Positions 1 through 64,000 of a DNA stretch of 64,000 nucleotides are shown piece by piece. The first letter of the stretch is position 1; every line of letters begins with the position of its first letter. The stretch spans positions 1 through 64,000 of the forward strand of contig BOKS01000004.1 in NCBI GenBank assembly GCA_016861105.1, written 5' to 3'. The DNA comes from Betaproteobacteria bacterium (lineage in GTDB: Bacteria; Pseudomonadota; Gammaproteobacteria; Burkholderiales; Casimicrobiaceae). The position numbers and the translations under genes were made by a program. The notes beneath the pieces were generated by a model, which was not told the DNA's origin, searched no databases, and saw only the letters and a list, made by a program, of their open reading frames with translations.

Positions 1-66
1 AGCATCGACCGGCGGACACCGGACGACGCGTATTTCGATCGGCCGCTGCTGAAGCTGGCGGCTTAA
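1..66 (+). CDS. Transposase C-terminus, IS3-type (partial, 5' end outside window)
   Basis: The first 21 codons are open and end at TAA. They read SIDRRTPDDAYFDRPLLKLA plus a final A. The pattern R-T-P-x-x-A/V-Y-F followed by a short tail is the usual C-terminus of IS3-family OrfB (DDE) transposases. The rest of the protein lies left of the window, so catalytic residues cannot be checked. The non-coding stretch after the stop resembles an IS right end. Identification rests on about 20 residues and is therefore moderate. Confidence 0.6.
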   Translation, partial: SIDRRTPDDAYFDRPLLKLAA

Positions 67-131
67 CCCGGCAGAGCTATCCACTTACGATCCGGCAATC
101 CCTGTCCAACTGCGTGGAGCCACTTCTCGGT
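67..131. mobile_element. Probable right end of the IS3-type element
   Basis: Between the transposase stop and about position 131 there is no gene. The stretch at 103-127, containing TGTCCAACTGCGTGGAGCCA, resembles terminal repeats of IS3-family elements, which often carry a GAAGTGG...GGACA pattern when read inward. The exact end and any target duplication cannot be fixed without the left end. Confidence 0.4.
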
Positions 132-309
132 TCATCTTGCTGATAGGCTTGCCATGTCTGTCGTCTTGGGTGTGACTTTGGGTGGGACTTTGCGTCGGAT
201 TGGAGCTGATAGAGTTGGCTAGTCCCGGATAGTGGTAGGCTAGCGCAAACGCTAAGTCATTCAAAACAAAGACTAAGTTTGGATAATCTCGGATAGTGGT
301 GGATATTTC
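132..309 (-). other. Possible truncated integrase start and attachment-site region
   Basis: On the minus strand an ATG at 155-153 opens a frame reading MASLSAR, a typical tyrosine-integrase N-terminus, which stops where the IS end begins. Upstream of it lie tandem GGGTGTGACTTT / GGGTGGGACTTT motifs and two copies of CGGATAGTGGT at 226-236 and 290-300, 64 bp apart. This stretch is less GC-rich than the rest of the window. The arrangement looks like the leader and att region of an integrative element whose integrase was destroyed by IS insertion. This is inference; only the repeats and base composition are directly visible. Confidence 0.35.
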
Positions 310-776
<467 letters not shown>

Positions 777-777
<1 letters not shown>

Positions 778-1592
778 TGGACGCGGGACTCGTCGCCGTG
801 TTCGTCGCGATCGGCGGCGTCGTCGGCTTCCTCGCGGGGCTGCTGGGCATCGGCGGCGGCATGACGATGGTGCCGCTGCTCACCCTGATCTTCACGCGCG
901 AGGGCTTTCCGCTCGACCACGTCGTGCACATGGCGGTGGCGACGTCGACCGCGACGATCGTGTTCACGTCCATGTCCTCCGCGCGCGAGCACCACCGGCA
1001 CGGTGCCGTGCTGTGGAAGGTGGTCGCCGGCCTCGCCCCGGGGCTGATCGTCGGCTCGCTCGCCGGGCCGCAGATCGTCGGCCGCATGAGCACCTCGTGG
1101 CTCGCCGGCTTCTTCGGCGTGTTCGTCGCCGCCTCCGCCACGCAGATGCTGTTCGACCGCAAGCCGAAGCCCACGCGCGAGCTGCCGGGACCGGTCGGCC
1201 TGTTCGGCGTGGGCAGCGGCATCGGGCTGGTGTCGTCGATGGTCGGGGCCGGCGGCGGGTTCCTGTCGGTGCCGTTCATGACGTGGTGCAACGTGAGGAT
1301 CCACAACGCGGTGGCGACGTCGGCCGCGCTCGGCCTGCCGATCGCGGTGGCGGGCACGGTCGGCTTCGTGATCGCGGGCCTGTCGGCGCAGGGGATGCCT
1401 CCGTACACGCTCGGCTACATCTACGTTCCGGCGCTCGCGGCGATCGTCGCGGCGAGCATGCTGGTCGCGCCGGTCGGCGCGCGCACCGCGCACCGCTGGC
1501 CGGTGCGCAAGCTCAAGCGCGCGTTCGCGCTGCTGCTCTACCTGCTGGCGGCGTACATGCTGTGGAAGGCGCGCAGCACCGCCGGCGCTTAG
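777..1592 (+). CDS. TSUP-family (TauE/SafE) membrane transporter
   Basis: This 271-aa protein has about eight hydrophobic segments. It carries the duplicated TSUP signature: GLLGIGGGMTMVPLL near residue 25 and MVGAGGGFLSVPFM near residue 160. TSUP proteins export or import sulfite, sulfoacetate or other sulfur or organic anions across the inner membrane; the substrate cannot be read from sequence. The ATG at 777 overlaps the stop of the EVE gene. The next gene is convergent. Confidence 0.88.
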
Positions 1593-1610
1593 CGCCTGCC
1601 CGCGGCAGCG

Positions 1611-3116
<1,506 letters not shown>

Positions 3117-3157
3117 GCGGGTGGGGGGGGCGTCGATCGGAAGGGTGCTGACCCCGG

Positions 3158-4321
3158 CTAGGTCCGCGCGGCGGCGAACAGCCGTGCGCACTGCTCCGCG
3201 CGGTCGGCGAGCCAGTCGCCGGCGTTCGCCACGCACGAGTCGAGCGTCGCGGGGCCGGGCGGCAGCGCGAAGGCGCCGGCGAACGTGCTTCCCAGTGCCT
3301 GCAACGCGGCCGGGTCGATCGCGCCGGACAGCAACGTCACCGGGACGCCCGCGGACGCCGCGCGACGCGCGACGACCCACGGCGCCTTGCCGAGCAGTGT
3401 CTGCGCGTCGCTGCGGCCCTCGCCGGTGATCGCCCAGTCGGCGCGCGCGAGCGCGGCGTCGAGGCCCGCGAGGTCGGCGACGACCTCGGCGCCGGAGGCG
3501 AAGCGGCCGCCGGCGAGCTGCAGCGCGAACCCGAGGCCGCCGGCCGCGCCGGCGCCCGGCTTTCCGGCCACCTCGCATCCCACGGCGCTCTGCGCGAGCT
3601 GCGCGAAGCGCGCGAGCACGCGGTCGAGGCGCTCGACGTTGCCGGCGCCCACGCCCTTCTGCGGGCCGAAGATCGCCGTCGCGCCGCGCGGTCCGCACAG
3701 CGGATTGTTCACGTCCGACATGATCGTGATCGACGCCTGCGCGAGTCGCGGATCCAGCGCGGCGGCGTCGACGCGCGCCACGCGCGCGAGGCCGTCGGGC
3801 GTCGGCTCGACGTCCGCGCCGGCGGCATCGAGCAGCCGCAGGCCGAGCGCTGCGAGCAGGCCCGCGCCGCCGTCGTTGGTGCTGCTGCCGCCCAGGCCGA
3901 TCATGAAGCGCGCGATGCCGCGGTCGAGCAGACGCGCGATCAACTCGCCGACGCCGCGCGTCGAGCGGCGCGTCACCGGCACGCGCGTGCCGGCCCCGTC
4001 GGTGATGCCGACGATGGTCGCGATCTCGATCACGGCGGTCGGCGTGCCGCCGCCGTCGAGCAGGCCCCACGGCGCGTCGAGCGCATCGCCCGCCGCGCCG
4101 TGCACGGCCTCGTGCATGCGCCTTCCCGACGCGCCCACCGCCGCGAGCACGGCGTCGAGCGTGCCCTCGCCGCCGTCGGCGATCGGCATCGCCACGACCT
4201 CGGCGTCCGGCCACACGCGGCGCAGCCCCGCGGCGACGGCGCCGCACACCGCGGGCGCGTCCAGCGAGCCCTTGAACGAGTCGGGCGCGACGACGACGAC
4301 GGGAGGGCGCGTGGCGCGCAT
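3158..4321 (-). CDS. Glycerate kinase (GarK/GlxK family)
   Basis: The 387-aa protein phosphorylates glycerate, in this family usually to 2-phosphoglycerate. Hallmarks are PDSFKGSL at 13-20, PIADGGEGT at 46-54, [13 protein letters not shown] at 142-154, and [11 protein letters not shown] further on. It lies three bases downstream of the sua5-type gene on the same strand, so the two are probably co-transcribed. The motif GCTGACCCCG, also seen in other intergenic sites here, follows its stop. Confidence 0.92.
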
Positions 4322-4324
4322 GCT

Positions 4325-5335
4325 TCAGTCGCGGTCGTCGTCGACGCCGTGCGTCGCGCGCGCCAGCCGGTCGCGCACCGCGAGCCACGCCGGGTCGTCG
4401 GGAACGTCCTCGATCAGGATCGCGTCGGCGTCCGCCGCATCGAGCGCGCGCAGGGCGGCGTAGAGATCGCGGGCGTACGCCTCCGGTGCCCGGGGCGCGG
4501 CGTGCCAGGCGCCGTCGAAGGCCGCCGGCTGCGCCACGGTGCGCGCGAGCACCGCCACGCGCTCGTCGCGCTCGGCGAGCTGCAGCACCTCCGCGCCCAG
4601 CACGCCGGGTGCGACGAGCAGCGCGGGCGTGCGCGGCGCGTAGTGCGACGCGAGCGAGCCCGGCGCCCGCGGCGCCCGCACGTCGCGCCCCGACGGTTCG
4701 CCGCCCAGCACGCGGGCGATGTCGCGCAGCGCCACGCCGCCCGGCCGCAGCAGCGTCGGCAGGGCCGCGGTGAAGGCCACGATCGTGCTCTCGATCCCCA
4801 CGTCGCACGGCCCGCCGTCGAGGATCGTGCCCACCGCGTCGCCGAGGTCGTCGGCGACGTGGCGCGCCGTCGTCGGCGAGACGTGGCCGAAGCGGTTCGC
4901 CGACGGCGCCGCGACGCCGCGCCCGCCGAGCGCGGCGAAGGCGCGCAGCAGCGCGCGAGCGACCGGATGCGACGGCACGCGCAGCCCCACCGCATCCTGG
5001 CCGCCGGTCACCGCGTCGCTCACGTGCGCCGCGCGCGGCAGGATCAGCGTCAGCGGGCCCGGCCAGAACGCGCGCGCGAGCGCCGCGGCGCCGGGCGGCA
5101 CCTCGCGCGCCCAGGCGCCCACGTCCTCCGGCTCCGCGAGATGGACGATCACCGGATGGTCGGCCGGGCGCCGCTTGGCGGCGAAGATCCGCGCGACCGC
5201 GCGCGGATCGTCCGCGTCCGCGCCCAGCCCGTAGACGGTCTCCGTGGGAAACGCGACGAGGTCGCCGGCGCGCAGCGCGCGCGCCGCCTCGGCGACGGCC
5301 GCGGGCGTGGCGGCGACGATGCGCGGGCCGCTCAT
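4325..5335 (-). CDS. L-threonylcarbamoyladenylate synthase (Sua5 type)
   Basis: This 336-aa enzyme makes threonylcarbamoyl-AMP from threonine, bicarbonate and ATP for the t6A modification at position 37 of ANN-decoding tRNAs. The N-terminal YrdC domain has [13 protein letters not shown] and [13 protein letters not shown]. The extra C-terminal Sua5 domain (about 210-336, with [14 protein letters not shown]) makes it the long Sua5 form rather than the short TsaC form. It is divergent from metK, sharing the 144-bp intergenic region. Confidence 0.92.
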
Positions 5336-5378
5336 CGGAGCCCCGCCGGCCCCCGGCGGGCCGCGTCGACCGCTTTGC

Positions 5379-5384
5379 TAGAAT
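5379..5384 (+). promoter_or_regulatory. Candidate -10 element of the metK promoter
   Basis: TAGAAT preceded by TGC forms an extended -10 (TGCTAGAAT) about 95 bp before the metK start. No convincing -35 is seen. The same TAGAAT hexamer recurs ahead of several other genes in this window. I could not fold a SAM riboswitch in this leader. Confidence 0.35.
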
Positions 5385-5479
5385 CGACCGGTTTGCGATG
5401 CGAGCGCGGTCCGCGGCCGGACGGCGCCGGGACCACGAACGACGGCCGGCGCCCCGCGGGCCGGTCCAAGGAAGCTGAC

Positions 5480-6646
5480 ATGAGCGAGTTTCTCTTCACG
5501 TCGGAATCGGTGTCGGAAGGCCATCCGGACAAGGTCGCCGACCAGATCTCCGACGCCGTGCTCGACGCGATTCTAGAGCACGATCCCCACGGACGCGTCG
5601 CCGCGGAGACGCTGGTCTCCACCGGCCTCGTCGTCATGGCGGGCGAGATCACGACCGGCGCGCACATCGACTACGCGCGGGTCGCGCGCGAGGCGATCCG
5701 CCACATCGGCTACAACGACCCGGCGCTGCGCTTCGACGCCGACGGCTGCGCGGTGATGGTCTGCTACGGCCGCCAGTCGCCGGACATCGCGCAGGGTGTG
5801 GACCGCGCCTCCGACGACTACCTGAACCAGGGCGCCGGCGACCAGGGGCTGATGTTCGGCTACGCGTGCGAGGAGACGCCGACGCTGATGCCGTTCCCGA
5901 TCTACTACGCGCACCGGCTCGTGCAGCGGCAGAGCGAGGTGCGGCGCGACGGACGGCTGCCGTGGCTGCGGCCCGACGCGAAGTCGCAGGTGACGGTCCG
6001 CTACAGGGACGGCAGGCCGCAGTCGGTCGACACGGTCGTGCTGTCGACGCAGCACCACCCGCAGATGAACGAGCGCCAGAAGGAACTGCACGAGGCGGTG
6101 GTCGAGGAGATCGTGAAGCCGGTGTTCCCGAAGGACATGCTCGTGAACACGCGCTACCTCGTGAACCCCACCGGCCGCTTCGAGATCGGCGGGCCGCACG
6201 GCGACGCGGGGCTCACCGGCCGCAAGATCATCGTGGACACCTACGGCGGCGCGGCGCCGCACGGCGGCGGCGCGTTCTCCGGCAAGGATCCGTCGAAGGT
6301 CGACCGCTCGGCCGCGTACGCGGCGCGCTACGTCGCGAAGAACGTCGTCGCCGCGGGGCTCGCCCGCCAGTGCGAGATCCAGCTCTCCTACGCGATCGGC
6401 GTCGCGCGGCCGATCAACGTGACGGCGTACACGGCCGGCACCGGGCGCATCCCCGACGAGCGGATCTCGCAGCTCGTGCAGGAGCACTTCGACCTGCGGC
6501 CGAAGGGCATCATCCAGATGCTGAAGCTCCTGCGCCCGATCTACCGCAAGACGGCGGCCTACGGCCACTTCGGCCGCGACGAGCCCGAGTTCACGTGGGA
6601 GGCCACGGACAAGGCCGACGCGCTGCGCGCGGCCGCGGGCCGGTAG
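5480..6646 (+). CDS. metK: S-adenosylmethionine synthetase
   Basis: The 388-aa cytosolic enzyme makes SAM from methionine and ATP. Family motifs include [18 protein letters not shown] at the N-terminus, [12 protein letters not shown] near 118-129 and [19 protein letters not shown], the second signature, near 265. The ATG at 5480 has AAGGAA upstream and gives the standard N-terminus. With ahcY and metF 4-8 kb downstream, much of the activated-methyl cycle is clustered here. Confidence 0.97.
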
Positions 6647-6650
6647 CGCC

Positions 6651-7109
6651 ATGCCCGCGACGCTTCGCCGCATCGCGTGCGCCGCGTGCGTCCCGGCGCT
6701 GCTCGCCGGCTGCGCGATCAGCGACCGGATGGACTACGGCGAGCTCCGGTCGGACCCGCGCGCCTTCTTCAACCTGAACCCCCCGATCGCGTACGCGGAT
6801 GCCTCGGTGGCCGGCACCGAGGTCGTGCTGAAGCGCGGGCAGGTGCTGGTCCTGCGGCTGCCCGAGGACGCGTCGAGCGGCATGGCGTGGCGCATGCGGC
6901 CGCTGGCGACGGGGCCCGTCGTCGCGCCCGTGCAGCACGACCTGACCGCCAGCCCCGGCATCGACCCGGCGAAGCCGGGCGGCCCCGGCGAGGCGACGTT
7001 CCGCCTGCGCGGCGTGGCCGCGGGGACGCAGCCGATCGCGCTGGACTACGTGCGGACCGGGTTCGTGCAGCCCGAGCGCTCGCTCGCCTTCGACGTCACG
7101 GTGAGGTGA
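6651..7109 (+). CDS. Putative lipoprotein with chagasin-like (I42) inhibitor domain
   Basis: The 152-aa protein starts with a basic N-region, a hydrophobic stretch and LLAGC, a lipobox placing the mature N-terminus at about Cys 22. The rest resembles inhibitor family I42: LPEDASSGMAWRM matches the L-P-x-N-P-T-T-G-Y-x-W loop and GPGEATFRLRGVAAGTQPIALDYVRTGF matches the G-x-G-x-x-x-F ... Y-x-R region. I42 proteins inhibit papain-like cysteine proteases. It begins four bases after metK and overlaps the next gene. The I42 assignment rests on motif spacing only. Confidence 0.65.
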   Translation: MPATLRRIACAACVPALLAGCAISDRMDYGELRSDPRAFFNLNPPIAYADASVAGTEVVLKRGQVLVLRLPEDASSGMAWRMRPLATGPVVAPVQHDLTASPGIDPAKPGGPGEATFRLRGVAAGTQPIALDYVRTGFVQPERSLAFDVTVR

Positions 7110-7591
7110 GCGGCGACGCCGACGCGGGGGTCGCCCGCCGGCTCGCGCCGCGCTGGGCGCCCGATGCCTGGACCGGCGTGTGCGTGCGCGTCGTCGCGGC
7201 GGCGACGCGCGAGGACGGCGGCGCGCGCGTGACCACGCCGGATCACTACCTCGCCGCCGCGTGGGCCCCGGCGGTGCGCGGTCCGGCACGCTGGCCCGAG
7301 GCCGTGGTGATCGGGTCGCCCACCGTCACGCGCGCCCTCGACGAGCTCTTCCGCCACCTGCCGGACGGAGCGATGCTCTTCCTCGCCGCACGCGACGACG
7401 TCGACGCGGCGCTCGCCGCCGACATCCTGCTCGCGTGCGATCGCAACCTCGAGCCCTATCAGGCGCAGGCGGTCGCGGCGTTCGCGCGCGACGAGCGCGA
7501 GCGCGTGCGCGAGGCCATCGCGCGGCGCTACACCGATTCCGATTCCGGCTTCGAGCGCTTCCGCGCGCGCGTGCTGGGGCCGGCGCGCTGA
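7106..7591 (+). CDS. Hypothetical protein
   Basis: This 161-aa soluble protein is not recognised. The GTG at 7106 overlaps the stop of the I42 lipoprotein gene (GTGA), suggesting translational coupling in a metK-led operon. Recognisable bits are PDHYLAAAWAP, SPTVTRALDELFRHLPDGAMLF and a charged, probably helical C-terminus (ARDERERVREAIARRYTDSD). There is no signal peptide or membrane segment. Codon usage matches its neighbours, supporting a real gene. Confidence 0.7.
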   Translation: MSGDADAGVARRLAPRWAPDAWTGVCVRVVAAATREDGGARVTTPDHYLAAAWAPAVRGPARWPEAVVIGSPTVTRALDELFRHLPDGAMLFLAARDDVDAALAADILLACDRNLEPYQAQAVAAFARDERERVREAIARRYTDSDSGFERFRARVLGPAR

Positions 7592-7603
7592 CGGGCGCCG
7601 GCG

Positions 7604-8704
7604 ATGTCCGCGCTGTTCCAGCCGTTCGCGCTGCGCGCGCTGTCGCTGCCCAACCGGGTGGTGGTCTCGCCCATGTGCCAGTACTCGGCCGTCGACGGCT
7701 GCGCGACGGACTGGCACCTCGTCCACTGGGGCCAGCTGCTGCAGTCCGGCGCGGGCCTGGTGTTCGTCGAGGCCACGGCCGTGGCGCCGGAGGGACGGAT
7801 CTCGCCGTCGGACCTCGGCTGCTACGACGACGCGACGGAGCGCGCGCTCGCGGCGACGCTGCAGCGCGCCCGCGCGGTGGCACCGCCCGCGCGCGTCGCG
7901 CTGCAACTTGCGCACGCCGGTCGCAAGGCGTCGTCGGCGGCGCCGTGGGTCGGCGGCCGGGTGGCGCCCGGGCACGGCGGCTGGACGCCGGTCGCCCCTT
8001 CGCCGCTGCCGTTCGCAGACGACGATCCCGTCCCCCGAGCGCTGGATGCCGCGGGACTCGCCGGCGTGCGCGCGGCGTTCGCCGACGCGGCGCGCCGCGG
8101 CGTGCGCGCGGGCGTGGATGCGATCGAGGTCCACTGTGCGCACGGCTACCTGCTGCACGAGTTCCTCTCGCCGCTCTCCAACCGGCGCGACGATGCCTGG
8201 GGCGGATCCTTCGACGGCCGCGTGCGCTTCCCCCTCGAGGTGTTCGACGCGGTCCGTGCCGCGGTGCCCGAGCACGTTCCCGTCGGCGTGCGGATCTCCG
8301 CCACCGACTGGGTCGACGGGGGCTGGTCGCTGGAGGAGAGCGTCGCGCTGGCGCAGCGGCTGAAGACGCGCGGCTGCGACTTCGTCGACGTCTCGTCGGG
8401 CGGCCTGTCGCCGGCGCAGAAGATCGACGTGCGGCCGGGCTACCAGGTTCCTTTCGCGCGCGCGATCCGTACGGCGACCGGTCTGCCCACGATCGCGGTC
8501 GGCCTGATCACGCAGGCGCGGCAGGCCGAGGCGATCGTCGCGGGCGGCGAAGCCGACCTCGTCGCGCTGGCGCGCGGCTTCCTGTGGAATCCGCGCTGGC
8601 TGTGGCACGCCGCCGCGGAACTGGGCGGGCAGCTCACGCCGCCGGCGCAGTACGGACGCGCCGCGCCGCGCGGTGCGACGCAGGCGCTCGCACGGGGAAG
8701 CTGA
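7604..8704 (+). CDS. NADH:flavin oxidoreductase, Old Yellow Enzyme family (YqjM-like)
   Basis: The 366-aa FMN enzyme would reduce activated C=C bonds of enones, nitro compounds or similar electrophiles with NAD(P)H. PMCQYSA near residue 25 carries the redox-tuning Cys of the YqjM class. HAGRKASS follows, and HCAHGYLLHEFLSPLSNRR provides the His pair that binds substrate. The C-terminal half has the phosphate-binding VGLITQARQAE and ARGFLWNP. It begins 12 bases after the hypothetical gene and is convergent with the ankyrin gene. Confidence 0.92.
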   Translation: MSALFQPFALRALSLPNRVVVSPMCQYSAVDGCATDWHLVHWGQLLQSGAGLVFVEATAVAPEGRISPSDLGCYDDATERALAATLQRARAVAPPARVALQLAHAGRKASSAAPWVGGRVAPGHGGWTPVAPSPLPFADDDPVPRALDAAGLAGVRAAFADAARRGVRAGVDAIEVHCAHGYLLHEFLSPLSNRRDDAWGGSFDGRVRFPLEVFDAVRAAVPEHVPVGVRISATDWVDGGWSLEESVALAQRLKTRGCDFVDVSSGGLSPAQKIDVRPGYQVPFARAIRTATGLPTIAVGLITQARQAEAIVAGGEADLVALARGFLWNPRWLWHAAAELGGQLTPPAQYGRAAPRGATQALARGS

Positions 8705-8719
8705 CCCCGTCCGGTCAGC
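8700..8719. terminator. Hairpin between convergent genes
   Basis: GCTGACC (8700-8706) and GGTCAGC (8713-8719) form a perfect 7-bp stem with a 6-base loop. The TGA stops of the oxidoreductase (plus strand) and ankyrin gene (minus strand) each sit inside one arm. There is no T-tract on either side, so a bidirectional terminator role is only plausible. Confidence 0.35.
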
Positions 8720-9434
8720 GGGCGCCGGCCTGCTCGAGCAGCTGCGCGATGCCGCGATAGCCGCGGCGGCGGGCGTGCGCGAGCGGCGACACGCCGTCGC
8801 GGTCGGCGAGGTTGACGTCGGCACGGTGCGCCACCAGCAGCCGCACGATCTCGGTGTGCGCGGCGCCGCCGTCGCCGAGAATGATGGCCTCGAGCAGCGC
8901 GGTCCAGCCGAGGTCGTTGACGTGGTCGACGGGGATCGCCGATCCGAGGAGCACGCGGACCGTCTCCACGTGGCCGTAGTGGCAGGCGGGAATCAGCGCC
9001 GTGCCGCCGTAGCGGTTGGTGACGCGGAAGTCCGGCCCGTGCGCGAGCGCGAGCTGCACGATCCGGGTGTGGCCGCGCGCCCCGGCGAGCAGCAGCGGGC
9101 TGTCGCGGTTCGCGTCCTGCGCGTTCACGTCCGCCCCGGCCTGCATCAGCAGCCGTGCGGCCTCGACGTGGTTGCCCTGCGTGGCGGCGAGGAGCGCGGT
9201 GCGGCCGCCGGCGTCGCGGGCGGCCACGCTCGCGCCCTTCGCCAGCAGCGCCCGGACGCCGGCCGCGTCGCCCGCGGCCGCGGCGTCGATCAGGGCGCGG
9301 TCGCGATCCTTCACGGGCTGGCCCGCGGCGACGCGGGCCGCGAGCCCGACGAGGAGCGCGCCGGACGTCGCGAGCGCGCGGCGGCGGGTGGCGGAGGCGA
9401 CGCAACAGCTTGCGGCGCGGTGACGGTGGCGCAT
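8715..9434 (-). CDS. Exported ankyrin-repeat protein
   Basis: The 239-aa protein has an N-terminal signal-like region (basic residues, then ALATSGALLVGLAARVAAG) followed by about five ankyrin repeats between residues 45 and 235. Repeats show the D-x-x-G-R/W-T-A-L-L-x-A pattern, for example RDAGGRTALLAATQGNHVEAARLL and ADVNLADRDGVSPLAHARRRGY. Ankyrin repeats mediate protein binding; export suggests a periplasmic partner, often a catalase or similar enzyme in proteobacteria, but none is adjacent. The start ATG at 9434 is the only one giving the signal region. Confidence 0.85.
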   Translation of the reverse strand: MRHRHRAASCCVASATRRRALATSGALLVGLAARVAAGQPVKDRDRALIDAAAAGDAAGVRALLAKGASVAARDAGGRTALLAATQGNHVEAARLLMQAGADVNAQDANRDSPLLLAGARGHTRIVQLALAHGPDFRVTNRYGGTALIPACHYGHVETVRVLLGSAIPVDHVNDLGWTALLEAIILGDGGAAHTEIVRLLVAHRADVNLADRDGVSPLAHARRRGYRGIAQLLEQAGAR

Positions 9435-9456
9435 GCGGGGACCGGGCGGCACACGG

Positions 9457-9462
9457 TAGAAT
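9457..9462 (+). promoter_or_regulatory. Candidate -10 element for the 43-aa ORF
   Basis: TAGAAT lies 66 bp before the small gene at 9529 and just outside the start of the divergent ankyrin gene. No good -35 is visible. Confidence 0.35.
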
Positions 9463-9528
9463 GGCGATTTTCCCCGATTCGCGGCCGCGGCGCCCGCCGG
9501 CGGCGCGACCACCGTCCCAGGAACCGCC

Positions 9529-9660
9529 ATGGCCGAACGCAACCGTACCCGCCGCAACACGCTCGAGCGCCGCTGCCTGCCGAAGACCTTCAAGCGCATG
9601 TTCGCCGGCGCGCCGAAGGGCACGTTCAAGATGCTGGAGAAGGTCAAGCGCGCCAAGTGA
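9529..9660 (+). CDS. Small basic protein, 43 aa
   Basis: ATG at 9529 with AGGAA about six bases upstream opens a 44-codon frame: MAERNRTRRNTLERRCLPKT, then a basic tail ending MLEKVKRAK and TGA. About a third of residues are Arg or Lys, with one Cys. It sits as its own unit between a TAGAAT promoter-like element and a strong hairpin. The compact unit structure and the start signal support it as real. Function is unknown; a nucleic-acid or ribosome-associated role is a guess from charge. Confidence 0.6.
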   Translation: MAERNRTRRNTLERRCLPKTFKRMFAGAPKGTFKMLEKVKRAK

Positions 9661-9680
9661 ACGCGCGCGTCGCACCCCGC

Positions 9681-9706
9681 CGAAGGCCGCCGCGAGGCGG
9701 CCTTCG
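9681..9706 (+). terminator. Strong hairpin after the 43-aa ORF
   Basis: CGAAGGCCGCC (9681-9691) pairs perfectly with GGCGGCCTTCG (9696-9706) around a GCGA loop. It begins 20 bases after the small gene's stop. The tail (CGCTCC) is not T-rich, so it is an imperfect intrinsic terminator or an RNA-stabilising structure. Confidence 0.6.
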
Positions 9707-9776
9707 CGCTCCCGCAGCGGCGGTGCGCGTCTGACCGGGCCGCGGCCCTCCGCGCGGGGCCGCGGCCGGACGTCCG

Positions 9777-10301
9777 ATGCCCTTCGCGTACTACGACCGG
9801 CTCTCGCCGGCCCGCAAGGCGACCTACCGGCGCAGCGACGCGATCGGCGAGCTCCCGCTGCCGGCCGGCGCCTCGCTCGGCGCGACGGTGGTGGCGATCC
9901 GCGACGCGCTCGCGGCCGGACGCCGTGCCGCGCTCCAGCGCGCCTGCCAGGCGCTGTGCGATGCGCTCACCGCGGGCTACCGGGTGCCGCCGGTGCGCGT
10001 TGTCGTCCTCGAGCGCCGCCCGTCGGACGACTACGGCGAGCTGCACGGCCTCTACGAGCCGGCGGAGCGCGGCCGGCGCGCGCGGATCACCGCCTGGATG
10101 CGCACGGCGGCGCGCCAGCAGGTCGTGGCCTTCAGGTCGTTCCTGCGCACGCTGGTCCACGAGCTCGGCCACCACCTCGACTACGAGCTCTTCGCGCTGG
10201 AGGAGACGTTCCACACCGAGGGCTTCTACAAGCGCGAGTCGGGCCTCGCGAACGCGCTGTTCGCGCAGGCCGACGGGGCTGGACAGCCGCCGCCCGGCTG
10301 A
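9777..10301 (+). CDS. Putative zinc-metallopeptidase-like protein
   Basis: The 174-aa soluble protein contains TLVHELGHHLDYE at about residues 124-136, the HExxH zinc-binding pattern with a trailing H-x-x-D as in SprT-like or other gluzincin-type proteins. A helical N-terminal half (residues 1-75) and RVPPVRVVVLERRPSDDYGELHGLYEP precede it. No signal peptide is present, so it is likely cytosolic. The family cannot be named from sequence alone. It precedes the ahcY riboswitch by about 40 bp. Confidence 0.72.
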   Translation: MPFAYYDRLSPARKATYRRSDAIGELPLPAGASLGATVVAIRDALAAGRRAALQRACQALCDALTAGYRVPPVRVVVLERRPSDDYGELHGLYEPAERGRRARITAWMRTAARQQVVAFRSFLRTLVHELGHHLDYELFALEETFHTEGFYKRESGLANALFAQADGAGQPPPG

Positions 10302-10326
10302 AGCGACCGGCGGTCCCCGTTTCCGG

Positions 10327-10332
10327 TACAAT
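10327..10332 (+). promoter_or_regulatory. Candidate -10 of the ahcY promoter
   Basis: TACAAT sits 10 bp before the SAH riboswitch, so transcription would start almost at the aptamer's 5' end. The -35 region is not clear. Confidence 0.45.
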
Positions 10333-10342
10333 CCGCCGCTCG

Positions 10343-10410
10343 CCTCGAGGAGCGCTGCAATCCGCCCCCGCGGACCAGGCTCGAGGCACGATCCCAGCAA
10401 CGGCGCTCGT
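10343..10410 (+). promoter_or_regulatory. SAH riboswitch (ahcY leader)
   Basis: CCTCGAG at 10343-10349 pairs with CTCGAGG at 10380-10386 to form P1. The conserved GAGCGCTGC follows the first strand, and GAGCGC (10350-10355) pairs with GCGCTC (10403-10408) as the pseudoknot. The core sequence CCAGGCTCG is also present. This matches the S-adenosylhomocysteine riboswitch class, known ahead of ahcY and metH in beta- and gammaproteobacteria, which turns expression on when SAH accumulates. The ahcY start is about 85 bases downstream. Confidence 0.93.
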
Positions 10411-10493
10411 TCAACCGTGACTGCTCACGGGGAACGGGCCGCATGGCCGGCACCCCGTCAGCGGTCCTGACCCGACGAGGAGCACCCGACGCC

Positions 10494-11933
<1,440 letters not shown>

Positions 11934-12001
11934 CGGGACGGGCGGCATGCCGGGCCGCGGGCGGGTCGCATCCGCGGCCCGCGCGCGGCCGCTCCCAAGG
12001 C

Positions 12002-12009
12002 AAGGAGGT
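12002..12009 (+). promoter_or_regulatory. Strong ribosome-binding site for panE
   Basis: AAGGAGGT is a near-perfect anti-16S match four bases before the ATG at 12014. It fixes the panE start and implies efficient translation independent of ahcY. Confidence 0.75.
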
Positions 12010-12013
12010 CCAC

Positions 12014-12937
12014 ATGCGGATCGCGGTGATCGGCGCGGGAGGCGTCGGCGGCTACTTCGGCGCGCAGCTCGCGAGGGCGGGCGCGGACGTCGCGTTCGTC
12101 GCCCGCGGCCGCCAGCTCGCCGCGCTGCGCGAGCGCGGCCTCGTCGTGGAGAGCGAGGCAGGCCCCGTGGCGCTGCCGCGCGTCGACGCCACCGACGACC
12201 CGGCTGCGGTCGGCCCGGTCGACGCGGCGCTGCTGTGCGTGAAGATGTGGGACGTCGAAGCCACGGCGCCGCGGCTCGCGCCGCTCGTCGAGCGCGGGGG
12301 CGTGGTCATCCCGTTCCAGAACGGCGTCGACGCGCCGGCCATGCTGCGCGCGGCGCTGCCCGCCGACGCGGTCGCCGGCGGAACCGCCCAGATCGCGGCG
12401 ACGATCCGCGCGCCCGGCGTGATCGCGCACACCGGCACGCTGGCGAGGCTTCGCGTCGGCACGTTCGCGGACACGCGCGCCGCGCCGGTGGACGCCTTCG
12501 TCGCGGCGTCGCGGGCGGCGGGCATCGACTGCGCCCGCGTGAACGACGTCGAGGCGGCGCTGTGGGAGAAGTTCTCGTTCCTCGCGTCGTTCGCGGGCCT
12601 CACCGCCGCGGCGCGCGTGCCGATCGGCCGCATCCGTGCGGACCCCGCGATGCGGGCGACGCTGCACGCGGCGCTGCGCGAGGTCGTGACGCTCGGCCGC
12701 ACGCGCGGCGTGGCGCTCGCGGCCGACCTCGCGCAGCGGCAGCTCGCGTTCTGCGACACGCTTCCCGACGGCATGAGGAGCTCGCAGCTCAACGACCTCC
12801 TCGCCGGCGGGCGCATCGAGGCGCCGTGGCTGTCCGGCGCCGTGGTGCGCATGGGCGAGGCGGACGGCGTGCCGACGCCCGTCCACGCGACGCTCTACGC
12901 CGTGCTGCGGCCGTACGTCGACGGCCGGCCCGCATGA
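12014..12937 (+). CDS. panE: 2-dehydropantoate 2-reductase family protein
   Basis: The 307-aa protein has the N-terminal Rossmann motif MRIAVIGAGGVGGYFGAQLA, the NADPH-contact FQNGVDAP, and the C-terminal ketopantoate reductase domain with EALWEKFSFLASFAGLTA and the S-S-Q-L-N-D-L region. It would reduce ketopantoate to pantoate for CoA synthesis. Many genomes carry PanE-like paralogs of unknown substrate, so the family is sure and the exact function less so. It sits within the ahcY-metF group, an insertion relative to the common order. Confidence 0.85.
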   Translation: MRIAVIGAGGVGGYFGAQLARAGADVAFVARGRQLAALRERGLVVESEAGPVALPRVDATDDPAAVGPVDAALLCVKMWDVEATAPRLAPLVERGGVVIPFQNGVDAPAMLRAALPADAVAGGTAQIAATIRAPGVIAHTGTLARLRVGTFADTRAAPVDAFVAASRAAGIDCARVNDVEAALWEKFSFLASFAGLTAAARVPIGRIRADPAMRATLHAALREVVTLGRTRGVALAADLAQRQLAFCDTLPDGMRSSQLNDLLAGGRIEAPWLSGAVVRMGEADGVPTPVHATLYAVLRPYVDGRPA

Positions 12938-12962
12938 CGCTTCCCCGACCCGGAGACCCCCG

Positions 12963-13313
12963 ATGCGCATCCTCCTGCTCTGGCTGATCAACGCCGCCGC
13001 GCTGTTCCTGCTGCCGTACGTCTTCCGGTGGGTCGAGGTCGACAGCATCGGCGCCGCGCTGGTCGCCGCCCTCGTGCTCGGCCTCATCAACGCGCTGGTG
13101 CGGCCGATCCTGTTCGTGCTGACGCTGCCGGTGACGCTGCTGACGCTCGGCCTGTTCATCTTCGTGCTGAACGGCCTGCTGTTCTGGGCGGTCGGCTCCT
13201 TCGTCGACGGCTTCCGCGTCGCGGGCTTCTGGTCGGGCGTGTTCGGCGCGATCGTCTACAGCCTCATCTCGTGGGCGCTCGCCTCGCTGCTGCTGCCGCG
13301 CAAGCCGGTCTGA
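12963..13313 (+). CDS. Small membrane protein of the phage-holin-IV-like family (PF04020 type)
   Basis: The 116-aa protein has four hydrophobic segments covering nearly its whole length. The pattern INALVRPILFVLTLPVTLLTLGLFIFVLN is typical of the family formerly called mycobacterial four-TM phage holin superfamily IV. Despite the name there is no phage context; genes of this family often lie between ahcY and metF in betaproteobacteria. Function unknown. Confidence 0.85.
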   Translation: MRILLLWLINAAALFLLPYVFRWVEVDSIGAALVAALVLGLINALVRPILFVLTLPVTLLTLGLFIFVLNGLLFWAVGSFVDGFRVAGFWSGVFGAIVYSLISWALASLLLPRKPV

Positions 13314-13327
13314 CCCGCGGATCCCCG

Positions 13328-14188
13328 ATGCCCGGCACCTTCAGCTTCGAGTTCTTCCCGCCGCGCACGCCGGAGGGCGCGGACAAGCTGCGGGCCGCGC
13401 GGCGCCAGCTGGCGCAGCTCGGGCCCGCGTTCTGCTCGGTCACCTTCGGCGCCGGCGGCAGCACGCGCGAAGGCACGCTCGCGACCGTGCTGGAGATCCG
13501 CGGCGAGGGGATCGAGGCCGCGCCGCACCTCTCGTGCATCGGCAGCACGCGCGACAGCGTGCGCTCGGTGCTGGCGCAGTACCGCGAGCACGGCATCCGG
13601 CACCTCGTGGCGCTGCGCGGCGACCTGCCGTCGGGAAGCGTCGACGTCGGCGAGTTCCGCTACGCGAGCGAGCTGGTCGAGTTCGTCCGCCGCGAGACCG
13701 GCGACTGGTTCGCGATCGACGTGGCGGCGTACCCGGAGGTGCACCCGCAGGCGCGCTCGGCCGAGGACGACCTCGCCAACTTCAAGCGCAAGGCCGACGC
13801 CGGCGCCACCTCGGCGATCACGCAGTACTTCTACAACCCCGACGCGTACTGGCACTTCGTCGACGCCGCAGCGGCGCGCGGGGTGGCCATCCCCATCGTT
13901 CCCGGCATCATGCCGATCGCGAGCTTCGCGCGGCTCGCGCGCTTCTCGGACGCGTGCGGCGCCGAGATCCCGCGCTGGATGCGGCGCCGGCTGGAGAGCT
14001 ACGGCGACGACGCGGCGTCGATCCGCGCGTTCGGCCTGGACGTCGTCACGGCGCTGTGCGAGCGCCTGCTCGAAGGCGGGGCGCCCGGGCTGCACTTCTA
14101 CACGCTGAACCAGGCCTCGCTGACGACGACCATCTGGCAGCGGCTCGGGCTGGAGCCGCGCGTGCCTGACGCCGCGCGCGGCGCGTAG
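13328..14188 (+). CDS. metF: Methylenetetrahydrofolate reductase [NAD(P)H]
   Basis: The 286-aa FAD enzyme reduces 5,10-methylene-THF to 5-methyl-THF, the methyl donor for methionine synthesis. Motifs: FSFEFFPPRTPEG at the N-terminus, VTFGAGGSTREG, HLVALRGDLP, and ITQYFYNPDAYWHFVD with the FAD and folate contacts. It begins 14 bp after the membrane-protein gene and is probably the last gene of the ahcY operon. No metH is in the window. Confidence 0.96.
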   Translation: MPGTFSFEFFPPRTPEGADKLRAARRQLAQLGPAFCSVTFGAGGSTREGTLATVLEIRGEGIEAAPHLSCIGSTRDSVRSVLAQYREHGIRHLVALRGDLPSGSVDVGEFRYASELVEFVRRETGDWFAIDVAAYPEVHPQARSAEDDLANFKRKADAGATSAITQYFYNPDAYWHFVDAAAARGVAIPIVPGIMPIASFARLARFSDACGAEIPRWMRRRLESYGDDAASIRAFGLDVVTALCERLLEGGAPGLHFYTLNQASLTTTIWQRLGLEPRVPDAARGA

Positions 14189-14329
14189 CGGCCCGCGCCG
14201 CGCCGCACGGGATGGCGCGCACGTTGTGGTGTGCAGCTTCCGCGGGCTTTTCCGTAGCCGCACCCGCGGCCGTCCGGCGGCGTCCGGGTCCGTTCGTCCG
14301 TCGCGGGCGGCCTTCGGGATGCGGTCCGG

Positions 14330-14358
14330 TTGCCGGGGTCCGGGCGAGCGGATAGCAT
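14330..14358 (+). promoter_or_regulatory. Candidate sigma-70 promoter of the HPr-rel-A cassette
   Basis: TTGCCG (14330-14335) and TAGCAT (14353-14358) are separated by exactly 17 bp, 38 bp before the ATG at 14396. It is the best two-box promoter in the 207-bp gap after metF. The rest of that gap shows no other feature. Confidence 0.45.
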
Positions 14359-14395
14359 CGACCTTCCCCCTGCCGCCGCGGCGGCCCGCTCCTCC

Positions 14396-14926
14396 ATGGA
14401 CGACGAACGCACGCACGACCCCGCGCTTCGCCGCAAGCTCCTCAAGGGCTCGCTGTCGGCGCCGCTCGTGCTGACCGTCGGCAAGGCCGGCGCCGCGGCG
14501 CGCACCACGTTCACCGCCTGCCTGCGCAACAACGAGATGCAGCCCGAGCCGCCGCTCGCGGTCAGCGAGCCGGACGAGGCGCTGCGCGTGACGCGCGACG
14601 TCTTCGAGCTCCACCGCGTGGGCACCGCGCGCGTGCCCGAGAGGCTCGAGGGGCGCTACATCCTCGGCTGGGACAACGAAGCGGTCTACCGGCTCGACGA
14701 GGACGGCGGCATCGTGCGGGCGCTGTCGCGCGTCCACGACCTCAACGGCCGGCAGCCGGGCCTGACGATGCGCAAGCAGGGCACCATCGACGTGCTCGCC
14801 TACCTCGACGACGAAGGCAACGTCGTGGGCATCGCGCCGCAGCCGAACGGCGGCACGTGGGCGATGAAGAGCTGCTACGCGTCGATCGTCGGGCGGCCGG
14901 CGGCGCCGAAGCGCGGCTGGGGCTAG
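14396..14926 (+). CDS. Tat-signal-like protein heading the HPr-rel-A cassette
   Basis: The 176-aa protein starts MDDERTHDPALRRKLLKGS, then SAPLVLTVGKAGAAA. This is a twin-arginine-like n-region (R-R-K-L-L-K) with a moderately hydrophobic stretch and an A-x-A cleavage candidate near residue 35. Two Cys follow (TACLRNN and KSCYASIVG near the C-terminus). The middle contains EGRYILGWDNEAVYRLDEDGG and TIDVLAYLDDEGNVVGIAPQ, which look like beta strands. I do not recognise a family. Its own promoter and position make it the likely exported partner or substrate of the downstream PqqD-like/kinase-like genes; that is inference. Confidence 0.75.
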   Translation: MDDERTHDPALRRKLLKGSLSAPLVLTVGKAGAAARTTFTACLRNNEMQPEPPLAVSEPDEALRVTRDVFELHRVGTARVPERLEGRYILGWDNEAVYRLDEDGGIVRALSRVHDLNGRQPGLTMRKQGTIDVLAYLDDEGNVVGIAPQPNGGTWAMKSCYASIVGRPAAPKRGWG

Positions 14927-14952
14927 CGGCGCGGCGGCCCGACGGGCGTCCG

Positions 14953-15255
14953 ATGCCGGAGGAGCCCCTGCGCCTCTATCGCCTGCGCGGCGGCGGCATC
15001 CGCTATCGCGCTTTCGGCGACGAGGTCGTCGCGTTCAACCCCGCGACCTGGAACACCCACCTGCTGGACCGTGCCGGCGTCCTCGTGCTCGAGGCGCTGG
15101 AGCACGAGCCGCGCACGCGCGACGACGTCGTCGCGCTCCTCGCGCGCGCGGCCGGCGACGACGACGCGGGTGCGGAGGCGTTCACGGACGCGCTGCTCGC
15201 GGAGCTCGCGGCCGCCGATCTCGTCGAGTCCTACGTCGTTGCCGCGCCTGGCTGA
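14953..15255 (+). CDS. PqqD-like peptide-chaperone protein of an HPr-rel-A system
   Basis: The 100-aa protein has the shape of a PqqD/RiPP-recognition-element relative: RLYRLRGGGIRYRAFGDEVVAFNPATWNTHLLDRAGVLVLEAL, then helices with LLAELAAADLVE. PqqD-like domains bind leader peptides of modified precursors. Members encoded next to HprK-related kinase A are classed as the HPr-rel-A system PqqD family. It begins 26 bp after the Tat-like gene and its last codons overlap the kinase gene if the latter starts at TTG 15239. Confidence 0.8.
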   Translation: MPEEPLRLYRLRGGGIRYRAFGDEVVAFNPATWNTHLLDRAGVLVLEALEHEPRTRDDVVALLARAAGDDDAGAEAFTDALLAELAAADLVESYVVAAPG

Positions 15256-16171
15256 CGTTCCCGCCGGCGCCGTGGCGGCGGCGCTGCGCGGCGAGGGGTT
15301 GTCGCTCGACTTCGGCGCGGCGCGCGTGCGCATCCGCGCGGACGTCGACGGCCTCGCGGACGCCATCCGTTGCGTCTACGGCGAGTATCCGCACGACGAG
15401 CGCGCGCCGTTCCACGACGTCGCGCTGGCGCTGCACCGCCGCCGCGGTCTGCGGCGCGTGGTCGGCGCCCAGATCGAGGCGGTGGCCGACGCGGACGTGC
15501 TGTTCGAGCCGTTCCCGGCGGCGACGCACCTCCCGCTGCTCGAGTGGAGCCTCAACTACCTGCTGGCGCAGCGCCTGCAGCACCGGCTGCTGCTGCACGC
15601 GGGCGTCGTCGCGCTCGACGACCGCGCGCTCGTGATGCCTGCGCTGCCCGGATCGGGCAAGAGCACGCTCACGGCCGCGCTCGCGTCGTCGGGCTGGCGC
15701 CTGCTCTCCGACGAGTTTGGCATCGTCGGCCTCGACGACGGCCTGATGCACCCTATGCCGCGGCCGATCGCGCTCAAGGAGGCATCGATCGACGTCGTGG
15801 CGGCGTTCGCGCCGCACGCCGTGATCGGCCCGCGCTTCCCGGGCACCCGCAAGGGCACCGTCGCCCACGTCGCGCCCGACGCCCGTAGCGTCGCCGCGCG
15901 CCACACGCCTGCCGCACCGGCGCTGCTCGTGTTCCCGCACTTCCTGGCCGGTGCGGCCGTGCGCGTCGAGCCGATGCCGCGGGCGCGCGCGTTCGCGAAG
16001 CTGTCGGTGAACTCGTTCAACTACGAGGTGCTGGGCCCCGACGGGTTCGAGGCGGTCGGCGCGCTGGTCGCGCGCTGCACGGTCCACCGGCTGAGCTATG
16101 GCGACGTCGGCGCCGCCGTCGGCGCGCTGCGGGAACTGCTCGCCCGCGCGCCGCTGGCGGAGCCCGCGTGA
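15239..16171 (+). CDS. HprK-related kinase A
   Basis: About 310 aa from the TTG at 15239, which overlaps the previous gene by 17 bp; no ATG is available in the N-terminal region, and a GTG near 15272 is an alternative. The kinase half has LPALPGSGKSTLTAALASSGWRLLSDEF: a Walker A followed by the HprK-type S-D-E. PRPIALKEASIDVV, GTRKGTVAHVAP, VFPHF and SVNSFNYEVLG are family hallmarks. HprK proper phosphorylates HPr Ser46; this branch has no DRTGG domain and no HPr gene nearby, so its target is unknown. LLEWSLNYLLA and HRLLLHAGVVAL precede the P-loop. Confidence 0.85.
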   Translation: MPRLADVPAGAVAAALRGEGLSLDFGAARVRIRADVDGLADAIRCVYGEYPHDERAPFHDVALALHRRRGLRRVVGAQIEAVADADVLFEPFPAATHLPLLEWSLNYLLAQRLQHRLLLHAGVVALDDRALVMPALPGSGKSTLTAALASSGWRLLSDEFGIVGLDDGLMHPMPRPIALKEASIDVVAAFAPHAVIGPRFPGTRKGTVAHVAPDARSVAARHTPAAPALLVFPHFLAGAAVRVEPMPRARAFAKLSVNSFNYEVLGPDGFEAVGALVARCTVHRLSYGDVGAAVGALRELLARAPLAEPA

Positions 16172-17313
16172 GCGCCGGCGATCCGGTACCCGTGCGCGAG
16201 GCGCTCGCGCCTCCGGTGCGCACGCTGCTCGACGTGCTCGCGCAGCCGGCGCTGGCGCGCGGGCTCGCGCTGGCCCAGTGGGACGGCGTCGTGCGCACGG
16301 CGCGCATCGCGCACCTGCTGGGCACGCTCGCCGCGCGACTCGACGCCGAGGGAGCGCTCGACGCGTGCCCGGCGTCGGTGCGCGCGCACCTCGCCGGCGC
16401 GCTGCTCGAAACGCGGCACCTTGCCGCGATGGCGCGCATCGAGATCGACGCCGTGGTCCGCGCGCTCGCGCCGCTGGACGTGCCGCTGCTGCTGGTCAAG
16501 GGGGCGGGCTACCTCGCGGCGCGGCTGCCGCACGCGGCCGGACGGATGCTGCGCGACGTCGACGTGCTGGTGCCGCGCGCGCGGATCGCCGCGGTCGAGC
16601 AGGCGCTGCTCGCCGCCGGATGGCGCGCGGAGGGCTCGCTCGATGCCTACGACCAGCGTTACTACCGCCGCTGGTCGCACCAGATCCCGCCGCTGCGCCG
16701 CGCCGGCCAGCCGCTCGAGCTCGACGTGCATCACGCGATCCTGCCGCCCACCGGCCGGCTGCGGCCGGACCACGCCGCGCTGCTGCGCGACAGCCGCCCC
16801 GCGGGCGCGGGCGTGCGCGTCCCCGATCCCGCGGACCAGGTCGTGCATGCCGCGCTGCACCTCTTCCAGGATTCCGACTGCACGTCGCGGCTGCGCGAGC
16901 TCGTGGACGTGGACGCGCTCGTTCGCCTGCACGCGGCCCGCGAGCCATCCTTCGCGATGCAGCTGGCCGCGAGGGCGCGGCTCCACGGCGCGGAACGCCC
17001 GGTCGGCTATGCGCTCGCCTTCGCGGCGGCGTGGCTCGGCACGCCCGTCGACGAAGGCGCGCTGCGCGCGTGGCGCAGCGGCCCGCAGCGGCGCGCGCGC
17101 GCGTGGGTGGTGCGGCGCGCGGCGCTTGCGCTGCCGCCGCCCGATCCGGAGCACGGGCGCGATCGCGCGGCGCGTGCAGCTGCGCGCTGGTTGCAGGCGC
17201 GCGCGCTGTGGCTGCGGATGCCGCCGTCGCTGCTCGCCTATCACGGGGCGATGAAGGCGTGGCGCGCGCTGCGCGGGCAGCTCGCCCGCAGGCGGGCCGC
17301 GCGCGGCCCGTGA
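16168..17313 (+). CDS. Nucleotidyltransferase-family protein of the HPr-rel-A cassette
   Basis: The 381-aa protein starts at a GTG overlapping the kinase stop (GTGA). LLLVKGAGYLAARLPHAAGRMLRDVDVLVPRA carries the G-x...D-x-D pattern of the uncharacterised nucleotidyltransferase family PF14907. ELDVHHAIL and PDPADQVVHAALHLFQDS follow, as in that family. The reaction is unknown; AMP or UMP transfer to a protein is possible. An Arg/Ala-rich C-terminus ends the cassette. Four tightly spaced genes with overlaps argue for a single transcript. Confidence 0.82.
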   Translation: MSAGDPVPVREALAPPVRTLLDVLAQPALARGLALAQWDGVVRTARIAHLLGTLAARLDAEGALDACPASVRAHLAGALLETRHLAAMARIEIDAVVRALAPLDVPLLLVKGAGYLAARLPHAAGRMLRDVDVLVPRARIAAVEQALLAAGWRAEGSLDAYDQRYYRRWSHQIPPLRRAGQPLELDVHHAILPPTGRLRPDHAALLRDSRPAGAGVRVPDPADQVVHAALHLFQDSDCTSRLRELVDVDALVRLHAAREPSFAMQLAARARLHGAERPVGYALAFAAAWLGTPVDEGALRAWRSGPQRRARAWVVRRAALALPPPDPEHGRDRAARAAARWLQARALWLRMPPSLLAYHGAMKAWRALRGQLARRRAARGP

Positions 17314-17347
17314 GCCGCGCCCGCACCTGCGCTGCGCGGAGGTCCCG

Positions 17348-18085
17348 TCAGGGTCCCGGCGCGAAGGCGAGGAGCTCGACGATCTCGCGCTGCGCGGGCA
17401 CGTAGGCGAGGCCGTCGCGGCCGCTGCCCTTCTCGCGGTACTCGCCGCGGCGCTCCTCGCGCACGACGCCGCGCACCGCGGGCGCGTACCAGACGAGGTG
17501 GCTGAGCTCCGTCGCGTAGCGGAACGGCGTCTCGTCGTCGAGGCGCATGATGACCGACATGCGCACGGCGTCGAACGTGCCGGCCGGGGTCGCGACGCGC
17601 TCGCTGCGCTGCACGGCGACGTAGCGGTTGACCGGGCCGCGGGTCCCGGACGTCTCGTTCACCTGGTCGACCCACTGGTTCCAGCGCTCGCCCGCGCGCA
17701 GCGGAAAGCGGAAGCGCTGCAACGGCTGCGCGAAGCGCCGCGACTCCACGTCCATCATCGCGCCCTGCAGCACGAGCCCGGGAGCGGGCCACCGCTCGGT
17801 GCGCTCGAAGTCGACCGGGCCGCCGCGCGACGTCGCGCGTGCGACGATGCCCTCGGGCCCGATCGACACGATCCGCAGCTCGTCGGTCGTGTCGGCCGCT
17901 GCGCGGAACTGCTGGTCGACGCGGTAGGTCCAGCGGTCGCCGACGCGGTACGCGGGCGCCTCCGCCACGACCTCGGTGCCGGCGGCGGACAGCGCGTCGT
18001 GGCCGCCCGCGCACCCGGCGAGCAGCGGCGCGAGCGCGGCCGCCTGGCGCAGGGCGCGGCGGCGGCCGGCGAACGTGATCTTCAT
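17348..18085 (-). CDS. Putative lipoprotein, unknown function
   Basis: The 245-aa protein starts MKITFAGRRRALRQAAALA and has PLLAGC, a lipobox with Cys at about 26. The mature part is beta-rich: VGDRWTYRVDQQF at about 48, then APGLVLQGAMMDVESR, FPLRAGERWNQWVDQV and TPAGTFDAVRM. The V-G-D-x-W-x-Y and P-A-G-x-F-x-x-V pattern is common in secreted proteins of DUF3108-like type that bind or sense an unknown ligand. It follows the CBM-like gene on the same strand. The HPr-rel-A cassette is convergent 34 bp away. Confidence 0.75.
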   Translation of the reverse strand: MKITFAGRRRALRQAAALAPLLAGCAGGHDALSAAGTEVVAEAPAYRVGDRWTYRVDQQFRAAADTTDELRIVSIGPEGIVARATSRGGPVDFERTERWPAPGLVLQGAMMDVESRRFAQPLQRFRFPLRAGERWNQWVDQVNETSGTRGPVNRYVAVQRSERVATPAGTFDAVRMSVIMRLDDETPFRYATELSHLVWYAPAVRGVVREERRGEYREKGSGRDGLAYVPAQREIVELLAFAPGP

Positions 18086-18105
18086 GACTGCCTCCTTCGC
18101 GGGCG

Positions 18106-18909
18106 CTACCTCGCCCGCCGGGAGGCATCCTGCTCCACCGGCAGCGCTCCGGCAACCGGGCGCGACTCGACGACGTCGAGCGCCGCGTCGTCCAGCCACG
18201 CCGTGCCGGGGCCGAAGAGCACCAGGCCGGCCTCGAGCTGGTCGGCTTCCTGCGGGATTTTCAGCGTGATCTCGTAGCGCGTCCACTCGGTCGTGCCGTG
18301 CACGGCGTTGCGCCGCATCTCGGCGACGTCGAGCGGGTAGCCGCCGCGCATCGAGTGGAGCTTGAGCCCGGCGCCGGCGCCGAAGCGGTTGCCGGCCGTG
18401 CCCTCGGTGCGCACCCACGCGGAGAAGCGAAGCGTCCGGCCGCGGTACGGCGCCGCCTGGACGACCTGATAGACGGCGCCGAAGGGCTCGGGGCCCACGT
18501 TGCGCACGCGCAGGCTCCGCTCGCCGCCGCGCCGCACCGCCGCATCCGGCTCGAAGGTGTACGACAGCGGCCCGGCGTGCTGGATCACCCACCATCCCTC
18601 CGGGGCGCCCAGCTTGCCGGGCACGGTCGACTCGAACCCCGCGTTGACGAGCGGAACGCCGGCGAGCGGGCGCGCCGCCTTGTCCGGCGGCACGGCGGGC
18701 GGCGGCAGCGGCGTGCGCGCCGGGCGCGCCGGCGCCGGCGCGGCGGGGTCGGAGGCGACGGCCTGTCCGGCAGGCAGGATCGCCAGCGCGGCGGCGAGGA
18801 CGGCGACCCGCCGCAGTGCCGGAAAGGCCGCGCGGACCTTCGGCCCGGCGCCCTGCCGCGCAGGCGGAGGCGCGAGCGTGCCGCGGCGCCGTGTCCTATT
18901 CGGTCGCAT
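18106..18909 (-). CDS. Exported protein with carbohydrate-binding-module-like fold
   Basis: The 267-aa protein has a long basic N-region, a hydrophobic stretch ([18 protein letters not shown], about 35-52) and a Pro/Ala-rich linker. From about 83 the sequence [21 protein letters not shown] is the classical start of CBM4/9-like jelly rolls, followed by [23 protein letters not shown] and a final [14 protein letters not shown] strand. Ligand unknown. The ATG at 18909 overlaps the ilvD stop by 14 bp; no other ATG exists, so the true start could be a downstream alternative codon. Confidence 0.75.
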
Positions 18910-20578
18910 CGGTGACCGCGCCGCGGCTCGCCGTGGAGACGAGCCGGGTGTACTTGGCGAGCAGCCCGCGCGTGTAGCGCGGCGCCGGCGCCTTCCACGC
19001 GGCGCGCCGCCGCGCGATTTCCTCGTCGCTCACGTCGAGCTGGATCAGCAGGCGGTGCGCGTCGATGGTGATCGGGTCGCCCTCGCGCACCAGCGCGATC
19101 GTGCCGCCGACCTGCGCCTCGGGGGCGACGTGGCCGACGACCATGCCCCAGGTCCCGCCGGAGAAGCGTCCGTCGGTGATCAGCCCGACCGACTCCCCCA
19201 GTCCCTGGCCGATGATCGCCGACGTCGGCGCCAGCATCTCCTGCATGCCGGGCCCGCCCTTCGGGCCTTCGTAGCGGATGACGACGACGTCGCCGGGCCG
19301 GATCCGGCGCGCCATGATCGCCTCCATGCACGCGGGCTCGGAGTCGAACACGCGCGCGGGACCGGTGATCGACGGGTTCTTGAGCCCGGTGATCTTCGCC
19401 ACGCAGCCTTCGGGCGCGAGGTTCCCCTTCAGGATGGCGAGGTGGCCGTGGGCGTAGAGCGGGTCGCGCCACGGGCGGATCACCTCCTGGTCCGACCGCG
19501 GCTCGTCGGGCACGTCGGCGAGCTCCTCGGCGATGGTGCGGCCGGTGATGGTCATGCAGTCGCCGTGCAGCAGGCCGTGCGCGAGCAGCATCCTCAGCAC
19601 CTGCGGCACGCCGCCGGCCGCGTGGAAGTCGGTGGCCACGAAACGGCCCGACGGCTTGAGGTCGCACAGCACCGGCGTGCGCGCGCGGATGCGCTCGAAG
19701 TCGTCGATCGTCCACGGCACCTCCGCCGCGTGCGCGATCGCGAGGTAGTGCAGCACGGCGTTCGTCGATCCGCCGGTGGCCATCACCAGCGTGATCGCGT
19801 TCTCGATGGACTGGCGCGTGATGATGTCGCGGGGCTTGAGGTCGCGCTCGACGGCCCGCACCAGCACCGCCGCCGAGGCCGCGGCGCTGTCGGCCTTCTC
19901 GGCGTCGGGCGAGGCCATCTGCGAGCTGCCCAGCAGGCTCATCCCCAGCGCCTCGAACGACGACGACATCGTGTTGGCCGTGTACATGCCGCCGCAGGCG
20001 CCGACCGACGGGCAGGCGTTGCGCTCGATGCCTTCGTAGTCCTCCCTGCTCATCTTCCCGGCCGCGAACGCGCCCACGGCCTCGAACGGCGAGACGATCG
20101 TCAGCTTCTGGCCCTTCCACTCGCCGGGCTTGATCGTGCCGGCGTACACGTAGATGCCGGGCACGTTCGTCCGCGCCATCGCCATCATGCCGCCCGGCAT
20201 GTTCTTGTCGCAGCCACCCACGACGAGCACGCCGTCCATGCACTGGCCGTTGACCGAGGTCTCGATCGCGTCCGCGATCACCTCGCGCGACACGAGCGAG
20301 TACTTCATGCCCTCGGTGCCCATGCCGATGCCGTCGGTGACCGTCGGCACGCCGAACACCTGCGGCATCGCGCCCGCCTCCGAGAGCGCGGCGATCGCGC
20401 GGTCGACGAGCGGCTGGATGCCGGCGTTGCACGGGTTCATCGTCGAGTGGCCGTTGGCCACGCCGACGATCGGCTTCTCGAAGTCGCCGTCGCCGAAGCC
20501 CACGGCGCGCAGCATGGCGCGGTTGGGCGAGCGGGCGACGCCCTGCGTGATCAGGCGGGAGCGGCGGTTGGACGACAC
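18896..20578 (-). CDS. ilvD: Dihydroxy-acid dehydratase
   Basis: The 560-aa Fe-S enzyme dehydrates 2,3-dihydroxy-3-methylbutanoate or -pentanoate in valine and isoleucine synthesis. Cluster ligands lie in [19 protein letters not shown] (about 118-127) and [14 protein letters not shown]. The C-terminus has [18 protein letters not shown], the second signature. Length fits the group using [18 protein letters not shown] at the start. It is divergent from the LysR gene across 167 bp. Confidence 0.96.
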
Positions 20579-20674
20579 GGGAACTCCTTGACGGTGCGGA
20601 GGGGACGCCCGGCGCGGACGGAGGCGCCGCGCGGGCGGGCGGGGCGCGGGCGCGCCGCGCCCGCTCGGGAAGCG

Positions 20675-20704
20675 ACTCTAGCGCCGGCCGCCGATACCGT
20701 CCAA
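20675..20704 (-). promoter_or_regulatory. Candidate ilvD promoter
   Basis: On the minus strand TTGGAC (20704-20699) and TAGAGT (20680-20675) are 18 bp apart. The initiation point would be about 90 bp before the ilvD ATG. It overlaps one of the two CGATACC repeats that may bind the divergent LysR regulator. Confidence 0.4.
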
Positions 20705-20734
20705 TACAATGGGATGCCGCGATCGATACCTTCC
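20692..20734. promoter_or_regulatory. Direct repeat in the ilvD/LysR intergenic region
   Basis: CGATACCGTCC (20692-20702) and CGATACCTTCC (20724-20734) match at 10 of 11 bases and are 32 bp apart, about three helical turns. A TACAAT (20705-20710), a possible -10 for the LysR gene, lies between them. Two in-phase sites between divergent genes fit autoregulation by the LysR protein, but binding is inferred. Confidence 0.35.
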
Positions 20735-20745
20735 GGGCATCGCCA

Positions 20746-21633
20746 ATGGAACTGCGCCACCTGCGCTACTTCGTCGCCGTGGCCGAGACGCTGCACTTCG
20801 GCCGGGCGGCGGCGCGGCTGCACATCTCGCAGCCGCCGCTGTCGCGCCAGATCCGCGCGCTGGAGCGCGAAGTCGGCACGCCGCTGTTCGAGCGCTCGGC
20901 GCGGTCCGTGCGGCTGACGCCGGCCGGCGCGGCCCTGCTGCCGGAGGCGCGCCGCCTGCTGCGCGAGGCCGAGGCCCTCGCGGCCGGCGCGCGCGACCTC
21001 GCGCGCGGCGCCGTCGGCGTCCTGCAGCTGGGCTTCATCAGCGCCTCGGCCTACAACGTGCTTCCGCGGGTGCTCCCCGGCTTCCGCCGCTCGCGCCCGG
21101 GCGTGCGCCTGGTGCTCGCGGAGTCGACGAGCGACGTGCAGCTCGGTGCGCTCGCGGAGGGCACGCTCGACGCGGGCATCCTGCTGCCGCCGGTCACGCA
21201 TCCCGCGCTCGCGTACGCCGCCCTGCTGCGCGAGCCGCTCGTGGCGGCGCTGCCCGACGCGCGGCGCTGGCCGGCGCGCGTGCCGCTCGGCAGACTCTCG
21301 CGCGAGCCCTTCGTCCTGTTCCCGCGGCACGCGGGACCGGGGCTCCACGACGTGGTCGTCGCCGCGTGCGAGCGCGAGGGGTTCGCGCCGCGCGTCGAGC
21401 AGGAGGCCGTGCAGATGCCGACGATCGTGAGCCTCGTCGCCGCGGGCATGGGCGTGGCGCTGGTGCCCGCCTCGCTGCAGAACATGCGGCGGACGGGTGT
21501 GGTATATCGCCCGTTGGCCGGGACGGCGCCGCGCGTCGAGGTGGGGATCGCGTGGCGCGCCGCGGACCGCTCGCCGGTGCTCGCCGCGTTCGTCGCGCAC
21601 GCCCGCGGCGCGTTCGAAGGACGGAAAGACTGA
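20746..21633 (+). CDS. LysR-type transcriptional regulator
   Basis: The 295-aa protein has the LysR winged helix at residues 1-60 ([36 protein letters not shown]) and a periplasmic-binding-like effector domain after residue 90 ([21 protein letters not shown]). Its position divergent from ilvD suggests it might control that gene, though LysR proteins often regulate other targets too. The stop overlaps the lgt ATG (TGATG), so lgt may be translationally coupled to it, an unusual pairing. Confidence 0.9.
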
Positions 21634-22448
21634 TGCTCGTGCACCCGCAGTTCGACCCCGTGGCGTTCCAGCTCGGACCGGTCGCCGTGCGCTGGTACGG
21701 GCTCATGTACCTCGTCGGGTTCGCGCTGTTCGTCGTGCTGGGCAAGCTCCGCGCGCGCAGGCAGCTCCTCACCGGATGGCATCCGCGCGACGTCGACGAC
21801 ATGCTCTTCTACGGCGTGCTCGGCGTGATCGCGGGCGGGCGGCTGGGCTACGTGCTCTTCTACAAGCCGCTGCACTACCTCGCGAACCCGCTCGAGGTCG
21901 TCGCACTGTGGAGCGGCGGCATGAGCTTCCACGGCGGGTTCCTCGGCGTGCTCGTCGCGATGTGGTGGTTCGCCCGCCGGCGCGGCAAGCGCTGGCTGGA
22001 CGTGACCGATTTCGTCGCGCCGCTCGTCCCGCTCGGGCTCGCCGCGGGACGCCTGGGCAACTTCATCAACGGCGAGCTCTGGGGGCGCCCCACGGACGGG
22101 CCGTGGGGCATGGTGTTCCCGCAGGTCGACGGGCTCGCGCGCCACCCCTCGCAGCTCTACCAGTTCGGCCTCGAAGGCGTGGCGCTGTTCGCCGTCCTGT
22201 GGTGGTACACGGACCGCCACCGGCCGATGGGGGCGCCGTCGGGGCTGTTCCTGATCGGCTACGGCGCCTTCCGCTTCATCGCCGAGTACGCGCGCGAGCC
22301 CGACAGCTTCCTCGGCTACCTCGCGGGCGGGCTGACGATGGGCCAGTGGCTGTCGCTGCCGATGATCGTCGCCGGCGTGGTCCTCATGATCTGGGCGCAC
22401 CGCCACGCGGCGAAGAGCCAGCCGACGCTGATCGACCGGATGAAGTGA
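21633..22448 (+). CDS. lgt: Phosphatidylglycerol-prolipoprotein diacylglyceryl transferase
   Basis: The 271-aa inner-membrane enzyme attaches diacylglycerol to the lipobox Cys of prolipoproteins. About seven hydrophobic segments are visible. [12 protein letters not shown] carries the essential His and [16 protein letters not shown] is the Lgt signature with the catalytic Arg. HPSQLYQ follows. The C-terminal tail ([14 protein letters not shown]) is normal. Lipoproteins predicted in this window (6651, 17348) would be its substrates. Confidence 0.96.
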
Positions 22449-22467
22449 CGCGCCCCGCGCCGTGCGA

Positions 22468-22872
22468 CTACTCCAGCCGCCGATATTCCCCGTCGATCGA
22501 CCGCCGGCCGAACGGCGTCCGCGCCGCGGCGCCGGCCGCGCCGAAGGCCGAACCGACGTTCAGCGGAAGCATCAGCAGCGCCAGCGCGATCAGGTCGCTG
22601 ACGACGCCGGGCAGCAGCAGCAGGAAGCCCGCGAGCACCTTCCGGCCGCTGTCGACGACGCCGCGCAGCAGCGGCTCGTCGCCGCGCAGCGCCGCGAGCG
22701 TGCGCGCGCGGAAGGCGAGGCGCTCGTTGCGCAGCAGCGCGATGCCCGAGACGACGGAGATCGCCAGCCAGACCCAGACCGGAACGCCGCTCCACTGCGC
22801 GATCCGCACCGTGGCGTACAGGTCCACGACCGGGAATCCCAGTAGAATCGCGAGCAACAGAACGAACCGCAT
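22468..22872 (-). CDS. fxsA: FxsA family membrane protein
   Basis: The 134-aa protein has N-terminal hydrophobic segments and LLLPGVVSDLIALALLMLP, the typical FxsA P-G-x-x-S/T-D segment, with ...FPVVDLYATVRIAQWSG at the start. In E. coli FxsA (suppressor of F exclusion of phage T7) is an inner-membrane protein of unclear role. It is divergent from cutA with only 10 bp between start codons. Confidence 0.88.
   Translation of the reverse strand: MRFVLLLAILLGFPVVDLYATVRIAQWSGVPVWVWLAISVVSGIALLRNERLAFRARTLAALRGDEPLLRGVVDSGRKVLAGFLLLLPGVVSDLIALALLMLPLNVGSAFGAAGAAARTPFGRRSIDGEYRRLE
22843..22848 (+). promoter_or_regulatory. Candidate -10 for cutA inside fxsA
   Basis: TAGAAT lies 35 bp before the cutA start and within the first codons of the oppositely oriented fxsA gene. 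Since only 10 bp separate the two start codons, each promoter must lie inside the neighbouring gene. The -35 is unclear. Confidence 0.3.
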
Positions 22873-22882
22873 CGACCGCTCC

Positions 22883-23203
22883 TTGAACTACGTCCTCGTC
22901 CACACCACGCTTCCGGACGAGGACACGGCCCGCGCGCTCGCGCGTGCGCTCGTCGGGAGCCGGCTCGCCGCGTGCGTCACCATCGGCACGCCGGTCGAGT
23001 CACTCTATCACTGGCAGGGCGCGATCGAAAACGCCCGCGAGGTGCCGCTGACCGCCAAGACGCGCGCCGACCGCTTCGCCGACGTCGCGGCGGCCATCGC
23101 CGCGCAGCACCCGTACGAACTTCCCGAAATCCTCGCTGTCCCCATCGTCGATGGCTCCGCCGACTACCTCGCCTGGATCGATGCCGCCGTCGGTCCGCGC
23201 TGA
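22883..23203 (+). CDS. cutA: CutA1 divalent-cation tolerance protein
   Basis: The 106-aa protein starts at TTG 22883 (MNYVLVHTTLPDEDTARALARALV). Family marks: LAACVTIG, ESLYHWQGAIE, EVPLTAKTRADRF and the C-terminal HPYELPEILAVPI-DGSADYLAWI. CutA1 forms very stable trimers of the PII-like fold; its link to copper tolerance remains uncertain. No ATG precedes the conserved start in frame nearby, so TTG is preferred. Confidence 0.92.
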   Translation: MNYVLVHTTLPDEDTARALARALVGSRLAACVTIGTPVESLYHWQGAIENAREVPLTAKTRADRFADVAAAIAAQHPYELPEILAVPIVDGSADYLAWIDAAVGPR

Positions 23204-23738
23204 CAGCCTACGCCCGCCGGCTTCGGCCGCGGGCGCGCCCGTCGCCCGCGCCGCGTCGCTCGTCGGGATCGCCGCGGTCGCGAGCCTCGTGTTTCATGTC
23301 GGCACCGCGTCCGCCGAAATCAAGCTGCTGCCCCCCGAAGAGGCGTTCCGCTACGCGGCGCGAGCCGTCGACGGCGGTACCGTCGAGGCCCGGTTCGACA
23401 TCGCCGACGGCTATTACCTGTATCGCGACAAGCTGCGCTTCGCCGTCGAGCCCGGGCCGCTGGCCGGCGGCGTCGCGCTCCCGGCGGGCAAGGTGAAGGA
23501 CGACGAGTTCTTCGGCCGCGTCGAGACCTACCGCGACCGGGTGCTCGTCCGGATTCCGATCGCGCCCGCGGCGCCCGGCCAGTCGGTCACGGTGCAGGCG
23601 GATTCGCAGGGCTGCGCCGACGTCGGCGTGTGCTATCCGCCGGTCAGCCAGCGGATCACCGTCGTGGTGCCGCCGGCCGGCGGACCGGCCGGGGCGTTCG
23701 TCGAGGCGTCGCCGGCGAAGAAGCGCTGGTTCCGGTGA
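23181..23738 (+). CDS. DsbD alpha-domain-only protein
   Basis: The 185-aa protein has an N-terminal export signal (to about residue 45, ending TASA) and then only the N-terminal periplasmic domain of thiol:disulfide interchange protein DsbD. LPPEEAFRYAA, DGYYLYRDKLRF and QGCADVGVCYPP are diagnostic; the two Cys in the last motif are the redox pair. The transmembrane and C-terminal thioredoxin parts of full DsbD are missing, and the frame ends naturally. The start overlaps cutA by 23 bp. The next gene, a TlpA-like thioredoxin, overlaps its stop. Confidence 0.85.
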   Translation: MPPSVRADSLRPPASAAGAPVARAASLVGIAAVASLVFHVGTASAEIKLLPPEEAFRYAARAVDGGTVEARFDIADGYYLYRDKLRFAVEPGPLAGGVALPAGKVKDDEFFGRVETYRDRVLVRIPIAPAAPGQSVTVQADSQGCADVGVCYPPVSQRITVVVPPAGGPAGAFVEASPAKKRWFR

Positions 23739-24262
23739 TGGCGTCGGCGGGCCGGCGCTGGATCGTCGTGGGCGCGGCGGTGCTCGCGCTGCTCTTCGGC
23801 GCGTGGGTCGCACGCTCGCTGCTCGAGGGTGGCGGCGGCCGCGACGCGGGCACGCTCCTCGCCGTCGCGCTGCCCGACCTCGCAGGCGAGCAGCAGGCGA
23901 TCGGCCAGTGGAAGGGCAAGCTGCTGGTCGTCAACTTCTGGGCGACGTGGTGCGCGCCGTGCCGGGAGGAGATGCCGATGTTCGTCGAGGCGCAGAAACG
24001 GCACGGCGACCGGGGCCTGCAGTTCGTGGGCATCGCGGTCGACGAGGCGGCGAAGGTCCGGCAGTTCGCGGACTCCATCGGCCTCAACTACCCGTCGCTC
24101 ATCGGCGGCTACGGTGCGATGGAACTGTCGCGCACGCTCGGCAACAGCCTGATGGCGCTGCCCTTCACCGTGGTCGTCGGCCGCGACGGCCAGGTGCTCC
24201 TCACCCATCTGGGGCCGATGAAGCAGGCGCAGCTCGATCGGCTGGTCGAATCCGGGCTGTGA
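23738..24262 (+). CDS. Membrane-anchored TlpA-like thioredoxin
   Basis: The 174-aa protein has one N-terminal membrane segment (WIVVGAAVLALLFGAWVA) and a periplasmic thioredoxin-fold domain with NFWATWCAPCREEMPMF. The CAPC active site is that of the TlpA/ResA family, which reduce disulfides, for example in cytochrome c maturation. FTVVVGRDGQV contains the usual cis-Pro region (LPFTVVV). The ATG overlaps the DsbD-alpha stop (TGATG). The two may form a redox relay in the periplasm. Confidence 0.9.
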   Translation: MASAGRRWIVVGAAVLALLFGAWVARSLLEGGGGRDAGTLLAVALPDLAGEQQAIGQWKGKLLVVNFWATWCAPCREEMPMFVEAQKRHGDRGLQFVGIAVDEAAKVRQFADSIGLNYPSLIGGYGAMELSRTLGNSLMALPFTVVVGRDGQVLLTHLGPMKQAQLDRLVESGL

Positions 24263-24538
24263 GTCCGGGCCAACGTCGCGCAAAGTCGGCCAATTCGTCG
24301 TTTCTTGCATCCTAAGACGCCATAACGGCCGTGGCCGGCGCCGGTGGCCGTGTGCGCCGGCGCGCTCTCGCGAGACGGACCGGCCGCCATCGGCTACGCG
24401 GGGCGGCCGACTGGACATCGTGTTGCGATTTGCGGCAAACTCGCCGACTTCGTGCATCGATGTAGGGCCACGGCCCGTGACGCGCGCTGACGACATCGCG
24501 CCCGGCTGCGCACGGCGCAGGGCGGGCGGGGAGCGACG
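24263..24538. other. Intergenic region before accB
   Basis: This 276-bp stretch lacks a credible gene. It presumably holds the accBC promoter. TTGCGATTTGCGG near 24423 could hold a -35, but I see no matching -10. In other betaproteobacteria aroQ often occupies this spot; it is absent here. Confidence 0.4.
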
Positions 24539-24994
24539 ATGGACCTGCGCAAGCTGAAGACGCTCATCGAGCTCGTCGAGACCTCCGGCATCGCCGAGCT
24601 CGAGATCCAGGAAGGCGAGGAGCGCGTGCGGATCACCCGCACGGTGGCGTCGATGGGGCAGACGCTGATGGTGCACGCGCCCCACGTCGCAGCGGCGCCG
24701 CCGGCGGCGGTTCCGGCGGCACCGGCGCCGGCCGCGGCGCCGGCTGCGGCGGAGCCCGAGGGCCACGTCGTGAAGAGCCCGATGGTGGGGACGTTCTACC
24801 GCTCGCCGTCGCCCGGCGCCAAGGCCTTCGTCGAGGTCGGCGACACGGTGAAGGAAGGCGACCCGCTGTGCATCGTCGAGGCGATGAAACTGATGAACGA
24901 GATCGAGGCCGACGCGTCGGGCGTGGTCAAGGCGATCCTGGTCGAGAACGGGCAGCCGGTCGAGTTCGGCCAGCCGCTGTTCGTGCTGGGGTGA
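24539..24994 (+). CDS. accB: Acetyl-CoA carboxylase biotin carboxyl carrier protein
   Basis: The 151-aa subunit carries biotin for acetyl-CoA carboxylase, the first step of fatty acid synthesis. The N-terminal [21 protein letters not shown] is followed by an Ala/Pro-rich hinge (about 48-75) and the biotinyl domain with [12 protein letters not shown], where Lys is biotinylated. Directly followed by accC. Confidence 0.97.
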
Positions 24995-25076
24995 CGCCCG
25001 CGCCGCGCGCCGGCGGCGCCGTGCGGCCGCCGTGGCGCGCGCCTCCGCCGTCCCCCGAACCTTCCCCGCGAGCGTC

Positions 25077-26444
25077 GTGCCCACCGCCTCCAGCAAGCTG
25101 TTCGACAAGATCCTGATCGCCAACCGGGGCGAGATCGCGCTGCGCATCCAGCGCGCGTGCCGGGAGCTCGGCATCAAGACCGTCGTCGTCCACTCGGAGG
25201 CCGACCGCGACGCCAAGTACGTCCGGCTCGCCGACGAATCGGTGTGCATCGGACCGCCGCCGTCCGCGCAGAGCTACCTCAACATCCCGGCGATCATCGC
25301 CGCCGCCGAAGTCACCGATTCGCAGGCGATCCATCCCGGCTACGGGTTCCTCTCGGAGAACGCCGACTTCGCCGAGAAGGTCGAGCGCTCCGGCTTCGTG
25401 TTCATCGGCCCGCGCCCGGACACCATCCGCCTGATGGGCGACAAGGTCAGCGCCAAGGCGGCCATGATCAAGGCGGGGGTGCCGTGCGTGCCCGGATCGG
25501 AGGGGGCGCTGCCCGACGACCCCAAGGAGGTCGTGCGCATCGCGCGCCAGATCGGCTACCCGGTGATCATCAAGGCGGCCGGCGGCGGCGGCGGGCGCGG
25601 CATGCGCGTCGTGCACACCGAGGCGGCGCTGATGCCGGCCGTCACGCTGACGCGGACGGAGGCGCAGGCGGCGTTCGGCAATCCCATGGTCTACATGGAG
25701 AAGTTCCTCGCCTCGCCGCGCCACATCGAGATCCAGGTGCTCGCCGACGAGCAGAAGAACGCGGTCTGGCTGGGCGAGCGCGACTGCTCGATGCAGCGGC
25801 GCCACCAGAAGATCATCGAGGAGGCGCCGGCGCCGGGCATCGCCCCGCGCGCGCTGGTGCGGATCGGGGACCGCTGCGCGGACGCCTGCCGCCGCATCGG
25901 CTACCGGGGCGCGGGCACGTTCGAGTTCCTCTACCAGGAGGAGGAGTTCTACTTCATCGAGATGAACACCCGGGTGCAGGTCGAGCACCCGGTGACCGAG
26001 GCGATCACCGGCATCGACATCGTGCAGCAGCAGATCCGCATCGCGGCCGGCCACAAGCTGCCGTTCCGCCAGCGGGACATCGTCAAGCGCGGGCACGCGA
26101 TCGAGTGCCGCATCAACGCCGAGGACCCGTTCACCTTCGTCCCGTCGCCGGGCCGGATCACGTCGTGGCACGCGCCCGGGGGCCCGGGCATCCGCGTCGA
26201 CTCGCACGTCTACGCCAACTACTTCGTCCCGCCCAACTACGACTCGATGATCGGCAAGGTGATCGCGTACGGCGAGTCGCGCGACCAGGCGCTCGCGCGC
26301 ATGCGCGTCGCGCTCTCGGAGATGGTGGTCGAGGGCATCCGCACGAACATCCCGCTGCACCAGGAACTGCTCAACGACGACAAGTTCGTGCGCGGCGGGA
26401 CGACGATCCACTACCTCGAGGAGCGGCTCGCGAAGCGGAAGTGA
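25077..26444 (+). CDS. accC: Acetyl-CoA carboxylase, biotin carboxylase subunit
   Basis: The 455-aa ATP-grasp enzyme carboxylates biotin on Acc[21 protein letters not shown] begins the domain; [14 protein letters not shown] is the ATP-grasp glycine loop; HIEIQVLAD and [16 protein letters not shown] are active-site segments. The GTG at 25077 gives [13 protein letters not shown], near the E. coli length; a GTG at 25032 in frame would add 15 residues with no homology. Confidence 0.95.
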
Positions 26445-26525
26445 CCGCGGCGGTGCCGCGCCGCCCTCCCACCGCCCTGCCGTTTCCCCGGCCCTCCTTC
26501 CCGCCGCGACCCGCGCCCGGCTGCC

Positions 26526-27407
26526 GTGGCGTACACCGCCCTGTCGTTCGTCACCGACGGCCCGGCCGCCGACGCCTGGGGCGACGCGCTGCTGGACGCC
26601 GGGGCGCTGGCCGTCGAGGCGACGGACGCCGGGGCAGGAACGCCGGAGGAGGTCGCGCGGTTCGCCGAACCGGGCGAGCCGGGGTTCGCGGCGTGGCCCC
26701 GCTCCCGCCTGGTGGCGCTGTTCGACGCGGCGGCCGACGCCGAGGCCGCGCTGGCCGCGGCGGCGCGGGCGCTGGACCGCGCCGCCCCGGCCGTGCAACG
26801 CCGGCCGGTCGAGGAGCGCGACTGGGTCCGGGCGACGCAGGCGCAGTTCGGACCGGTGCACATCGCCGACGACTTCCACATCGTGCCCAGCTGGAGCGAG
26901 CCGCCGGCGGGCGGCACGGTGGTACGGCTCGACCCGGGCCTCGCCTTCGGGACCGGCTCGCACCCGACCACGCTCCTGTGCCTCCAGTGGCTGCACCTGA
27001 CGCTGCGCCGCGGCGACACGTTGCTCGACTACGGCTGCGGTTCGGGCATCCTCGCGATCGCTGCGGCGCGGCTCGGCACCTCGCGCGTCGTCGGCACGGA
27101 CGTCGATCCGCAGGCGCTGGCCGCCTCGCACGAGAACGCGGCGGCGAACCGGGTCCGCGCGCGCTTCGTTGCGCCGGACGACCTCGGTCCCGGGACGTTC
27201 GGGGTCGTCGTCGCCAACATCCTCGCCAATCCGTTGCGCCTGCTGGCGCCGGCGATCGCGGCGCGCGTCGCCGCCGGCGGCCGGCTCGCGCTGTCCGGCA
27301 TCCTGGAGGCGCAGGCCGACGACGTGATCGCGGCCTACGCCCCGTGGATTACACTTCGCGCCTGGCGCGCGGCCGAAGGCTGGGTGCTGCTGGCCGGTGC
27401 GCGCTGA
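26526..27407 (+). CDS. prmA: Ribosomal protein L11 methyltransferase
   Basis: The 293-aa enzyme trimethylates L11. The N-terminal substrate-recognition domain is followed by DPGLAFGTGSHPTTLLCLQWL and the SAM motif LLDYGCGSGILAIAAARLG (about 175-193), then VVVANILANPLRLLAP with the N-I-L-A-N-P motif. The GTG start gives MAYTALSFVTDG as in the family. accBC-prmA order is usual for betaproteobacteria. Confidence 0.95.
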   Translation: MAYTALSFVTDGPAADAWGDALLDAGALAVEATDAGAGTPEEVARFAEPGEPGFAAWPRSRLVALFDAAADAEAALAAAARALDRAAPAVQRRPVEERDWVRATQAQFGPVHIADDFHIVPSWSEPPAGGTVVRLDPGLAFGTGSHPTTLLCLQWLHLTLRRGDTLLDYGCGSGILAIAAARLGTSRVVGTDVDPQALAASHENAAANRVRARFVAPDDLGPGTFGVVVANILANPLRLLAPAIAARVAAGGRLALSGILEAQADDVIAAYAPWITLRAWRAAEGWVLLAGAR

Positions 27408-27470
27408 ACGCGCGGGCCGCGAGACGATGCCCGCCAGCCGAACGAAGGCGCGCTGCGCGACCCCACGGTG

Positions 27471-28325
27471 ATGGCCGACGAGAAATTCACGCGCTGCCCC
27501 GGCTGCCGGACGGTGTTCCGCGTCACGCCGGCGCAGCTCGCCCTGCGCGACGGCCAGGTGCGCTGCGGGCACTGCCGGACCGTGTTCGACGGCACGGCCA
27601 ACCTGATCCGCCTGGCGCCCGGCGCTGCGGCTGCGCCGCCCGACGACACGGACGGCCCGCTCACGGTGACGTTGCGCAGCGCGCACGCGCTCGAGCCCGC
27701 GCCCGGCCCTGCGACGGTCGCGGCAGGCGCCCAGTCGCACGCGCCGGCGCCGCCCGCCGCCGGGGCCGCAGCCCCGGCCGCTGCGCCGGACGCGCACGTG
27801 GACTACGAGCATCGCTTCGCGTGGGACCGGCCGCGGCCGCGCTCGAAGGCGCGGTCCGCCGCCTACGCGCTGGCGCTGCTGGTGCTCGTGGCCGTGTTCG
27901 TCGGCCAGCTCGCGTGGCACTACCGCGACCTGATCGCGGCCCACGTCCCGTCGACGCGACCGCTGCTCGCGCGCATGTGCGCGCTCGGCGGCTGCGAGAT
28001 CCGGCCGCTGCGCGACGTCGCGTGGCTGTCGATCGACGCCTCCGACCTGCAGGCGGACCCGGCGCACAGGGGGCTGCTGATCCTGACCGCCACCGTGCGC
28101 AATCGCGCCCCGTACGCCGTCGCCTATCCGCACCTCGAGCTGACGCTGACCGACGCGCAGGACGGCGTCGTCGTCCGGCGCGCGCTCGCTCCCGCCGAGT
28201 ACCTCGGTGCGGCGCACGACGCGATCGCGGGGATCGCCGGGCACGCCGCGGTCGCCGTCAGGCTCTTCGTGGACGCGAGCGCAACGACGCAGTCCGGCTA
28301 CCGCGTGTACCTGTTCTACCCCTGA
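27471..28325 (+). CDS. Zinc-ribbon and DUF3426 membrane protein
   Basis: The 284-aa protein begins with a zinc ribbon of the MJ0042 type (RCPGCRTVFRV ... VRCGHCRTVFDG, two CxxC pairs), then an Ala/Pro-rich linker. A single membrane helix (AYALALLVLVAVFVGQLAW, about 122-140) leads to a DUF3426 domain with the C-A-L-G-G-C-E-I-R-P-L motif. It is likely anchored in the inner membrane with the ribbon in the cytosol. The role is unknown; it commonly follows prmA. A GTG three bases upstream (27468) is an alternative start. Confidence 0.88.
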   Translation: MADEKFTRCPGCRTVFRVTPAQLALRDGQVRCGHCRTVFDGTANLIRLAPGAAAAPPDDTDGPLTVTLRSAHALEPAPGPATVAAGAQSHAPAPPAAGAAAPAAAPDAHVDYEHRFAWDRPRPRSKARSAAYALALLVLVAVFVGQLAWHYRDLIAAHVPSTRPLLARMCALGGCEIRPLRDVAWLSIDASDLQADPAHRGLLILTATVRNRAPYAVAYPHLELTLTDAQDGVVVRRALAPAEYLGAAHDAIAGIAGHAAVAVRLFVDASATTQSGYRVYLFYP

Positions 28326-28464
28326 ACGGGCCTGATGCACCCGGCCGGTGCGGGGCGTCGATCCCGAGCCGCCACCGGAGTCGCCGTGCCGCGGCCCTCC
28401 ACGACGTAGTGGGCGCTCACCAGCACGAAAAACGTGCGCGCGGGCCGACCGGCTCCATCGGCGC

Positions 28465-28479
28465 GCACCGTGTTGGCGC
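28465..28479 (+). promoter_or_regulatory. NtrC-binding site 1 (glnA enhancer)
   Basis: GCACCGTGTTGGCGC fits the NtrC palindrome GCACC-N5-GGTGC with one mismatch. It is centred 31 bp, about three turns, upstream of the second site. This places it near -138 from the predicted sigma-54 start. Confidence 0.7.
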
Positions 28480-28495
28480 AGAAACCGGCGAAAGC

Positions 28496-28510
28496 GCACA
28501 CTATCGGTGC
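28496..28510 (+). promoter_or_regulatory. NtrC-binding site 2 (glnA enhancer)
   Basis: GCACACTATCGGTGC has perfect GCAC-N7-GTGC symmetry, matching the NtrC consensus. Centred near -107 from the predicted start, it mirrors the -108 and -140 enhancer sites of E. coli glnAp2. Confidence 0.78.
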
Positions 28511-28583
28511 AGTCGGGTGCAAGCCGCGCGGGAGGCGGTCCGCCATTCCCTTGCCCGTCAGCGGGTTGCGGCCGGAAGGCGCA

Positions 28584-28599
28584 TGGCACGCTTATCGCT
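28584..28599 (+). promoter_or_regulatory. Sigma-54 promoter of glnA
   Basis: TGGCAC-N5-TCGCT has the invariant GG and GC exactly 10 bp apart, as sigma-54 requires; only the second base of the -12 TTGC departs from consensus. It lies 67 bp before the glnA ATG and downstream of two NtrC sites. The rest of the 340-bp gap (28326-28665) shows no gene. Confidence 0.85.
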
Positions 28600-28665
28600 G
28601 ATCCCTGCCCCGCCGTTTTGCAGCGCACACACCCCAACAAGTCCACAGCCCCCGAAGGAGAATTC

Positions 28666-30081
28666 ATGGCCACGACCGGCGCCGACGTCCTCAAGCTGCT
28701 CAAGGAGAAGGACGTCAAGTTCGTCGACCTCCGCTTCACCGACACGCGCGGCAAGGAGCAGCACGTCTCCGTGCCCGCCAAGTACTTCGGCGCCGACAAG
28801 TTCGAGGCCGGCCACGCGTTCGACGGCTCGTCGATCGGTGGCTGGAAGGGCATCCAGGCGTCCGACATGCTGCTGATGCCGGACCCGGCCACGGCCGTCG
28901 TCGATCCGTTCATGGACGAGACGACGCTGAACATCACCTGCGACGTCGTCGAGCCGTCCGACGGCAAGGGCTACGAGCGCGACCCGCGCTCGCTCGCCAA
29001 ACGCGCCGAGGCCTACCTCAAGTCGACCGGCATCGGCGACGTCGCGTACTTCGGTCCCGAGCCCGAGTTCTTCGTCTTCGACGCCGTCGAGTGGAGCGTC
29101 GACATGTCGGGGAGCTACTGCAAGGTCTTCTCCGAGGAGGCGGCGTGGTCGACCGCGGAGAAGTTCGAGGGCGGCAACCTCGGCCACCGGCCGACGGTGA
29201 AGGGCGGCTACTTCCCCGTGCCCCCGGTGGACTCGCTGCAGGACATCCGCTCGGCGATGTGCCTCGCGCTCGAGCAGATGGGCGTCGAGGTCGAGGTGCA
29301 CCACCACGAGGTCGCCACGGCCGGCCAGTGCGAGATCGGCACGCGCTTCGCGCCGCTGGTGCAGCGCGCCGACTGGCTGCAGATCCTGAAGTACGTCGTC
29401 CACAACACGGCGGCGGCGTACGGCAAGACGGCGACCTTCATGCCCAAGCCGATCGTCGGCGACAACGGCTCGGGCATGCACTGCCACCAGTCGGTGTGGA
29501 AGGACGGCAAGAACCTGTTCGCCGGCGACGGCTACGCGGGGCTCTCGGAGTTCGCGCTGTACTACATCGGCGGCATCATCAAGCACGCGCGCGCGCTCAA
29601 CGCGATCACCAACCCGGGCACGAACTCGTACAAGCGCCTGGTGCCGGGCTTCGAGGCGCCGGTCAAGCTCGCGTACTCGGCGCGCAACCGCTCGGCGTCG
29701 ATCCGCATTCCGTACGTGAGCAACCCGAAGGGACGCCGCATCGAGGTCCGCTTCCCCGATCCGACGGCGAATCCCTATCTCGCGTTCTCGGCGATGCTGA
29801 TGGCCGGGCTCGACGGGGTGCAGAACAAGATCCATCCGGGCGACCCGGCCGACAAGAACCTCTACGACCTTCCGCCCGAGGAGGACAGGAAGATCCCGAC
29901 CGTGTGCAGCTCGCTCGACATGGCGCTCGACTACCTCGATCGCGACCGCGAGTTCCTCACGCGCGGCGGCGTGTTCACCAACGACCTGATCGACGCGTAC
30001 ATCGAGCTCAAGTCGGAGGAGGTCACGCGCTTCCGCATGACGACGCATCCCGTCGAGTACGACATGTACTACAGCCTGTAA
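28666..30081 (+). CDS. glnA: Glutamine synthetase, type I
   Basis: The 471-aa enzyme makes glutamine from glutamate and ammonia with ATP. Visible: [18 protein letters not shown], the latch [22 protein letters not shown], the ATP-binding [12 protein letters not shown] and glutamate loop [13 protein letters not shown]. Tyr 400 in [10 protein letters not shown] is the adenylylation site, so the enzyme should be controlled by GlnE. AAGGAG precedes ATG at 28666. Confidence 0.97.
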
Positions 30082-30122
30082 CGTACGCGCACGTCCCGAG
30101 GGTCGCGCGCACGCGCGGGGCG

Positions 30123-30153
30123 GGGGCGGACTGCGCCGGGGTCCGCCCCTTTT
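30123..30153 (+). terminator. Intrinsic terminator of glnA
   Basis: GGGGCGGA (30123-30130) pairs perfectly with TCCGCCCC (30142-30149), followed by TTTTC. This is the best rho-independent terminator in the window. It would separate glnA transcripts from ntrBC, allowing high glnA output. Confidence 0.8.
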
Positions 30154-30193
30154 CGCTACTACGCCACCGCGATGTTCGCTACACTCGGGCGCC

Positions 30194-30763
30194 ATGGCCG
30201 CCCATGCCGCATGCTCGCGCCAGCCGCTCCGACGCCGCCCGTCGTGCGTCGCCGCCATCGCGTTCGCCGCCGCGCTCGCGGCCGCGAGCGCTGCTGCGCA
30301 GACGCTGCAGTCGAAGGCCCGCGAGTCCGGCTGCGTGGACGCTCCGCGTCTCGTCGAAGGCGCGATGTACAAGTGCACGACGTCGTCGGGCGCCTCAGCG
30401 TACTTCAACGTCCCCGACGGCGGCGAGCGGCCCCCTGCGCGGCGCACCGGCGGCGCGGCCCCTGCGGGCGGCAACGCCGCCGCGAGCCAGCCGGCGCCCG
30501 CGAGCTTCCCGCGCGTCGACGCGAGCACGCAGAAGGGCCGCGACGAGATGCGCCGCAAGGTGCTGCAGGACGAGCTCGCCGCGGAGGAGAAGCTGCTGCT
30601 GGAGGCGCGCAGCGCCTACGGCAACGGCGCGCCGCCCGCGCTCGCCGAGGAGCAGGCGCAGCCGCAGCGCTACGCCGAACGCATCGCGCGTCTCCGCCAG
30701 GCCGTGCAACTGCACGAGCGCAACGTGGAGGCGCTGCGCCGCGAGCTCGGCCTGCCGCGCTAG
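30194..30763 (+). CDS. Exported DUF4124-like protein
   Basis: The 189-aa protein has a signal region (SCVAAIAFAAALAAASAAAQ) and a short N-terminal domain with GAMYKCTTSSGASAYFNVPDGG, as in DUF4124 (C-x-D-x-x-G-x-x-x-Y/F pattern). The C-terminal 85 residues are helical and charged (KVLQDELAAEEKLLLEARSAYG; ARLRQAVQLHERNVEALRRELG), likely a coiled coil. It sits between glnA and ntrB, a place often held by such genes in betaproteobacteria. Function unknown. Confidence 0.8.
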   Translation: MAAHAACSRQPLRRRPSCVAAIAFAAALAAASAAAQTLQSKARESGCVDAPRLVEGAMYKCTTSSGASAYFNVPDGGERPPARRTGGAAPAGGNAAASQPAPASFPRVDASTQKGRDEMRRKVLQDELAAEEKLLLEARSAYGNGAPPALAEEQAQPQRYAERIARLRQAVQLHERNVEALRRELGLPR

Positions 30764-30817
30764 CGGCACGGCCGCCGGTCGTCGCGCGCCGGCGCGAACG
30801 CGCGGGAGCGGGGCCCG

Positions 30818-31927
30818 GTGACCAGGGGGCCCGACGCGCTGGCGACCGCGGAGGAGGTCACGCCCTTCCCCGGGCTCGAGCTCCTGTCCGAGGCGGTGCT
30901 GTTCCTGACCGCGTCGCGCACGGTGGCCTACGCGAACCCGGCCGCGGAGAACCTGTTCGAGGTCTCGCGCACGCGGCTCGCCGGGCAGGCGATCGGGACG
31001 CTGTTCGCCGACGCGCGCCTGCTGGCAGGCGCGATCGACAGCGCGACGGCGGCGGGCGCGTCGTACACCGAGCAGGAGATCGAGCTCGCCGTCGCCGGCA
31101 AGGGCAAGCTGCACCTGTCCGTCACCGTGACGCCCGTCGCGTTCGGCGACATCGCGCTGGTGCTCGAGTTCCGGCAGATCGACCAGCAGCTGCGCATCGC
31201 GCGCGAGGAGCGGCAGCTCGAGCAGCAGCAGGCCAACCGCGAGCTGATCCGCAACCTCGCGCACGAGATCAAGAACCCGCTGGGCGGCATCCGCGGCGCC
31301 GCGCAGCTGCTCGAGCACGAGCTCGACCGGCCGCAGCTCGCCGAGTACACGCAGGTGATCATCGGCGAGGCCGACCGCCTGCAGGCGCTGGTCAACCGCC
31401 TGCTCACGCCGCACCGGCTGCCGACGTACCGCCGCATCAACATCCACCAGGTGCTGGTGCGCGTGAAGGGCGTCGTGCAGGCGGAGTTCCCGGCGGTGCC
31501 GATCGCGACGGACTTCGACATCTCGCTGCCCGAGGTCGAGGCCGACGCCGAGCAGCTCACGCAGGCGGTGCTCAACGTCGTGCGCAACGCCGCGCAGGCG
31601 CTCGCGGCGACACGCGAGCCGGCGATCGCGCTGCGCACGCGCGTTGCGCGCTACGTCACGCTCGCGCGTCGGCGCCACCGCCTCGCGCTGGAGGTCGTCG
31701 TCGAGGACAACGGCCCCGGCATCCCGCCCGCGCTGCGCGAGCGCATCTTCTACCCGCTGGTGTCCGGGCGCGAGGGCGGCAGCGGCCTCGGCCTCACGAT
31801 CGCGCAGACGTTCGTCGCGCAGCACGGCGGCACGATCGACTGCGAGAGCGAGCCCGGCCACACGGCGTTCCGCATCGTGCTGCCGCTCGAGCCTCCGCGG
31901 GCGCGCGCAGGCGAGGACGCGGCGTGA
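30818..31927 (+). CDS. glnL: Nitrogen-regulation sensor histidine kinase NtrB
   Basis: The 369-aa soluble kinase has an N-terminal PAS domain (FPGLELLSEAVLFLTASRTVAYANPAAENLF), the H-box RNLAHEIKNPLGGIRGAAQLLEHEL, and ATPase boxes NVVRNAAQAL, VEDNGPGIPP and GGSGLGLTIAQTFV. It would phosphorylate NtrC under nitrogen limitation, controlled by PII. GTG start with GGAGCGG nearby. ntrC follows 50-70 bp later. Confidence 0.95.
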   Translation: MTRGPDALATAEEVTPFPGLELLSEAVLFLTASRTVAYANPAAENLFEVSRTRLAGQAIGTLFADARLLAGAIDSATAAGASYTEQEIELAVAGKGKLHLSVTVTPVAFGDIALVLEFRQIDQQLRIAREERQLEQQQANRELIRNLAHEIKNPLGGIRGAAQLLEHELDRPQLAEYTQVIIGEADRLQALVNRLLTPHRLPTYRRINIHQVLVRVKGVVQAEFPAVPIATDFDISLPEVEADAEQLTQAVLNVVRNAAQALAATREPAIALRTRVARYVTLARRRHRLALEVVVEDNGPGIPPALRERIFYPLVSGREGGSGLGLTIAQTFVAQHGGTIDCESEPGHTAFRIVLPLEPPRARAGEDAA

Positions 31928-32000
31928 GCCCCGCGCCCACGGCCGCGGCGCAGCGCGGGGCGCGCGGGACGCCATCGCCATGAACCAGGATGGAGCCAGC

Positions 32001-33470
<1,470 letters not shown>

Positions 33471-33472
33471 CG

Positions 33473-33525
33473 CTTCCGCGGGGGCCGGAGCCGGCGGCGC
33501 GGGCCTCGCGCCGTCCCCGCGGAAG
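33473..33525 (+). terminator. Long-loop hairpin after ntrC
   Basis: CTTCCGCGGGG (33473-33483) pairs perfectly with CCCCGCGGAAG (33515-33525), starting three bases after the ntrC stop. The 31-base loop is GC-rich and can fold further. There is no T-tract. It may end the ntrBC message before the F420 cluster. Confidence 0.45.
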
Positions 33526-33679
33526 GGTGCGTTCGGGTCGCGCACCGGCACGGGCGATGAAACGTTTCCCCGGCAGTGCGATAGCATTGCCGGACTCGTC
33601 GACCCCCCGCCTCGTCGCGTCGCGCCCCGCCCGCCTGGCCGCTGCCGCCGGCGGGCCCGCGCCGCCGACGCCGCACGGC

Positions 33680-36097
33680 ATGCCCATGACCGAACCGCAG
33701 GACACGCCGGACCTCGCCCCGCTTCGCGAGCGCCTGCTGCAGGAGCGCTGCGACCGGCTCTGTGCCGAGGCCGCTTCGCTGCGCGACGCGGGCCACGGCA
33801 ACGTGGTGACCTACTCGCGCAAGGTGTTCGTGCCGCTGACGCGACTGTGCCGCGACGTCTGCCACTACTGCACGTTCGCGACGACGCCGCGTGCCGTCGC
33901 GAGGCCCTACCTCGAGCCCGACGAGGTGCTCGCGATCGCGGCGGCCGGAGAGCGCGCGGGCTGTCACGAGGTGCTGTTCACGCTCGGCGACAAGCCCGAG
34001 CTTCGCTACGCTGCCGCGCGGGAGCACCTGGCGCGCCTCGGGTTCGCGTCGACGATCGCCTACCTCGCGGCGATGTGCGACCTGGTGCTGGCGAAGACCT
34101 CGCTGCTGCCCCACGTCAATCCGGGCGTCATGACGCGCGACGACCTCGCGCTGCTGCGCACGGTCAGCGCCTCGCAGGGCCTGATGCTCGAATCGGCGAG
34201 CGAGCGGCTGTGCGCCGCCGGCGAGGTCCACCACGGCTCCCCGGACAAGCGGCCGGCGGCGCGGCTCGCGACGATCCGGCTCGCCGGCGAGCTCGCGATT
34301 CCGTTCACCAGCGGCATCCTGATCGGCATCGGCGAGACGCGCGGGGAACGCATCGACGCGCTGCTGGCGTTGCGGCGACTGCACGAGCGCCACGGCCACC
34401 TGCAGGAGGTCATCGTCCAGAACTTCCGGGCGAAGCCGGGGACGAAGCGCGCGGCGGCGGCCGAGCCGGCGCTCGACGACCTGATGTGGACGATCGCCGC
34501 CGCGCGCGTGGTGTTCGGCGCGTCGATGAGCATCCAGGCGCCGCCCAACCTCACGCCGGAGGCGTACCCGCGGCTGCTGGCGGCCGGCCTCGACGACTGG
34601 GGCGGCGTGTCGCCGGTGACGCCGGACCACGTGAATCCGGAGGCGCCTTGGCCGCACGTGGAGGCCCTGCGCCGCCACACGGCCGCGGCCGGCAAGACGC
34701 TGGTCGAGCGGCTCGCGGTCCACCCGCGCTACGCGAGCGAGCCCGCGCGGTGGCTCGATCCGCACGTCCGCCCGCGGGTCCTCGCGGCGATGGACGCGAG
34801 CGGACACGCGCGCACCGACGCCTGGTGTCCCGGGCTGGCCGTGGCGCCGCCGTCGCTCGGCCCGGCGCGGGCACCGGCGCCCGGGCGCACCGTGTCGCGG
34901 CCGGTCGCGGAGGCGATTGCACGGGCGGTGGACGGCGCGGCGCTCGACGAGGCCGCCGTCGTCGCGCTGTTCGCGGCCCGCGGCGACGATCTTCGGGCCG
35001 TCGTCGCGGCGGCCGACGCGACCCGGCGCGCCGCCGCGGGCGACGTCGTGCGCTACGTCGTGAACCGCAACGTCAACTACACGAACGTCTGCACGTACCG
35101 TTGCCGGTTCTGCGCGTTCTCGAAGGCGGGCGGCGACCTTCGCGGCCCCGCCTACGACCTCGCGCACGAGGAGGTCGCGCGACGCGTGCGCGAGGCATGG
35201 GCGCGCGGCGCCACCGAAGTGTGCATGCAGGGCGGGATCCATCCCGCCTACACCGGCGAGACGTACCTCGCGCTGCTGGACACGGCGAAGCGGGCGGCGC
35301 CCGCGATGCACGTCCACGCGTTCTCGCCGCTGGAGGTCTTCCACGGCGCGCGGACGATGCGCCTGCCGGTGGACGCGTTCCTCGGCCGCCTGCGGGACGC
35401 CGGCCTCGGCTCGTTGCCGGGAACGGCGGCGGAGATCCTGGACGACGGCGTGCGCGCGGTGCTGTGCCCGGACAAGCTCACGACGGACCAATGGCTGGAC
35501 GTGGTCGCGAAGGCGCACGAGTCCGGACTGCGCACGACCGCGACGATCATGTTCGGGCACGTCGACGCGCCCGTCCACTGGGCGCGCCACCTGCTCGCGA
35601 TCCGCGGGCTGCAGGCGCGCACGGGCGGCTTCACCGAGTTCGTGCCGCTGCCGTTCGTGCACATGGAGGCGCCGCTGCACCGCAAGGGCCTCGCGCGGCG
35701 CGGTCCGACCTATCGCGAGGCGGTGCTCATGCACGCGGTCGCGCGGCTCGCGCTCCACCCGCTGCTGACGAACATCCAGGTCTCGTGGGTGAAGATGGGG
35801 ACCTCCGGCGCCGCCGGATGCCTCGCGGCCGGCGCCAACGATCTCGGCGGGACGCTGATGAACGAGAGCATTTCGCGCGCGGCGGGAACGCAGCACGGCC
35901 AGGAGATGCCGCCCGCCGCCATGGAGGCGCTCGTCCGCGGCGCCGGGCGCACGCCGCGCCAGCGCACGACGCTCTACGGCGAGGTGCCCGCGGCGCGCCG
36001 CGCCGCCTCGTTCGCGGCGGCCCCCGTCGCGCCGGTCGTGCTCTCGCCGTCCTGCCGGGGCCGCGACACGGCGGGAACGGGTGCGCCGGTCGCGTGA
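33680..36097 (+). CDS. fbiC: FO synthase, CofG-CofH fusion (FbiC)
   Basis: The 805-aa bifunctional radical-SAM protein makes 7,8-didemethyl-8-hydroxy-5-deazariboflavin (FO), the F420 chromophore, from tyrosine and the riboflavin precursor 5-amino-6-ribitylaminouracil. The N-terminal CofG-like half has cluster motif C57-x3-C61-x2-C64; the CofH-like half has C471-x3-C475-x2-C478. Order and length match actinobacterial FbiC. Other marks: TLGDKPELRY, NFRAKPGT, CMQGGIHPAYTGETY and FVPLPFVHMEAPL. ATGs at 33680 and 33686 are equally plausible; one at 33557 would add an unconserved stretch. Confidence 0.93.
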   Translation: MPMTEPQDTPDLAPLRERLLQERCDRLCAEAASLRDAGHGNVVTYSRKVFVPLTRLCRDVCHYCTFATTPRAVARPYLEPDEVLAIAAAGERAGCHEVLFTLGDKPELRYAAAREHLARLGFASTIAYLAAMCDLVLAKTSLLPHVNPGVMTRDDLALLRTVSASQGLMLESASERLCAAGEVHHGSPDKRPAARLATIRLAGELAIPFTSGILIGIGETRGERIDALLALRRLHERHGHLQEVIVQNFRAKPGTKRAAAAEPALDDLMWTIAAARVVFGASMSIQAPPNLTPEAYPRLLAAGLDDWGGVSPVTPDHVNPEAPWPHVEALRRHTAAAGKTLVERLAVHPRYASEPARWLDPHVRPRVLAAMDASGHARTDAWCPGLAVAPPSLGPARAPAPGRTVSRPVAEAIARAVDGAALDEAAVVALFAARGDDLRAVVAAADATRRAAAGDVVRYVVNRNVNYTNVCTYRCRFCAFSKAGGDLRGPAYDLAHEEVARRVREAWARGATEVCMQGGIHPAYTGETYLALLDTAKRAAPAMHVHAFSPLEVFHGARTMRLPVDAFLGRLRDAGLGSLPGTAAEILDDGVRAVLCPDKLTTDQWLDVVAKAHESGLRTTATIMFGHVDAPVHWARHLLAIRGLQARTGGFTEFVPLPFVHMEAPLHRKGLARRGPTYREAVLMHAVARLALHPLLTNIQVSWVKMGTSGAAGCLAAGANDLGGTLMNESISRAAGTQHGQEMPPAAMEALVRGAGRTPRQRTTLYGEVPAARRAASFAAAPVAPVVLSPSCRGRDTAGTGAPVA

Positions 36098-36126
36098 GCA
36101 CGTCCCCCCCGCCCATGGACACCGGC

Positions 36127-36804
36127 ATGACCCCTCGACCCCTCGACATCGCCATCCTGGGCGGCACCGGCGCCGAAGGCAGCGGCCTGGCCCTGCGCTG
36201 GGCGAAGGCCGGGCACCGCGTGATCCTCGGCTCGCGCAGCGCGGAGAAGGCGGCGAAGGTCCGCGACCGCCTGAACGCGGCGGTCGGCGAGGGGGCCGTC
36301 CGCGTCCTCGACAACCGGGCGGCGGCCGCTGCGGCGGAGATCGTCGTCCTCACCGTCCCGCACGCGGCGCAGCGCGCGACCGTCGAGGACGTGCGGGCCG
36401 AGCTCGCGGGCAAGATCCTGGTGGACGCGACGGTGCCGCTGGTGCCGCCGAAGGTGAGCCGCGTGCAGCTGCCTCCCGAAGGCTCCGCCGTGGCGGCGAT
36501 CCAGGCGCTGCTCGGCGAGGGCGTGAAGGTCGTGTCCGCGTTCCAGAACGTCGCCGCCCACGCGCTCGCGGACCTCGCCCGCGACGTCGACTGCGACGTC
36601 CTGGTGTGCGGCGACGATCCGGCGGCGCGCGAGGTCGTGGTGGGGCTGGCGCGCGACCTCGGCCTGCGTGCGTGGCACGCCGGCCCGATCGTCAATTCCG
36701 TGGTGGCGGAGGCGCTGACGTCGGTGCTGATCGCGATCAACATCCGCTACAAGGCGTCGGGCGCCGGCCTGCGGATCACCGGCGTGCCCGACGTGCCCGG
36801 ATGA
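36127..36804 (+). CDS. npdG: F420:NADP oxidoreductase (NpdG/Fno type)
   Basis: The 225-aa protein begins with the Rossmann motif IAILGGTGAEGSGLALRWAKAGHRVILGSRSAEKA. The S-R motif after beta-2 favours NADP. It continues with VLTVPHAAQ, DATVPLVPPKV and FQNVAAHALADL, typical of F420-dependent NADP reductases, which move hydride between F420 and NADPH. Starts at GTG 36094 (overlapping fbiC) or ATG 36115 are also possible. It overlaps cofE by four bases. Confidence 0.9.
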   Translation: MTPRPLDIAILGGTGAEGSGLALRWAKAGHRVILGSRSAEKAAKVRDRLNAAVGEGAVRVLDNRAAAAAAEIVVLTVPHAAQRATVEDVRAELAGKILVDATVPLVPPKVSRVQLPPEGSAVAAIQALLGEGVKVVSAFQNVAAHALADLARDVDCDVLVCGDDPAAREVVVGLARDLGLRAWHAGPIVNSVVAEALTSVLIAINIRYKASGAGLRITGVPDVPG

Positions 36805-37604
36805 CCGCGGCGGAGGAACTGCGCCCGCGGCCCGTCCCCGGCGCGGCCGAGCTGCGGCTGCTGGCGCTGCCCGGCATTCCGCTCGTCGGCGCGGGCGACG
36901 ACCTCGCCGCCATGATCGCCGACGCGGTCGAGCGCGGCGGCGAGCGCCTGCGCGACGGAGACGTGCTGGTCGTCGCGCAGAAGGTCGTGTCGAAGGCGGA
37001 AGGGCGCGTGGCGCGCCTCGCGGACGTCCGGCCGTCGGAGCGCGCGCACGCCGTCGCCCGGGCGACCGGCAAGGACGCGCGCATCGTCGAGCTGGTGCTC
37101 GCCGAGTCCGACGACGTGGTGCGCGCCGCGCACGACGTCCTCGTCGTGGCGCACCGGCTGGGGTTCGTGATGGCGAATGCCGGCATCGACCAGTCGAACG
37201 TCGGCCCCGGCGACGGCGATGCCGTGCTGCTGCTGCCGCGCGATCCGGACGCGTCGTGCGCGCGGCTGCGCAGCGCGCTTCGCACGCGCGCGGGCGTCGA
37301 CGTCGGCGTGATCGTCAACGACAGCCACGGCCGGGCGTGGCGCAACGGGACGGTGGGCGTGGCGATCGGCGCGGCCGGCGTCCCCGCGCTCGTCGACCTG
37401 CGGGGCCGTGCGGATCTCTTCCAGCGCCATCTCCGCGCCACCGAGGTCGGGCTCGCCGACGAGATCGCGTCGGCGGCGTCGATCGTGATGGGCCAGGCCG
37501 ACGAGGGACGCCCCGTCGTGCTCGTGCGGGGCGTTCCGTACGAACGGCGCGATGGCTGCGCGCGCGAACTCGTGCGGCCGCGCGAGCGCGACCTGTTTCG
37601 CTGA
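36801..37604 (+). CDS. cofE: Coenzyme F420-0:L-glutamate ligase
   Basis: The 267-aa enzyme adds glutamates to F420-0 using GTP. LRLLALPGIPLVGAGDDL, VLVVAQKVVSKAEGR, FVMANAGIDQSNVG and VIVNDSHGRAWRNGTVGVAIGAAG are the CofE signatures. It lacks the C-terminal FMN reductase domain found in mycobacterial FbiB. That domain reduces dehydro-F420 where phosphoenolpyruvate is the precursor, so its absence bears on which precursor is used here. ATG overlaps the npdG stop. Confidence 0.93.
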   Translation: MTAAEELRPRPVPGAAELRLLALPGIPLVGAGDDLAAMIADAVERGGERLRDGDVLVVAQKVVSKAEGRVARLADVRPSERAHAVARATGKDARIVELVLAESDDVVRAAHDVLVVAHRLGFVMANAGIDQSNVGPGDGDAVLLLPRDPDASCARLRSALRTRAGVDVGVIVNDSHGRAWRNGTVGVAIGAAGVPALVDLRGRADLFQRHLRATEVGLADEIASAASIVMGQADEGRPVVLVRGVPYERRDGCARELVRPRERDLFR

Positions 37605-37716
37605 ACGCTGCCGGGGCCATGCGCGCGGGCGCGCTGCGGAGCAGGCGATGCGACGGAGCAGGTGCGGGGCCGCGCGCGGCTGGCGGGCGCGGTGCCCGTC
37701 GCCACGGAGCCGCGCG

Positions 37717-38682
37717 GTGATCCTGGCGCTCGCCGGCGGCGTCGGCGGGTCGAAGCTCGCGCGCGGCCTCGCCGCGTGCCTCGCGCCCTCCGACCTGACG
37801 GTGGTCGTGAACACGGGCGACGACTTCCGCCACCTCGGGCTGTGGGTGTCGCCCGACCTCGACACGGTGGTCTACGCGCTGGCGGGCCTCGCCAACCGCG
37901 AGACCGGATGGGGGCTCGCCGGCGAGACGTGGCACTTCATGGAGGCGCTCGGGCGCCTGGGCGGCGAGACGTGGTTCCGGCTCGGCGACCGCGATCTCGC
38001 CACGCACGTCGAGCGCACGCGCCGACTGGACGCGGGCGCAACGCTGTCGGAAGTCACCGCCGCGCTGTGCGCCGCGTTTGGCGTGGCGCATCGCGTCGTG
38101 CCGATGAGCGACCAGCCGGTCGCGACCGTCGTCCACACCGACGAGGGGCCGCTGCCGTTCCAGCACTACTTCGTGCGGCGCCGGTGCGTGCCCGCGGTGC
38201 GCGCTGTCGAGCACGCCGGGGCGCACTCCGCGCGGCCCTCGCCTGCGTTCGCCGCGGCTCTCGACGATCCCCGCCTGCGGGCGATCGTCGTCGCCCCGTC
38301 CAATCCGCTGCTCAGCATCGGACCGATCCTCGCGGTCGGCGGCGTGCGCGACGCGATCGCGGGCGCACGCGTGCCGGTCGTCGCGGTGTCGCCGATCGTG
38401 GGCGGCGAGGCGGTCAAGGGCCCCGCGGCGAAGATCCTGCGCGAGCTGGGCCACGCGGCATCGGCCGCGACGATCGCGACGCTCTACGCGGGCGTCGCCG
38501 ACGGGCTGGTCGTCGACGAGCGCGATCGTGCCCTGTGCCGCACCGTCGAGGCGGCGGGACTGCGCGTGTGCGTCGCCGACACGCTGATGACGGATGCGCA
38601 GCGCGAGGCGGGGCTGGCGCAGGTCGTCCTGGCGTTCGCGGCGGAGCTCGCGGAGGCGCGCGGGGGGCGCGCATCGGCGTGA
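37717..38682 (+). CDS. cofD: 2-phospho-L-lactate transferase family protein (CofD/FbiA)
   Basis: The 321-aa enzyme transfers the phospho-(lactyl, enolpyruvyl or glyceryl) group from the GDP- or GPP-activated form onto FO. ILALAGGVGGSKLARGLA at the N-terminus, VNTGDDFRHLGLWVSPDLDTV, SDQPVATVV, APSNPLLSIGPIL and SPIVGGEAVKGPAAK are family motifs. The GTG at 37717 gives the normal N-terminus; upstream codons are unconserved. There is a 112-bp gap after cofE. Confidence 0.93.
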   Translation: MILALAGGVGGSKLARGLAACLAPSDLTVVVNTGDDFRHLGLWVSPDLDTVVYALAGLANRETGWGLAGETWHFMEALGRLGGETWFRLGDRDLATHVERTRRLDAGATLSEVTAALCAAFGVAHRVVPMSDQPVATVVHTDEGPLPFQHYFVRRRCVPAVRAVEHAGAHSARPSPAFAAALDDPRLRAIVVAPSNPLLSIGPILAVGGVRDAIAGARVPVVAVSPIVGGEAVKGPAAKILRELGHAASAATIATLYAGVADGLVVDERDRALCRTVEAAGLRVCVADTLMTDAQREAGLAQVVLAFAAELAEARGGRASA

Positions 38683-38710
38683 GCCCGAAGCGCGCAGGGC
38701 GGGGGGGCGC

Positions 38711-39427
38711 ATGGTGAGCGCGTGGCTCCTCGTCCCGGTCAAGGGGCTGGCCTGCGGCAAGGGCCGGCTCGGCGGGTGCCTGGACGCGCGCGCGCGCCGC
38801 GCGCTGAACCGCTACTTCCTGCAGCGTACCCTCGCCGTCGCGCGCGCGTTTCCCGGCGCGGCGCGTACGCTGGTCGTCAGCGAGTGCGCTCGCACGCTGC
38901 GCGTCGCGACGGATGCCGGTGCCCGCGTCGCGTTGCAGCGGGCCGGCACCGGCCTCAACCGCGCGGTCGCGGAAGGCGCCGACGCCCTGCGACGGCTCGG
39001 CGCGGGCGTCGTCGTCGTGCTGCCGGCGGACCTGCCGATGCTGCAAGCCCGCGACGTGCGCGCCCTCGCCGCTGCGGCGGCGGATCCGGGCAGCGCCGCG
39101 CTGTGCCCCGACAAGCACGGCACGGGCACCAACGGACTCGCGCACCACGCGAGCGCCTGCCTGCGGACGCGCTTCGGCGAGGGGAGCTTCGCGGCGCACT
39201 GGCAGGAAGCGCTCCGGGCCGGGGTCGAGCCGCGACGCCACGTCGCCCCCCGCATCGCGTTCGACGTCGACACGATCGACGATCTCGCGCAGTGGTGGCT
39301 CGCCGGCGGGGCGCGCGAGCTGGCGGGCGCCGCCCGGGCCGACGCCACGCTCCGCGAGCTCGCGGGCGGTCTCGCGCGGGCCGTGCCGGACGGGCGGGCC
39401 GCGGCGTCGCGGACGCTCAGCCGCTGA
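38711..39427 (+). CDS. cofC: Phospholactate/phosphoenolpyruvate/phosphoglycerate guanylyltransferase (CofC)
   Basis: The 238-aa nucleotidyltransferase activates the phospho-acid that becomes the F420 side chain. LLVPVKGLACGKGRL at the N-terminus matches the CofC P-x-K...K-x-R-L pattern; VVVLPADLPML is the metal-binding region, and TGTNGLAHH follows. Substrate choice (2-phospho-L-lactate, PEP or 3-phosphoglycerate) cannot be read here. GGGGGG precedes the ATG. Its end overlaps the convergent xthA gene by 11 bp. Confidence 0.88.
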   Translation: MVSAWLLVPVKGLACGKGRLGGCLDARARRALNRYFLQRTLAVARAFPGAARTLVVSECARTLRVATDAGARVALQRAGTGLNRAVAEGADALRRLGAGVVVVLPADLPMLQARDVRALAAAAADPGSAALCPDKHGTGTNGLAHHASACLRTRFGEGSFAAHWQEALRAGVEPRRHVAPRIAFDVDTIDDLAQWWLAGGARELAGAARADATLRELAGGLARAVPDGRAAASRTLSR

Positions 39428-40217
39428 AGGCCTCCAGCGCCAGCTCCACGAGCACCGGCGCGTGGTCGGAGGGCTTCTCGCCCTTGCGCGCCGCGCGGTC
39501 GATGCGCGCGGCCGTGCAGCGCTTCGCGAGCTCGGCGGAGAGCAGGATGTGGTCGATGCGCAGCCCCCTGTTCTTCGGGAAGGCGAGCATCCGGTAGTCC
39601 CACCAGCTGAACGTGTTCGGCGGCTGCTCGAACAGGCGGAAGCTGTCGGCGAGCCCGAGCGCGAGCCAGTCGCGGAAGCGCTGGCGCTCGGGTTCGGAGA
39701 AGAGCACCTGTCCTTCCCACGCCGCCGGGTCGTGGACGTCGCGCGGCTCGGGCGCGATGTTCATGTCGCCCGCGAACGCGAGCCGCGGGTGCTCCGCCAG
39801 CGCCGCGCGCAGCATCGCCGTCGCCGCATCGCACCACGCGAGCTTGTAGGCGTACTTGTCGGAGCCGACCGCCTGGCCGTTGGGGACGTAGGCGCAGATC
39901 ACGCGCACGCCGCCGATCGTCGCGGCGATCACCCGCTTCTGCGCGTCGTCGTAGCCCGCGAGGCCGGTGGCGAGGTCCGCGACGGCGAGGCCGTCGCGGA
40001 CCAGCAGCGCGACGCCGTTGTACGTGCGCTGCCCGGAGGCGAACGCCCGGTAGCCGGCCGCGACGATCGCCTCGTGCGGGAAACGCTCGTCCTCGAGCTT
40101 GGTCTCCTGCAGGCAGACGACGTCCGGGCGGTTCGCGCCGAGCCAGTCGACGAGCCGCTGCAGGCGCACGTTCAGCGAGTTGACGTTCCAGGTGACGAGC
40201 TTCACGCGAGGATCCAC
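39417..40217 (-). CDS. xthA: Exodeoxyribonuclease III
   Basis: The 266-aa AP endonuclease/3'-5' exonuclease works in base-excision repair. VTWNVNSLNVRL, CLQETKLED (metal-binding Glu), NGVALLVRD, CAYVPNG, AGDMNIAPEPRDVHD, SWWDYR and LRIDHILLS...SDHAPVLVEL cover the family's catalytic motifs. Convergent with cofC. Confidence 0.95.
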   Translation of the reverse strand: MDPRVKLVTWNVNSLNVRLQRLVDWLGANRPDVVCLQETKLEDERFPHEAIVAAGYRAFASGQRTYNGVALLVRDGLAVADLATGLAGYDDAQKRVIAATIGGVRVICAYVPNGQAVGSDKYAYKLAWCDAATAMLRAALAEHPRLAFAGDMNIAPEPRDVHDPAAWEGQVLFSEPERQRFRDWLALGLADSFRLFEQPPNTFSWWDYRMLAFPKNRGLRIDHILLSAELAKRCTAARIDRAARKGEKPSDHAPVLVELALEAFSG

Positions 40218-40351
40218 GGCGGGGGCGGCGGTCCGCTAGTGTAGGACCTGCCGGTGCCGCACGGCGACCGTGCCGGGGCGCCCGCGGCGCCCTTCGTCGT
40301 CACCCGGGAATGCCCCGGGGAACTTCCGGGGGCGGCGGCACTCGACTGACG

Positions 40352-41065
40352 GTGGAACCGCGGCCCGTGATCACGCTCGAGCAGGTGTCGTTGCACTACG
40401 CCACGGCGGGCTCGCGCGTGGACGTGCTGCGCGACGTCGACCTCGCGATCCCCGAGGGGCAGGGTGTCGCGGTCGCGGGGCCCTCCGGCTCGGGCAAGAC
40501 CTCGCTGCTGCTGCTCCTCGCCGGGCTCGAGCGTCCGGCGGGCGGCCGGGTGCGCCTGCACGGCGTCGACCTCGCGACACTGGCCCGCGACGAGCTGGCC
40601 GACCTGCGGCGCGACCGCATCGGCATCGTCTTCCAGGCGTTCCACCTGCTTCCCAGCCTCAGCGCGCTCGACAACGTCGCCCTGCCGCTGCACATCGCCG
40701 GCCGGCGCGACGCGGCGTCGCGCGCACGCGACCTGCTGCGGCGCGTCGGCCTCGCGCACCGGCTCGACCACCTCCCCGGGCAGCTCTCCGGCGGCGAGCA
40801 GCAGCGCGTCGCCATCGCGCGGGCGCTCGTCCACGCGCCGCGCCTCTTGCTCGCGGACGAGCCGACCGGCAACCTCGACAACGAGACGGGCGCCATGGTG
40901 CGCGAGCTGCTGCTGGAGCTGCACCGCGACATCGGCACGACGCTGGTGCTGGTCACGCACGACCTCGAGTTCGCGGCGCGCTGCGACCGCGTGCTGCACC
41001 TCCACGACGGACGCCTGCACGAGCGGCCGCGACGCGCGGCGGGCGCCGATGCCGTTCCTGCTTGA
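40352..41065 (+). CDS. ABC transporter ATP-binding protein (LolD/YbbA type)
   Basis: The 237-aa ATPase has Walker A GPSGSGKTS, the Q-loop FQAFHLLPSLSALDNVALPL, signature LSGGEQQRVAIARALV and Walker B LLADEPTGNLD. Proteins of this shape pair with FtsX/MacB-like permeases such as LolCE or YbbP. The GTG at 40352 (MEPRPVITLEQV) is preferred; an ATG at 40310 adds a Gly-rich stretch. Its end overlaps the permease start by 17 bp. Confidence 0.9.
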   Translation: MEPRPVITLEQVSLHYATAGSRVDVLRDVDLAIPEGQGVAVAGPSGSGKTSLLLLLAGLERPAGGRVRLHGVDLATLARDELADLRRDRIGIVFQAFHLLPSLSALDNVALPLHIAGRRDAASRARDLLRRVGLAHRLDHLPGQLSGGEQQRVAIARALVHAPRLLLADEPTGNLDNETGAMVRELLLELHRDIGTTLVLVTHDLEFAARCDRVLHLHDGRLHERPRRAAGADAVPA

Positions 41066-43554
41066 CCTCGCCTGGCGCGACCTGCGCCGCGGCGGCCGCC
41101 CGCTGCTGGTGTTCGCCGCCTGCCTGATGCTCGGCGTCGCGCTCGTCGCGGCCGGCGGCGGGCTGTACCGGCAGGTCGCGTCGTCGCTCGCGGCGGACGT
41201 CCGCGCGCTGTTCGGCGGCGACGTCGAGCTGCGCAGCGACGCGCCGCTCGCCTCCGGCGAAGTCGCGTGGGCGGGCCAGCGCGGGCGCCTGTCGCGCGTG
41301 GTGCAGCTGCGCACCATGGCGCGGGGCGACGACGGCCGGGCGCAGCTGGTCGAGCTGTGGAGCGTGGACGACGCCTATCCGCTGGCCGGGCGGCTCGAGC
41401 TCGCGCCGCCGCAGCCGCTCGCGGCGGCGCTGGCGCACGCCGACGGGGCCTGGGGCGTCGCGCTCGACGGCGTGCTGGCGCGGCGCATGGGGCTCGCGAT
41501 CGGCGACGCGGTGGCGATCGGCGACGCGACGCTGCGCGTGCGCGCGATCGTCGTGCAGCAGCCGGACCGGAGCCTGCGCGCGGACTGGGGCGGCGCGCCC
41601 GTGCTGGTGGGTGCCGGCGCGCTGGCGGACACCGGGCTGCTGCGGCCGGGCAGCCGCGTCGACTACCGCTATCGCGTCGCCACGCCGCTGCCGCCGGTGC
41701 AGTGGCGCGACGCGTTCGTGGCGGCGTTTCCCGCGTCGCAGGTCGAGGTCCGCACCGTGTCCGACCGCAGCGACCGCATCGCGCGCGTGCTCGGGCAGAT
41801 CGGCTCGGGACTGCTGCTGGTGGGCATCTCGGCGCTGTTCATCGGCGGGCTGGGCGTGTTCAACAGCGTGCAGGCGTACCTGCAGGGCAAGCTGTCGACG
41901 TACGCGACGCTGCGGGCGCTCGGGCTGCGCGACGCGCGGCTCGCCGCGCTCGTGCTGCTCCAGATCCTGATGCTGGCGGTGGCGGCGAGCGCGATCGGCG
42001 CGCTGGCCCGCGCTCGCGCTCGGAGGGTTGGCGCTGGCGGCGCAATCGCAGCCGGTCGCCTTCGCGCCGCAGGCGCTCGCGATGCCGCTGCTCGCCGCGG
42101 TGGCGTTCGGCGTGCTGACGGCGCTGACGTTCGCGCTCCCCGCGCTGGGGCGCGCGCTCGCCGTGAGCCCTGCGGCACTGTTCCGCGGCACGGACGCCGG
42201 GGTGCTGCGCACGCCGCGCGCGGCGTGGCTGCTCGCCGCGCTGGCGGGCGCCGGCGTGCTCGGCCTCGCGTTCGCGACGCTGCCCGAGCCGCGGTTCGCG
42301 CTCGCCTTCCTCGGCGTCGCGGTCGTGCTGCTGCTGCTGCTGGAGGCGATGCTCCGCGGGCTGCGGCGAGGGGCCGCCTGGCTGCTCGCGCATCCGCGCT
42401 GGCAGCCGGGCTTCGAGCTTCGCGTCGCGCTCTCCGGCGTCCGGCAGCCGGGCTCGCCGCTGCGTGTGTCGCTGCTGTCGCTGGGCTCCGCGCTGACGCT
42501 GCTGGTGGCGTGCACGCTGGTGATCGCCTCGCTGCTGCGGACGATCGACGAGACGGTGCCGAGGCACGCGCCGGCGCTCGTGTTCCACGACGTGCAGAAC
42601 GATCAGCTCGCCACGCTCGGCGCGGTGCTGCGCACCGCGCCGAGCCTCGAGCGCGTGCGTACCGCGCCGCTGGTGCTGGGGCGGCTGGCGGCGGTCAACG
42701 GCGTTCCGCTGCGCGACAGCCCCGACGCTGAGCGGCGCCGCGAGGCGCGCGACGAGCACAAGTTGAGCGACCGGTCCGGCAACATGGACGACGTCGTCGT
42801 GACGCGCGGCGCGTGGTGGCCGGAGGGCGACCGCAGCCGGCCGCGCGTGGCGATGGAGGATCGCGAGGCCGAGCCGCTGGGGCTTGCGATCGGCGACACG
42901 CTGCGCTTCACGATCCAGGGGACGAGCGTGGAGGTCGAGCTCGCCGCGATCTACGCGCAGCGACGCTTCCAGTCGCGGCTGTGGCTCGAGGCGATCTTCA
43001 GCGACGGCGTGCTTGATCCCTTCGTCACGCGCCACGTCGGCGGCGCCTGGCTGTCGGCGGAGGACGCGATCGACGTGCAGGACCGCCTCGCCGCGGCGGC
43101 CCCGAACGTCGCGAGCGTGCGCACGCAGGCGGTGCTCGACGCGGCGCGCACGCTGATGGGACGGGCCGGCGCCGGACTCGCGGTGATCGCCGGGGCGCTG
43201 CTCGCCGCGAGCCTGCTGGTGCTGGCCGGCGTGATCGTGGCGAGCCGGTCGCGGCACGCCTACGAGGCGGGCGTGATGCACACGCTGGGCGCGCGGGTGT
43301 CGAGCCTCGCGCGCGTGCTGCGCCTCGAGTACGCGCTGCTGGCGCTGCTGACCGCGGCCTTCGCGATCGCCGCGGGAACCGCGCTCGCGGTCGTCCTGCT
43401 CGAGTGGCGCCTCGAGCTGGACGCGGCGGGACTGTACTGGACCGGGGCGCTGACCGCGCTGGTCGTCAGCGCCCTGAGCCTGGGCGCCGGCGCGCGGGTC
43501 CTGCTCGCGCAGTTGCGGGGCTCGCCGGCGCGGCTGCTGCGCGGCGGGGCGTGA
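41049..43554 (+). pseudogene. FtsX/MacB-like ABC permease, frameshifted (YbbP-like)
   Basis: Two reading frames together encode one permease of about 834 aa. The first part (41049 to about 42009) starts MPFLLDLAWRDLRRGGRPLL with a membrane segment, a large periplasmic region and FtsX-like helices (LLLVGISALFIGGLGVFNSVQAYL). The second part (from about 42010) continues with a conserved permease core and a second FtsX domain ending LAQLRGSPARLLRGGA. Removing one C from the CCC at 42007-42009 restores the expected ...LAALALGGLALAA... helix. This is either a real inactivating mutation or a sequencing error in a C/G-rich stretch. YbbAP-like systems are linked to lysophospholipid or hydrophobe export; substrate unknown here. 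Confidence 0.82.
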
Positions 43555-43557
43555 CGA

Positions 43558-43637
43558 GCGCTAGGACCTGTTCACGCTATGGTCGCATGCGCGAAGGGTC
43601 GCGCCCGCATGTCCATGGCGTGAACAGGCCCTAGCGC
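43558..43637. repeat. 80-bp inverted-repeat element with CCTGTTCACGC arms
   Basis: The arms 43558-43582 and 43613-43637 match at 23 of 25 bases as an inverted repeat. They share GCGCTAGG and CCTGTTCACGC; the 30-bp centre also contains partial symmetry (ATGCGCGA / TCGCGCCCGCAT). It lies between convergent genes, and the stop codon of the minus-strand glutaredoxin gene is inside the right arm. It could act as a bidirectional terminator or be a MITE/REP-like dispersed repeat; only one copy is seen in the window. Confidence 0.75.
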
Positions 43638-44155
43638 GATGCCGGCTGCGCCGGCGTCGTGCGGCGCGGCGGCGTGCGCGGGTAGCCGGCCTGGTCGAGC
43701 ATCGCGTGCCACTGCCCCTCCGCGAAGCCCTTGGCCACGAGCTTGTCGCCGACCTGGAGCACCGGCGCCGTCTTCTCGCCGGTCAGCTGCTCGAGCCGGA
43801 TCGCGTGGTTCGGATCCTCGACGTTGAGCGCGGTGTGCGGCACGCCGCGCCGGTTGAGCAGCGCGACGGCCTGGTCGCAGGGCTCGCCGCACTCGAACGT
43901 GTACAGCGTCACCGGGTAGCGCTCGCTCGCCTGCTGCAGCGCGAGCGAGGGCCCCGACGTCTCGATCGTGTTCCCGGCGATGCGCTTGGTCTGCAGGTCC
44001 TTCGCGACGCCGGTCGGCGCGCGGTCGGAGTAGACGACGCGGCCGTCGGCGTCGATGTAGCGGTACACCTGACGGTCCTGCGCGGCCGCGCCGGCGGCGA
44101 GCGCGAGGGCGAGGACGCCGGCGAAGCCGGCGGCGGGCGAGACGATCCGGGGCAT
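43631..44155 (-). CDS. Exported DUF4124 plus glutaredoxin-like protein
   Basis: The 174-aa protein has a signal peptide (MPRIVSPAAGFAGVLALALAAGAAAQ), a DUF4124 segment (VYRYIDADGRVVYSDRAPTG, 30-50) and a glutaredoxin-like domain (VTLYTFECGEPCDQAVALLNRRGVPHT ... GEKTAPVLQVGDKLVAKGF). The CGEPC active site and T-A-P-V cis-Pro loop are intact. Probably periplasmic thiol redox. The ATG at 44155 has GGAGG four bases upstream; a GTG at 44170 overlapping the prlC stop is an alternative. The stop is formed inside the inverted-repeat arm. Confidence 0.85.
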   Translation of the reverse strand: MPRIVSPAAGFAGVLALALAAGAAAQDRQVYRYIDADGRVVYSDRAPTGVAKDLQTKRIAGNTIETSGPSLALQQASERYPVTLYTFECGEPCDQAVALLNRRGVPHTALNVEDPNHAIRLEQLTGEKTAPVLQVGDKLVAKGFAEGQWHAMLDQAGYPRTPPRRTTPAQPASR

Positions 44156-44166
44156 GCGGCCTCCGC

Positions 44167-46233
44167 TCACGATGACGTCGTCATGCCATTATGGCGCAAC
44201 AGCGCGTCGATTTGCGGGGGCCTGCCGCGGAAGGCGACGAACGATTCGAGGGCCGGGCGGCTGCCGCCGCGGGCGAGCACCTCGTCGCGGAACCGGGCGC
44301 CCGCCTCCGGCGAGAGCACGCCGACTTCCTCGAACAGGCTGAACGCGTCGGCGGAGAGCACTTCCGCCCACTTGTAGCTGTAGTAGCCGGCCGCGTAGCC
44401 CCCGGCGAAGATGTGGCCGAAGGCGTGCATGAAGCGGTCGTAGTCCGGGCGTGGCACGACCGCAACTTCCCGACGAACGGCAGCCAGGACGGCCTGGGCG
44501 TCGGCGTGCGGGCCGCGGCGGCCGGGCAGGTACTCGGTGTGGAGCAGCATGTCGAAGAGCGCGAACTCGACCTGCCGCAGCGTGCCCAGGCCGCTCTGGA
44601 AGTTCTTCGCGGCCACCATCCGCTCGAACAGCGGCCGCGGCAGCTTCTCGCCCGTGCGCACGTGCGCGGACATCGACTCGAGCACGTCCCGCTCCCAGCA
44701 CCAGTTCTCCATGATCTGCGACGGCAGCTCGACCGCGTCCCACTCCACGCCCTCGATGCCGGAGACGCCGGGGACGTCGACGCGCGTCAGCAGCAGGTGC
44801 AGCCCGTGGCCGAACTCGTGGAACATCGTGACGATGTCGCGGTGCGTGAGCAGCGACGGCTGCGGCCGGCCGTCGACGACGGCGGGCGGCGCGAAGTTGC
44901 ACGTGAGGAACGCGACCGGATGCTGCAGCCGGCCGCCGTCGCGGCGGCGGTTGACCGCGTCGTCCATCCACGCGCCGCTCTGCTTGCCTTCGCGCGCGTG
45001 GAGGTCGAGGTAGAACTGGCCGACGATCGCCCCGTCGCGGCTGCGGATGTCGTAGAAGCGCACGTCCGGATGCCAGACCGGCGCCTGCGACGGCGCGATC
45101 GACACGCCGTAGAGCGTCTGCACCAGGCCGAACAGGCCGGCGAGCACGCGTTCCTGCGGGAAGTACTGCTTCACCTCCTGCTCCGAGAACGCGTAGCGCT
45201 TCTGCCGCAGCTTCTCGGAGGCGTACGGGAAGTCCCAGGCCTGCGGATCGCCGATGCCGAGCTCGTCCCTCGCGAACGCCGCGAGCTCGGCGAAGTCGCG
45301 CTCGGCGAACGGGCGCGCGCGCACGGCGAGATCGCGGACGAACGCGATGACCTCGGCGGGCGAGCCCGCCATCTTCGGCACGAGCGACACCTCGCCGAAG
45401 TTCGCATAGCCCAGGAGCCGCGCCTCCTCGTCGCGCAGCGCCAGGATGCGCTCGATGATCGCGGAGTTGTCGTGCGCCGGGTCGTCGCCGAGGTCGGAGG
45501 CGAGCGTCGAATAGCCGTGGTGCATGCGCGCGCGCAGGTCGCGGTCGTCGGCGTACTGCATGACCGGCACGTAGCACGGCATGCGCAGCGTGAGCTTCCA
45601 GCCGGGCCGGCCCTCGGCCTGCGCCTCCGCGCGCGCCGCCGCGAGCACGTCGGCCGGGATGCCGCGCAGGCGCGACGCGTCGTCGACGTGCAGCGCCCAC
45701 GCGTTCTCGGCGTCGAGGACGTTGTCGTCGAACTTCGCCGACAGGCTCGCGAGCTCCTCCTGCACCTCCTTGAAGCGCTTCTTCTGGCCGGCCGGCAGCT
45801 CGGCGCCGCCGAGGCGGAAGTCGCGCAGCTCGTTGTCGACGACCCTGCGCTGCGCGGCGTCGAGCGAGGCGAACGCAGGCGAGGCGGCGATCGCCTTGTA
45901 CTTCGCGTAGAGCCGCTCGTCCTGCCCCAGGTCGGTGTAGAGCGCCGTGACCTTCGGCAGATTGCCGTTGTAGGCGTCGCGCAGCTCGGGCGTGCTCACC
46001 ACCGCGTTCAGGTGGCGCACCGCGCTCCACGCGCGGTCGAGGCGGTCGAGCGCGGCGGCGATCGGCGCGGCGACGTTGTCCCAGCGCGCCGGCTCGGGCG
46101 ACGCGGCCACGCGCTCGACCGCCGCGCGCGCCTGCGCGATCAGCGCGTCGACCGCTGGCGCGACGTGCGCGGGGCGGATCAGGTCGAAGCGCGCGAGGGC
46201 GCCGGTGGCGAGCAGCGGATTGTCGTCGGTCAT
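44167..46233 (-). CDS. prlC: Oligopeptidase A (M3 family)
   Basis: The 688-aa cytosolic zinc metallopeptidase degrades oligopeptides, including cleaved signal peptides. TMFHEFGHGLHLLL (HExxH) is at about 450, followed by GVEWDAVELPSQIMENWCWE with the third zinc ligand Glu. The C-terminal AFGHIFAGGYAAGYYSYKWAEVLSADAF is the substrate-binding signature. Its start overlaps the murU stop (ATGA), so the genes are coupled. Confidence 0.95.
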   Translation of the reverse strand: MTDDNPLLATGALARFDLIRPAHVAPAVDALIAQARAAVERVAASPEPARWDNVAAPIAAALDRLDRAWSAVRHLNAVVSTPELRDAYNGNLPKVTALYTDLGQDERLYAKYKAIAASPAFASLDAAQRRVVDNELRDFRLGGAELPAGQKKRFKEVQEELASLSAKFDDNVLDAENAWALHVDDASRLRGIPADVLAAARAEAQAEGRPGWKLTLRMPCYVPVMQYADDRDLRARMHHGYSTLASDLGDDPAHDNSAIIERILALRDEEARLLGYANFGEVSLVPKMAGSPAEVIAFVRDLAVRARPFAERDFAELAAFARDELGIGDPQAWDFPYASEKLRQKRYAFSEQEVKQYFPQERVLAGLFGLVQTLYGVSIAPSQAPVWHPDVRFYDIRSRDGAIVGQFYLDLHAREGKQSGAWMDDAVNRRRDGGRLQHPVAFLTCNFAPPAVVDGRPQPSLLTHRDIVTMFHEFGHGLHLLLTRVDVPGVSGIEGVEWDAVELPSQIMENWCWERDVLESMSAHVRTGEKLPRPLFERMVAAKNFQSGLGTLRQVEFALFDMLLHTEYLPGRRGPHADAQAVLAAVRREVAVVPRPDYDRFMHAFGHIFAGGYAAGYYSYKWAEVLSADAFSLFEEVGVLSPEAGARFRDEVLARGGSRPALESFVAFRGRPPQIDALLRHNGMTTSS

Positions 46234-46961
46234 GCCTGGGGATCTCCGTCGCCGGCGCGAAGCGCGGCATCGAGGCGGGCGAGGTCGGCCGGCGTGCCGA
46301 CGTTCTCCCACGGGCCGTCGTAGCGTTCGCCGCGCACGAGGCCGTGCGCGATCCAGCCGGCGAGAAAAGGCAGCAATTTGAGCTTCGTCTGCCGCGGAAG
46401 TTCGGCGAACAGCGCCGTGTCGAAGAGGCCGATGTTGCCGTAGGTGAGGCGCGGCGCGCCGTCCAGCGCGACCCGCAGCGAGCCGTCCGGCGCCTCGACC
46501 AGCGCGAAGTCGCCGGCCGGGTGGAAGCCGGGGTTGGGCACCATCACCAAATGGACACGCGGCGGCTCCGGCGTCGCGGCCATCCGCTGGGCGATGCCCG
46601 CGAGGCGCGCGTAGTCGTAGCGCGTCCAGATGTCGCCCGACACGATCAGCGCCGGGCCCGGCGGGAGCAGCGGCAGCGCGGTCGCGATGCCGCCGGCCGT
46701 CTCGAGCGCCTCCGCCTCGCGCGACCAGCGGACGGTCGCGCCGAAGCGGGCGCCGTCGCCGATCGCGTCGATCAGCCGGTCGGCGAGGTGCGAGGCGTTG
46801 ATCACGACGTCGTCGAACCCCGCGCGCACCAGCGCGCGGATCTGGTGGGCGATCAGCGGCGCGCCGCCGGCCTCGAGCAGGGGCTTGGGGAGGGCGTCCG
46901 ACAGCGGCCGCATGCGCTCGCCGCGCCCCGCGGCCAGGATCATCGCGCCGAACGCCGCCAT
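46230..46961 (-). CDS. murU: N-acetylmuramate alpha-1-phosphate uridylyltransferase
   Basis: The 243-aa nucleotidyltransferase converts MurNAc-1-phosphate to UDP-MurNAc in the recycling route first found in Pseudomonas. MILAAGRGERMRPLSDALPKPLLEAGG is the nucleotide-binding and catalytic start; VSGDIWTRYDYARL, MVPNPGFHPAGDFAL and NIGLF fit MurU. It follows amgK by two bases, the usual partner. Confidence 0.9.
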   Translation of the reverse strand: MAAFGAMILAAGRGERMRPLSDALPKPLLEAGGAPLIAHQIRALVRAGFDDVVINASHLADRLIDAIGDGARFGATVRWSREAEALETAGGIATALPLLPPGPALIVSGDIWTRYDYARLAGIAQRMAATPEPPRVHLVMVPNPGFHPAGDFALVEAPDGSLRVALDGAPRLTYGNIGLFDTALFAELPRQTKLKLLPFLAGWIAHGLVRGERYDGPWENVGTPADLARLDAALRAGDGDPQA

Positions 46962-46963
46962 CG

Positions 46964-47998
46964 TCAGAACGTGTAGCCGGCGGCGGGCGCCGCGCCGTCG
47001 AGCCTGTCGAGCAGCCGCGCGAGCGGCGCGAGCTCGGGATAGCGCCGTGCCACCGGCTTCGCGTAGCCGAGGAAGCGGGGCGCGTCCTCCACGTAGCCGG
47101 CCTTGCCGTCGCGGTGCCGGATGCGGGCGAAGATGCCCAGGACCTTGAGGTGGCGCTGCAGGCCCATCCACTCCAGCGCGCGGAAGAACGCGTGGAAGTC
47201 GGCGCCGACCGGAAGTCCGGCGCGCCGCGCCTTCTCCCAGTAGCGGACGACGCCGTCGAGGAACGTCGCCTCGTCCCACGACACGAACGCGTCCTTGTAG
47301 AGGCACACGACGTCGTAGGTGATCGGCCCGAGCACCGCGTCCTGGAAGTCGAGCACGCCGGGGTTGCGCGCGCAGACCATCAGGTTGCGCGGCATGTAGT
47401 CGCGGTGGACGTAGACGCGCGGCTGCGCGAGGTGGTCGGCGACCAGCACGTCGGACACGTGCGCGAGGTCGTCGCGCTCGTCGTCGCTGAGCGTCACGCC
47501 GAGGTGGCGGGCGACGTACCACTCGGGGAACAGCGCGAGCTCGCGGCGCAGGAGCGCCTCGTCGTAGGGGGGCAGCCCGCCTTCGCGCGTCGCGAGCTGC
47601 CAGCGCAGCAGCGCGTCGGTGGCATCGGCGAAGAGCGCCGGCCGGAAGCCGGTGCGCAGCGCGGCGAGGTAGGTGGTGTCGCCGAGGTCGGTGAGCAGCA
47701 GGAAGCCGCGCTCCACGTCCTGCGCGAGCACGCGCGGCGCGTGCACGCCGGCCGCCTCCAGCAGCGCGGCGACCTTCACGAACGGCCGGCAGTCCTCGCG
47801 CGGCGGCGGCGCGTCCATCGCGATCAGCGTGCGCTGCCCGAGCGCGGGCGCGTCGGGGACGATGCGGAAGTAGCGCCGGAAGCTCGCGTCGGCCGAGGCA
47901 GGCGCGCAGGCGAACGCGCGCGTGCGCAGCGTCTGCGCGATCCACTCGTTCAGGAGGGCCGATCGCGCGTCGGCGCCGGCGTCGATCGGGTCGGTCAT
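46964..47998 (-). CDS. amgK: N-acetylmuramate/N-acetylglucosamine kinase (AmgK)
   Basis: The 344-aa aminoglycoside-phosphotransferase-fold kinase phosphorylates MurNAc at the anomeric position. ASADASFRRYFRI is near the start, YVHRDYMPRNLMV carries the catalytic Asp and VLDFQDAVLGPITYDVVCLYKDAFVSWDE the metal-binding Asp. With MurU it bypasses de novo UDP-MurNAc synthesis, giving intrinsic fosfomycin tolerance in organisms where tested. Divergent from lptD, a conserved arrangement. Confidence 0.92.
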   Translation of the reverse strand: MTDPIDAGADARSALLNEWIAQTLRTRAFACAPASADASFRRYFRIVPDAPALGQRTLIAMDAPPPREDCRPFVKVAALLEAAGVHAPRVLAQDVERGFLLLTDLGDTTYLAALRTGFRPALFADATDALLRWQLATREGGLPPYDEALLRRELALFPEWYVARHLGVTLSDDERDDLAHVSDVLVADHLAQPRVYVHRDYMPRNLMVCARNPGVLDFQDAVLGPITYDVVCLYKDAFVSWDEATFLDGVVRYWEKARRAGLPVGADFHAFFRALEWMGLQRHLKVLGIFARIRHRDGKAGYVEDAPRFLGYAKPVARRYPELAPLARLLDRLDGAAPAAGYTF

Positions 47999-48062
47999 GT
48001 GGGCGCGCCCGGAATGCGCGAAGGCGCCGGCGGCCCGGCGCGCGGGCCGGGCGAGGGGTGAG

Positions 48063-48086
48063 GCTAGAATGGACGCGGATTCTAGC
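48063..48086. promoter_or_regulatory. Symmetric divergent -10 elements, amgK/lptD
   Basis: GCTAGAAT (48063-48070) and ATTCTAGC (48079-48086) are a perfect 8-bp inverted repeat around 8 bp. Each arm contains TAGAAT, one per strand, so both could serve as -10 for divergent promoters that overlap, with start points 43 bp before lptD and about 60-80 bp before amgK. RNA polymerase could use only one at a time. Confidence 0.5.
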
Positions 48087-48112
48087 AAACCGTCCCGCAG
48101 CGCCTCGCCCGC

Positions 48113-50425
48113 ATGTCCCGATCCTCGCGGATCCCGCTCGCCGTCGCCGCGGCGCTCGTCGCCCTGCCCGGCACCGCGGCGGCGCAGGGCGAGCCGCTGA
48201 CGCTGCGGCCGTCGCGCGCCCTGGCGCCGCCGACCGCGCCGTCGGATCCGTCGGCGCGCGCGCCGGTCGGCCTCAGCGTGGATCGCGAGGGCGCGCTGTT
48301 CCTGCGCGCCGATCGCATCAGCGGCACGCGCGAGCGCGTCGAGGCGAGCGGCAGCGTCGAGCTGCGCGCGCGGCGCGAGACCGTGCTCGCCGACTGGATC
48401 GCCTACGACCTCGCGACGGAGGAGATCCACGGCAAGGGCAACGTGCTGCTGCGGCAGGGCAACGACTGGGTCGGCGGTCCGGAGCTCAGGTACCGGCGCG
48501 GCGACGAGACCGGCTTCTTCGCCGGGCCGACGTTCGCCGTCGGGCAGGTCGGCGCGCGCGGCGACGCCGAGCGCCTGACCTTCCTCGGGCCGGACCGCTA
48601 CGAGGTCGTGAAGGGCCGCGTGACGACCTGCGTGGCGCCGCGCGAGGACTGGTTCCTGCGCGCCGAGACGATGGAGATCGACACGCAGAAGAAGGTCGGC
48701 GTGGCGCACGACGCGCGTCTGGACTTCATGGGGCTTCCCCTCCTGTACACGCCGTGGCTCGAGTTCCCGCTGTCCGACGACCGCAAGTCCGGTTTCCTCG
48801 CGCCCACGCTGGGATCGTCGGGCACGCGCGGCATCGATTTCGCGCTGCCGTACTACTTCAACCTCGCGCCGAACTACGACGCCACCGTCACGCCGCGCCT
48901 CATGACCAAGCGGGGCCTGCAGGTGGGCGGACAGTTCCGCTACCTGTTCGACGCGCCCTCCCCGAACCAGGGCGAGGTGTACGCGGAGGTGCTGCCCGAC
49001 GACCGCAAGACCGACACCACGCGGTGGCTGTACTCGTGGCGCCACAACCACCAGCTCGCGCCGTGGCTCGCGGGCTACCTCAACCTCAACCGCGTGTCGG
49101 ACGACACCTACTTCGCCGACCTGTCCGAGCGCGTGTCCGTCACGTCGCAGTCGACGCTGGCGCAGGAGGGCGGCCTGTCGGCGACGTTCGGCCCGCTGAC
49201 GCTGCTCGCGCGCGCGCAGCGCTTCCAGACGCTGCAGGACGAGAACGCGCCGATCACGCCGCCGTACGACCGCGTGCCCCAGCTGCTCGCCACGCTCGAG
49301 CCGGTCGAGTGGAACGGCGTCACGTTCAGCGGCCTGGGGGAGTACGCGCGCTTCTCCCGCGCCGACGTCGCCGAGGGCGACCGGGCGTTCCTCTACCCGC
49401 AGGCGGAGTGGCGCCGCGAGGGCGCGGCGTGGTTCGTGGCCGCGCGTGCGTCGGTGCACGCGCGGCAGTACGAGATCTCGGACCCCGCCGCGGGCGGCGA
49501 CCGCAGCGAGGGCGTCGTGGTGCCGCTCGCGAGCCTCGACGCCGGCCTCGTGTTCGAGCGCGAGTGGGACGCCTTCGGCACGCGCTACGTGCAGACGCTC
49601 GAGCCGCGCGCCTTCTACGTCTACGTGCCCTATCGCGACCAGGCTACGCTGCCGGTCTTCGACACCGCGGTCGACGACTTCAACTTCTCGCAGCTGTTCG
49701 CGGAGAACCGCTACCTCGGCCACGACCGCATCGGCGACGCGAACCAGCTCACGCTGGCGGTCACCTCGCGCCTGCTCGACCCGGGCAGCGGCGCCGAGCG
49801 CATCCGCTTCGTCCTCGGGCAGCGGCTCTACTTCGAGGACCAGCGCGTCACGCTGCCCAACGAGGTGCCCCGTTCCGGCTCGTCGTCGGACATCCTGGTG
49901 GGCGCCGAGGGCAGGCTGACCGAGGCGTGGCTGCTGAACGGGTTGGTCCAGCACAACCTGGACACGGGCCGCACCGAGCGGTTCAACGTCGGTGCGCGCT
50001 GGAATCCGGAGCCCGGGAAGGTCCTCGCCGGCAGCTGGCGCTACACCCGCCAGCTCGTCGACCCGCTGGGCGCCGTCTCGGAGCTGCGCCAGTTCGACAT
50101 CGCCATGCAGTGGCCGATCAGCGCGCAGTGGACCTTCCTCGGGCGCTGGAACTACTCTCTGGTCGACAGCAAGACGCTCGAGGCGCTCGCGGGCGTCGAG
50201 TACAATGCCGACTGCTGGGTGCTGCGGGCGGTGCTGCACCGGCTGACCACGACCTCGCAGCAGACCTCGACGGCGTTCTACGTGCAGCTCGAGCTCAACG
50301 GGCTCGCGCGGCTCGGGACCAGCCCGCTCGACCTGCTGCGCCGGAGCGTTCCCGGCTTCCTGCGGTCCAACGATCCCGCGCGGTACGGGCCGGGCGGGGG
50401 TCCGGACCCCTACCCCGAGTTCTGA
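48113..50425 (+). CDS. lptD: LPS-assembly protein LptD
   Basis: The 770-aa outer-membrane protein inserts LPS into the outer leaflet with LptE. A signal peptide (to ALPGTAAAQ) is followed by the OstA-like jelly roll (SVDREGALFLRADRISGTRERVEASGSVEL) and a large beta-barrel (from about 200) with RLMTKRGLQVGGQFRYLF and LEALAGVEYNADCWVLRAV. Only two Cys are present in the mature protein, 173 and 701. E. coli has four; the equivalents of Cys31 and one of the 724/725 pair are missing. A single inter-domain disulfide would remain. Confidence 0.95.
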   Translation: MSRSSRIPLAVAAALVALPGTAAAQGEPLTLRPSRALAPPTAPSDPSARAPVGLSVDREGALFLRADRISGTRERVEASGSVELRARRETVLADWIAYDLATEEIHGKGNVLLRQGNDWVGGPELRYRRGDETGFFAGPTFAVGQVGARGDAERLTFLGPDRYEVVKGRVTTCVAPREDWFLRAETMEIDTQKKVGVAHDARLDFMGLPLLYTPWLEFPLSDDRKSGFLAPTLGSSGTRGIDFALPYYFNLAPNYDATVTPRLMTKRGLQVGGQFRYLFDAPSPNQGEVYAEVLPDDRKTDTTRWLYSWRHNHQLAPWLAGYLNLNRVSDDTYFADLSERVSVTSQSTLAQEGGLSATFGPLTLLARAQRFQTLQDENAPITPPYDRVPQLLATLEPVEWNGVTFSGLGEYARFSRADVAEGDRAFLYPQAEWRREGAAWFVAARASVHARQYEISDPAAGGDRSEGVVVPLASLDAGLVFEREWDAFGTRYVQTLEPRAFYVYVPYRDQATLPVFDTAVDDFNFSQLFAENRYLGHDRIGDANQLTLAVTSRLLDPGSGAERIRFVLGQRLYFEDQRVTLPNEVPRSGSSSDILVGAEGRLTEAWLLNGLVQHNLDTGRTERFNVGARWNPEPGKVLAGSWRYTRQLVDPLGAVSELRQFDIAMQWPISAQWTFLGRWNYSLVDSKTLEALAGVEYNADCWVLRAVLHRLTTTSQQTSTAFYVQLELNGLARLGTSPLDLLRRSVPGFLRSNDPARYGPGGGPDPYPEF

Positions 50426-50448
50426 CGTCCACTGCACCGAGGTCCCCG

Positions 50449-51810
50449 ATGGCGTCACGCCGTCATCCCATCTCCGGCGCCGGTGCCGCAGCCGCGGCGC
50501 TGGCCCTGATCGCGCTGCCGGCGCTCGCGCAGCTCGGCCCGCCGCGGGCCCCCGCGCCTGCCGCGTCCGCCGCCGTGCCGCCGCGCGAAGCGCTGCTCGA
50601 CCGCGTCGTCGCCGTCGTCAACGACGAGGCGATCACGAAGCTCGAGGTCGACGAGCAGCGGCGCGCCGTGCTCGTCCAGATGCGCGAGGTCAAGATGACG
50701 CCGCCGGCGCCCGACGTCCTCGAGCGGCAGGTGCTGGAGCGCATGATCACCGAGCGCGCGATGATGCAGTTCGCGCGCGAGACCGGCATCCGCGTCGACG
50801 ACACGACGATCGAGCGGGCCATCGCGCGCATCGCGCAGGAGAACAAGCTCACGCCCGACCAGTTCCGCGCCGCGCTGCAGCGCGAGAACATCGGCTACGC
50901 GAAGTACCGCGACGACGTGCGCCGCGAGCTCGTGGTGCAGCGGCTGCGCGAGCGCGAGGCCGACGCGCGCGTCAACGTCACCGACGCCGAGGTCGACCAG
51001 TTCCTGCAGACGGCGGCGGCGCGCGGCGCCGGCGACACCGAGTACCAGCTCGCGCACGTCCTGGTGGGCGTTCCCGAGCAGGCGTCGCCCGACCAGCTCG
51101 AGCAGCGCCGGCGCCGCGCCGACGAGGCGCTCGCGCAGGTCAGGAGCGGCGCGGACTTCGCGCAGGTCGCGGCCTCGATGTCGGACGCGCCGGACGCCCT
51201 GCAGGGCGGAAGCCTGGGGTGGCGCACGGCGGCGCGGCTGCCGAGCGTGTTCGCCGAGGTCGTCCGCGGCATGAAGCCCGGCGAGGTGTCGGGCGTGCTG
51301 CGCAGCCCGGCGGGCTTCCACATCGTCAAGCTGGTCGACCAGCGCGACCGCAACGCGCCCGTCGTCGTCGACCAGGCGCGCGTGCGCCACATCCTGATCC
51401 GCGTGAACGAGTCGGTCTCGGAGGCCGAGGGCAAGGCCCGCATCGACCGCATCAAGGACCGGCTCGACACCGGCGCCAAGTTCGAGGACATGGCGCGCAT
51501 CAACTCGGAGGATCCGTCGAGCGCGCGCGGCGGCGAGCTGGGCTGGGTGAGCCCGGGCGACACCGTGCCCGAGTTCGAGCGCGCGTTCGCGTCGCTTTCG
51601 ATCGGCGAGGTGTCGCAGCCGGTACGCTCGCCTTTCGGCTGGCACCTGATACGGGTCGAGGAGCGCCGCACGCAGGACGTCACCAAGGACCGCCAGCGCG
51701 ACCAGGCGCGCCTTGCGATCCGCCAGCGCAAGGCCGACGAGCTGTTCCAGGAGTTCGTGCGCCAGACGCGCGACCGCGCCTACGTCGAGTACAAGCTCGA
51801 CGAGCGTTGA
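50449..51810 (+). CDS. surA: Periplasmic chaperone/peptidyl-prolyl isomerase SurA
   Basis: The 453-aa protein has a signal peptide, a SurA N-terminal chaperone domain (DRVVAVVNDEAITKLEVDEQRR ... KLTPDQFRAALQRENIGYAKYRDDVRRELVVQRLRERE) and two parvulin domains (ELAHVLVG-type at about 200-300 and VRHILIRVNESVSEAEGK at about 312-410; GGELGWVSPGDTVPEFE). It helps LptD and other porins fold. Directly follows lptD as in E. coli; probably one operon. Confidence 0.95.
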   Translation: MASRRHPISGAGAAAAALALIALPALAQLGPPRAPAPAASAAVPPREALLDRVVAVVNDEAITKLEVDEQRRAVLVQMREVKMTPPAPDVLERQVLERMITERAMMQFARETGIRVDDTTIERAIARIAQENKLTPDQFRAALQRENIGYAKYRDDVRRELVVQRLREREADARVNVTDAEVDQFLQTAAARGAGDTEYQLAHVLVGVPEQASPDQLEQRRRRADEALAQVRSGADFAQVAASMSDAPDALQGGSLGWRTAARLPSVFAEVVRGMKPGEVSGVLRSPAGFHIVKLVDQRDRNAPVVVDQARVRHILIRVNESVSEAEGKARIDRIKDRLDTGAKFEDMARINSEDPSSARGGELGWVSPGDTVPEFERAFASLSIGEVSQPVRSPFGWHLIRVEERRTQDVTKDRQRDQARLAIRQRKADELFQEFVRQTRDRAYVEYKLDER

Positions 51811-51813
51811 TCC

Positions 51814-51925
51814 GAAACGGGGCCAGAGCCGTAACATCGAGGCGCCGCGCGATCCCACGCAGCTCACTCCGATGTTACGGCTCTGACCCCGTTTCGGCTC
51901 CGACCCCGTTACGGCGCTGACCCCG
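51814..51925. repeat. REP-like hairpin cluster after surA
   Basis: Arms 51814-51839 and 51870-51895 pair at 25 of 26 bases around a 30-base loop. Each contains GGGGYCAGAGCCGTAAC or its complement. A further half-unit (GGCTCCGACCCCGTTACGG) and GCTGACCCCG follow to 51925. The same family occurs at 56703-56829. It lies between convergent genes and may stop transcription from both. Units of this type are often dispersed by RAYT (TnpA-REP) transposases; none is in the window. Confidence 0.8.
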
Positions 51926-54338
51926 ACGGGATGAGCGCGATGCGGGCAAGCGGAAACGCCGACGCGCTGCGCGCGGTCAGCGCGAGCCGCAGCTGCTCGA
52001 CGCCCGCCCCGCGCGGGCGGAGCTCGACGACGGGCCCGGCGGCGGCGGCGAGCGCCGACCACGGCGCCTGCGGCGACGCGCGTCCTTCGACGCGCACGGA
52101 CGCGATCTCGTCGCGCGGCGTGAGCAGCACGAGGCGCCAGCGCGTGGCCGGATCGAGCCGCAGCTCGCCGGGCGACACGAGCACGACGGCCCGCTGCGCG
52201 TCCGGCGCGAGCTCGAGCCGTCCCGGTCTCGGGCGGCCGCGGCCCCGCTCGACCGTCCAGCCGTCGTCGTCGGCGTGCGACGACGCCCCGAACGTCCACA
52301 ACCGACTGCCGGGCGCGAGCTGCGCACGCGCGAGGAGGAAGTCGCGCGCCGCCTCCTCGAGCGGCGTGTCGCGCCACGCGGTGAACGGATCGTAACCGGG
52401 CTTCCCCGCGTCGCGCCCGCTCGAGCCCGGCCACGCCATCGGCGACACGAAGCGCGCGCCGTGGTTCCACATCTCGCGCAGGCCGCGGTACGCGTCGGCA
52501 TAGGTGGGCAGCGCCTTCGGCTCGCGCAGGTCCGCCGAGTTGTACTCGACGACCGCCCAGCGCGGATCGATCGCGGCGAACGCGCCGAACAGCGAGCGCG
52601 GCCCCTCCATGCGGATGGCATTCTGCGCCGACGCGCCGTAGAGGATCGCGCCGAGGTGTCCCGCGGCCGGCTTCGAGCCTTCCACCGACATGCCGCCGCT
52701 GTCGTAGTTCTTGACCGGGCTGTCGACCTCGAGAGCGAACGGCATCGCCGTCGGATGCGGCGCCATGAATCCCTGCGACGACCAGATGCGGTCGGCCGGG
52801 ACGCCGGCCTCGACGAGCCAGCGCGACAACTCGTCGTAGTGCAGGTCGACCAGGTGGCGGCGGAACGTCTCCCACGCGCGCATCCACGGGTCCTCCCAGT
52901 ACGGCCGCGGGCCCTCGCGCGGGAACGCCCGCGGCGGATCGACGTCCTCCCATCGCGCGAAGGCGCGCCCCGCGAGACGGTTGACCTCGTCGAGCGTCAG
53001 CGGCTGCGCGCGGCGGTACCCCGACAGGTCTGGCGCGCCGTCGCTGCCCTCCCCGGCATAGGGCCCGCGGCCAGCGAGCCAGTCGCGGAACTGGCGCAAC
53101 GTCCCCGGGTTGTAGTCGAACCACATCGACTCGCCGAAGAACGGGTTGACGTAGAGATCGGGATCGAGGTTGACGCCGACGAAGAGCTCCGGGTGGTCGC
53201 GGGCGAAGGCGGCCACGAGCCGCGCGGCCTGCTGCAGGTTGCGCTTCTTGTAGCGGCGGACGTCCCGCGCGAAGACGTTGAGCGTGAGCGCGCGCGCGAG
53301 CTCGGGGCTCTCGAACGCCCCCGCGAGGTTCTTGAGGTAGTCGTCCTCGGCGACCTGGTTCTTCTCGCTCCACTGGCAGTTCGCCACGTCGTTCTCGAGG
53401 ACGTCGTTCACGTCCCACTCGCGGGCGTCGCAGGCCGCGTCGGCCCAGATGCCGCCGTTCAGCGTGAACAGCACCGGCAGCGCGTGCTTGCGCGCGTAGT
53501 CGAACACGCCGTTGAGCGAGTCGTCCGAGAGCCGGCGCTCGCTGCCCGGCCGGCAGCGGCGCTCGACGTCCCAGTCCGGGTCGAACGCGTAGTCCTCCTT
53601 CGCGCCGCGCGTGGTGCGCAGGTACAGGATCGGCACGCGCGTACCGACGCGCGTCGTGGGCGACACGTACGCGGCGTACTGCTCGTGCAGTCCGCGCGCC
53701 GCGCCCAGGTTCATGCCGGACAGCGCGGGCAGCAGGTGGAACGGCTCGCCGCGCACGGCGACGTGCGAGGACCAGCGCGCGAGGGCGCCCGGCTCGATCA
53801 GGCTGCGCGTGCCGAGCAGGCGCTCGCGGCCGTCGTGCGCGACCGCGACGACCTCGACGCGGCGCCGGTCGACTCCGAACGGCGCAGGACCGGGATCGAC
53901 GTCCAGCACGAAGCCCGATGCGGCGCTGCCGGCGATCGCCGGATGCGCCTTGGCGACGTCGGCGCGCGGCTGGCCCCGCTGTGCCGCGAACGCGCGCCCG
54001 TCGATGCGCGCCTCGACGGCGCGCAGGCCGCCGGCGTCCAGCGCCCAGCCGGCGAGCCGCAGCCGGGGGCCGACGAGTGCTTCGCCCGCCGGCTCGTCGA
54101 GGTGGCCGAGCGGCGGCACCTGCGCAGCCGACGCCTCCGTGGGCGGCGTGGTCGCGGCGGGCGCGGTCGCCGTGGCCGGCGCGGCAGGCACCGACTGCGC
54201 GGGCGGCGCGGAGGGGCGCCGCCCGAACTTCTGGATCGCGACGACCTCGACCAGGCCGAGCAGGACCGCGATGCCGACGACGACGATCAGCGTCGTCGAC
54301 GACCGGCCGCGCATCGTCGTCGGGCGGCGGAGCGTCAT
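51909..54338 (-). CDS. Membrane-anchored glycosidase-like protein
   Basis: The 809-aa protein has one N-terminal membrane helix (TLIVVVGIAVLLGLVEVVAI, about 15-34), an Ala/Pro linker and an Ig-like segment (about 75-185; GPRLRLAGWALDAGGLRAVEARIDG). The main part (about 200-680) looks like a TIM-barrel glycoside hydrolase: VLFTLNGGIW, FVGVNLDPDLYVNPFF, MWFDYNPGTLRQFRDWLAGRG and WAVVEYNSADLREP (candidate acids). The D-Y-N-P-x-T-L-x-x-F-R-x-W-L segment recalls GH42-type enzymes. The end (680-809) is beta-rich. Substrate unknown, family assignment tentative. It ends inside the REP-like cluster. Confidence 0.65.
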   Translation of the reverse strand: MTLRRPTTMRGRSSTTLIVVVGIAVLLGLVEVVAIQKFGRRPSAPPAQSVPAAPATATAPAATTPPTEASAAQVPPLGHLDEPAGEALVGPRLRLAGWALDAGGLRAVEARIDGRAFAAQRGQPRADVAKAHPAIAGSAASGFVLDVDPGPAPFGVDRRRVEVVAVAHDGRERLLGTRSLIEPGALARWSSHVAVRGEPFHLLPALSGMNLGAARGLHEQYAAYVSPTTRVGTRVPILYLRTTRGAKEDYAFDPDWDVERRCRPGSERRLSDDSLNGVFDYARKHALPVLFTLNGGIWADAACDAREWDVNDVLENDVANCQWSEKNQVAEDDYLKNLAGAFESPELARALTLNVFARDVRRYKKRNLQQAARLVAAFARDHPELFVGVNLDPDLYVNPFFGESMWFDYNPGTLRQFRDWLAGRGPYAGEGSDGAPDLSGYRRAQPLTLDEVNRLAGRAFARWEDVDPPRAFPREGPRPYWEDPWMRAWETFRRHLVDLHYDELSRWLVEAGVPADRIWSSQGFMAPHPTAMPFALEVDSPVKNYDSGGMSVEGSKPAAGHLGAILYGASAQNAIRMEGPRSLFGAFAAIDPRWAVVEYNSADLREPKALPTYADAYRGLREMWNHGARFVSPMAWPGSSGRDAGKPGYDPFTAWRDTPLEEAARDFLLARAQLAPGSRLWTFGASSHADDDGWTVERGRGRPRPGRLELAPDAQRAVVLVSPGELRLDPATRWRLVLLTPRDEIASVRVEGRASPQAPWSALAAAAGPVVELRPRGAGVEQLRLALTARSASAFPLARIALIPSGSAP

Positions 54339-54467
54339 GCGGTGCCGGTGCCGGCGTCGCGCAGTGGAGGGGGGCCGCGGCGCGCCGGCGCGCAGCGCCT
54401 GCGCGTGGTCACCGCACGCGGCGGGCCGGGGCCGCGCAGGGGCGACGCGGACGGCCGTGGCGACGCG

Positions 54468-54671
54468 TCAATCGGTCTGGTAGGCGTAGGGCTTCGGCGG
54501 AACCCTGCCCTCGGCCATGCGCCGGCCGTCGGCGAGCGCGCGCGGATCCTTGTCCCACCAGATCGCGCGGGCCTCGCGCTGCCGCTCCTCGAGATGCGGC
54601 TTGCGCGCCATCAGCTCGCGCATGAACTTCGTGTGGTCCGACTCGTAGTGGCGGGCGGGCAGCATCGGCAT
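54468..54671 (-). CDS. DUF3460 family protein
   Basis: The 67-aa soluble protein reads HYESDHTKFMRELMARKPHLEERQREARAIWWDK, matching the DUF3460 pattern found almost only in betaproteobacteria. Function unknown. It lies 43 bp after the THUMP methyltransferase gene on the same strand. Confidence 0.88.
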   Translation of the reverse strand: MPMLPARHYESDHTKFMRELMARKPHLEERQREARAIWWDKDPRALADGRRMAEGRVPPKPYAYQTD

Positions 54672-54714
54672 GGCGTCGACCTTCGTGCGGCGGCAGGCTC
54701 CGAGCAGGATTCTA

Positions 54715-55878
54715 TCACCCGCCCCCCGAGGACCTCGCGTGCGGCCCCGCGACGAGCGGGATCGCGAACAGGCGGCACTCGATCGCGCCGTTGTAGAGCG
54801 GGATGCGTCGCTCGACCCGCAGGTGCACGAGCTTGGCGAGCCGCAGGTCGCCGGTGAGGATCCACGCGGTCCAGCCCGCGAAGTGGCGCTTGAGCGCGTC
54901 GCCCAGCTTCGGATAGAACGCGGCCATCCGCGCCTGGTCGGCGATGCGCACGCCGTAGGGCGGGTTGGTGACGATGGTACCGCCCGCCGCCGGCGCGCTC
55001 CGGGTCAGCACGTCGGCGCGCTCGACGGCGAGGTGCTTCGCCACCTTCGCGGACTGTGCGTTCGCCAGCGTCTTCGCCACGGCGGCGGCTGCACTGTCGC
55101 TCGCGTGCACCCCGGGCTGCTGCGGCGCGGCGCGCGCGGCCGCGCGGTCCACGGCCTTCTGGCGGACGCGCTGCCACGTCGGACCGTCGTACCACGCGAG
55201 CTTCTGGAAGCCGAACGTCCGCGCGAGGCCGGGGGCGCGGTCGGCGGCGATCAGCGCCGCCTCGATCGCGATCGTGCCGCTGCCGCACATCGGATCGAGC
55301 AGTGGCGTGCCCGGCGTCCAGCCGGCGAGCGCGAGCAGCCCCGCCGCGAGGTTCTCGCGCAGCGGCGCTTCCTCGGCGTCGCGCCGCCAGCCGCGCTTGA
55401 ACAACGGCTCGCCCGACGTGTCGAGGTAGAAGGTCGCCTCGTCACCGGTGAGGTGCGCGAACACGCGCACGTCGGGCGCCCGCTTGTCCACCGACGGACG
55501 CGCGCCGGTGTCGGCGCGGAAACGGTCGCAGACCGCGTCCTTGATCGTCAGCGTGGCGAACTCCAGGCTCGTCAGCGGCGAGCGCGTGGCGGCGACGTCC
55601 ACGCGCAGCGTGCGGTCGGCGCGGAAGTGACGCTTCCAGTCGATGGCCCGCGCCGCCGCGTGGACGTCGCGCTCGTCGCGGTACCAGGCGCCGCCGACGC
55701 GCCACAGCACGCGGCTCGCGATGCGCGAGTGGAGGTTCGCGCGGTAGGCGATGTCCAGCGCGCCGGCGAACGCCACGCCGCCGTCGGCGGCGCGCACCTC
55801 GGTGGCGCCGAGTCCGTCGAGCTCCGCCGCCAGCGCCTGCTCGAGCCCGCGCGGGCAGGGCGCGAAGTAGCGCTCCAT
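54715..55878 (-). CDS. THUMP-domain RNA methyltransferase (RlmL N-terminal type)
   Basis: The 387-aa protein has an N-terminal ferredoxin-like/THUMP region (RYFAPCPRGLEQALAAELDGLGATEV; THUMP about 50-160) and a class I methyltransferase domain: LLDPMCGSGTIAIEAALIA (SAM binding, about 208) and TNPPYGVRI (catalytic N-P-P-Y). This is the family of 23S rRNA m2G2445 methyltransferases (RlmL first half). The second half of E. coli RlmL (RlmK) is not fused. Downstream of the ABC permease by six bases. Confidence 0.9.
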   Translation of the reverse strand: MERYFAPCPRGLEQALAAELDGLGATEVRAADGGVAFAGALDIAYRANLHSRIASRVLWRVGGAWYRDERDVHAAARAIDWKRHFRADRTLRVDVAATRSPLTSLEFATLTIKDAVCDRFRADTGARPSVDKRAPDVRVFAHLTGDEATFYLDTSGEPLFKRGWRRDAEEAPLRENLAAGLLALAGWTPGTPLLDPMCGSGTIAIEAALIAADRAPGLARTFGFQKLAWYDGPTWQRVRQKAVDRAAARAAPQQPGVHASDSAAAAVAKTLANAQSAKVAKHLAVERADVLTRSAPAAGGTIVTNPPYGVRIADQARMAAFYPKLGDALKRHFAGWTAWILTGDLRLAKLVHLRVERRIPLYNGAIECRLFAIPLVAGPHARSSGGG

Positions 55879-55884
55879 CCGACG

Positions 55885-56682
55885 CTACCGCAGGAGCCGG
55901 CGCCGCGTCAGCGCGAGCGCGACGTAGTACGCCGCGAGCGCGTACGCCGCGAGCACCGCGACGTGCAGGAGCGCATCCGCCGGCACGCGCCCGAGCATCA
56001 GCGGGCGCGCGAGGTCGATCGCGTGCTTGAGCGGCAGCACCTTCGCCACGGCGGCGAGCCACGCCGGCATCTGCTCGACCGGGAAGTAGACGCCGGAGAA
56101 CAGCAGCATCGGCGTCAGGACCAGCGTGAAGAAGTAGGTGAAGAAGTCGTAGTTGTGCGCCAGCGCGTTCATCGCGAGCCCGAACGCGCCGAAGCACAAC
56201 CCCACGACGAAGCCCAGCGGCAGCGCCCACAGCGCGAGCCACGTGCGGCCGAAGCCCAGCGCCATCAGCACGAGCAGGATGGCCACCGTCGACATCAGCG
56301 CCTTGGTGCCGCACCACAGCCACTCGGCGAGCACGACGTCGTCGAGGCCGATCGGCGCGTTGATGATGCCTTCCCACGTGCGCTGCACGTGCATGCGCGA
56401 GAACGCGGAGTACATGCCCTCGAAGCTCGACGTGAACATGGCGCTCTGGCACACCATGCCGGTGCCGATGAAGGCGACGTAGGGCATGCCCCCCACCTCG
56501 CCGACCAGCGCACCGATGCCGTACCCCAGCGCGAGCATGTAGAGGAGCGGGTCGGCGATGTTGCCGAGCACGCTCGCGACGGCGAGCTTGCGCCACACCA
56601 GCAGGTTGCGCCGCCACACGGGCAGGAAGCGCGGCGAGAACGTCGGGAGGCGCCAGGGGTGCCGAAGGGTCAGCGTCGTCAT
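55885..56682 (-). CDS. ABC-2 type transporter permease (NodJ-like)
   Basis: The 265-aa protein has about six membrane segments. RRNLLVWRKLAVASVLGNIADPLLYMLALGYGIG, FEGMYSAFSRMHVQRTWEGIINAPI and LMLFSGVYFPVEQMPAW are typical of NodJ/YadH-like exporters. It must pair with the ATPase encoded upstream at 56842. A REP-like repeat separates the two genes. The exported substrate is unknown; no nodulation genes are near. Confidence 0.9.
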   Translation of the reverse strand: MTTLTLRHPWRLPTFSPRFLPVWRRNLLVWRKLAVASVLGNIADPLLYMLALGYGIGALVGEVGGMPYVAFIGTGMVCQSAMFTSSFEGMYSAFSRMHVQRTWEGIINAPIGLDDVVLAEWLWCGTKALMSTVAILLVLMALGFGRTWLALWALPLGFVVGLCFGAFGLAMNALAHNYDFFTYFFTLVLTPMLLFSGVYFPVEQMPAWLAAVAKVLPLKHAIDLARPLMLGRVPADALLHVAVLAAYALAAYYVALALTRRRLLR

Positions 56683-56702
56683 GGTCGCAGCGCGGTCGGG
56701 TC

Positions 56703-56829
56703 GGGGTCAGAGCCGTAACGATTGCCGGTGTACTGCGGCCAACGTCGATGGATTCCGAGTGCTCCAGGGGCGCATCGGGTCGGGCACATCGGGGTCGGAG
56801 CCGAAACCAAATGTTACGGCTCCGACCCC
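56703..56829. repeat. REP-like repeat units between ABC ATPase and permease genes
   Basis: Three units: GGGGTCAGAGCCGTAAC (56703-56719), GGGGTCGGAGCCGAAAC (56791-56807) and the inverted GTTACGGCTCCGACCCC (56813-56829). The last two form a near-perfect 17-bp stem with a 5-base loop. Same family as the cluster after surA. It splits a gene pair expected to be co-transcribed. Confidence 0.8.
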
Positions 56830-56841
56830 GTCGCCCTGTCG

Positions 56842-57806
<965 letters not shown>

Positions 57807-57810
<4 letters not shown>

Positions 57811-58439
57811 GCGCCCGGCAGCGCCGGATGCCGGTGCCACGCGCCCGTGACGACGCGCGCGAGCTGCGGGAGGCGGCCGTGGAAGAAGTGCCCGCATCCG
57901 GGGAACACGACGACCGGCAGCTCCTGCGGACGCGCCCACGCCAGGACGTCGGCGAGCGGCACGACGTCGTCCTCCTCGCCGTGGACGACGAGCGTGTCGC
58001 CGGCGACGTGTTCCACCGGGAAGCGGCCGACCGCGGGCCCGACCAGCACCAGGCGCTCGGCGTTCGCGCGCTGCGCCACGCGCGTGGTCACGAACGCGCC
58101 GAAAGAGAACCCCGCCAGCGCGAGGGGCGCGTCGCCGAACCGCCCGCGAGCGTGCGCCAGCGCGGCGAGCGCATCCTCGGTCTCGCCGGCGCCGCGGTCG
58201 TAGGCGCCCTCGGAGCGCCCCACGCCGCGGTAGTTGAAGCGCACGGCGACGTAGCCCAGCGCGAAGAACGCCTTGGCCAGCGTGTGCACGACCTTGTTGT
58301 CGAGCGTGCCGCCCTCGACCGGGTTGGGGTGCGAGACCAGCGCGACGCCGGCGGGCGTCGCCGCGGGGACGTTGAGCGCGACCTCCAGCGCGCCGGCCGG
58401 TCCGGCGATGGTGTAGCGCTCGAGCGTCCGCGGATTCAA
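57807..58439 (-). CDS. Alpha/beta hydrolase
   Basis: The 210-aa protein has [40 protein letters not shown], the nucleophile elbow GFSFGAFV (Ser at about 100), a catalytic Asp in [11 protein letters not shown] and His in [10 protein letters not shown]. It belongs to the small dienelactone-hydrolase-like group. Substrate unknown. The TTG start (58439) overlaps the ferredoxin stop (TTGA); no ATG is available before the conserved region. Confidence 0.88.
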
Positions 58440-58744
58440 ATCTTCAGCCGCTCGACGATCTCGCCGCGGACGACGTGGCGGTCGATGATCTCGTCGACGT
58501 CGTTGCGGTCCACGTACGTGTACCAGACGCCCTCCGGGTACACGACGAGCACCGGGCCCTCCTCGCACCGGTCGAGGCACCCCGCCTTGTTCATGCGCAC
58601 GCGCCCCCTGCCGGCGAGGCCCAGCGCCTTCACCCGCTCCTTCGCGTACTTCTGCAGCTCCGACGCGCCGAACTCGTTGCAGCACTTCTCCGGCGCCTCG
58701 CGCTGGTTGCAGCAGAAGAAGACGTGGCGCTGGTAGTAGCTCAT
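58436..58744 (-). CDS. Thioredoxin-like [2Fe-2S] ferredoxin
   Basis: The 102-aa protein starts [27 protein letters not shown], with later Cys in [28 protein letters not shown]. The C-x(n)-C ... C-x3-C spacing and V-x-x-x-G-C-x-x-x-C-x-x-G-P-x-x-x-V-Y-P pattern are those of thioredoxin-fold ferredoxins like those fused in NuoE. An electron-transfer role is likely; its partner is unknown. First gene of a minus-strand group through the ABC genes. Confidence 0.9.
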
Positions 58745-58764
58745 CGGAACCCTCGCGGCGGGGA

Positions 58765-58797
58765 CGCGTCCGCCGGCCCGGACCGCCGGCGGACGCG
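58765..58797. repeat. Hairpin in the ferredoxin leader
   Basis: CGCGTCCGCCGG (58765-58776) and CCGGCGGACGCG (58786-58797) form a perfect 12-bp stem with a 9-base loop. It sits between the VanZ and ferredoxin genes, 20 bases before the ferredoxin start. No T-tract. It could be a terminator for VanZ or a leader structure of the downstream operon. Confidence 0.5.
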
Positions 58798-58894
58798 GGC
58801 GGCGCTCGTCGTCCCGCGCCGGTGCGTCGCGACCCTCGGAGGCGAACCCACGCCTGCCCGCGGCCGCGATGCGGCACTTCGCGCAGGGGGGCGG

Positions 58895-58900
58895 ATTATA
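58895..58900 (-). promoter_or_regulatory. Consensus -10 (TATAAT) before the ferredoxin operon
   Basis: A perfect TATAAT on the minus strand contains the TAA stop of the VanZ gene. Transcription would begin near 58888, giving a 140-base leader including the 58765-58797 hairpin. The -35 would lie in VanZ and is not recognisable. Confidence 0.45.
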
Positions 58901-60020
58901 GCGGATCGGGCTCGCGCGCCGGCGGCGGCGGATGGTCGGCGCGGCCCCAGGCCGGCCGGCCCGCCAGCGCGAAGAGCCACGCCGCCGCCGCGAGCGGCCA
59001 GGCGACGACGATGATGCGCGTGAGGCCGTTGAACGACAGCAGGTGGCCGAAACGCCAGTTGAACAGCGTGAGCGGCGGCAGCGCGAACAGGAGCTCCGGC
59101 GTGAGCATCGGCGTCAGCAGCGACGAGAGCAGCGCGATCGCGCACAGCGCGACCTGCGCGGGCCGCGGCAGCAGGAGCGCCGGCGCCAGCAGCAGCGCGC
59201 CGGCGGCGACGCCGGACATCGCCCCCGGCGTGAGCCACGTCACGACGGCGTCCGGCTTGAGCAACAGCGTCGCGGCGACGCCCTTGATCAGCAGCGCCGC
59301 GCCGACGGCCAGCAGCACGGCTCCGCCCGCGTAGCTCCGGTCGCGCGCGAGCAGGGCGGCGAACAGCCCCACGCCGAGCAGCTGGAACGCGCTCTGCGCG
59401 GCCTCGATGAGCAGCGCGGCGCCGTCCCGCTCGACCGCGACGGCGCGCAGCGCGGCCACGGGGTCGGGGTCGAACGTGAGCGCGAACGGGGGGATCGCGG
59501 GATTGATCTGCGCGACCAGCCACATCGCGACCAGCGCGAGCCCGACGTCGCCGATCGCGCCGGGGAGCGCGAGCTGGCGGCGCGCCTCGCGCGCGGCGGT
59601 GCGCAGCGGCGACCGCGCGTACAGCGCGCCGACGACCGCGCCGACGAGGGTGCCCACGGTGTTGGCGACGAAGTCGACGCGGTTCGCGTGGCGCGGCGGC
59701 AGGTACCACTGCAGCGTCTCCATGCCGAACGACAGCGCCGCGCCGGCGAGCGTGGCGGTCGCCGCGCGCGTCAGGAACCCCGCGCGGTGCGGCACCAGCG
59801 CCGCGAACAGCCCGAAGGGCAGGTAGGACAGCGTGTTGGTGACGATGTCCGCGCGCGGGACGCGCGAGGGGCCGGGCGCGAGCAGCCAGAACGCCGTGCC
59901 GGGCAGCGGCGCGAGCAGGTCGCCGAACGGCTGCACGCTCGCGTAGAGGATCGCGAGCGCGTACAGCGCAGCGAGCGCGTGCGCGAGCCGCGACGAGGCG
60001 TCGTCGGCGGGCCGCGTCAT
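58896..60020 (-). CDS. VanZ-family membrane protein
   Basis: The 374-aa protein has many hydrophobic segments. The N-terminal third is VanZ-like: NTLSYLPFGLFAALVPH, SFGMETLQWYLPPRHANRVDFVANTVGTLVGAVVG. The rest (about 165-374) is an additional membrane domain ending with a Pro-rich tail. VanZ gave teicoplanin resistance in enterococci; in proteobacteria the role is unknown and often tied to surface polysaccharide loci. Confidence 0.85.
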   Translation of the reverse strand: MTRPADDASSRLAHALAALYALAILYASVQPFGDLLAPLPGTAFWLLAPGPSRVPRADIVTNTLSYLPFGLFAALVPHRAGFLTRAATATLAGAALSFGMETLQWYLPPRHANRVDFVANTVGTLVGAVVGALYARSPLRTAAREARRQLALPGAIGDVGLALVAMWLVAQINPAIPPFALTFDPDPVAALRAVAVERDGAALLIEAAQSAFQLLGVGLFAALLARDRSYAGGAVLLAVGAALLIKGVAATLLLKPDAVVTWLTPGAMSGVAAGALLLAPALLLPRPAQVALCAIALLSSLLTPMLTPELLFALPPLTLFNWRFGHLLSFNGLTRIIVVAWPLAAAAWLFALAGRPAWGRADHPPPPAREPDPL

Positions 60021-60130
60021 CCGCGGCGGCGCGCGAGCGCGGGGATGGGCGGAACCATCGCGCGATGATCGCACGAGGGCCCGCAGCGCGGCGCCGCCGC
60101 GTGACCGCGGCAGCGCCGGCGCGTGCGCGA

Positions 60131-60808
60131 TCAGAACGGGCTCGACGTGCCGTCGCGGCTGCCGATCGCCGCGCGCACCTGGCAGCGGCTGTCCGTGAGG
60201 TCGGTGGAGCCCGCCCCCACGCGCGCCGCCTGCACGCCGAAGCGGACGCTGGTGCCCACCGCGAGGTCGAGCACGCCGACGTCCGAGGCCTGTCCCCACT
60301 GGTTCGCGGGCACGTGTGCGGCCGGCTGCACCGCGCCGAGCGGCAGCCAGTTGGCACCGCCGTCCGTGCTGTAGACGCCGCCCACGCCGATGTCGACCGC
60401 GGCGGCGGCGGTGCCGGACAGCGAGGCGTCGACGAGCGCGCGACGCGGGAAGTCCTCGATCGCTTGCGCGGCCGTCTGGCACACCACCGGCGTGCTGCCG
60501 AGCGCGAGCGCCCCGCTGGTGGCGGCGACGTTGATCACGAGCGGCGTCAGCGCCGCGCCCAGCCGGGTCATGAACGCGGCCATCTGCAGCCGCGAGACGC
60601 CGAGATCGGGGCAGTACTCGGTGGCCGTGCAGCCCACCGTCACCTTGCGGTTGCGGATCCACTCGACGCTCTGGCAGAACGGGCTCGCCGCCGGGACGTC
60701 GGTGAAGCCGACGCAGTTCTGCGCGGCCAGTGGCGCCGAGGCGGCGAGGAGCGCGGCCGCGGCGGCGAGGCGGCCACGGACGGCGGTGCGGTGCAGGGAC
60801 GGACGCAT
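60131..60808 (-). CDS. Secreted protein with SLH-like cysteine module
   Basis: The 225-aa protein has a signal peptide (RLAAAAALLAASAPLAAQ, cleaved about residue 29) and then NCVGFTDVPAASPFCQSVEWI, followed by N-R-K-V-T-V-G-C, YCPDLGVSRLQMAAFMTRLG. This resembles a single S-layer-homology unit but with four added Cys. The second half (about 95-220: PVVCQTAA, DGGANWLPLG, SVRFGVQAARVG, DSRCQVRAAIGS) is homologous to the end of the neighbouring protein. It begins 18 bp after that gene, probably a partial duplication. Role: perhaps surface attachment. Confidence 0.8.
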   Translation of the reverse strand: MRPSLHRTAVRGRLAAAAALLAASAPLAAQNCVGFTDVPAASPFCQSVEWIRNRKVTVGCTATEYCPDLGVSRLQMAAFMTRLGAALTPLVINVAATSGALALGSTPVVCQTAAQAIEDFPRRALVDASLSGTAAAAVDIGVGGVYSTDGGANWLPLGAVQPAAHVPANQWGQASDVGVLDLAVGTSVRFGVQAARVGAGSTDLTDSRCQVRAAIGSRDGTSSPF

Positions 60809-60826
60809 GGTCGTGCTCCTCGAGGT

Positions 60827-63800
60827 TCAGCGATTGCCGACGACGACGCGCAGCTTGCAGCGCCCGTCGGCGAGGTCGGCGCCGCCCGGCTGGCCGCCGC
60901 GCGAGATCCACAGGCCGAAGCGCACCGACTGCGCCGCGGCGAGGTCGGCCGTGCCCCAGGCGCGGACGTGGCCCCAGCGGTTCGCAGGCGCGAACGCGCG
61001 GTTGCCCACGGGGGCGAGCGGCGCCCACGTCGCCCCGGCGTCGAAGCTCGCGACGACGTCGGCGGCGAACGCGGCATCGGCCCCCGCCGTGCCCGAGTAC
61101 GAACCGTCGGCGACGGCACGGCGCTCGTAGGTCCCCGTCGCGACGTCCGCGGTCTGGCAGACGACCGGGTCGGCGTCGAGGTCCACGGCACCCGTCGCGG
61201 CCTCGACGAACAGCGCGCGGCCGCCGAGCGTCGTGCCTAGGCGGTTCATGAACGCGGCCATCTGCAGGCGCGTGGCCACGTCGCTGGGGCAGTAGAGCGT
61301 CGCCACGCAGCCGAGCGTGATCGAGCGGTTCTTGATCCACTCCACGCTGGGGCAGAACGGGCTGGTGGCGTCGACGTCGTCGAAGGCGACGCAGGGCCCG
61401 GGGGGCGCTGCGACGACGTTGAACGGCACCGCCGCGGCCGACGCGACGTACTGGGCATTGCCCGCGAATGTCGCCGTCAGCGTGTAGTTCCCTGTCAGCG
61501 GCAGCGTCACCTGGCAGGTCGCGATGCCGCTCGCGTTCGTGACCGCGTTGCACATCTGGCCGCCGACGTTGAACTGGATCGTCACGCCCGCGATGCTGCC
61601 GAGCGGCGTCGTCGACCCGTCGGCGATCGCGGCCGTCAGCGTGACCACCTGGCCCGCGATGCTGCTCGTAGCGCTGGGATTGAGCGTCAGGAAGCTCGTG
61701 TGCCGGCCCGCGACCCAGTGGACGCGCGCGAGGCCCGAAGTGAGCGTGGCCGACCCGAGCACGGTGTCCGCGCGCGCGGTGTCGGTCCCTGCGACGTCGC
61801 CGACGTAGGTCAGCGTGGCCTTGCCGGACGCATCGGTGCGTGCCATCGCGTAGCGCCCGTTGGGGCCGTCGACGCGGAACGTGATCGGCACGTCGGCCTG
61901 CGCGGGCACACCGACCAGCGTTGCCGTCAGCGTGACGCTGGTCCCGGTTGCGGGGTCCGGCGAAGTCTCGGCGGGCGTGAGCGAGATCGCAGGCGACGGA
62001 TTCGTCGGGGTGAAGCCGCAGGCCCCGTTCGCTTGCGTCAGCTTGTGCACGGTCTCGAGGTCGGAGAGGTACAGGCAGCCGTCGGGCCCGACGACGCCCG
62101 AGCTCATCCCCTTGTCGATCAGCGGCGTGATCGTCGGCGGCGACACGCTGACGTCCGCGAGCTTCATCGTGTTGTCCGTCGCGAGGAACACGAGCGACTT
62201 CGCCGCTCCGTTGGCGAGCGTCTCGGCGACGGTCACCCAGAAGATCGACGCGAGGCCCGCGATCGGCGTGATCGACGGTGGTTGCGGCTGGTTCGTGCCG
62301 CTGACGCGCAGAACCGGCGGCGAGGCACTGAGGTACTGCGTGGCGACGAACATCGTGCCGTCGGGCGCGAACGTCACCGCGCCATTGGGCGTCCCGGGAA
62401 GCGTCGCGTAGGTCACGATCGCCGGCGTCGCCGAGGCCGTGTTCTGCAAGCGATAGAGCCGCGGGTCGTCGGAGCCGGCGCCAAAGCAGGTGCCGGTGTA
62501 GAACAGGTCGCCCGAGAGCGGATCGACGGCGAGCGGCGACAGGCACGCGAGGCCCGAGGCGAGCGTGCGCAGGATCGCGCCCGTGGCCGGATCGAGCTCG
62601 TGGATCGCACCGCTGAAGAAGCCGGCGCCGGTCGCGCTGCGCGCCGCGTAGAGCCTGCCGTCCTTGCCGTACACCGGCTGGCCGATCGTGAGGCCCGGGC
62701 TCGCGATCACGTTGCCGCTCGAGGCGGCGCCGCCACCGGGCGGCAGGCGATACAGGTTGCCGGCGCGGAAGTCCGCGATCAGCAGCGTGCCGTCGGGCTG
62801 GAACGCCGGGTTCGACGCACCCGAGCAGCCCCAGTTGACGTTGCTGAAGCTGAACGTGCCGGCGCGGAACCCGGTGGCGAAAGGCGCGATGGCGTATCCG
62901 GTCGCGGCGGTCGGCGCGGGGCCGGTCACGCACGAGGTCGGCGCCGACCCGGACCACGTCACGACCGCGTTGCCGGGGACGGGGACGTCGCCGTCGGTCA
63001 CGACGACGGCGGTGTACGTCACGGTCTCGGCGTGCGTGTTGGTCGCGGTGAACTGGATCTGTCCGCTCGCGTTCGTCTGCGGTGGTATGGGCGCGGCGAT
63101 GACGGAGCGCCCGCCGCCCTGCGCGAGCTGCACGGTCTTGCCGGGTGTCGGCTGGCCCTGAGCGTCCAGAAGCGTGATGGTGATCGTCGTCGTGGCGACA
63201 CCGTCGTTGGCGACCGTCGTCGGAAATGCCGCGATGCCGCCGGCTGCGGCGGGGGGCGCCACGAACTCCACGGCGAAGGTCGTCGGCAGCACGATGCCGT
63301 CCGTGGTGTCGGTCGCCGTGAACGAGACGTTCTGCAGCGCGCTGCTGCGCACCTCGAAGATCGCCGCGCCGTTCGTGGCGCTGGTCGTGGCGACGGGCGG
63401 CGTCACCGTGACCGTGCCGCCGCCGTTGTGCGAAAGCGACACCGCCTTGCCCGGCACGATGTTGCCACTTGCATCGCGCAGCTTCACGACGACGTGCGTG
63501 GCGCCGACGTTCTTCGCGACCTGCGGGTCCTCGACCTCCACGATCGATTGCGCCGGGCTCACCGGTCCGGCGGCGCCGCCGGTGAGCGCCAGGAACAGGC
63601 GATTGAAGATCGCGGTGCCGAGGCCGACGTGAGCGAAGTCGCTGCCGAGCACCGCGGGTGCGTTGAAAGCCCCGCTGCCGCCGAGCGGGTAGACCTGCGG
63701 GTTGAGCAGACCGAGGCGGTGCCCGGCGGCCTGGTTCATCTTGGCGAGCGCGGCGGCCAGCGAAGGCGCTGCGTAGCTGGTGCCACCGAAGAACAGGTTG

Positions 63801-64000
63801 CCTCCGCACGGGCCGAGCGCCGCCACGCAGATCACGATGCCGCGCTCGGGATCGGACTGGAACGCGAGGTCCGGGATCGACCGGTACGGCGATGCGGTGA
63901 AGCCGTTCTGCCAGGACGGGCGCGCGAAGAAGCGGCTGACGCCGAAGCCGCCCTGCCCGGTCGGTGGCGTGGCCGGCGTCGCCCCCCACCACGTCGCGCT
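60827..64000 (-). CDS. Sedolisin-like (S53) protease with Ig-like, propeller and SLH-like domains (partial, 5' end outside window)
   Basis: At least 1,057 aa; the frame is open to the right edge. The first visible part has YRSIPDLAFQSDPERGIVI and GGTSYAAPSLAAALAKMNQ, the catalytic Ser region of S53/S8 proteases; catalytic Glu and Asp lie outside. Next come two Ig-like repeats (about 120-300), a beta-propeller-like region (FQPDGTLLIADFRAGNLYRL; FAPDGTMFVATQYL; about 320-600), two more Ig-like domains (ISLTPAETSPDPATGTSVTL; ITFRVDGPNGRYAM; SFLTLNPSATSS) and the C-terminal SLH-like cysteine module shared with the next gene. Probably exported and surface-located. Confidence 0.8.
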   Translation of the reverse strand, partial: SATWWGATPATPPTGQGGFGVSRFFARPSWQNGFTASPYRSIPDLAFQSDPERGIVICVAALGPCGGNLFFGGTSYAAPSLAAALAKMNQAAGHRLGLLNPQVYPLGGSGAFNAPAVLGSDFAHVGLGTAIFNRLFLALTGGAAGPVSPAQSIVEVEDPQVAKNVGATHVVVKLRDASGNIVPGKAVSLSHNGGGTVTVTPPVATTSATNGAAIFEVRSSALQNVSFTATDTTDGIVLPTTFAVEFVAPPAAAGGIAAFPTTVANDGVATTTITITLLDAQGQPTPGKTVQLAQGGGRSVIAAPIPPQTNASGQIQFTATNTHAETVTYTAVVVTDGDVPVPGNAVVTWSGSAPTSCVTGPAPTAATGYAIAPFATGFRAGTFSFSNVNWGCSGASNPAFQPDGTLLIADFRAGNLYRLPPGGGAASSGNVIASPGLTIGQPVYGKDGRLYAARSATGAGFFSGAIHELDPATGAILRTLASGLACLSPLAVDPLSGDLFYTGTCFGAGSDDPRLYRLQNTASATPAIVTYATLPGTPNGAVTFAPDGTMFVATQYLSASPPVLRVSGTNQPQPPSITPIAGLASIFWVTVAETLANGAAKSLVFLATDNTMKLADVSVSPPTITPLIDKGMSSGVVGPDGCLYLSDLETVHKLTQANGACGFTPTNPSPAISLTPAETSPDPATGTSVTLTATLVGVPAQADVPITFRVDGPNGRYAMARTDASGKATLTYVGDVAGTDTARADTVLGSATLTSGLARVHWVAGRHTSFLTLNPSATSSIAGQVVTLTAAIADGSTTPLGSIAGVTIQFNVGGQMCNAVTNASGIATCQVTLPLTGNYTLTATFAGNAQYVASAAAVPFNVVAAPPGPCVAFDDVDATSPFCPSVEWIKNRSITLGCVATLYCPSDVATRLQMAAFMNRLGTTLGGRALFVEAATGAVDLDADPVVCQTADVATGTYERRAVADGSYSGTAGADAAFAADVVASFDAGATWAPLAPVGNRAFAPANRWGHVRAWGTADLAAAQSVRFGLWISRGGQPGGADLADGRCKLRVVVGNR

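What the first reader, a model, noticed from the sequence alone, without database searches (positions are those of the whole stretch)
33680..39427. Complete-looking coenzyme F420 cluster in a betaproteobacterial chromosome
fbiC, npdG, cofE, cofD and cofC run in one direction with overlapping or short junctions. F420 synthesis is classic in archaea and actinobacteria and is reported only patchily in Proteobacteria, for example Paraburkholderia rhizoxinica. FbiC is the actinobacteria-style CofG-CofH fusion, CofE lacks the FbiB reductase domain, and an F420:NADP reductase is built in. This set could make and recharge F420. Codon usage matches neighbours, so transfer, if any, is old. No F420-dependent substrate enzyme is nearby.
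Basis: partly seen in the sequence, partly recalled or inferred. Interest (0 to 1): 0.78.

Follow-up and report, generated by a model that had tools for sequence, protein, structure and literature searches.

The report
F420 cofactor operon in a proteobacterium
A bacterium carries a complete, ordinary set of genes for making the redox cofactor F420, probably picked up by gene transfer, but its (incomplete) genome shows no clear enzyme that uses the cofactor and no known enzyme for one possible finishing step.

Summary
Five genes at 33680-39427 (+) encode FbiC, NpdG/Fno, CofE, CofD and CofC; each passes a curated NCBIfam equivalog cut-off. It is a new member of a known kind: of 53 complete clusters among 106 loci examined, 13, this one included, have this gene order.

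Three points change the reading. (1) CofC's best solved relative is the 3-phosphoglycerate enzyme 7p97, but the diagnostic serine is glycine here and in 70 of 73 other CofCs aligned (Asp in three). So 3PG-F420 is not predicted; 2-phospholactate or PEP is. (2) The PEP route needs an FbiB-C/FbiE-type reductase. The sister clusters (G132, G208) hold a candidate between cofE and cofD; none was found in this 85%-complete genome. (3) 22 of 24 F420-positive genomes of the order have 3-36 luciferase-like genes; this one has 2, like its F420-negative congeners (0-2 in 17).

The cluster sits in a variable slot between ntrC and xthA. Whether the three same-genus clusters were acquired separately is suggested, not settled: one clade is rejected by four proteins (AU p 2e-7), not by FbiC alone (p 0.18).

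The parts
33680..36097 (+). fbiC: FO synthase, CofG-CofH fusion, 805 aa
   Evidence: NF006687 1125 bits (cut-off 1018), TIGR03550 486/213, TIGR03551 553/374; two CX3CX2C motifs; 59-67% identical to ten FbiC proteins of the same order
36127..36804 (+). npdG/fno: NADPH:F420 oxidoreductase, 225 aa
   Evidence: TIGR01915 208/150; best PDB matches 5n2i and 1jax, F420:NADP oxidoreductases
36801..37604 (+). cofE: F420-0 gamma-glutamyl ligase, 267 aa, no FbiB nitroreductase domain
   Evidence: TIGR01916 289/181; best PDB match 7uld, coenzyme F420:L-glutamate ligase, E 5e-53
37717..38682 (+). cofD/fbiA: phospho-C3-acid transferase, 321 aa, probable GTG start
   Evidence: TIGR01819 309/257; PDB 3c3d 215 bits, 6uvx 170 bits
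38711..39427 (+). cofC/fbiD: phospho-C3-acid guanylyltransferase, 238 aa; L, V, T, G at M. rhizoxinica positions 91, 95, 145, 162 (2-PL/PEP type by published criterion)
   Evidence: TIGR03552 135/105; PDB 7p97 69 bits, 6bwg 33, 2i5e 21; residues
37605..37716 (+). cofE-cofD spacer, where L077, L078 and an Afipia cluster (L115) carry an FbiB-C-like nitroreductase gene; no such gene here
   Evidence: spacer read in three frames
32001..33470 (+). ntrC, left border of the slot; glnA and ntrB lie upstream
   Evidence: Pfam response regulator, sigma-54 activator and Fis HTH; conserved in 12 of 12 F420-negative congeners fetched
39417..40217 (-). xthA-type nuclease gene, right border of the slot (exonuclease III is the recalled name; Pfam gives the superfamily)
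   Evidence: PF03372 108 bits; synteny in 12 of 12 congeners fetched

Best explanation
This is a functional-looking F420 operon of the common proteobacterial kind, probably acquired by horizontal transfer into a variable slot between ntrC and xthA. FbiC makes the deazaflavin FO; CofC activates a C3 phospho-acid (2-phospholactate or PEP, not 3-phosphoglycerate) with GTP; CofD joins it to FO; CofE adds gamma-glutamates; NpdG reduces the product with NADPH (reactions from established knowledge of the families). Gene identities, residues and the slot are shown here; product and activity are inferred. Transfer is suggested by patchy distribution, synteny and trees, not proved. The enzyme that uses the cofactor is not identified.
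For: All five proteins over a curated equivalog cut-off. Same five genes together in 53 of 106 loci, 13 of them (window included) in this order (G009 and G041 are each represented by two of the 106 loci). CofC metal and substrate residues conserved: three Asp and Ser165 in 74 of 74, Lys in 73 of 74. Both Cys motifs in 103 of 103 FbiC proteins scoring over 700 bits. glnA-ntrB-ntrC and xthA flank a slot of 0.5-5.4 kb, in which tblastn found no F420 gene, in 12 of 12 F420-negative congeners fetched. FbiC (CofG domain over cut-off) in 3 of 22 genomes of the genus and 24 of 399 genomes searched, in 10 families, plus one sub-threshold fragment (G270). Four-protein tree: window with G132 and G208 (SH-aLRT 97); one clade of the three same-genus clusters rejected, AU p 2.3e-7. 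FbiC matches on 60 of 72,556 plasmid records, 18 of the 60 predicted conjugative.
Against: FbiC alone does not reject one clade of the three same-genus clusters (AU p 0.18). The four-protein test came after the FbiC tree had been seen, used a simple LG+G4 model and a quick search, and many rows, the window included, have odd composition. The position of the clusters in G005 and G009 relative to the ntrC-xthA slot was not determined: xthA gave no match there. The genome is a fragmentary assembly, 85% complete, so missing enzymes may lie in the part not held. No expression or product data. No FbiE-type reductase was found, and no source of 2-phospholactate is known.
Confidence: 0.85

Rival explanations
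1. The operon makes 3PG-F420, as in the endofungal betaproteobacterium Mycetohabitans (Paraburkholderia) rhizoxinica, so no reductase is needed.
For: Best solved relative of CofC is the 3PG enzyme 7p97, 69 bits against 33 for FbiD; no FbiE-type reductase found; few candidate F420-dependent enzymes, as the review PMC8498797 reports for P. rhizoxinica (passage).
Against: Position 162 is Gly, 91 Leu, 95 Val, 145 Thr. In Hasan et al. (PMC8764529, passages and sections) changes of S162 other than to Thr moved the enzyme to 2-PL and PEP, and Ser or Thr there marked enzymes that take 3-PG (one further enzyme, from Ca. Entotheonella factor, took 8% 3-PG in the standard assay and none with its own CofD). 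None of 74 CofCs aligned has Ser or Thr there. H145 mutants of the M. rhizoxinica enzyme were unchanged, so that position counts little.
Confidence: 0.07
2. The product that matters is FO, made by FbiC, used as light-harvesting antenna of a DNA photolyase or as a secreted signal; the tail genes are secondary.
For: The genome has two photolyase/cryptochrome genes; for one (L182) the 8-HDF-type model is the best NCBIfam hit, 417 bits. FO, not 3PG-F420, is needed for fungal sporulation in the M. rhizoxinica symbiosis (PMC11104420, abstract and passages). Candidate F420 users are few.
Against: That score is far below the model's cut-off of 885. cofC, cofD, cofE and npdG are intact and tightly linked, which selection for FO alone would not be expected to maintain.
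Confidence: 0.08
3. The cluster is a vertically inherited relic of an F420-producing ancestor of the genus, lost in most relatives.
For: Codon usage matches neighbours; FbiC alone does not reject one clade of the three same-genus clusters.
Against: In the stretches read, the G005 and G009 loci hold an Fgd-type gene and no npdG, and G005's whole 14 kb contig no cofD; the three lie apart in both trees, and four proteins reject one clade. 19 of 22 genomes of the genus have no FbiC over the cut-off.
Confidence: 0.12

Closest known systems
   Same: Nearest relatives in the four-protein tree; same gene order
   Different: They carry an FbiB-C-like nitroreductase between cofE and cofD and a luciferase-like gene between fbiC and npdG; the window has neither
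Commonest arrangement found, npdG-cofE-cofD-cofC-fbiC (36 of 53 complete clusters)
   Same: Same five genes, one direction
   Different: fbiC is last, not first
Mycetohabitans rhizoxinica 3PG-F420 pathway (FbiD3PG; 7p97)
   Same: F420-type genes in a betaproteobacterium; nearest solved CofC
   Different: CofC differs at all four specificity positions looked at
Mycobacterial FbiABCD pathway (PEP, dehydro-F420, FbiB)
   Same: FbiC fusion; CofC has Leu and Gly at the positions of FbiD L92 and G163
   Different: CofE has no C-terminal reductase, and no FbiB-C-like gene was found elsewhere in the held genome

Membership tests
Bacterial F420 biosynthesis cluster | FbiC (or CofG and CofH) with two radical-SAM Cys motifs | tested here: met
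Bacterial F420 biosynthesis cluster | CofC, CofD and CofE over curated family cut-offs | tested here: met
   (TIGR03552, TIGR01819, TIGR01916)
Bacterial F420 biosynthesis cluster | An F420-reducing dehydrogenase (Fno or Fgd) | tested here: met
   NpdG/Fno 208 bits, cut-off 150
Bacterial F420 biosynthesis cluster | Cells contain F420 | not testable with these tools
   needs LC-MS
3PG-F420 pathway (Mycetohabitans) | Ser or Thr at CofC position 162 | tested here: not met
   Gly (criterion from PMC8764529 section 10)
PEP / dehydro-F420 pathway (FbiB or FbiE) | FbiB C-terminal domain or stand-alone FbiE homolog in the genome | tested here: not met
   No match at E 0.001 in G000 to the alignment of six cluster nitroreductases; its two PF00881 genes score best with SagB and PRK10828 nitroreductase models, both below cut-off. 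Genome 85% complete, so absence is not final
2-phospholactate pathway (archaeal type) | A source of 2-phospho-L-lactate | not testable with these tools
   The proposed lactate kinase CofB is unidentified (PMC8498797 section 27)

The most novel reading that the evidence does not exclude
Most F420-positive genomes of this order, the window's included, close the pathway in a way not explained by the FbiB/FbiE or 3PG routes: 2-phospholactate from an unknown source, a dehydro-F420 reductase unlike FbiE, or unreduced dehydro-F420 as the working cofactor. Basis: no CofC has the 3PG residue (0 of 74), and 22 of 24 F420-positive genomes of the order have no match near the cluster-type nitroreductase (next best 51 bits against 374-375). 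The window's cluster may have lost its copy, since its two sisters hold one in the cofE-cofD gap.
Probability: 0.45. Interest if true: 0.55.

Novelty: new member of a known kind. Interest (0 to 1): 0.3.

Why it matters
F420 clusters in proteobacteria are already known, so the cluster itself is not news. What it makes testable is which C3 acid Gram-negative producers use and what reduces the dehydro form: the closest sister clusters differ from this one by an FbiB-C-like gene between cofE and cofD and a luciferase-like gene after fbiC, so side-by-side expression of the CofC/CofD pairs with and without the nitroreductase would answer it. It also offers a genome with F420 synthesis and NADPH-driven reduction but few candidates for the usual consumer enzymes, a place to look for new kinds of F420 user.

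Tried and rejected
3PG-F420 reading, suggested by the nearest solved structure, rejected on specificity residues. A remnant of the nitroreductase in the 112 bp cofE-cofD spacer: reading three frames by eye shows nothing like the sisters' protein; no formal search was done. Consumers: LLM family (PF00296), two genes, one over the MsnO8 cut-off (390/167), the other below every cut-off listed (best TIGR03619 114/167); F420H2_quin_red, none in the genome, while the same model matched in 5 of 41 genomes, though in none of the 14 control genomes; PNPOx family, six matches, one PdxH, the others below all cut-offs listed (best F420 model TIGR03618 41/79). FrhB, Fsr, Mtd and other F420 enzyme families were not searched. 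A first scan of genome contigs with CofC confirmed no relative and CofC against plasmids found nothing at 1e-10, while FbiC matched 60 records: CofC is a poor probe. The AU test of window plus G009 alone was not finished. Ney et al. 2017 is not held and is known here only through the review. No structure prediction was made. Archaeal and actinobacterial homologs were not put in the trees.
Full report
What is there. fbiC (33680-36097), npdG (36127-36804), cofE (36801-37604), cofD (37717-38682, probable GTG start) and cofC (38711-39427) run on the + strand with gaps of 29, -4, 112 and 28 bp for these starts. Each is over an NCBIfam equivalog cut-off. CofC, CofD, CofE and NpdG match solved enzymes of the pathway; FbiC's best solved relative is the aminodeoxyfutalosine synthase 6xi9. 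Left are glnA, ntrB and ntrC; right, in the opposite direction, an xthA-type nuclease gene, then an ABC-type ATPase gene.

How common it is. The best 80 were kept; they are 53-70% identical and by their titles come from alpha-, beta- and gammaproteobacteria, Acidobacteriota and Chloroflexota. Of 399 genomes searched, the window's own included, 24 have a CofG-domain match over the cut-off, in ten families, but only 3 of the 22 genomes of its genus. I searched 106 loci (the window, 25 from the order, 80 from GTDB; G009 and G041 appear twice) with five profile models built from the order's proteins. All five genes lie together in 53, in the order npdG-cofE-cofD-cofC-fbiC in 36 and in the window's order in 13. 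Of the other 53, some are cut by contig ends (for example L088, L090, L093), and some show fbiC alone in an 18 kb stretch (for example L095, L097, L113, L132).

What it should make. CofC selects the C3 acid. Hasan et al. (PMC8764529; outline, abstract, sections 5, 10, 11, 12, 15, 16 and passages read) showed that serine or threonine at position 162 marks enzymes that take 3-phosphoglycerate, with M91 and C95 contributing. In the window positions 162, 91, 95 and 145 are Gly, Leu, Val and Thr. Of 74 CofCs aligned (window included) position 162 is Gly in 71 and Asp in three, Ser or Thr in none. So 3PG-F420 is not predicted, although 7p97 is the nearest solved structure. The paper adds that CofD also selects among intermediates, and that CofC assays cannot tell whether 2-PL or PEP is used in vivo.

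The open step. [quoted passage not shown] CofE here has no such domain. Six of the 106 loci carry a separate nitroreductase in or beside the cluster (L077, L078, L109, L115, L118, L168), in L077, L078 and L115 between cofE and cofD. The one in L077, the only one so scanned, matches the FbiB C-terminal model at 138 bits, below its cut-off of 250, so its role is inferred. With these six as query I searched 29 genomes, 24 F420-positive and 5 negative: only G132 and G208 have a near match (374-375 bits); the next best anywhere is 51 bits, and the window's genome has none at E 0.001. Its two PF00881 genes score best with other nitroreductase models. So either 2-PL is used, or another reductase exists, or dehydro-F420 is the end product, or the gene lies in the part of the genome not held.

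Consumers. Luciferase-like (PF00296) genes in 41 genomes: in 24 F420-positive genomes 0-36 each, 22 of them with at least 3, the exceptions being the window's genome (2) and G393 (0); in 17 F420-negative congeners (of 19) 0-2 each. For G200 and G239 not all candidates were scored, so their counts are lower bounds. Neither of the window genome's two passes an F420-specific model. F420H2_quin_red was found in 5 of 41, not here. Six PNPOx-family matches include PdxH; the rest are below the F420-family cut-offs, which leaves weak candidates (L176, L178). FrhB, Fsr, Mtd and other families were not searched.

Origin. xthA was found in 15 F420-negative congeners; I fetched the region of 12. In all 12 glnA-ntrB-ntrC and xthA flank a slot of 0.5-5.4 kb in which tblastn found none of the five F420 genes; in the window the slot is 5.9 kb and holds the cluster. 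The same slot was not located in G005 and G009. The three F420-positive congeners do not form a clade in the four-protein tree (69 rows, LG+G4; AU p 2.3e-7), but FbiC alone does not reject it (103 rows; p 0.18). The window's placement differs between the trees: with G132 and G208 in the four-protein tree (SH-aLRT 97), in a group of 14 rows, 13 of them from the order and one Xanthobacteraceae, in the FbiC tree (94). FbiC matches occur on plasmids, including those of Aromatoleum and Paraburkholderia. Acquisition by transfer is therefore likely, its source and time unknown. Composition matches the host, which says little if the donor was also GC-rich.

Verdict. The interest lies in the unclosed C3 step and the scarcity of candidate consumers, both testable.

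Noticed in passing
window 33570-33593: Inverted repeat (10 bp arms, 9 of 10 paired, 4 bp loop) between ntrC and fbiC, the only match in the window to its own pattern with up to 3 mismatches; 3 of 100 shuffles held one. Could be the ntrC terminator hairpin or an operator.
   Followed up: partly
window 40310-43554: ABC-type ATPase gene and a large downstream ORF lie between xthA and the glutaredoxin-domain gene. The ATPase had no match in any of the 12 congener regions fetched; where both neighbours are in the stretch (10 of 12) they are 0.17-0.23 kb apart in six and 0.9-2.1 kb in four. Possibly a second insertion beside the first. An ABC transporter beside the P. rhizoxinica cluster was proposed as exporter (PMC8498797).
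   Followed up: partly
L182 (G000:C10) and L181 (G000:C23): Two photolyase/cryptochrome genes; for L182 the 8-HDF-type model scores best, though below its cut-off. FbiC could supply the FO antenna.
   Followed up: partly
L036 7026-11264: A congener (G005) has cofE, an Fgd (TIGR03554 492 bits, cut-off 420), fbiC and cofC in one 14 kb contig, with no npdG or cofD found there.
   Followed up: partly
L082 8536-10898: One relative (G145) has CofG and CofH as two separate reading frames.
   Followed up: no
L075 (G393): A 2.0 Mb genome given as 99% complete has the full F420 cluster and no luciferase-like match; an ORF at 9604-10191 beside fbiC looks PNPOx-like by eye only.
   Followed up: partly
L043 6291-6914 and L044 6353-6976: The window genome's two nitroreductase-family genes score best with the SagB and PRK10828 models, below cut-off, not with FbiB-C.
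   Followed up: yes
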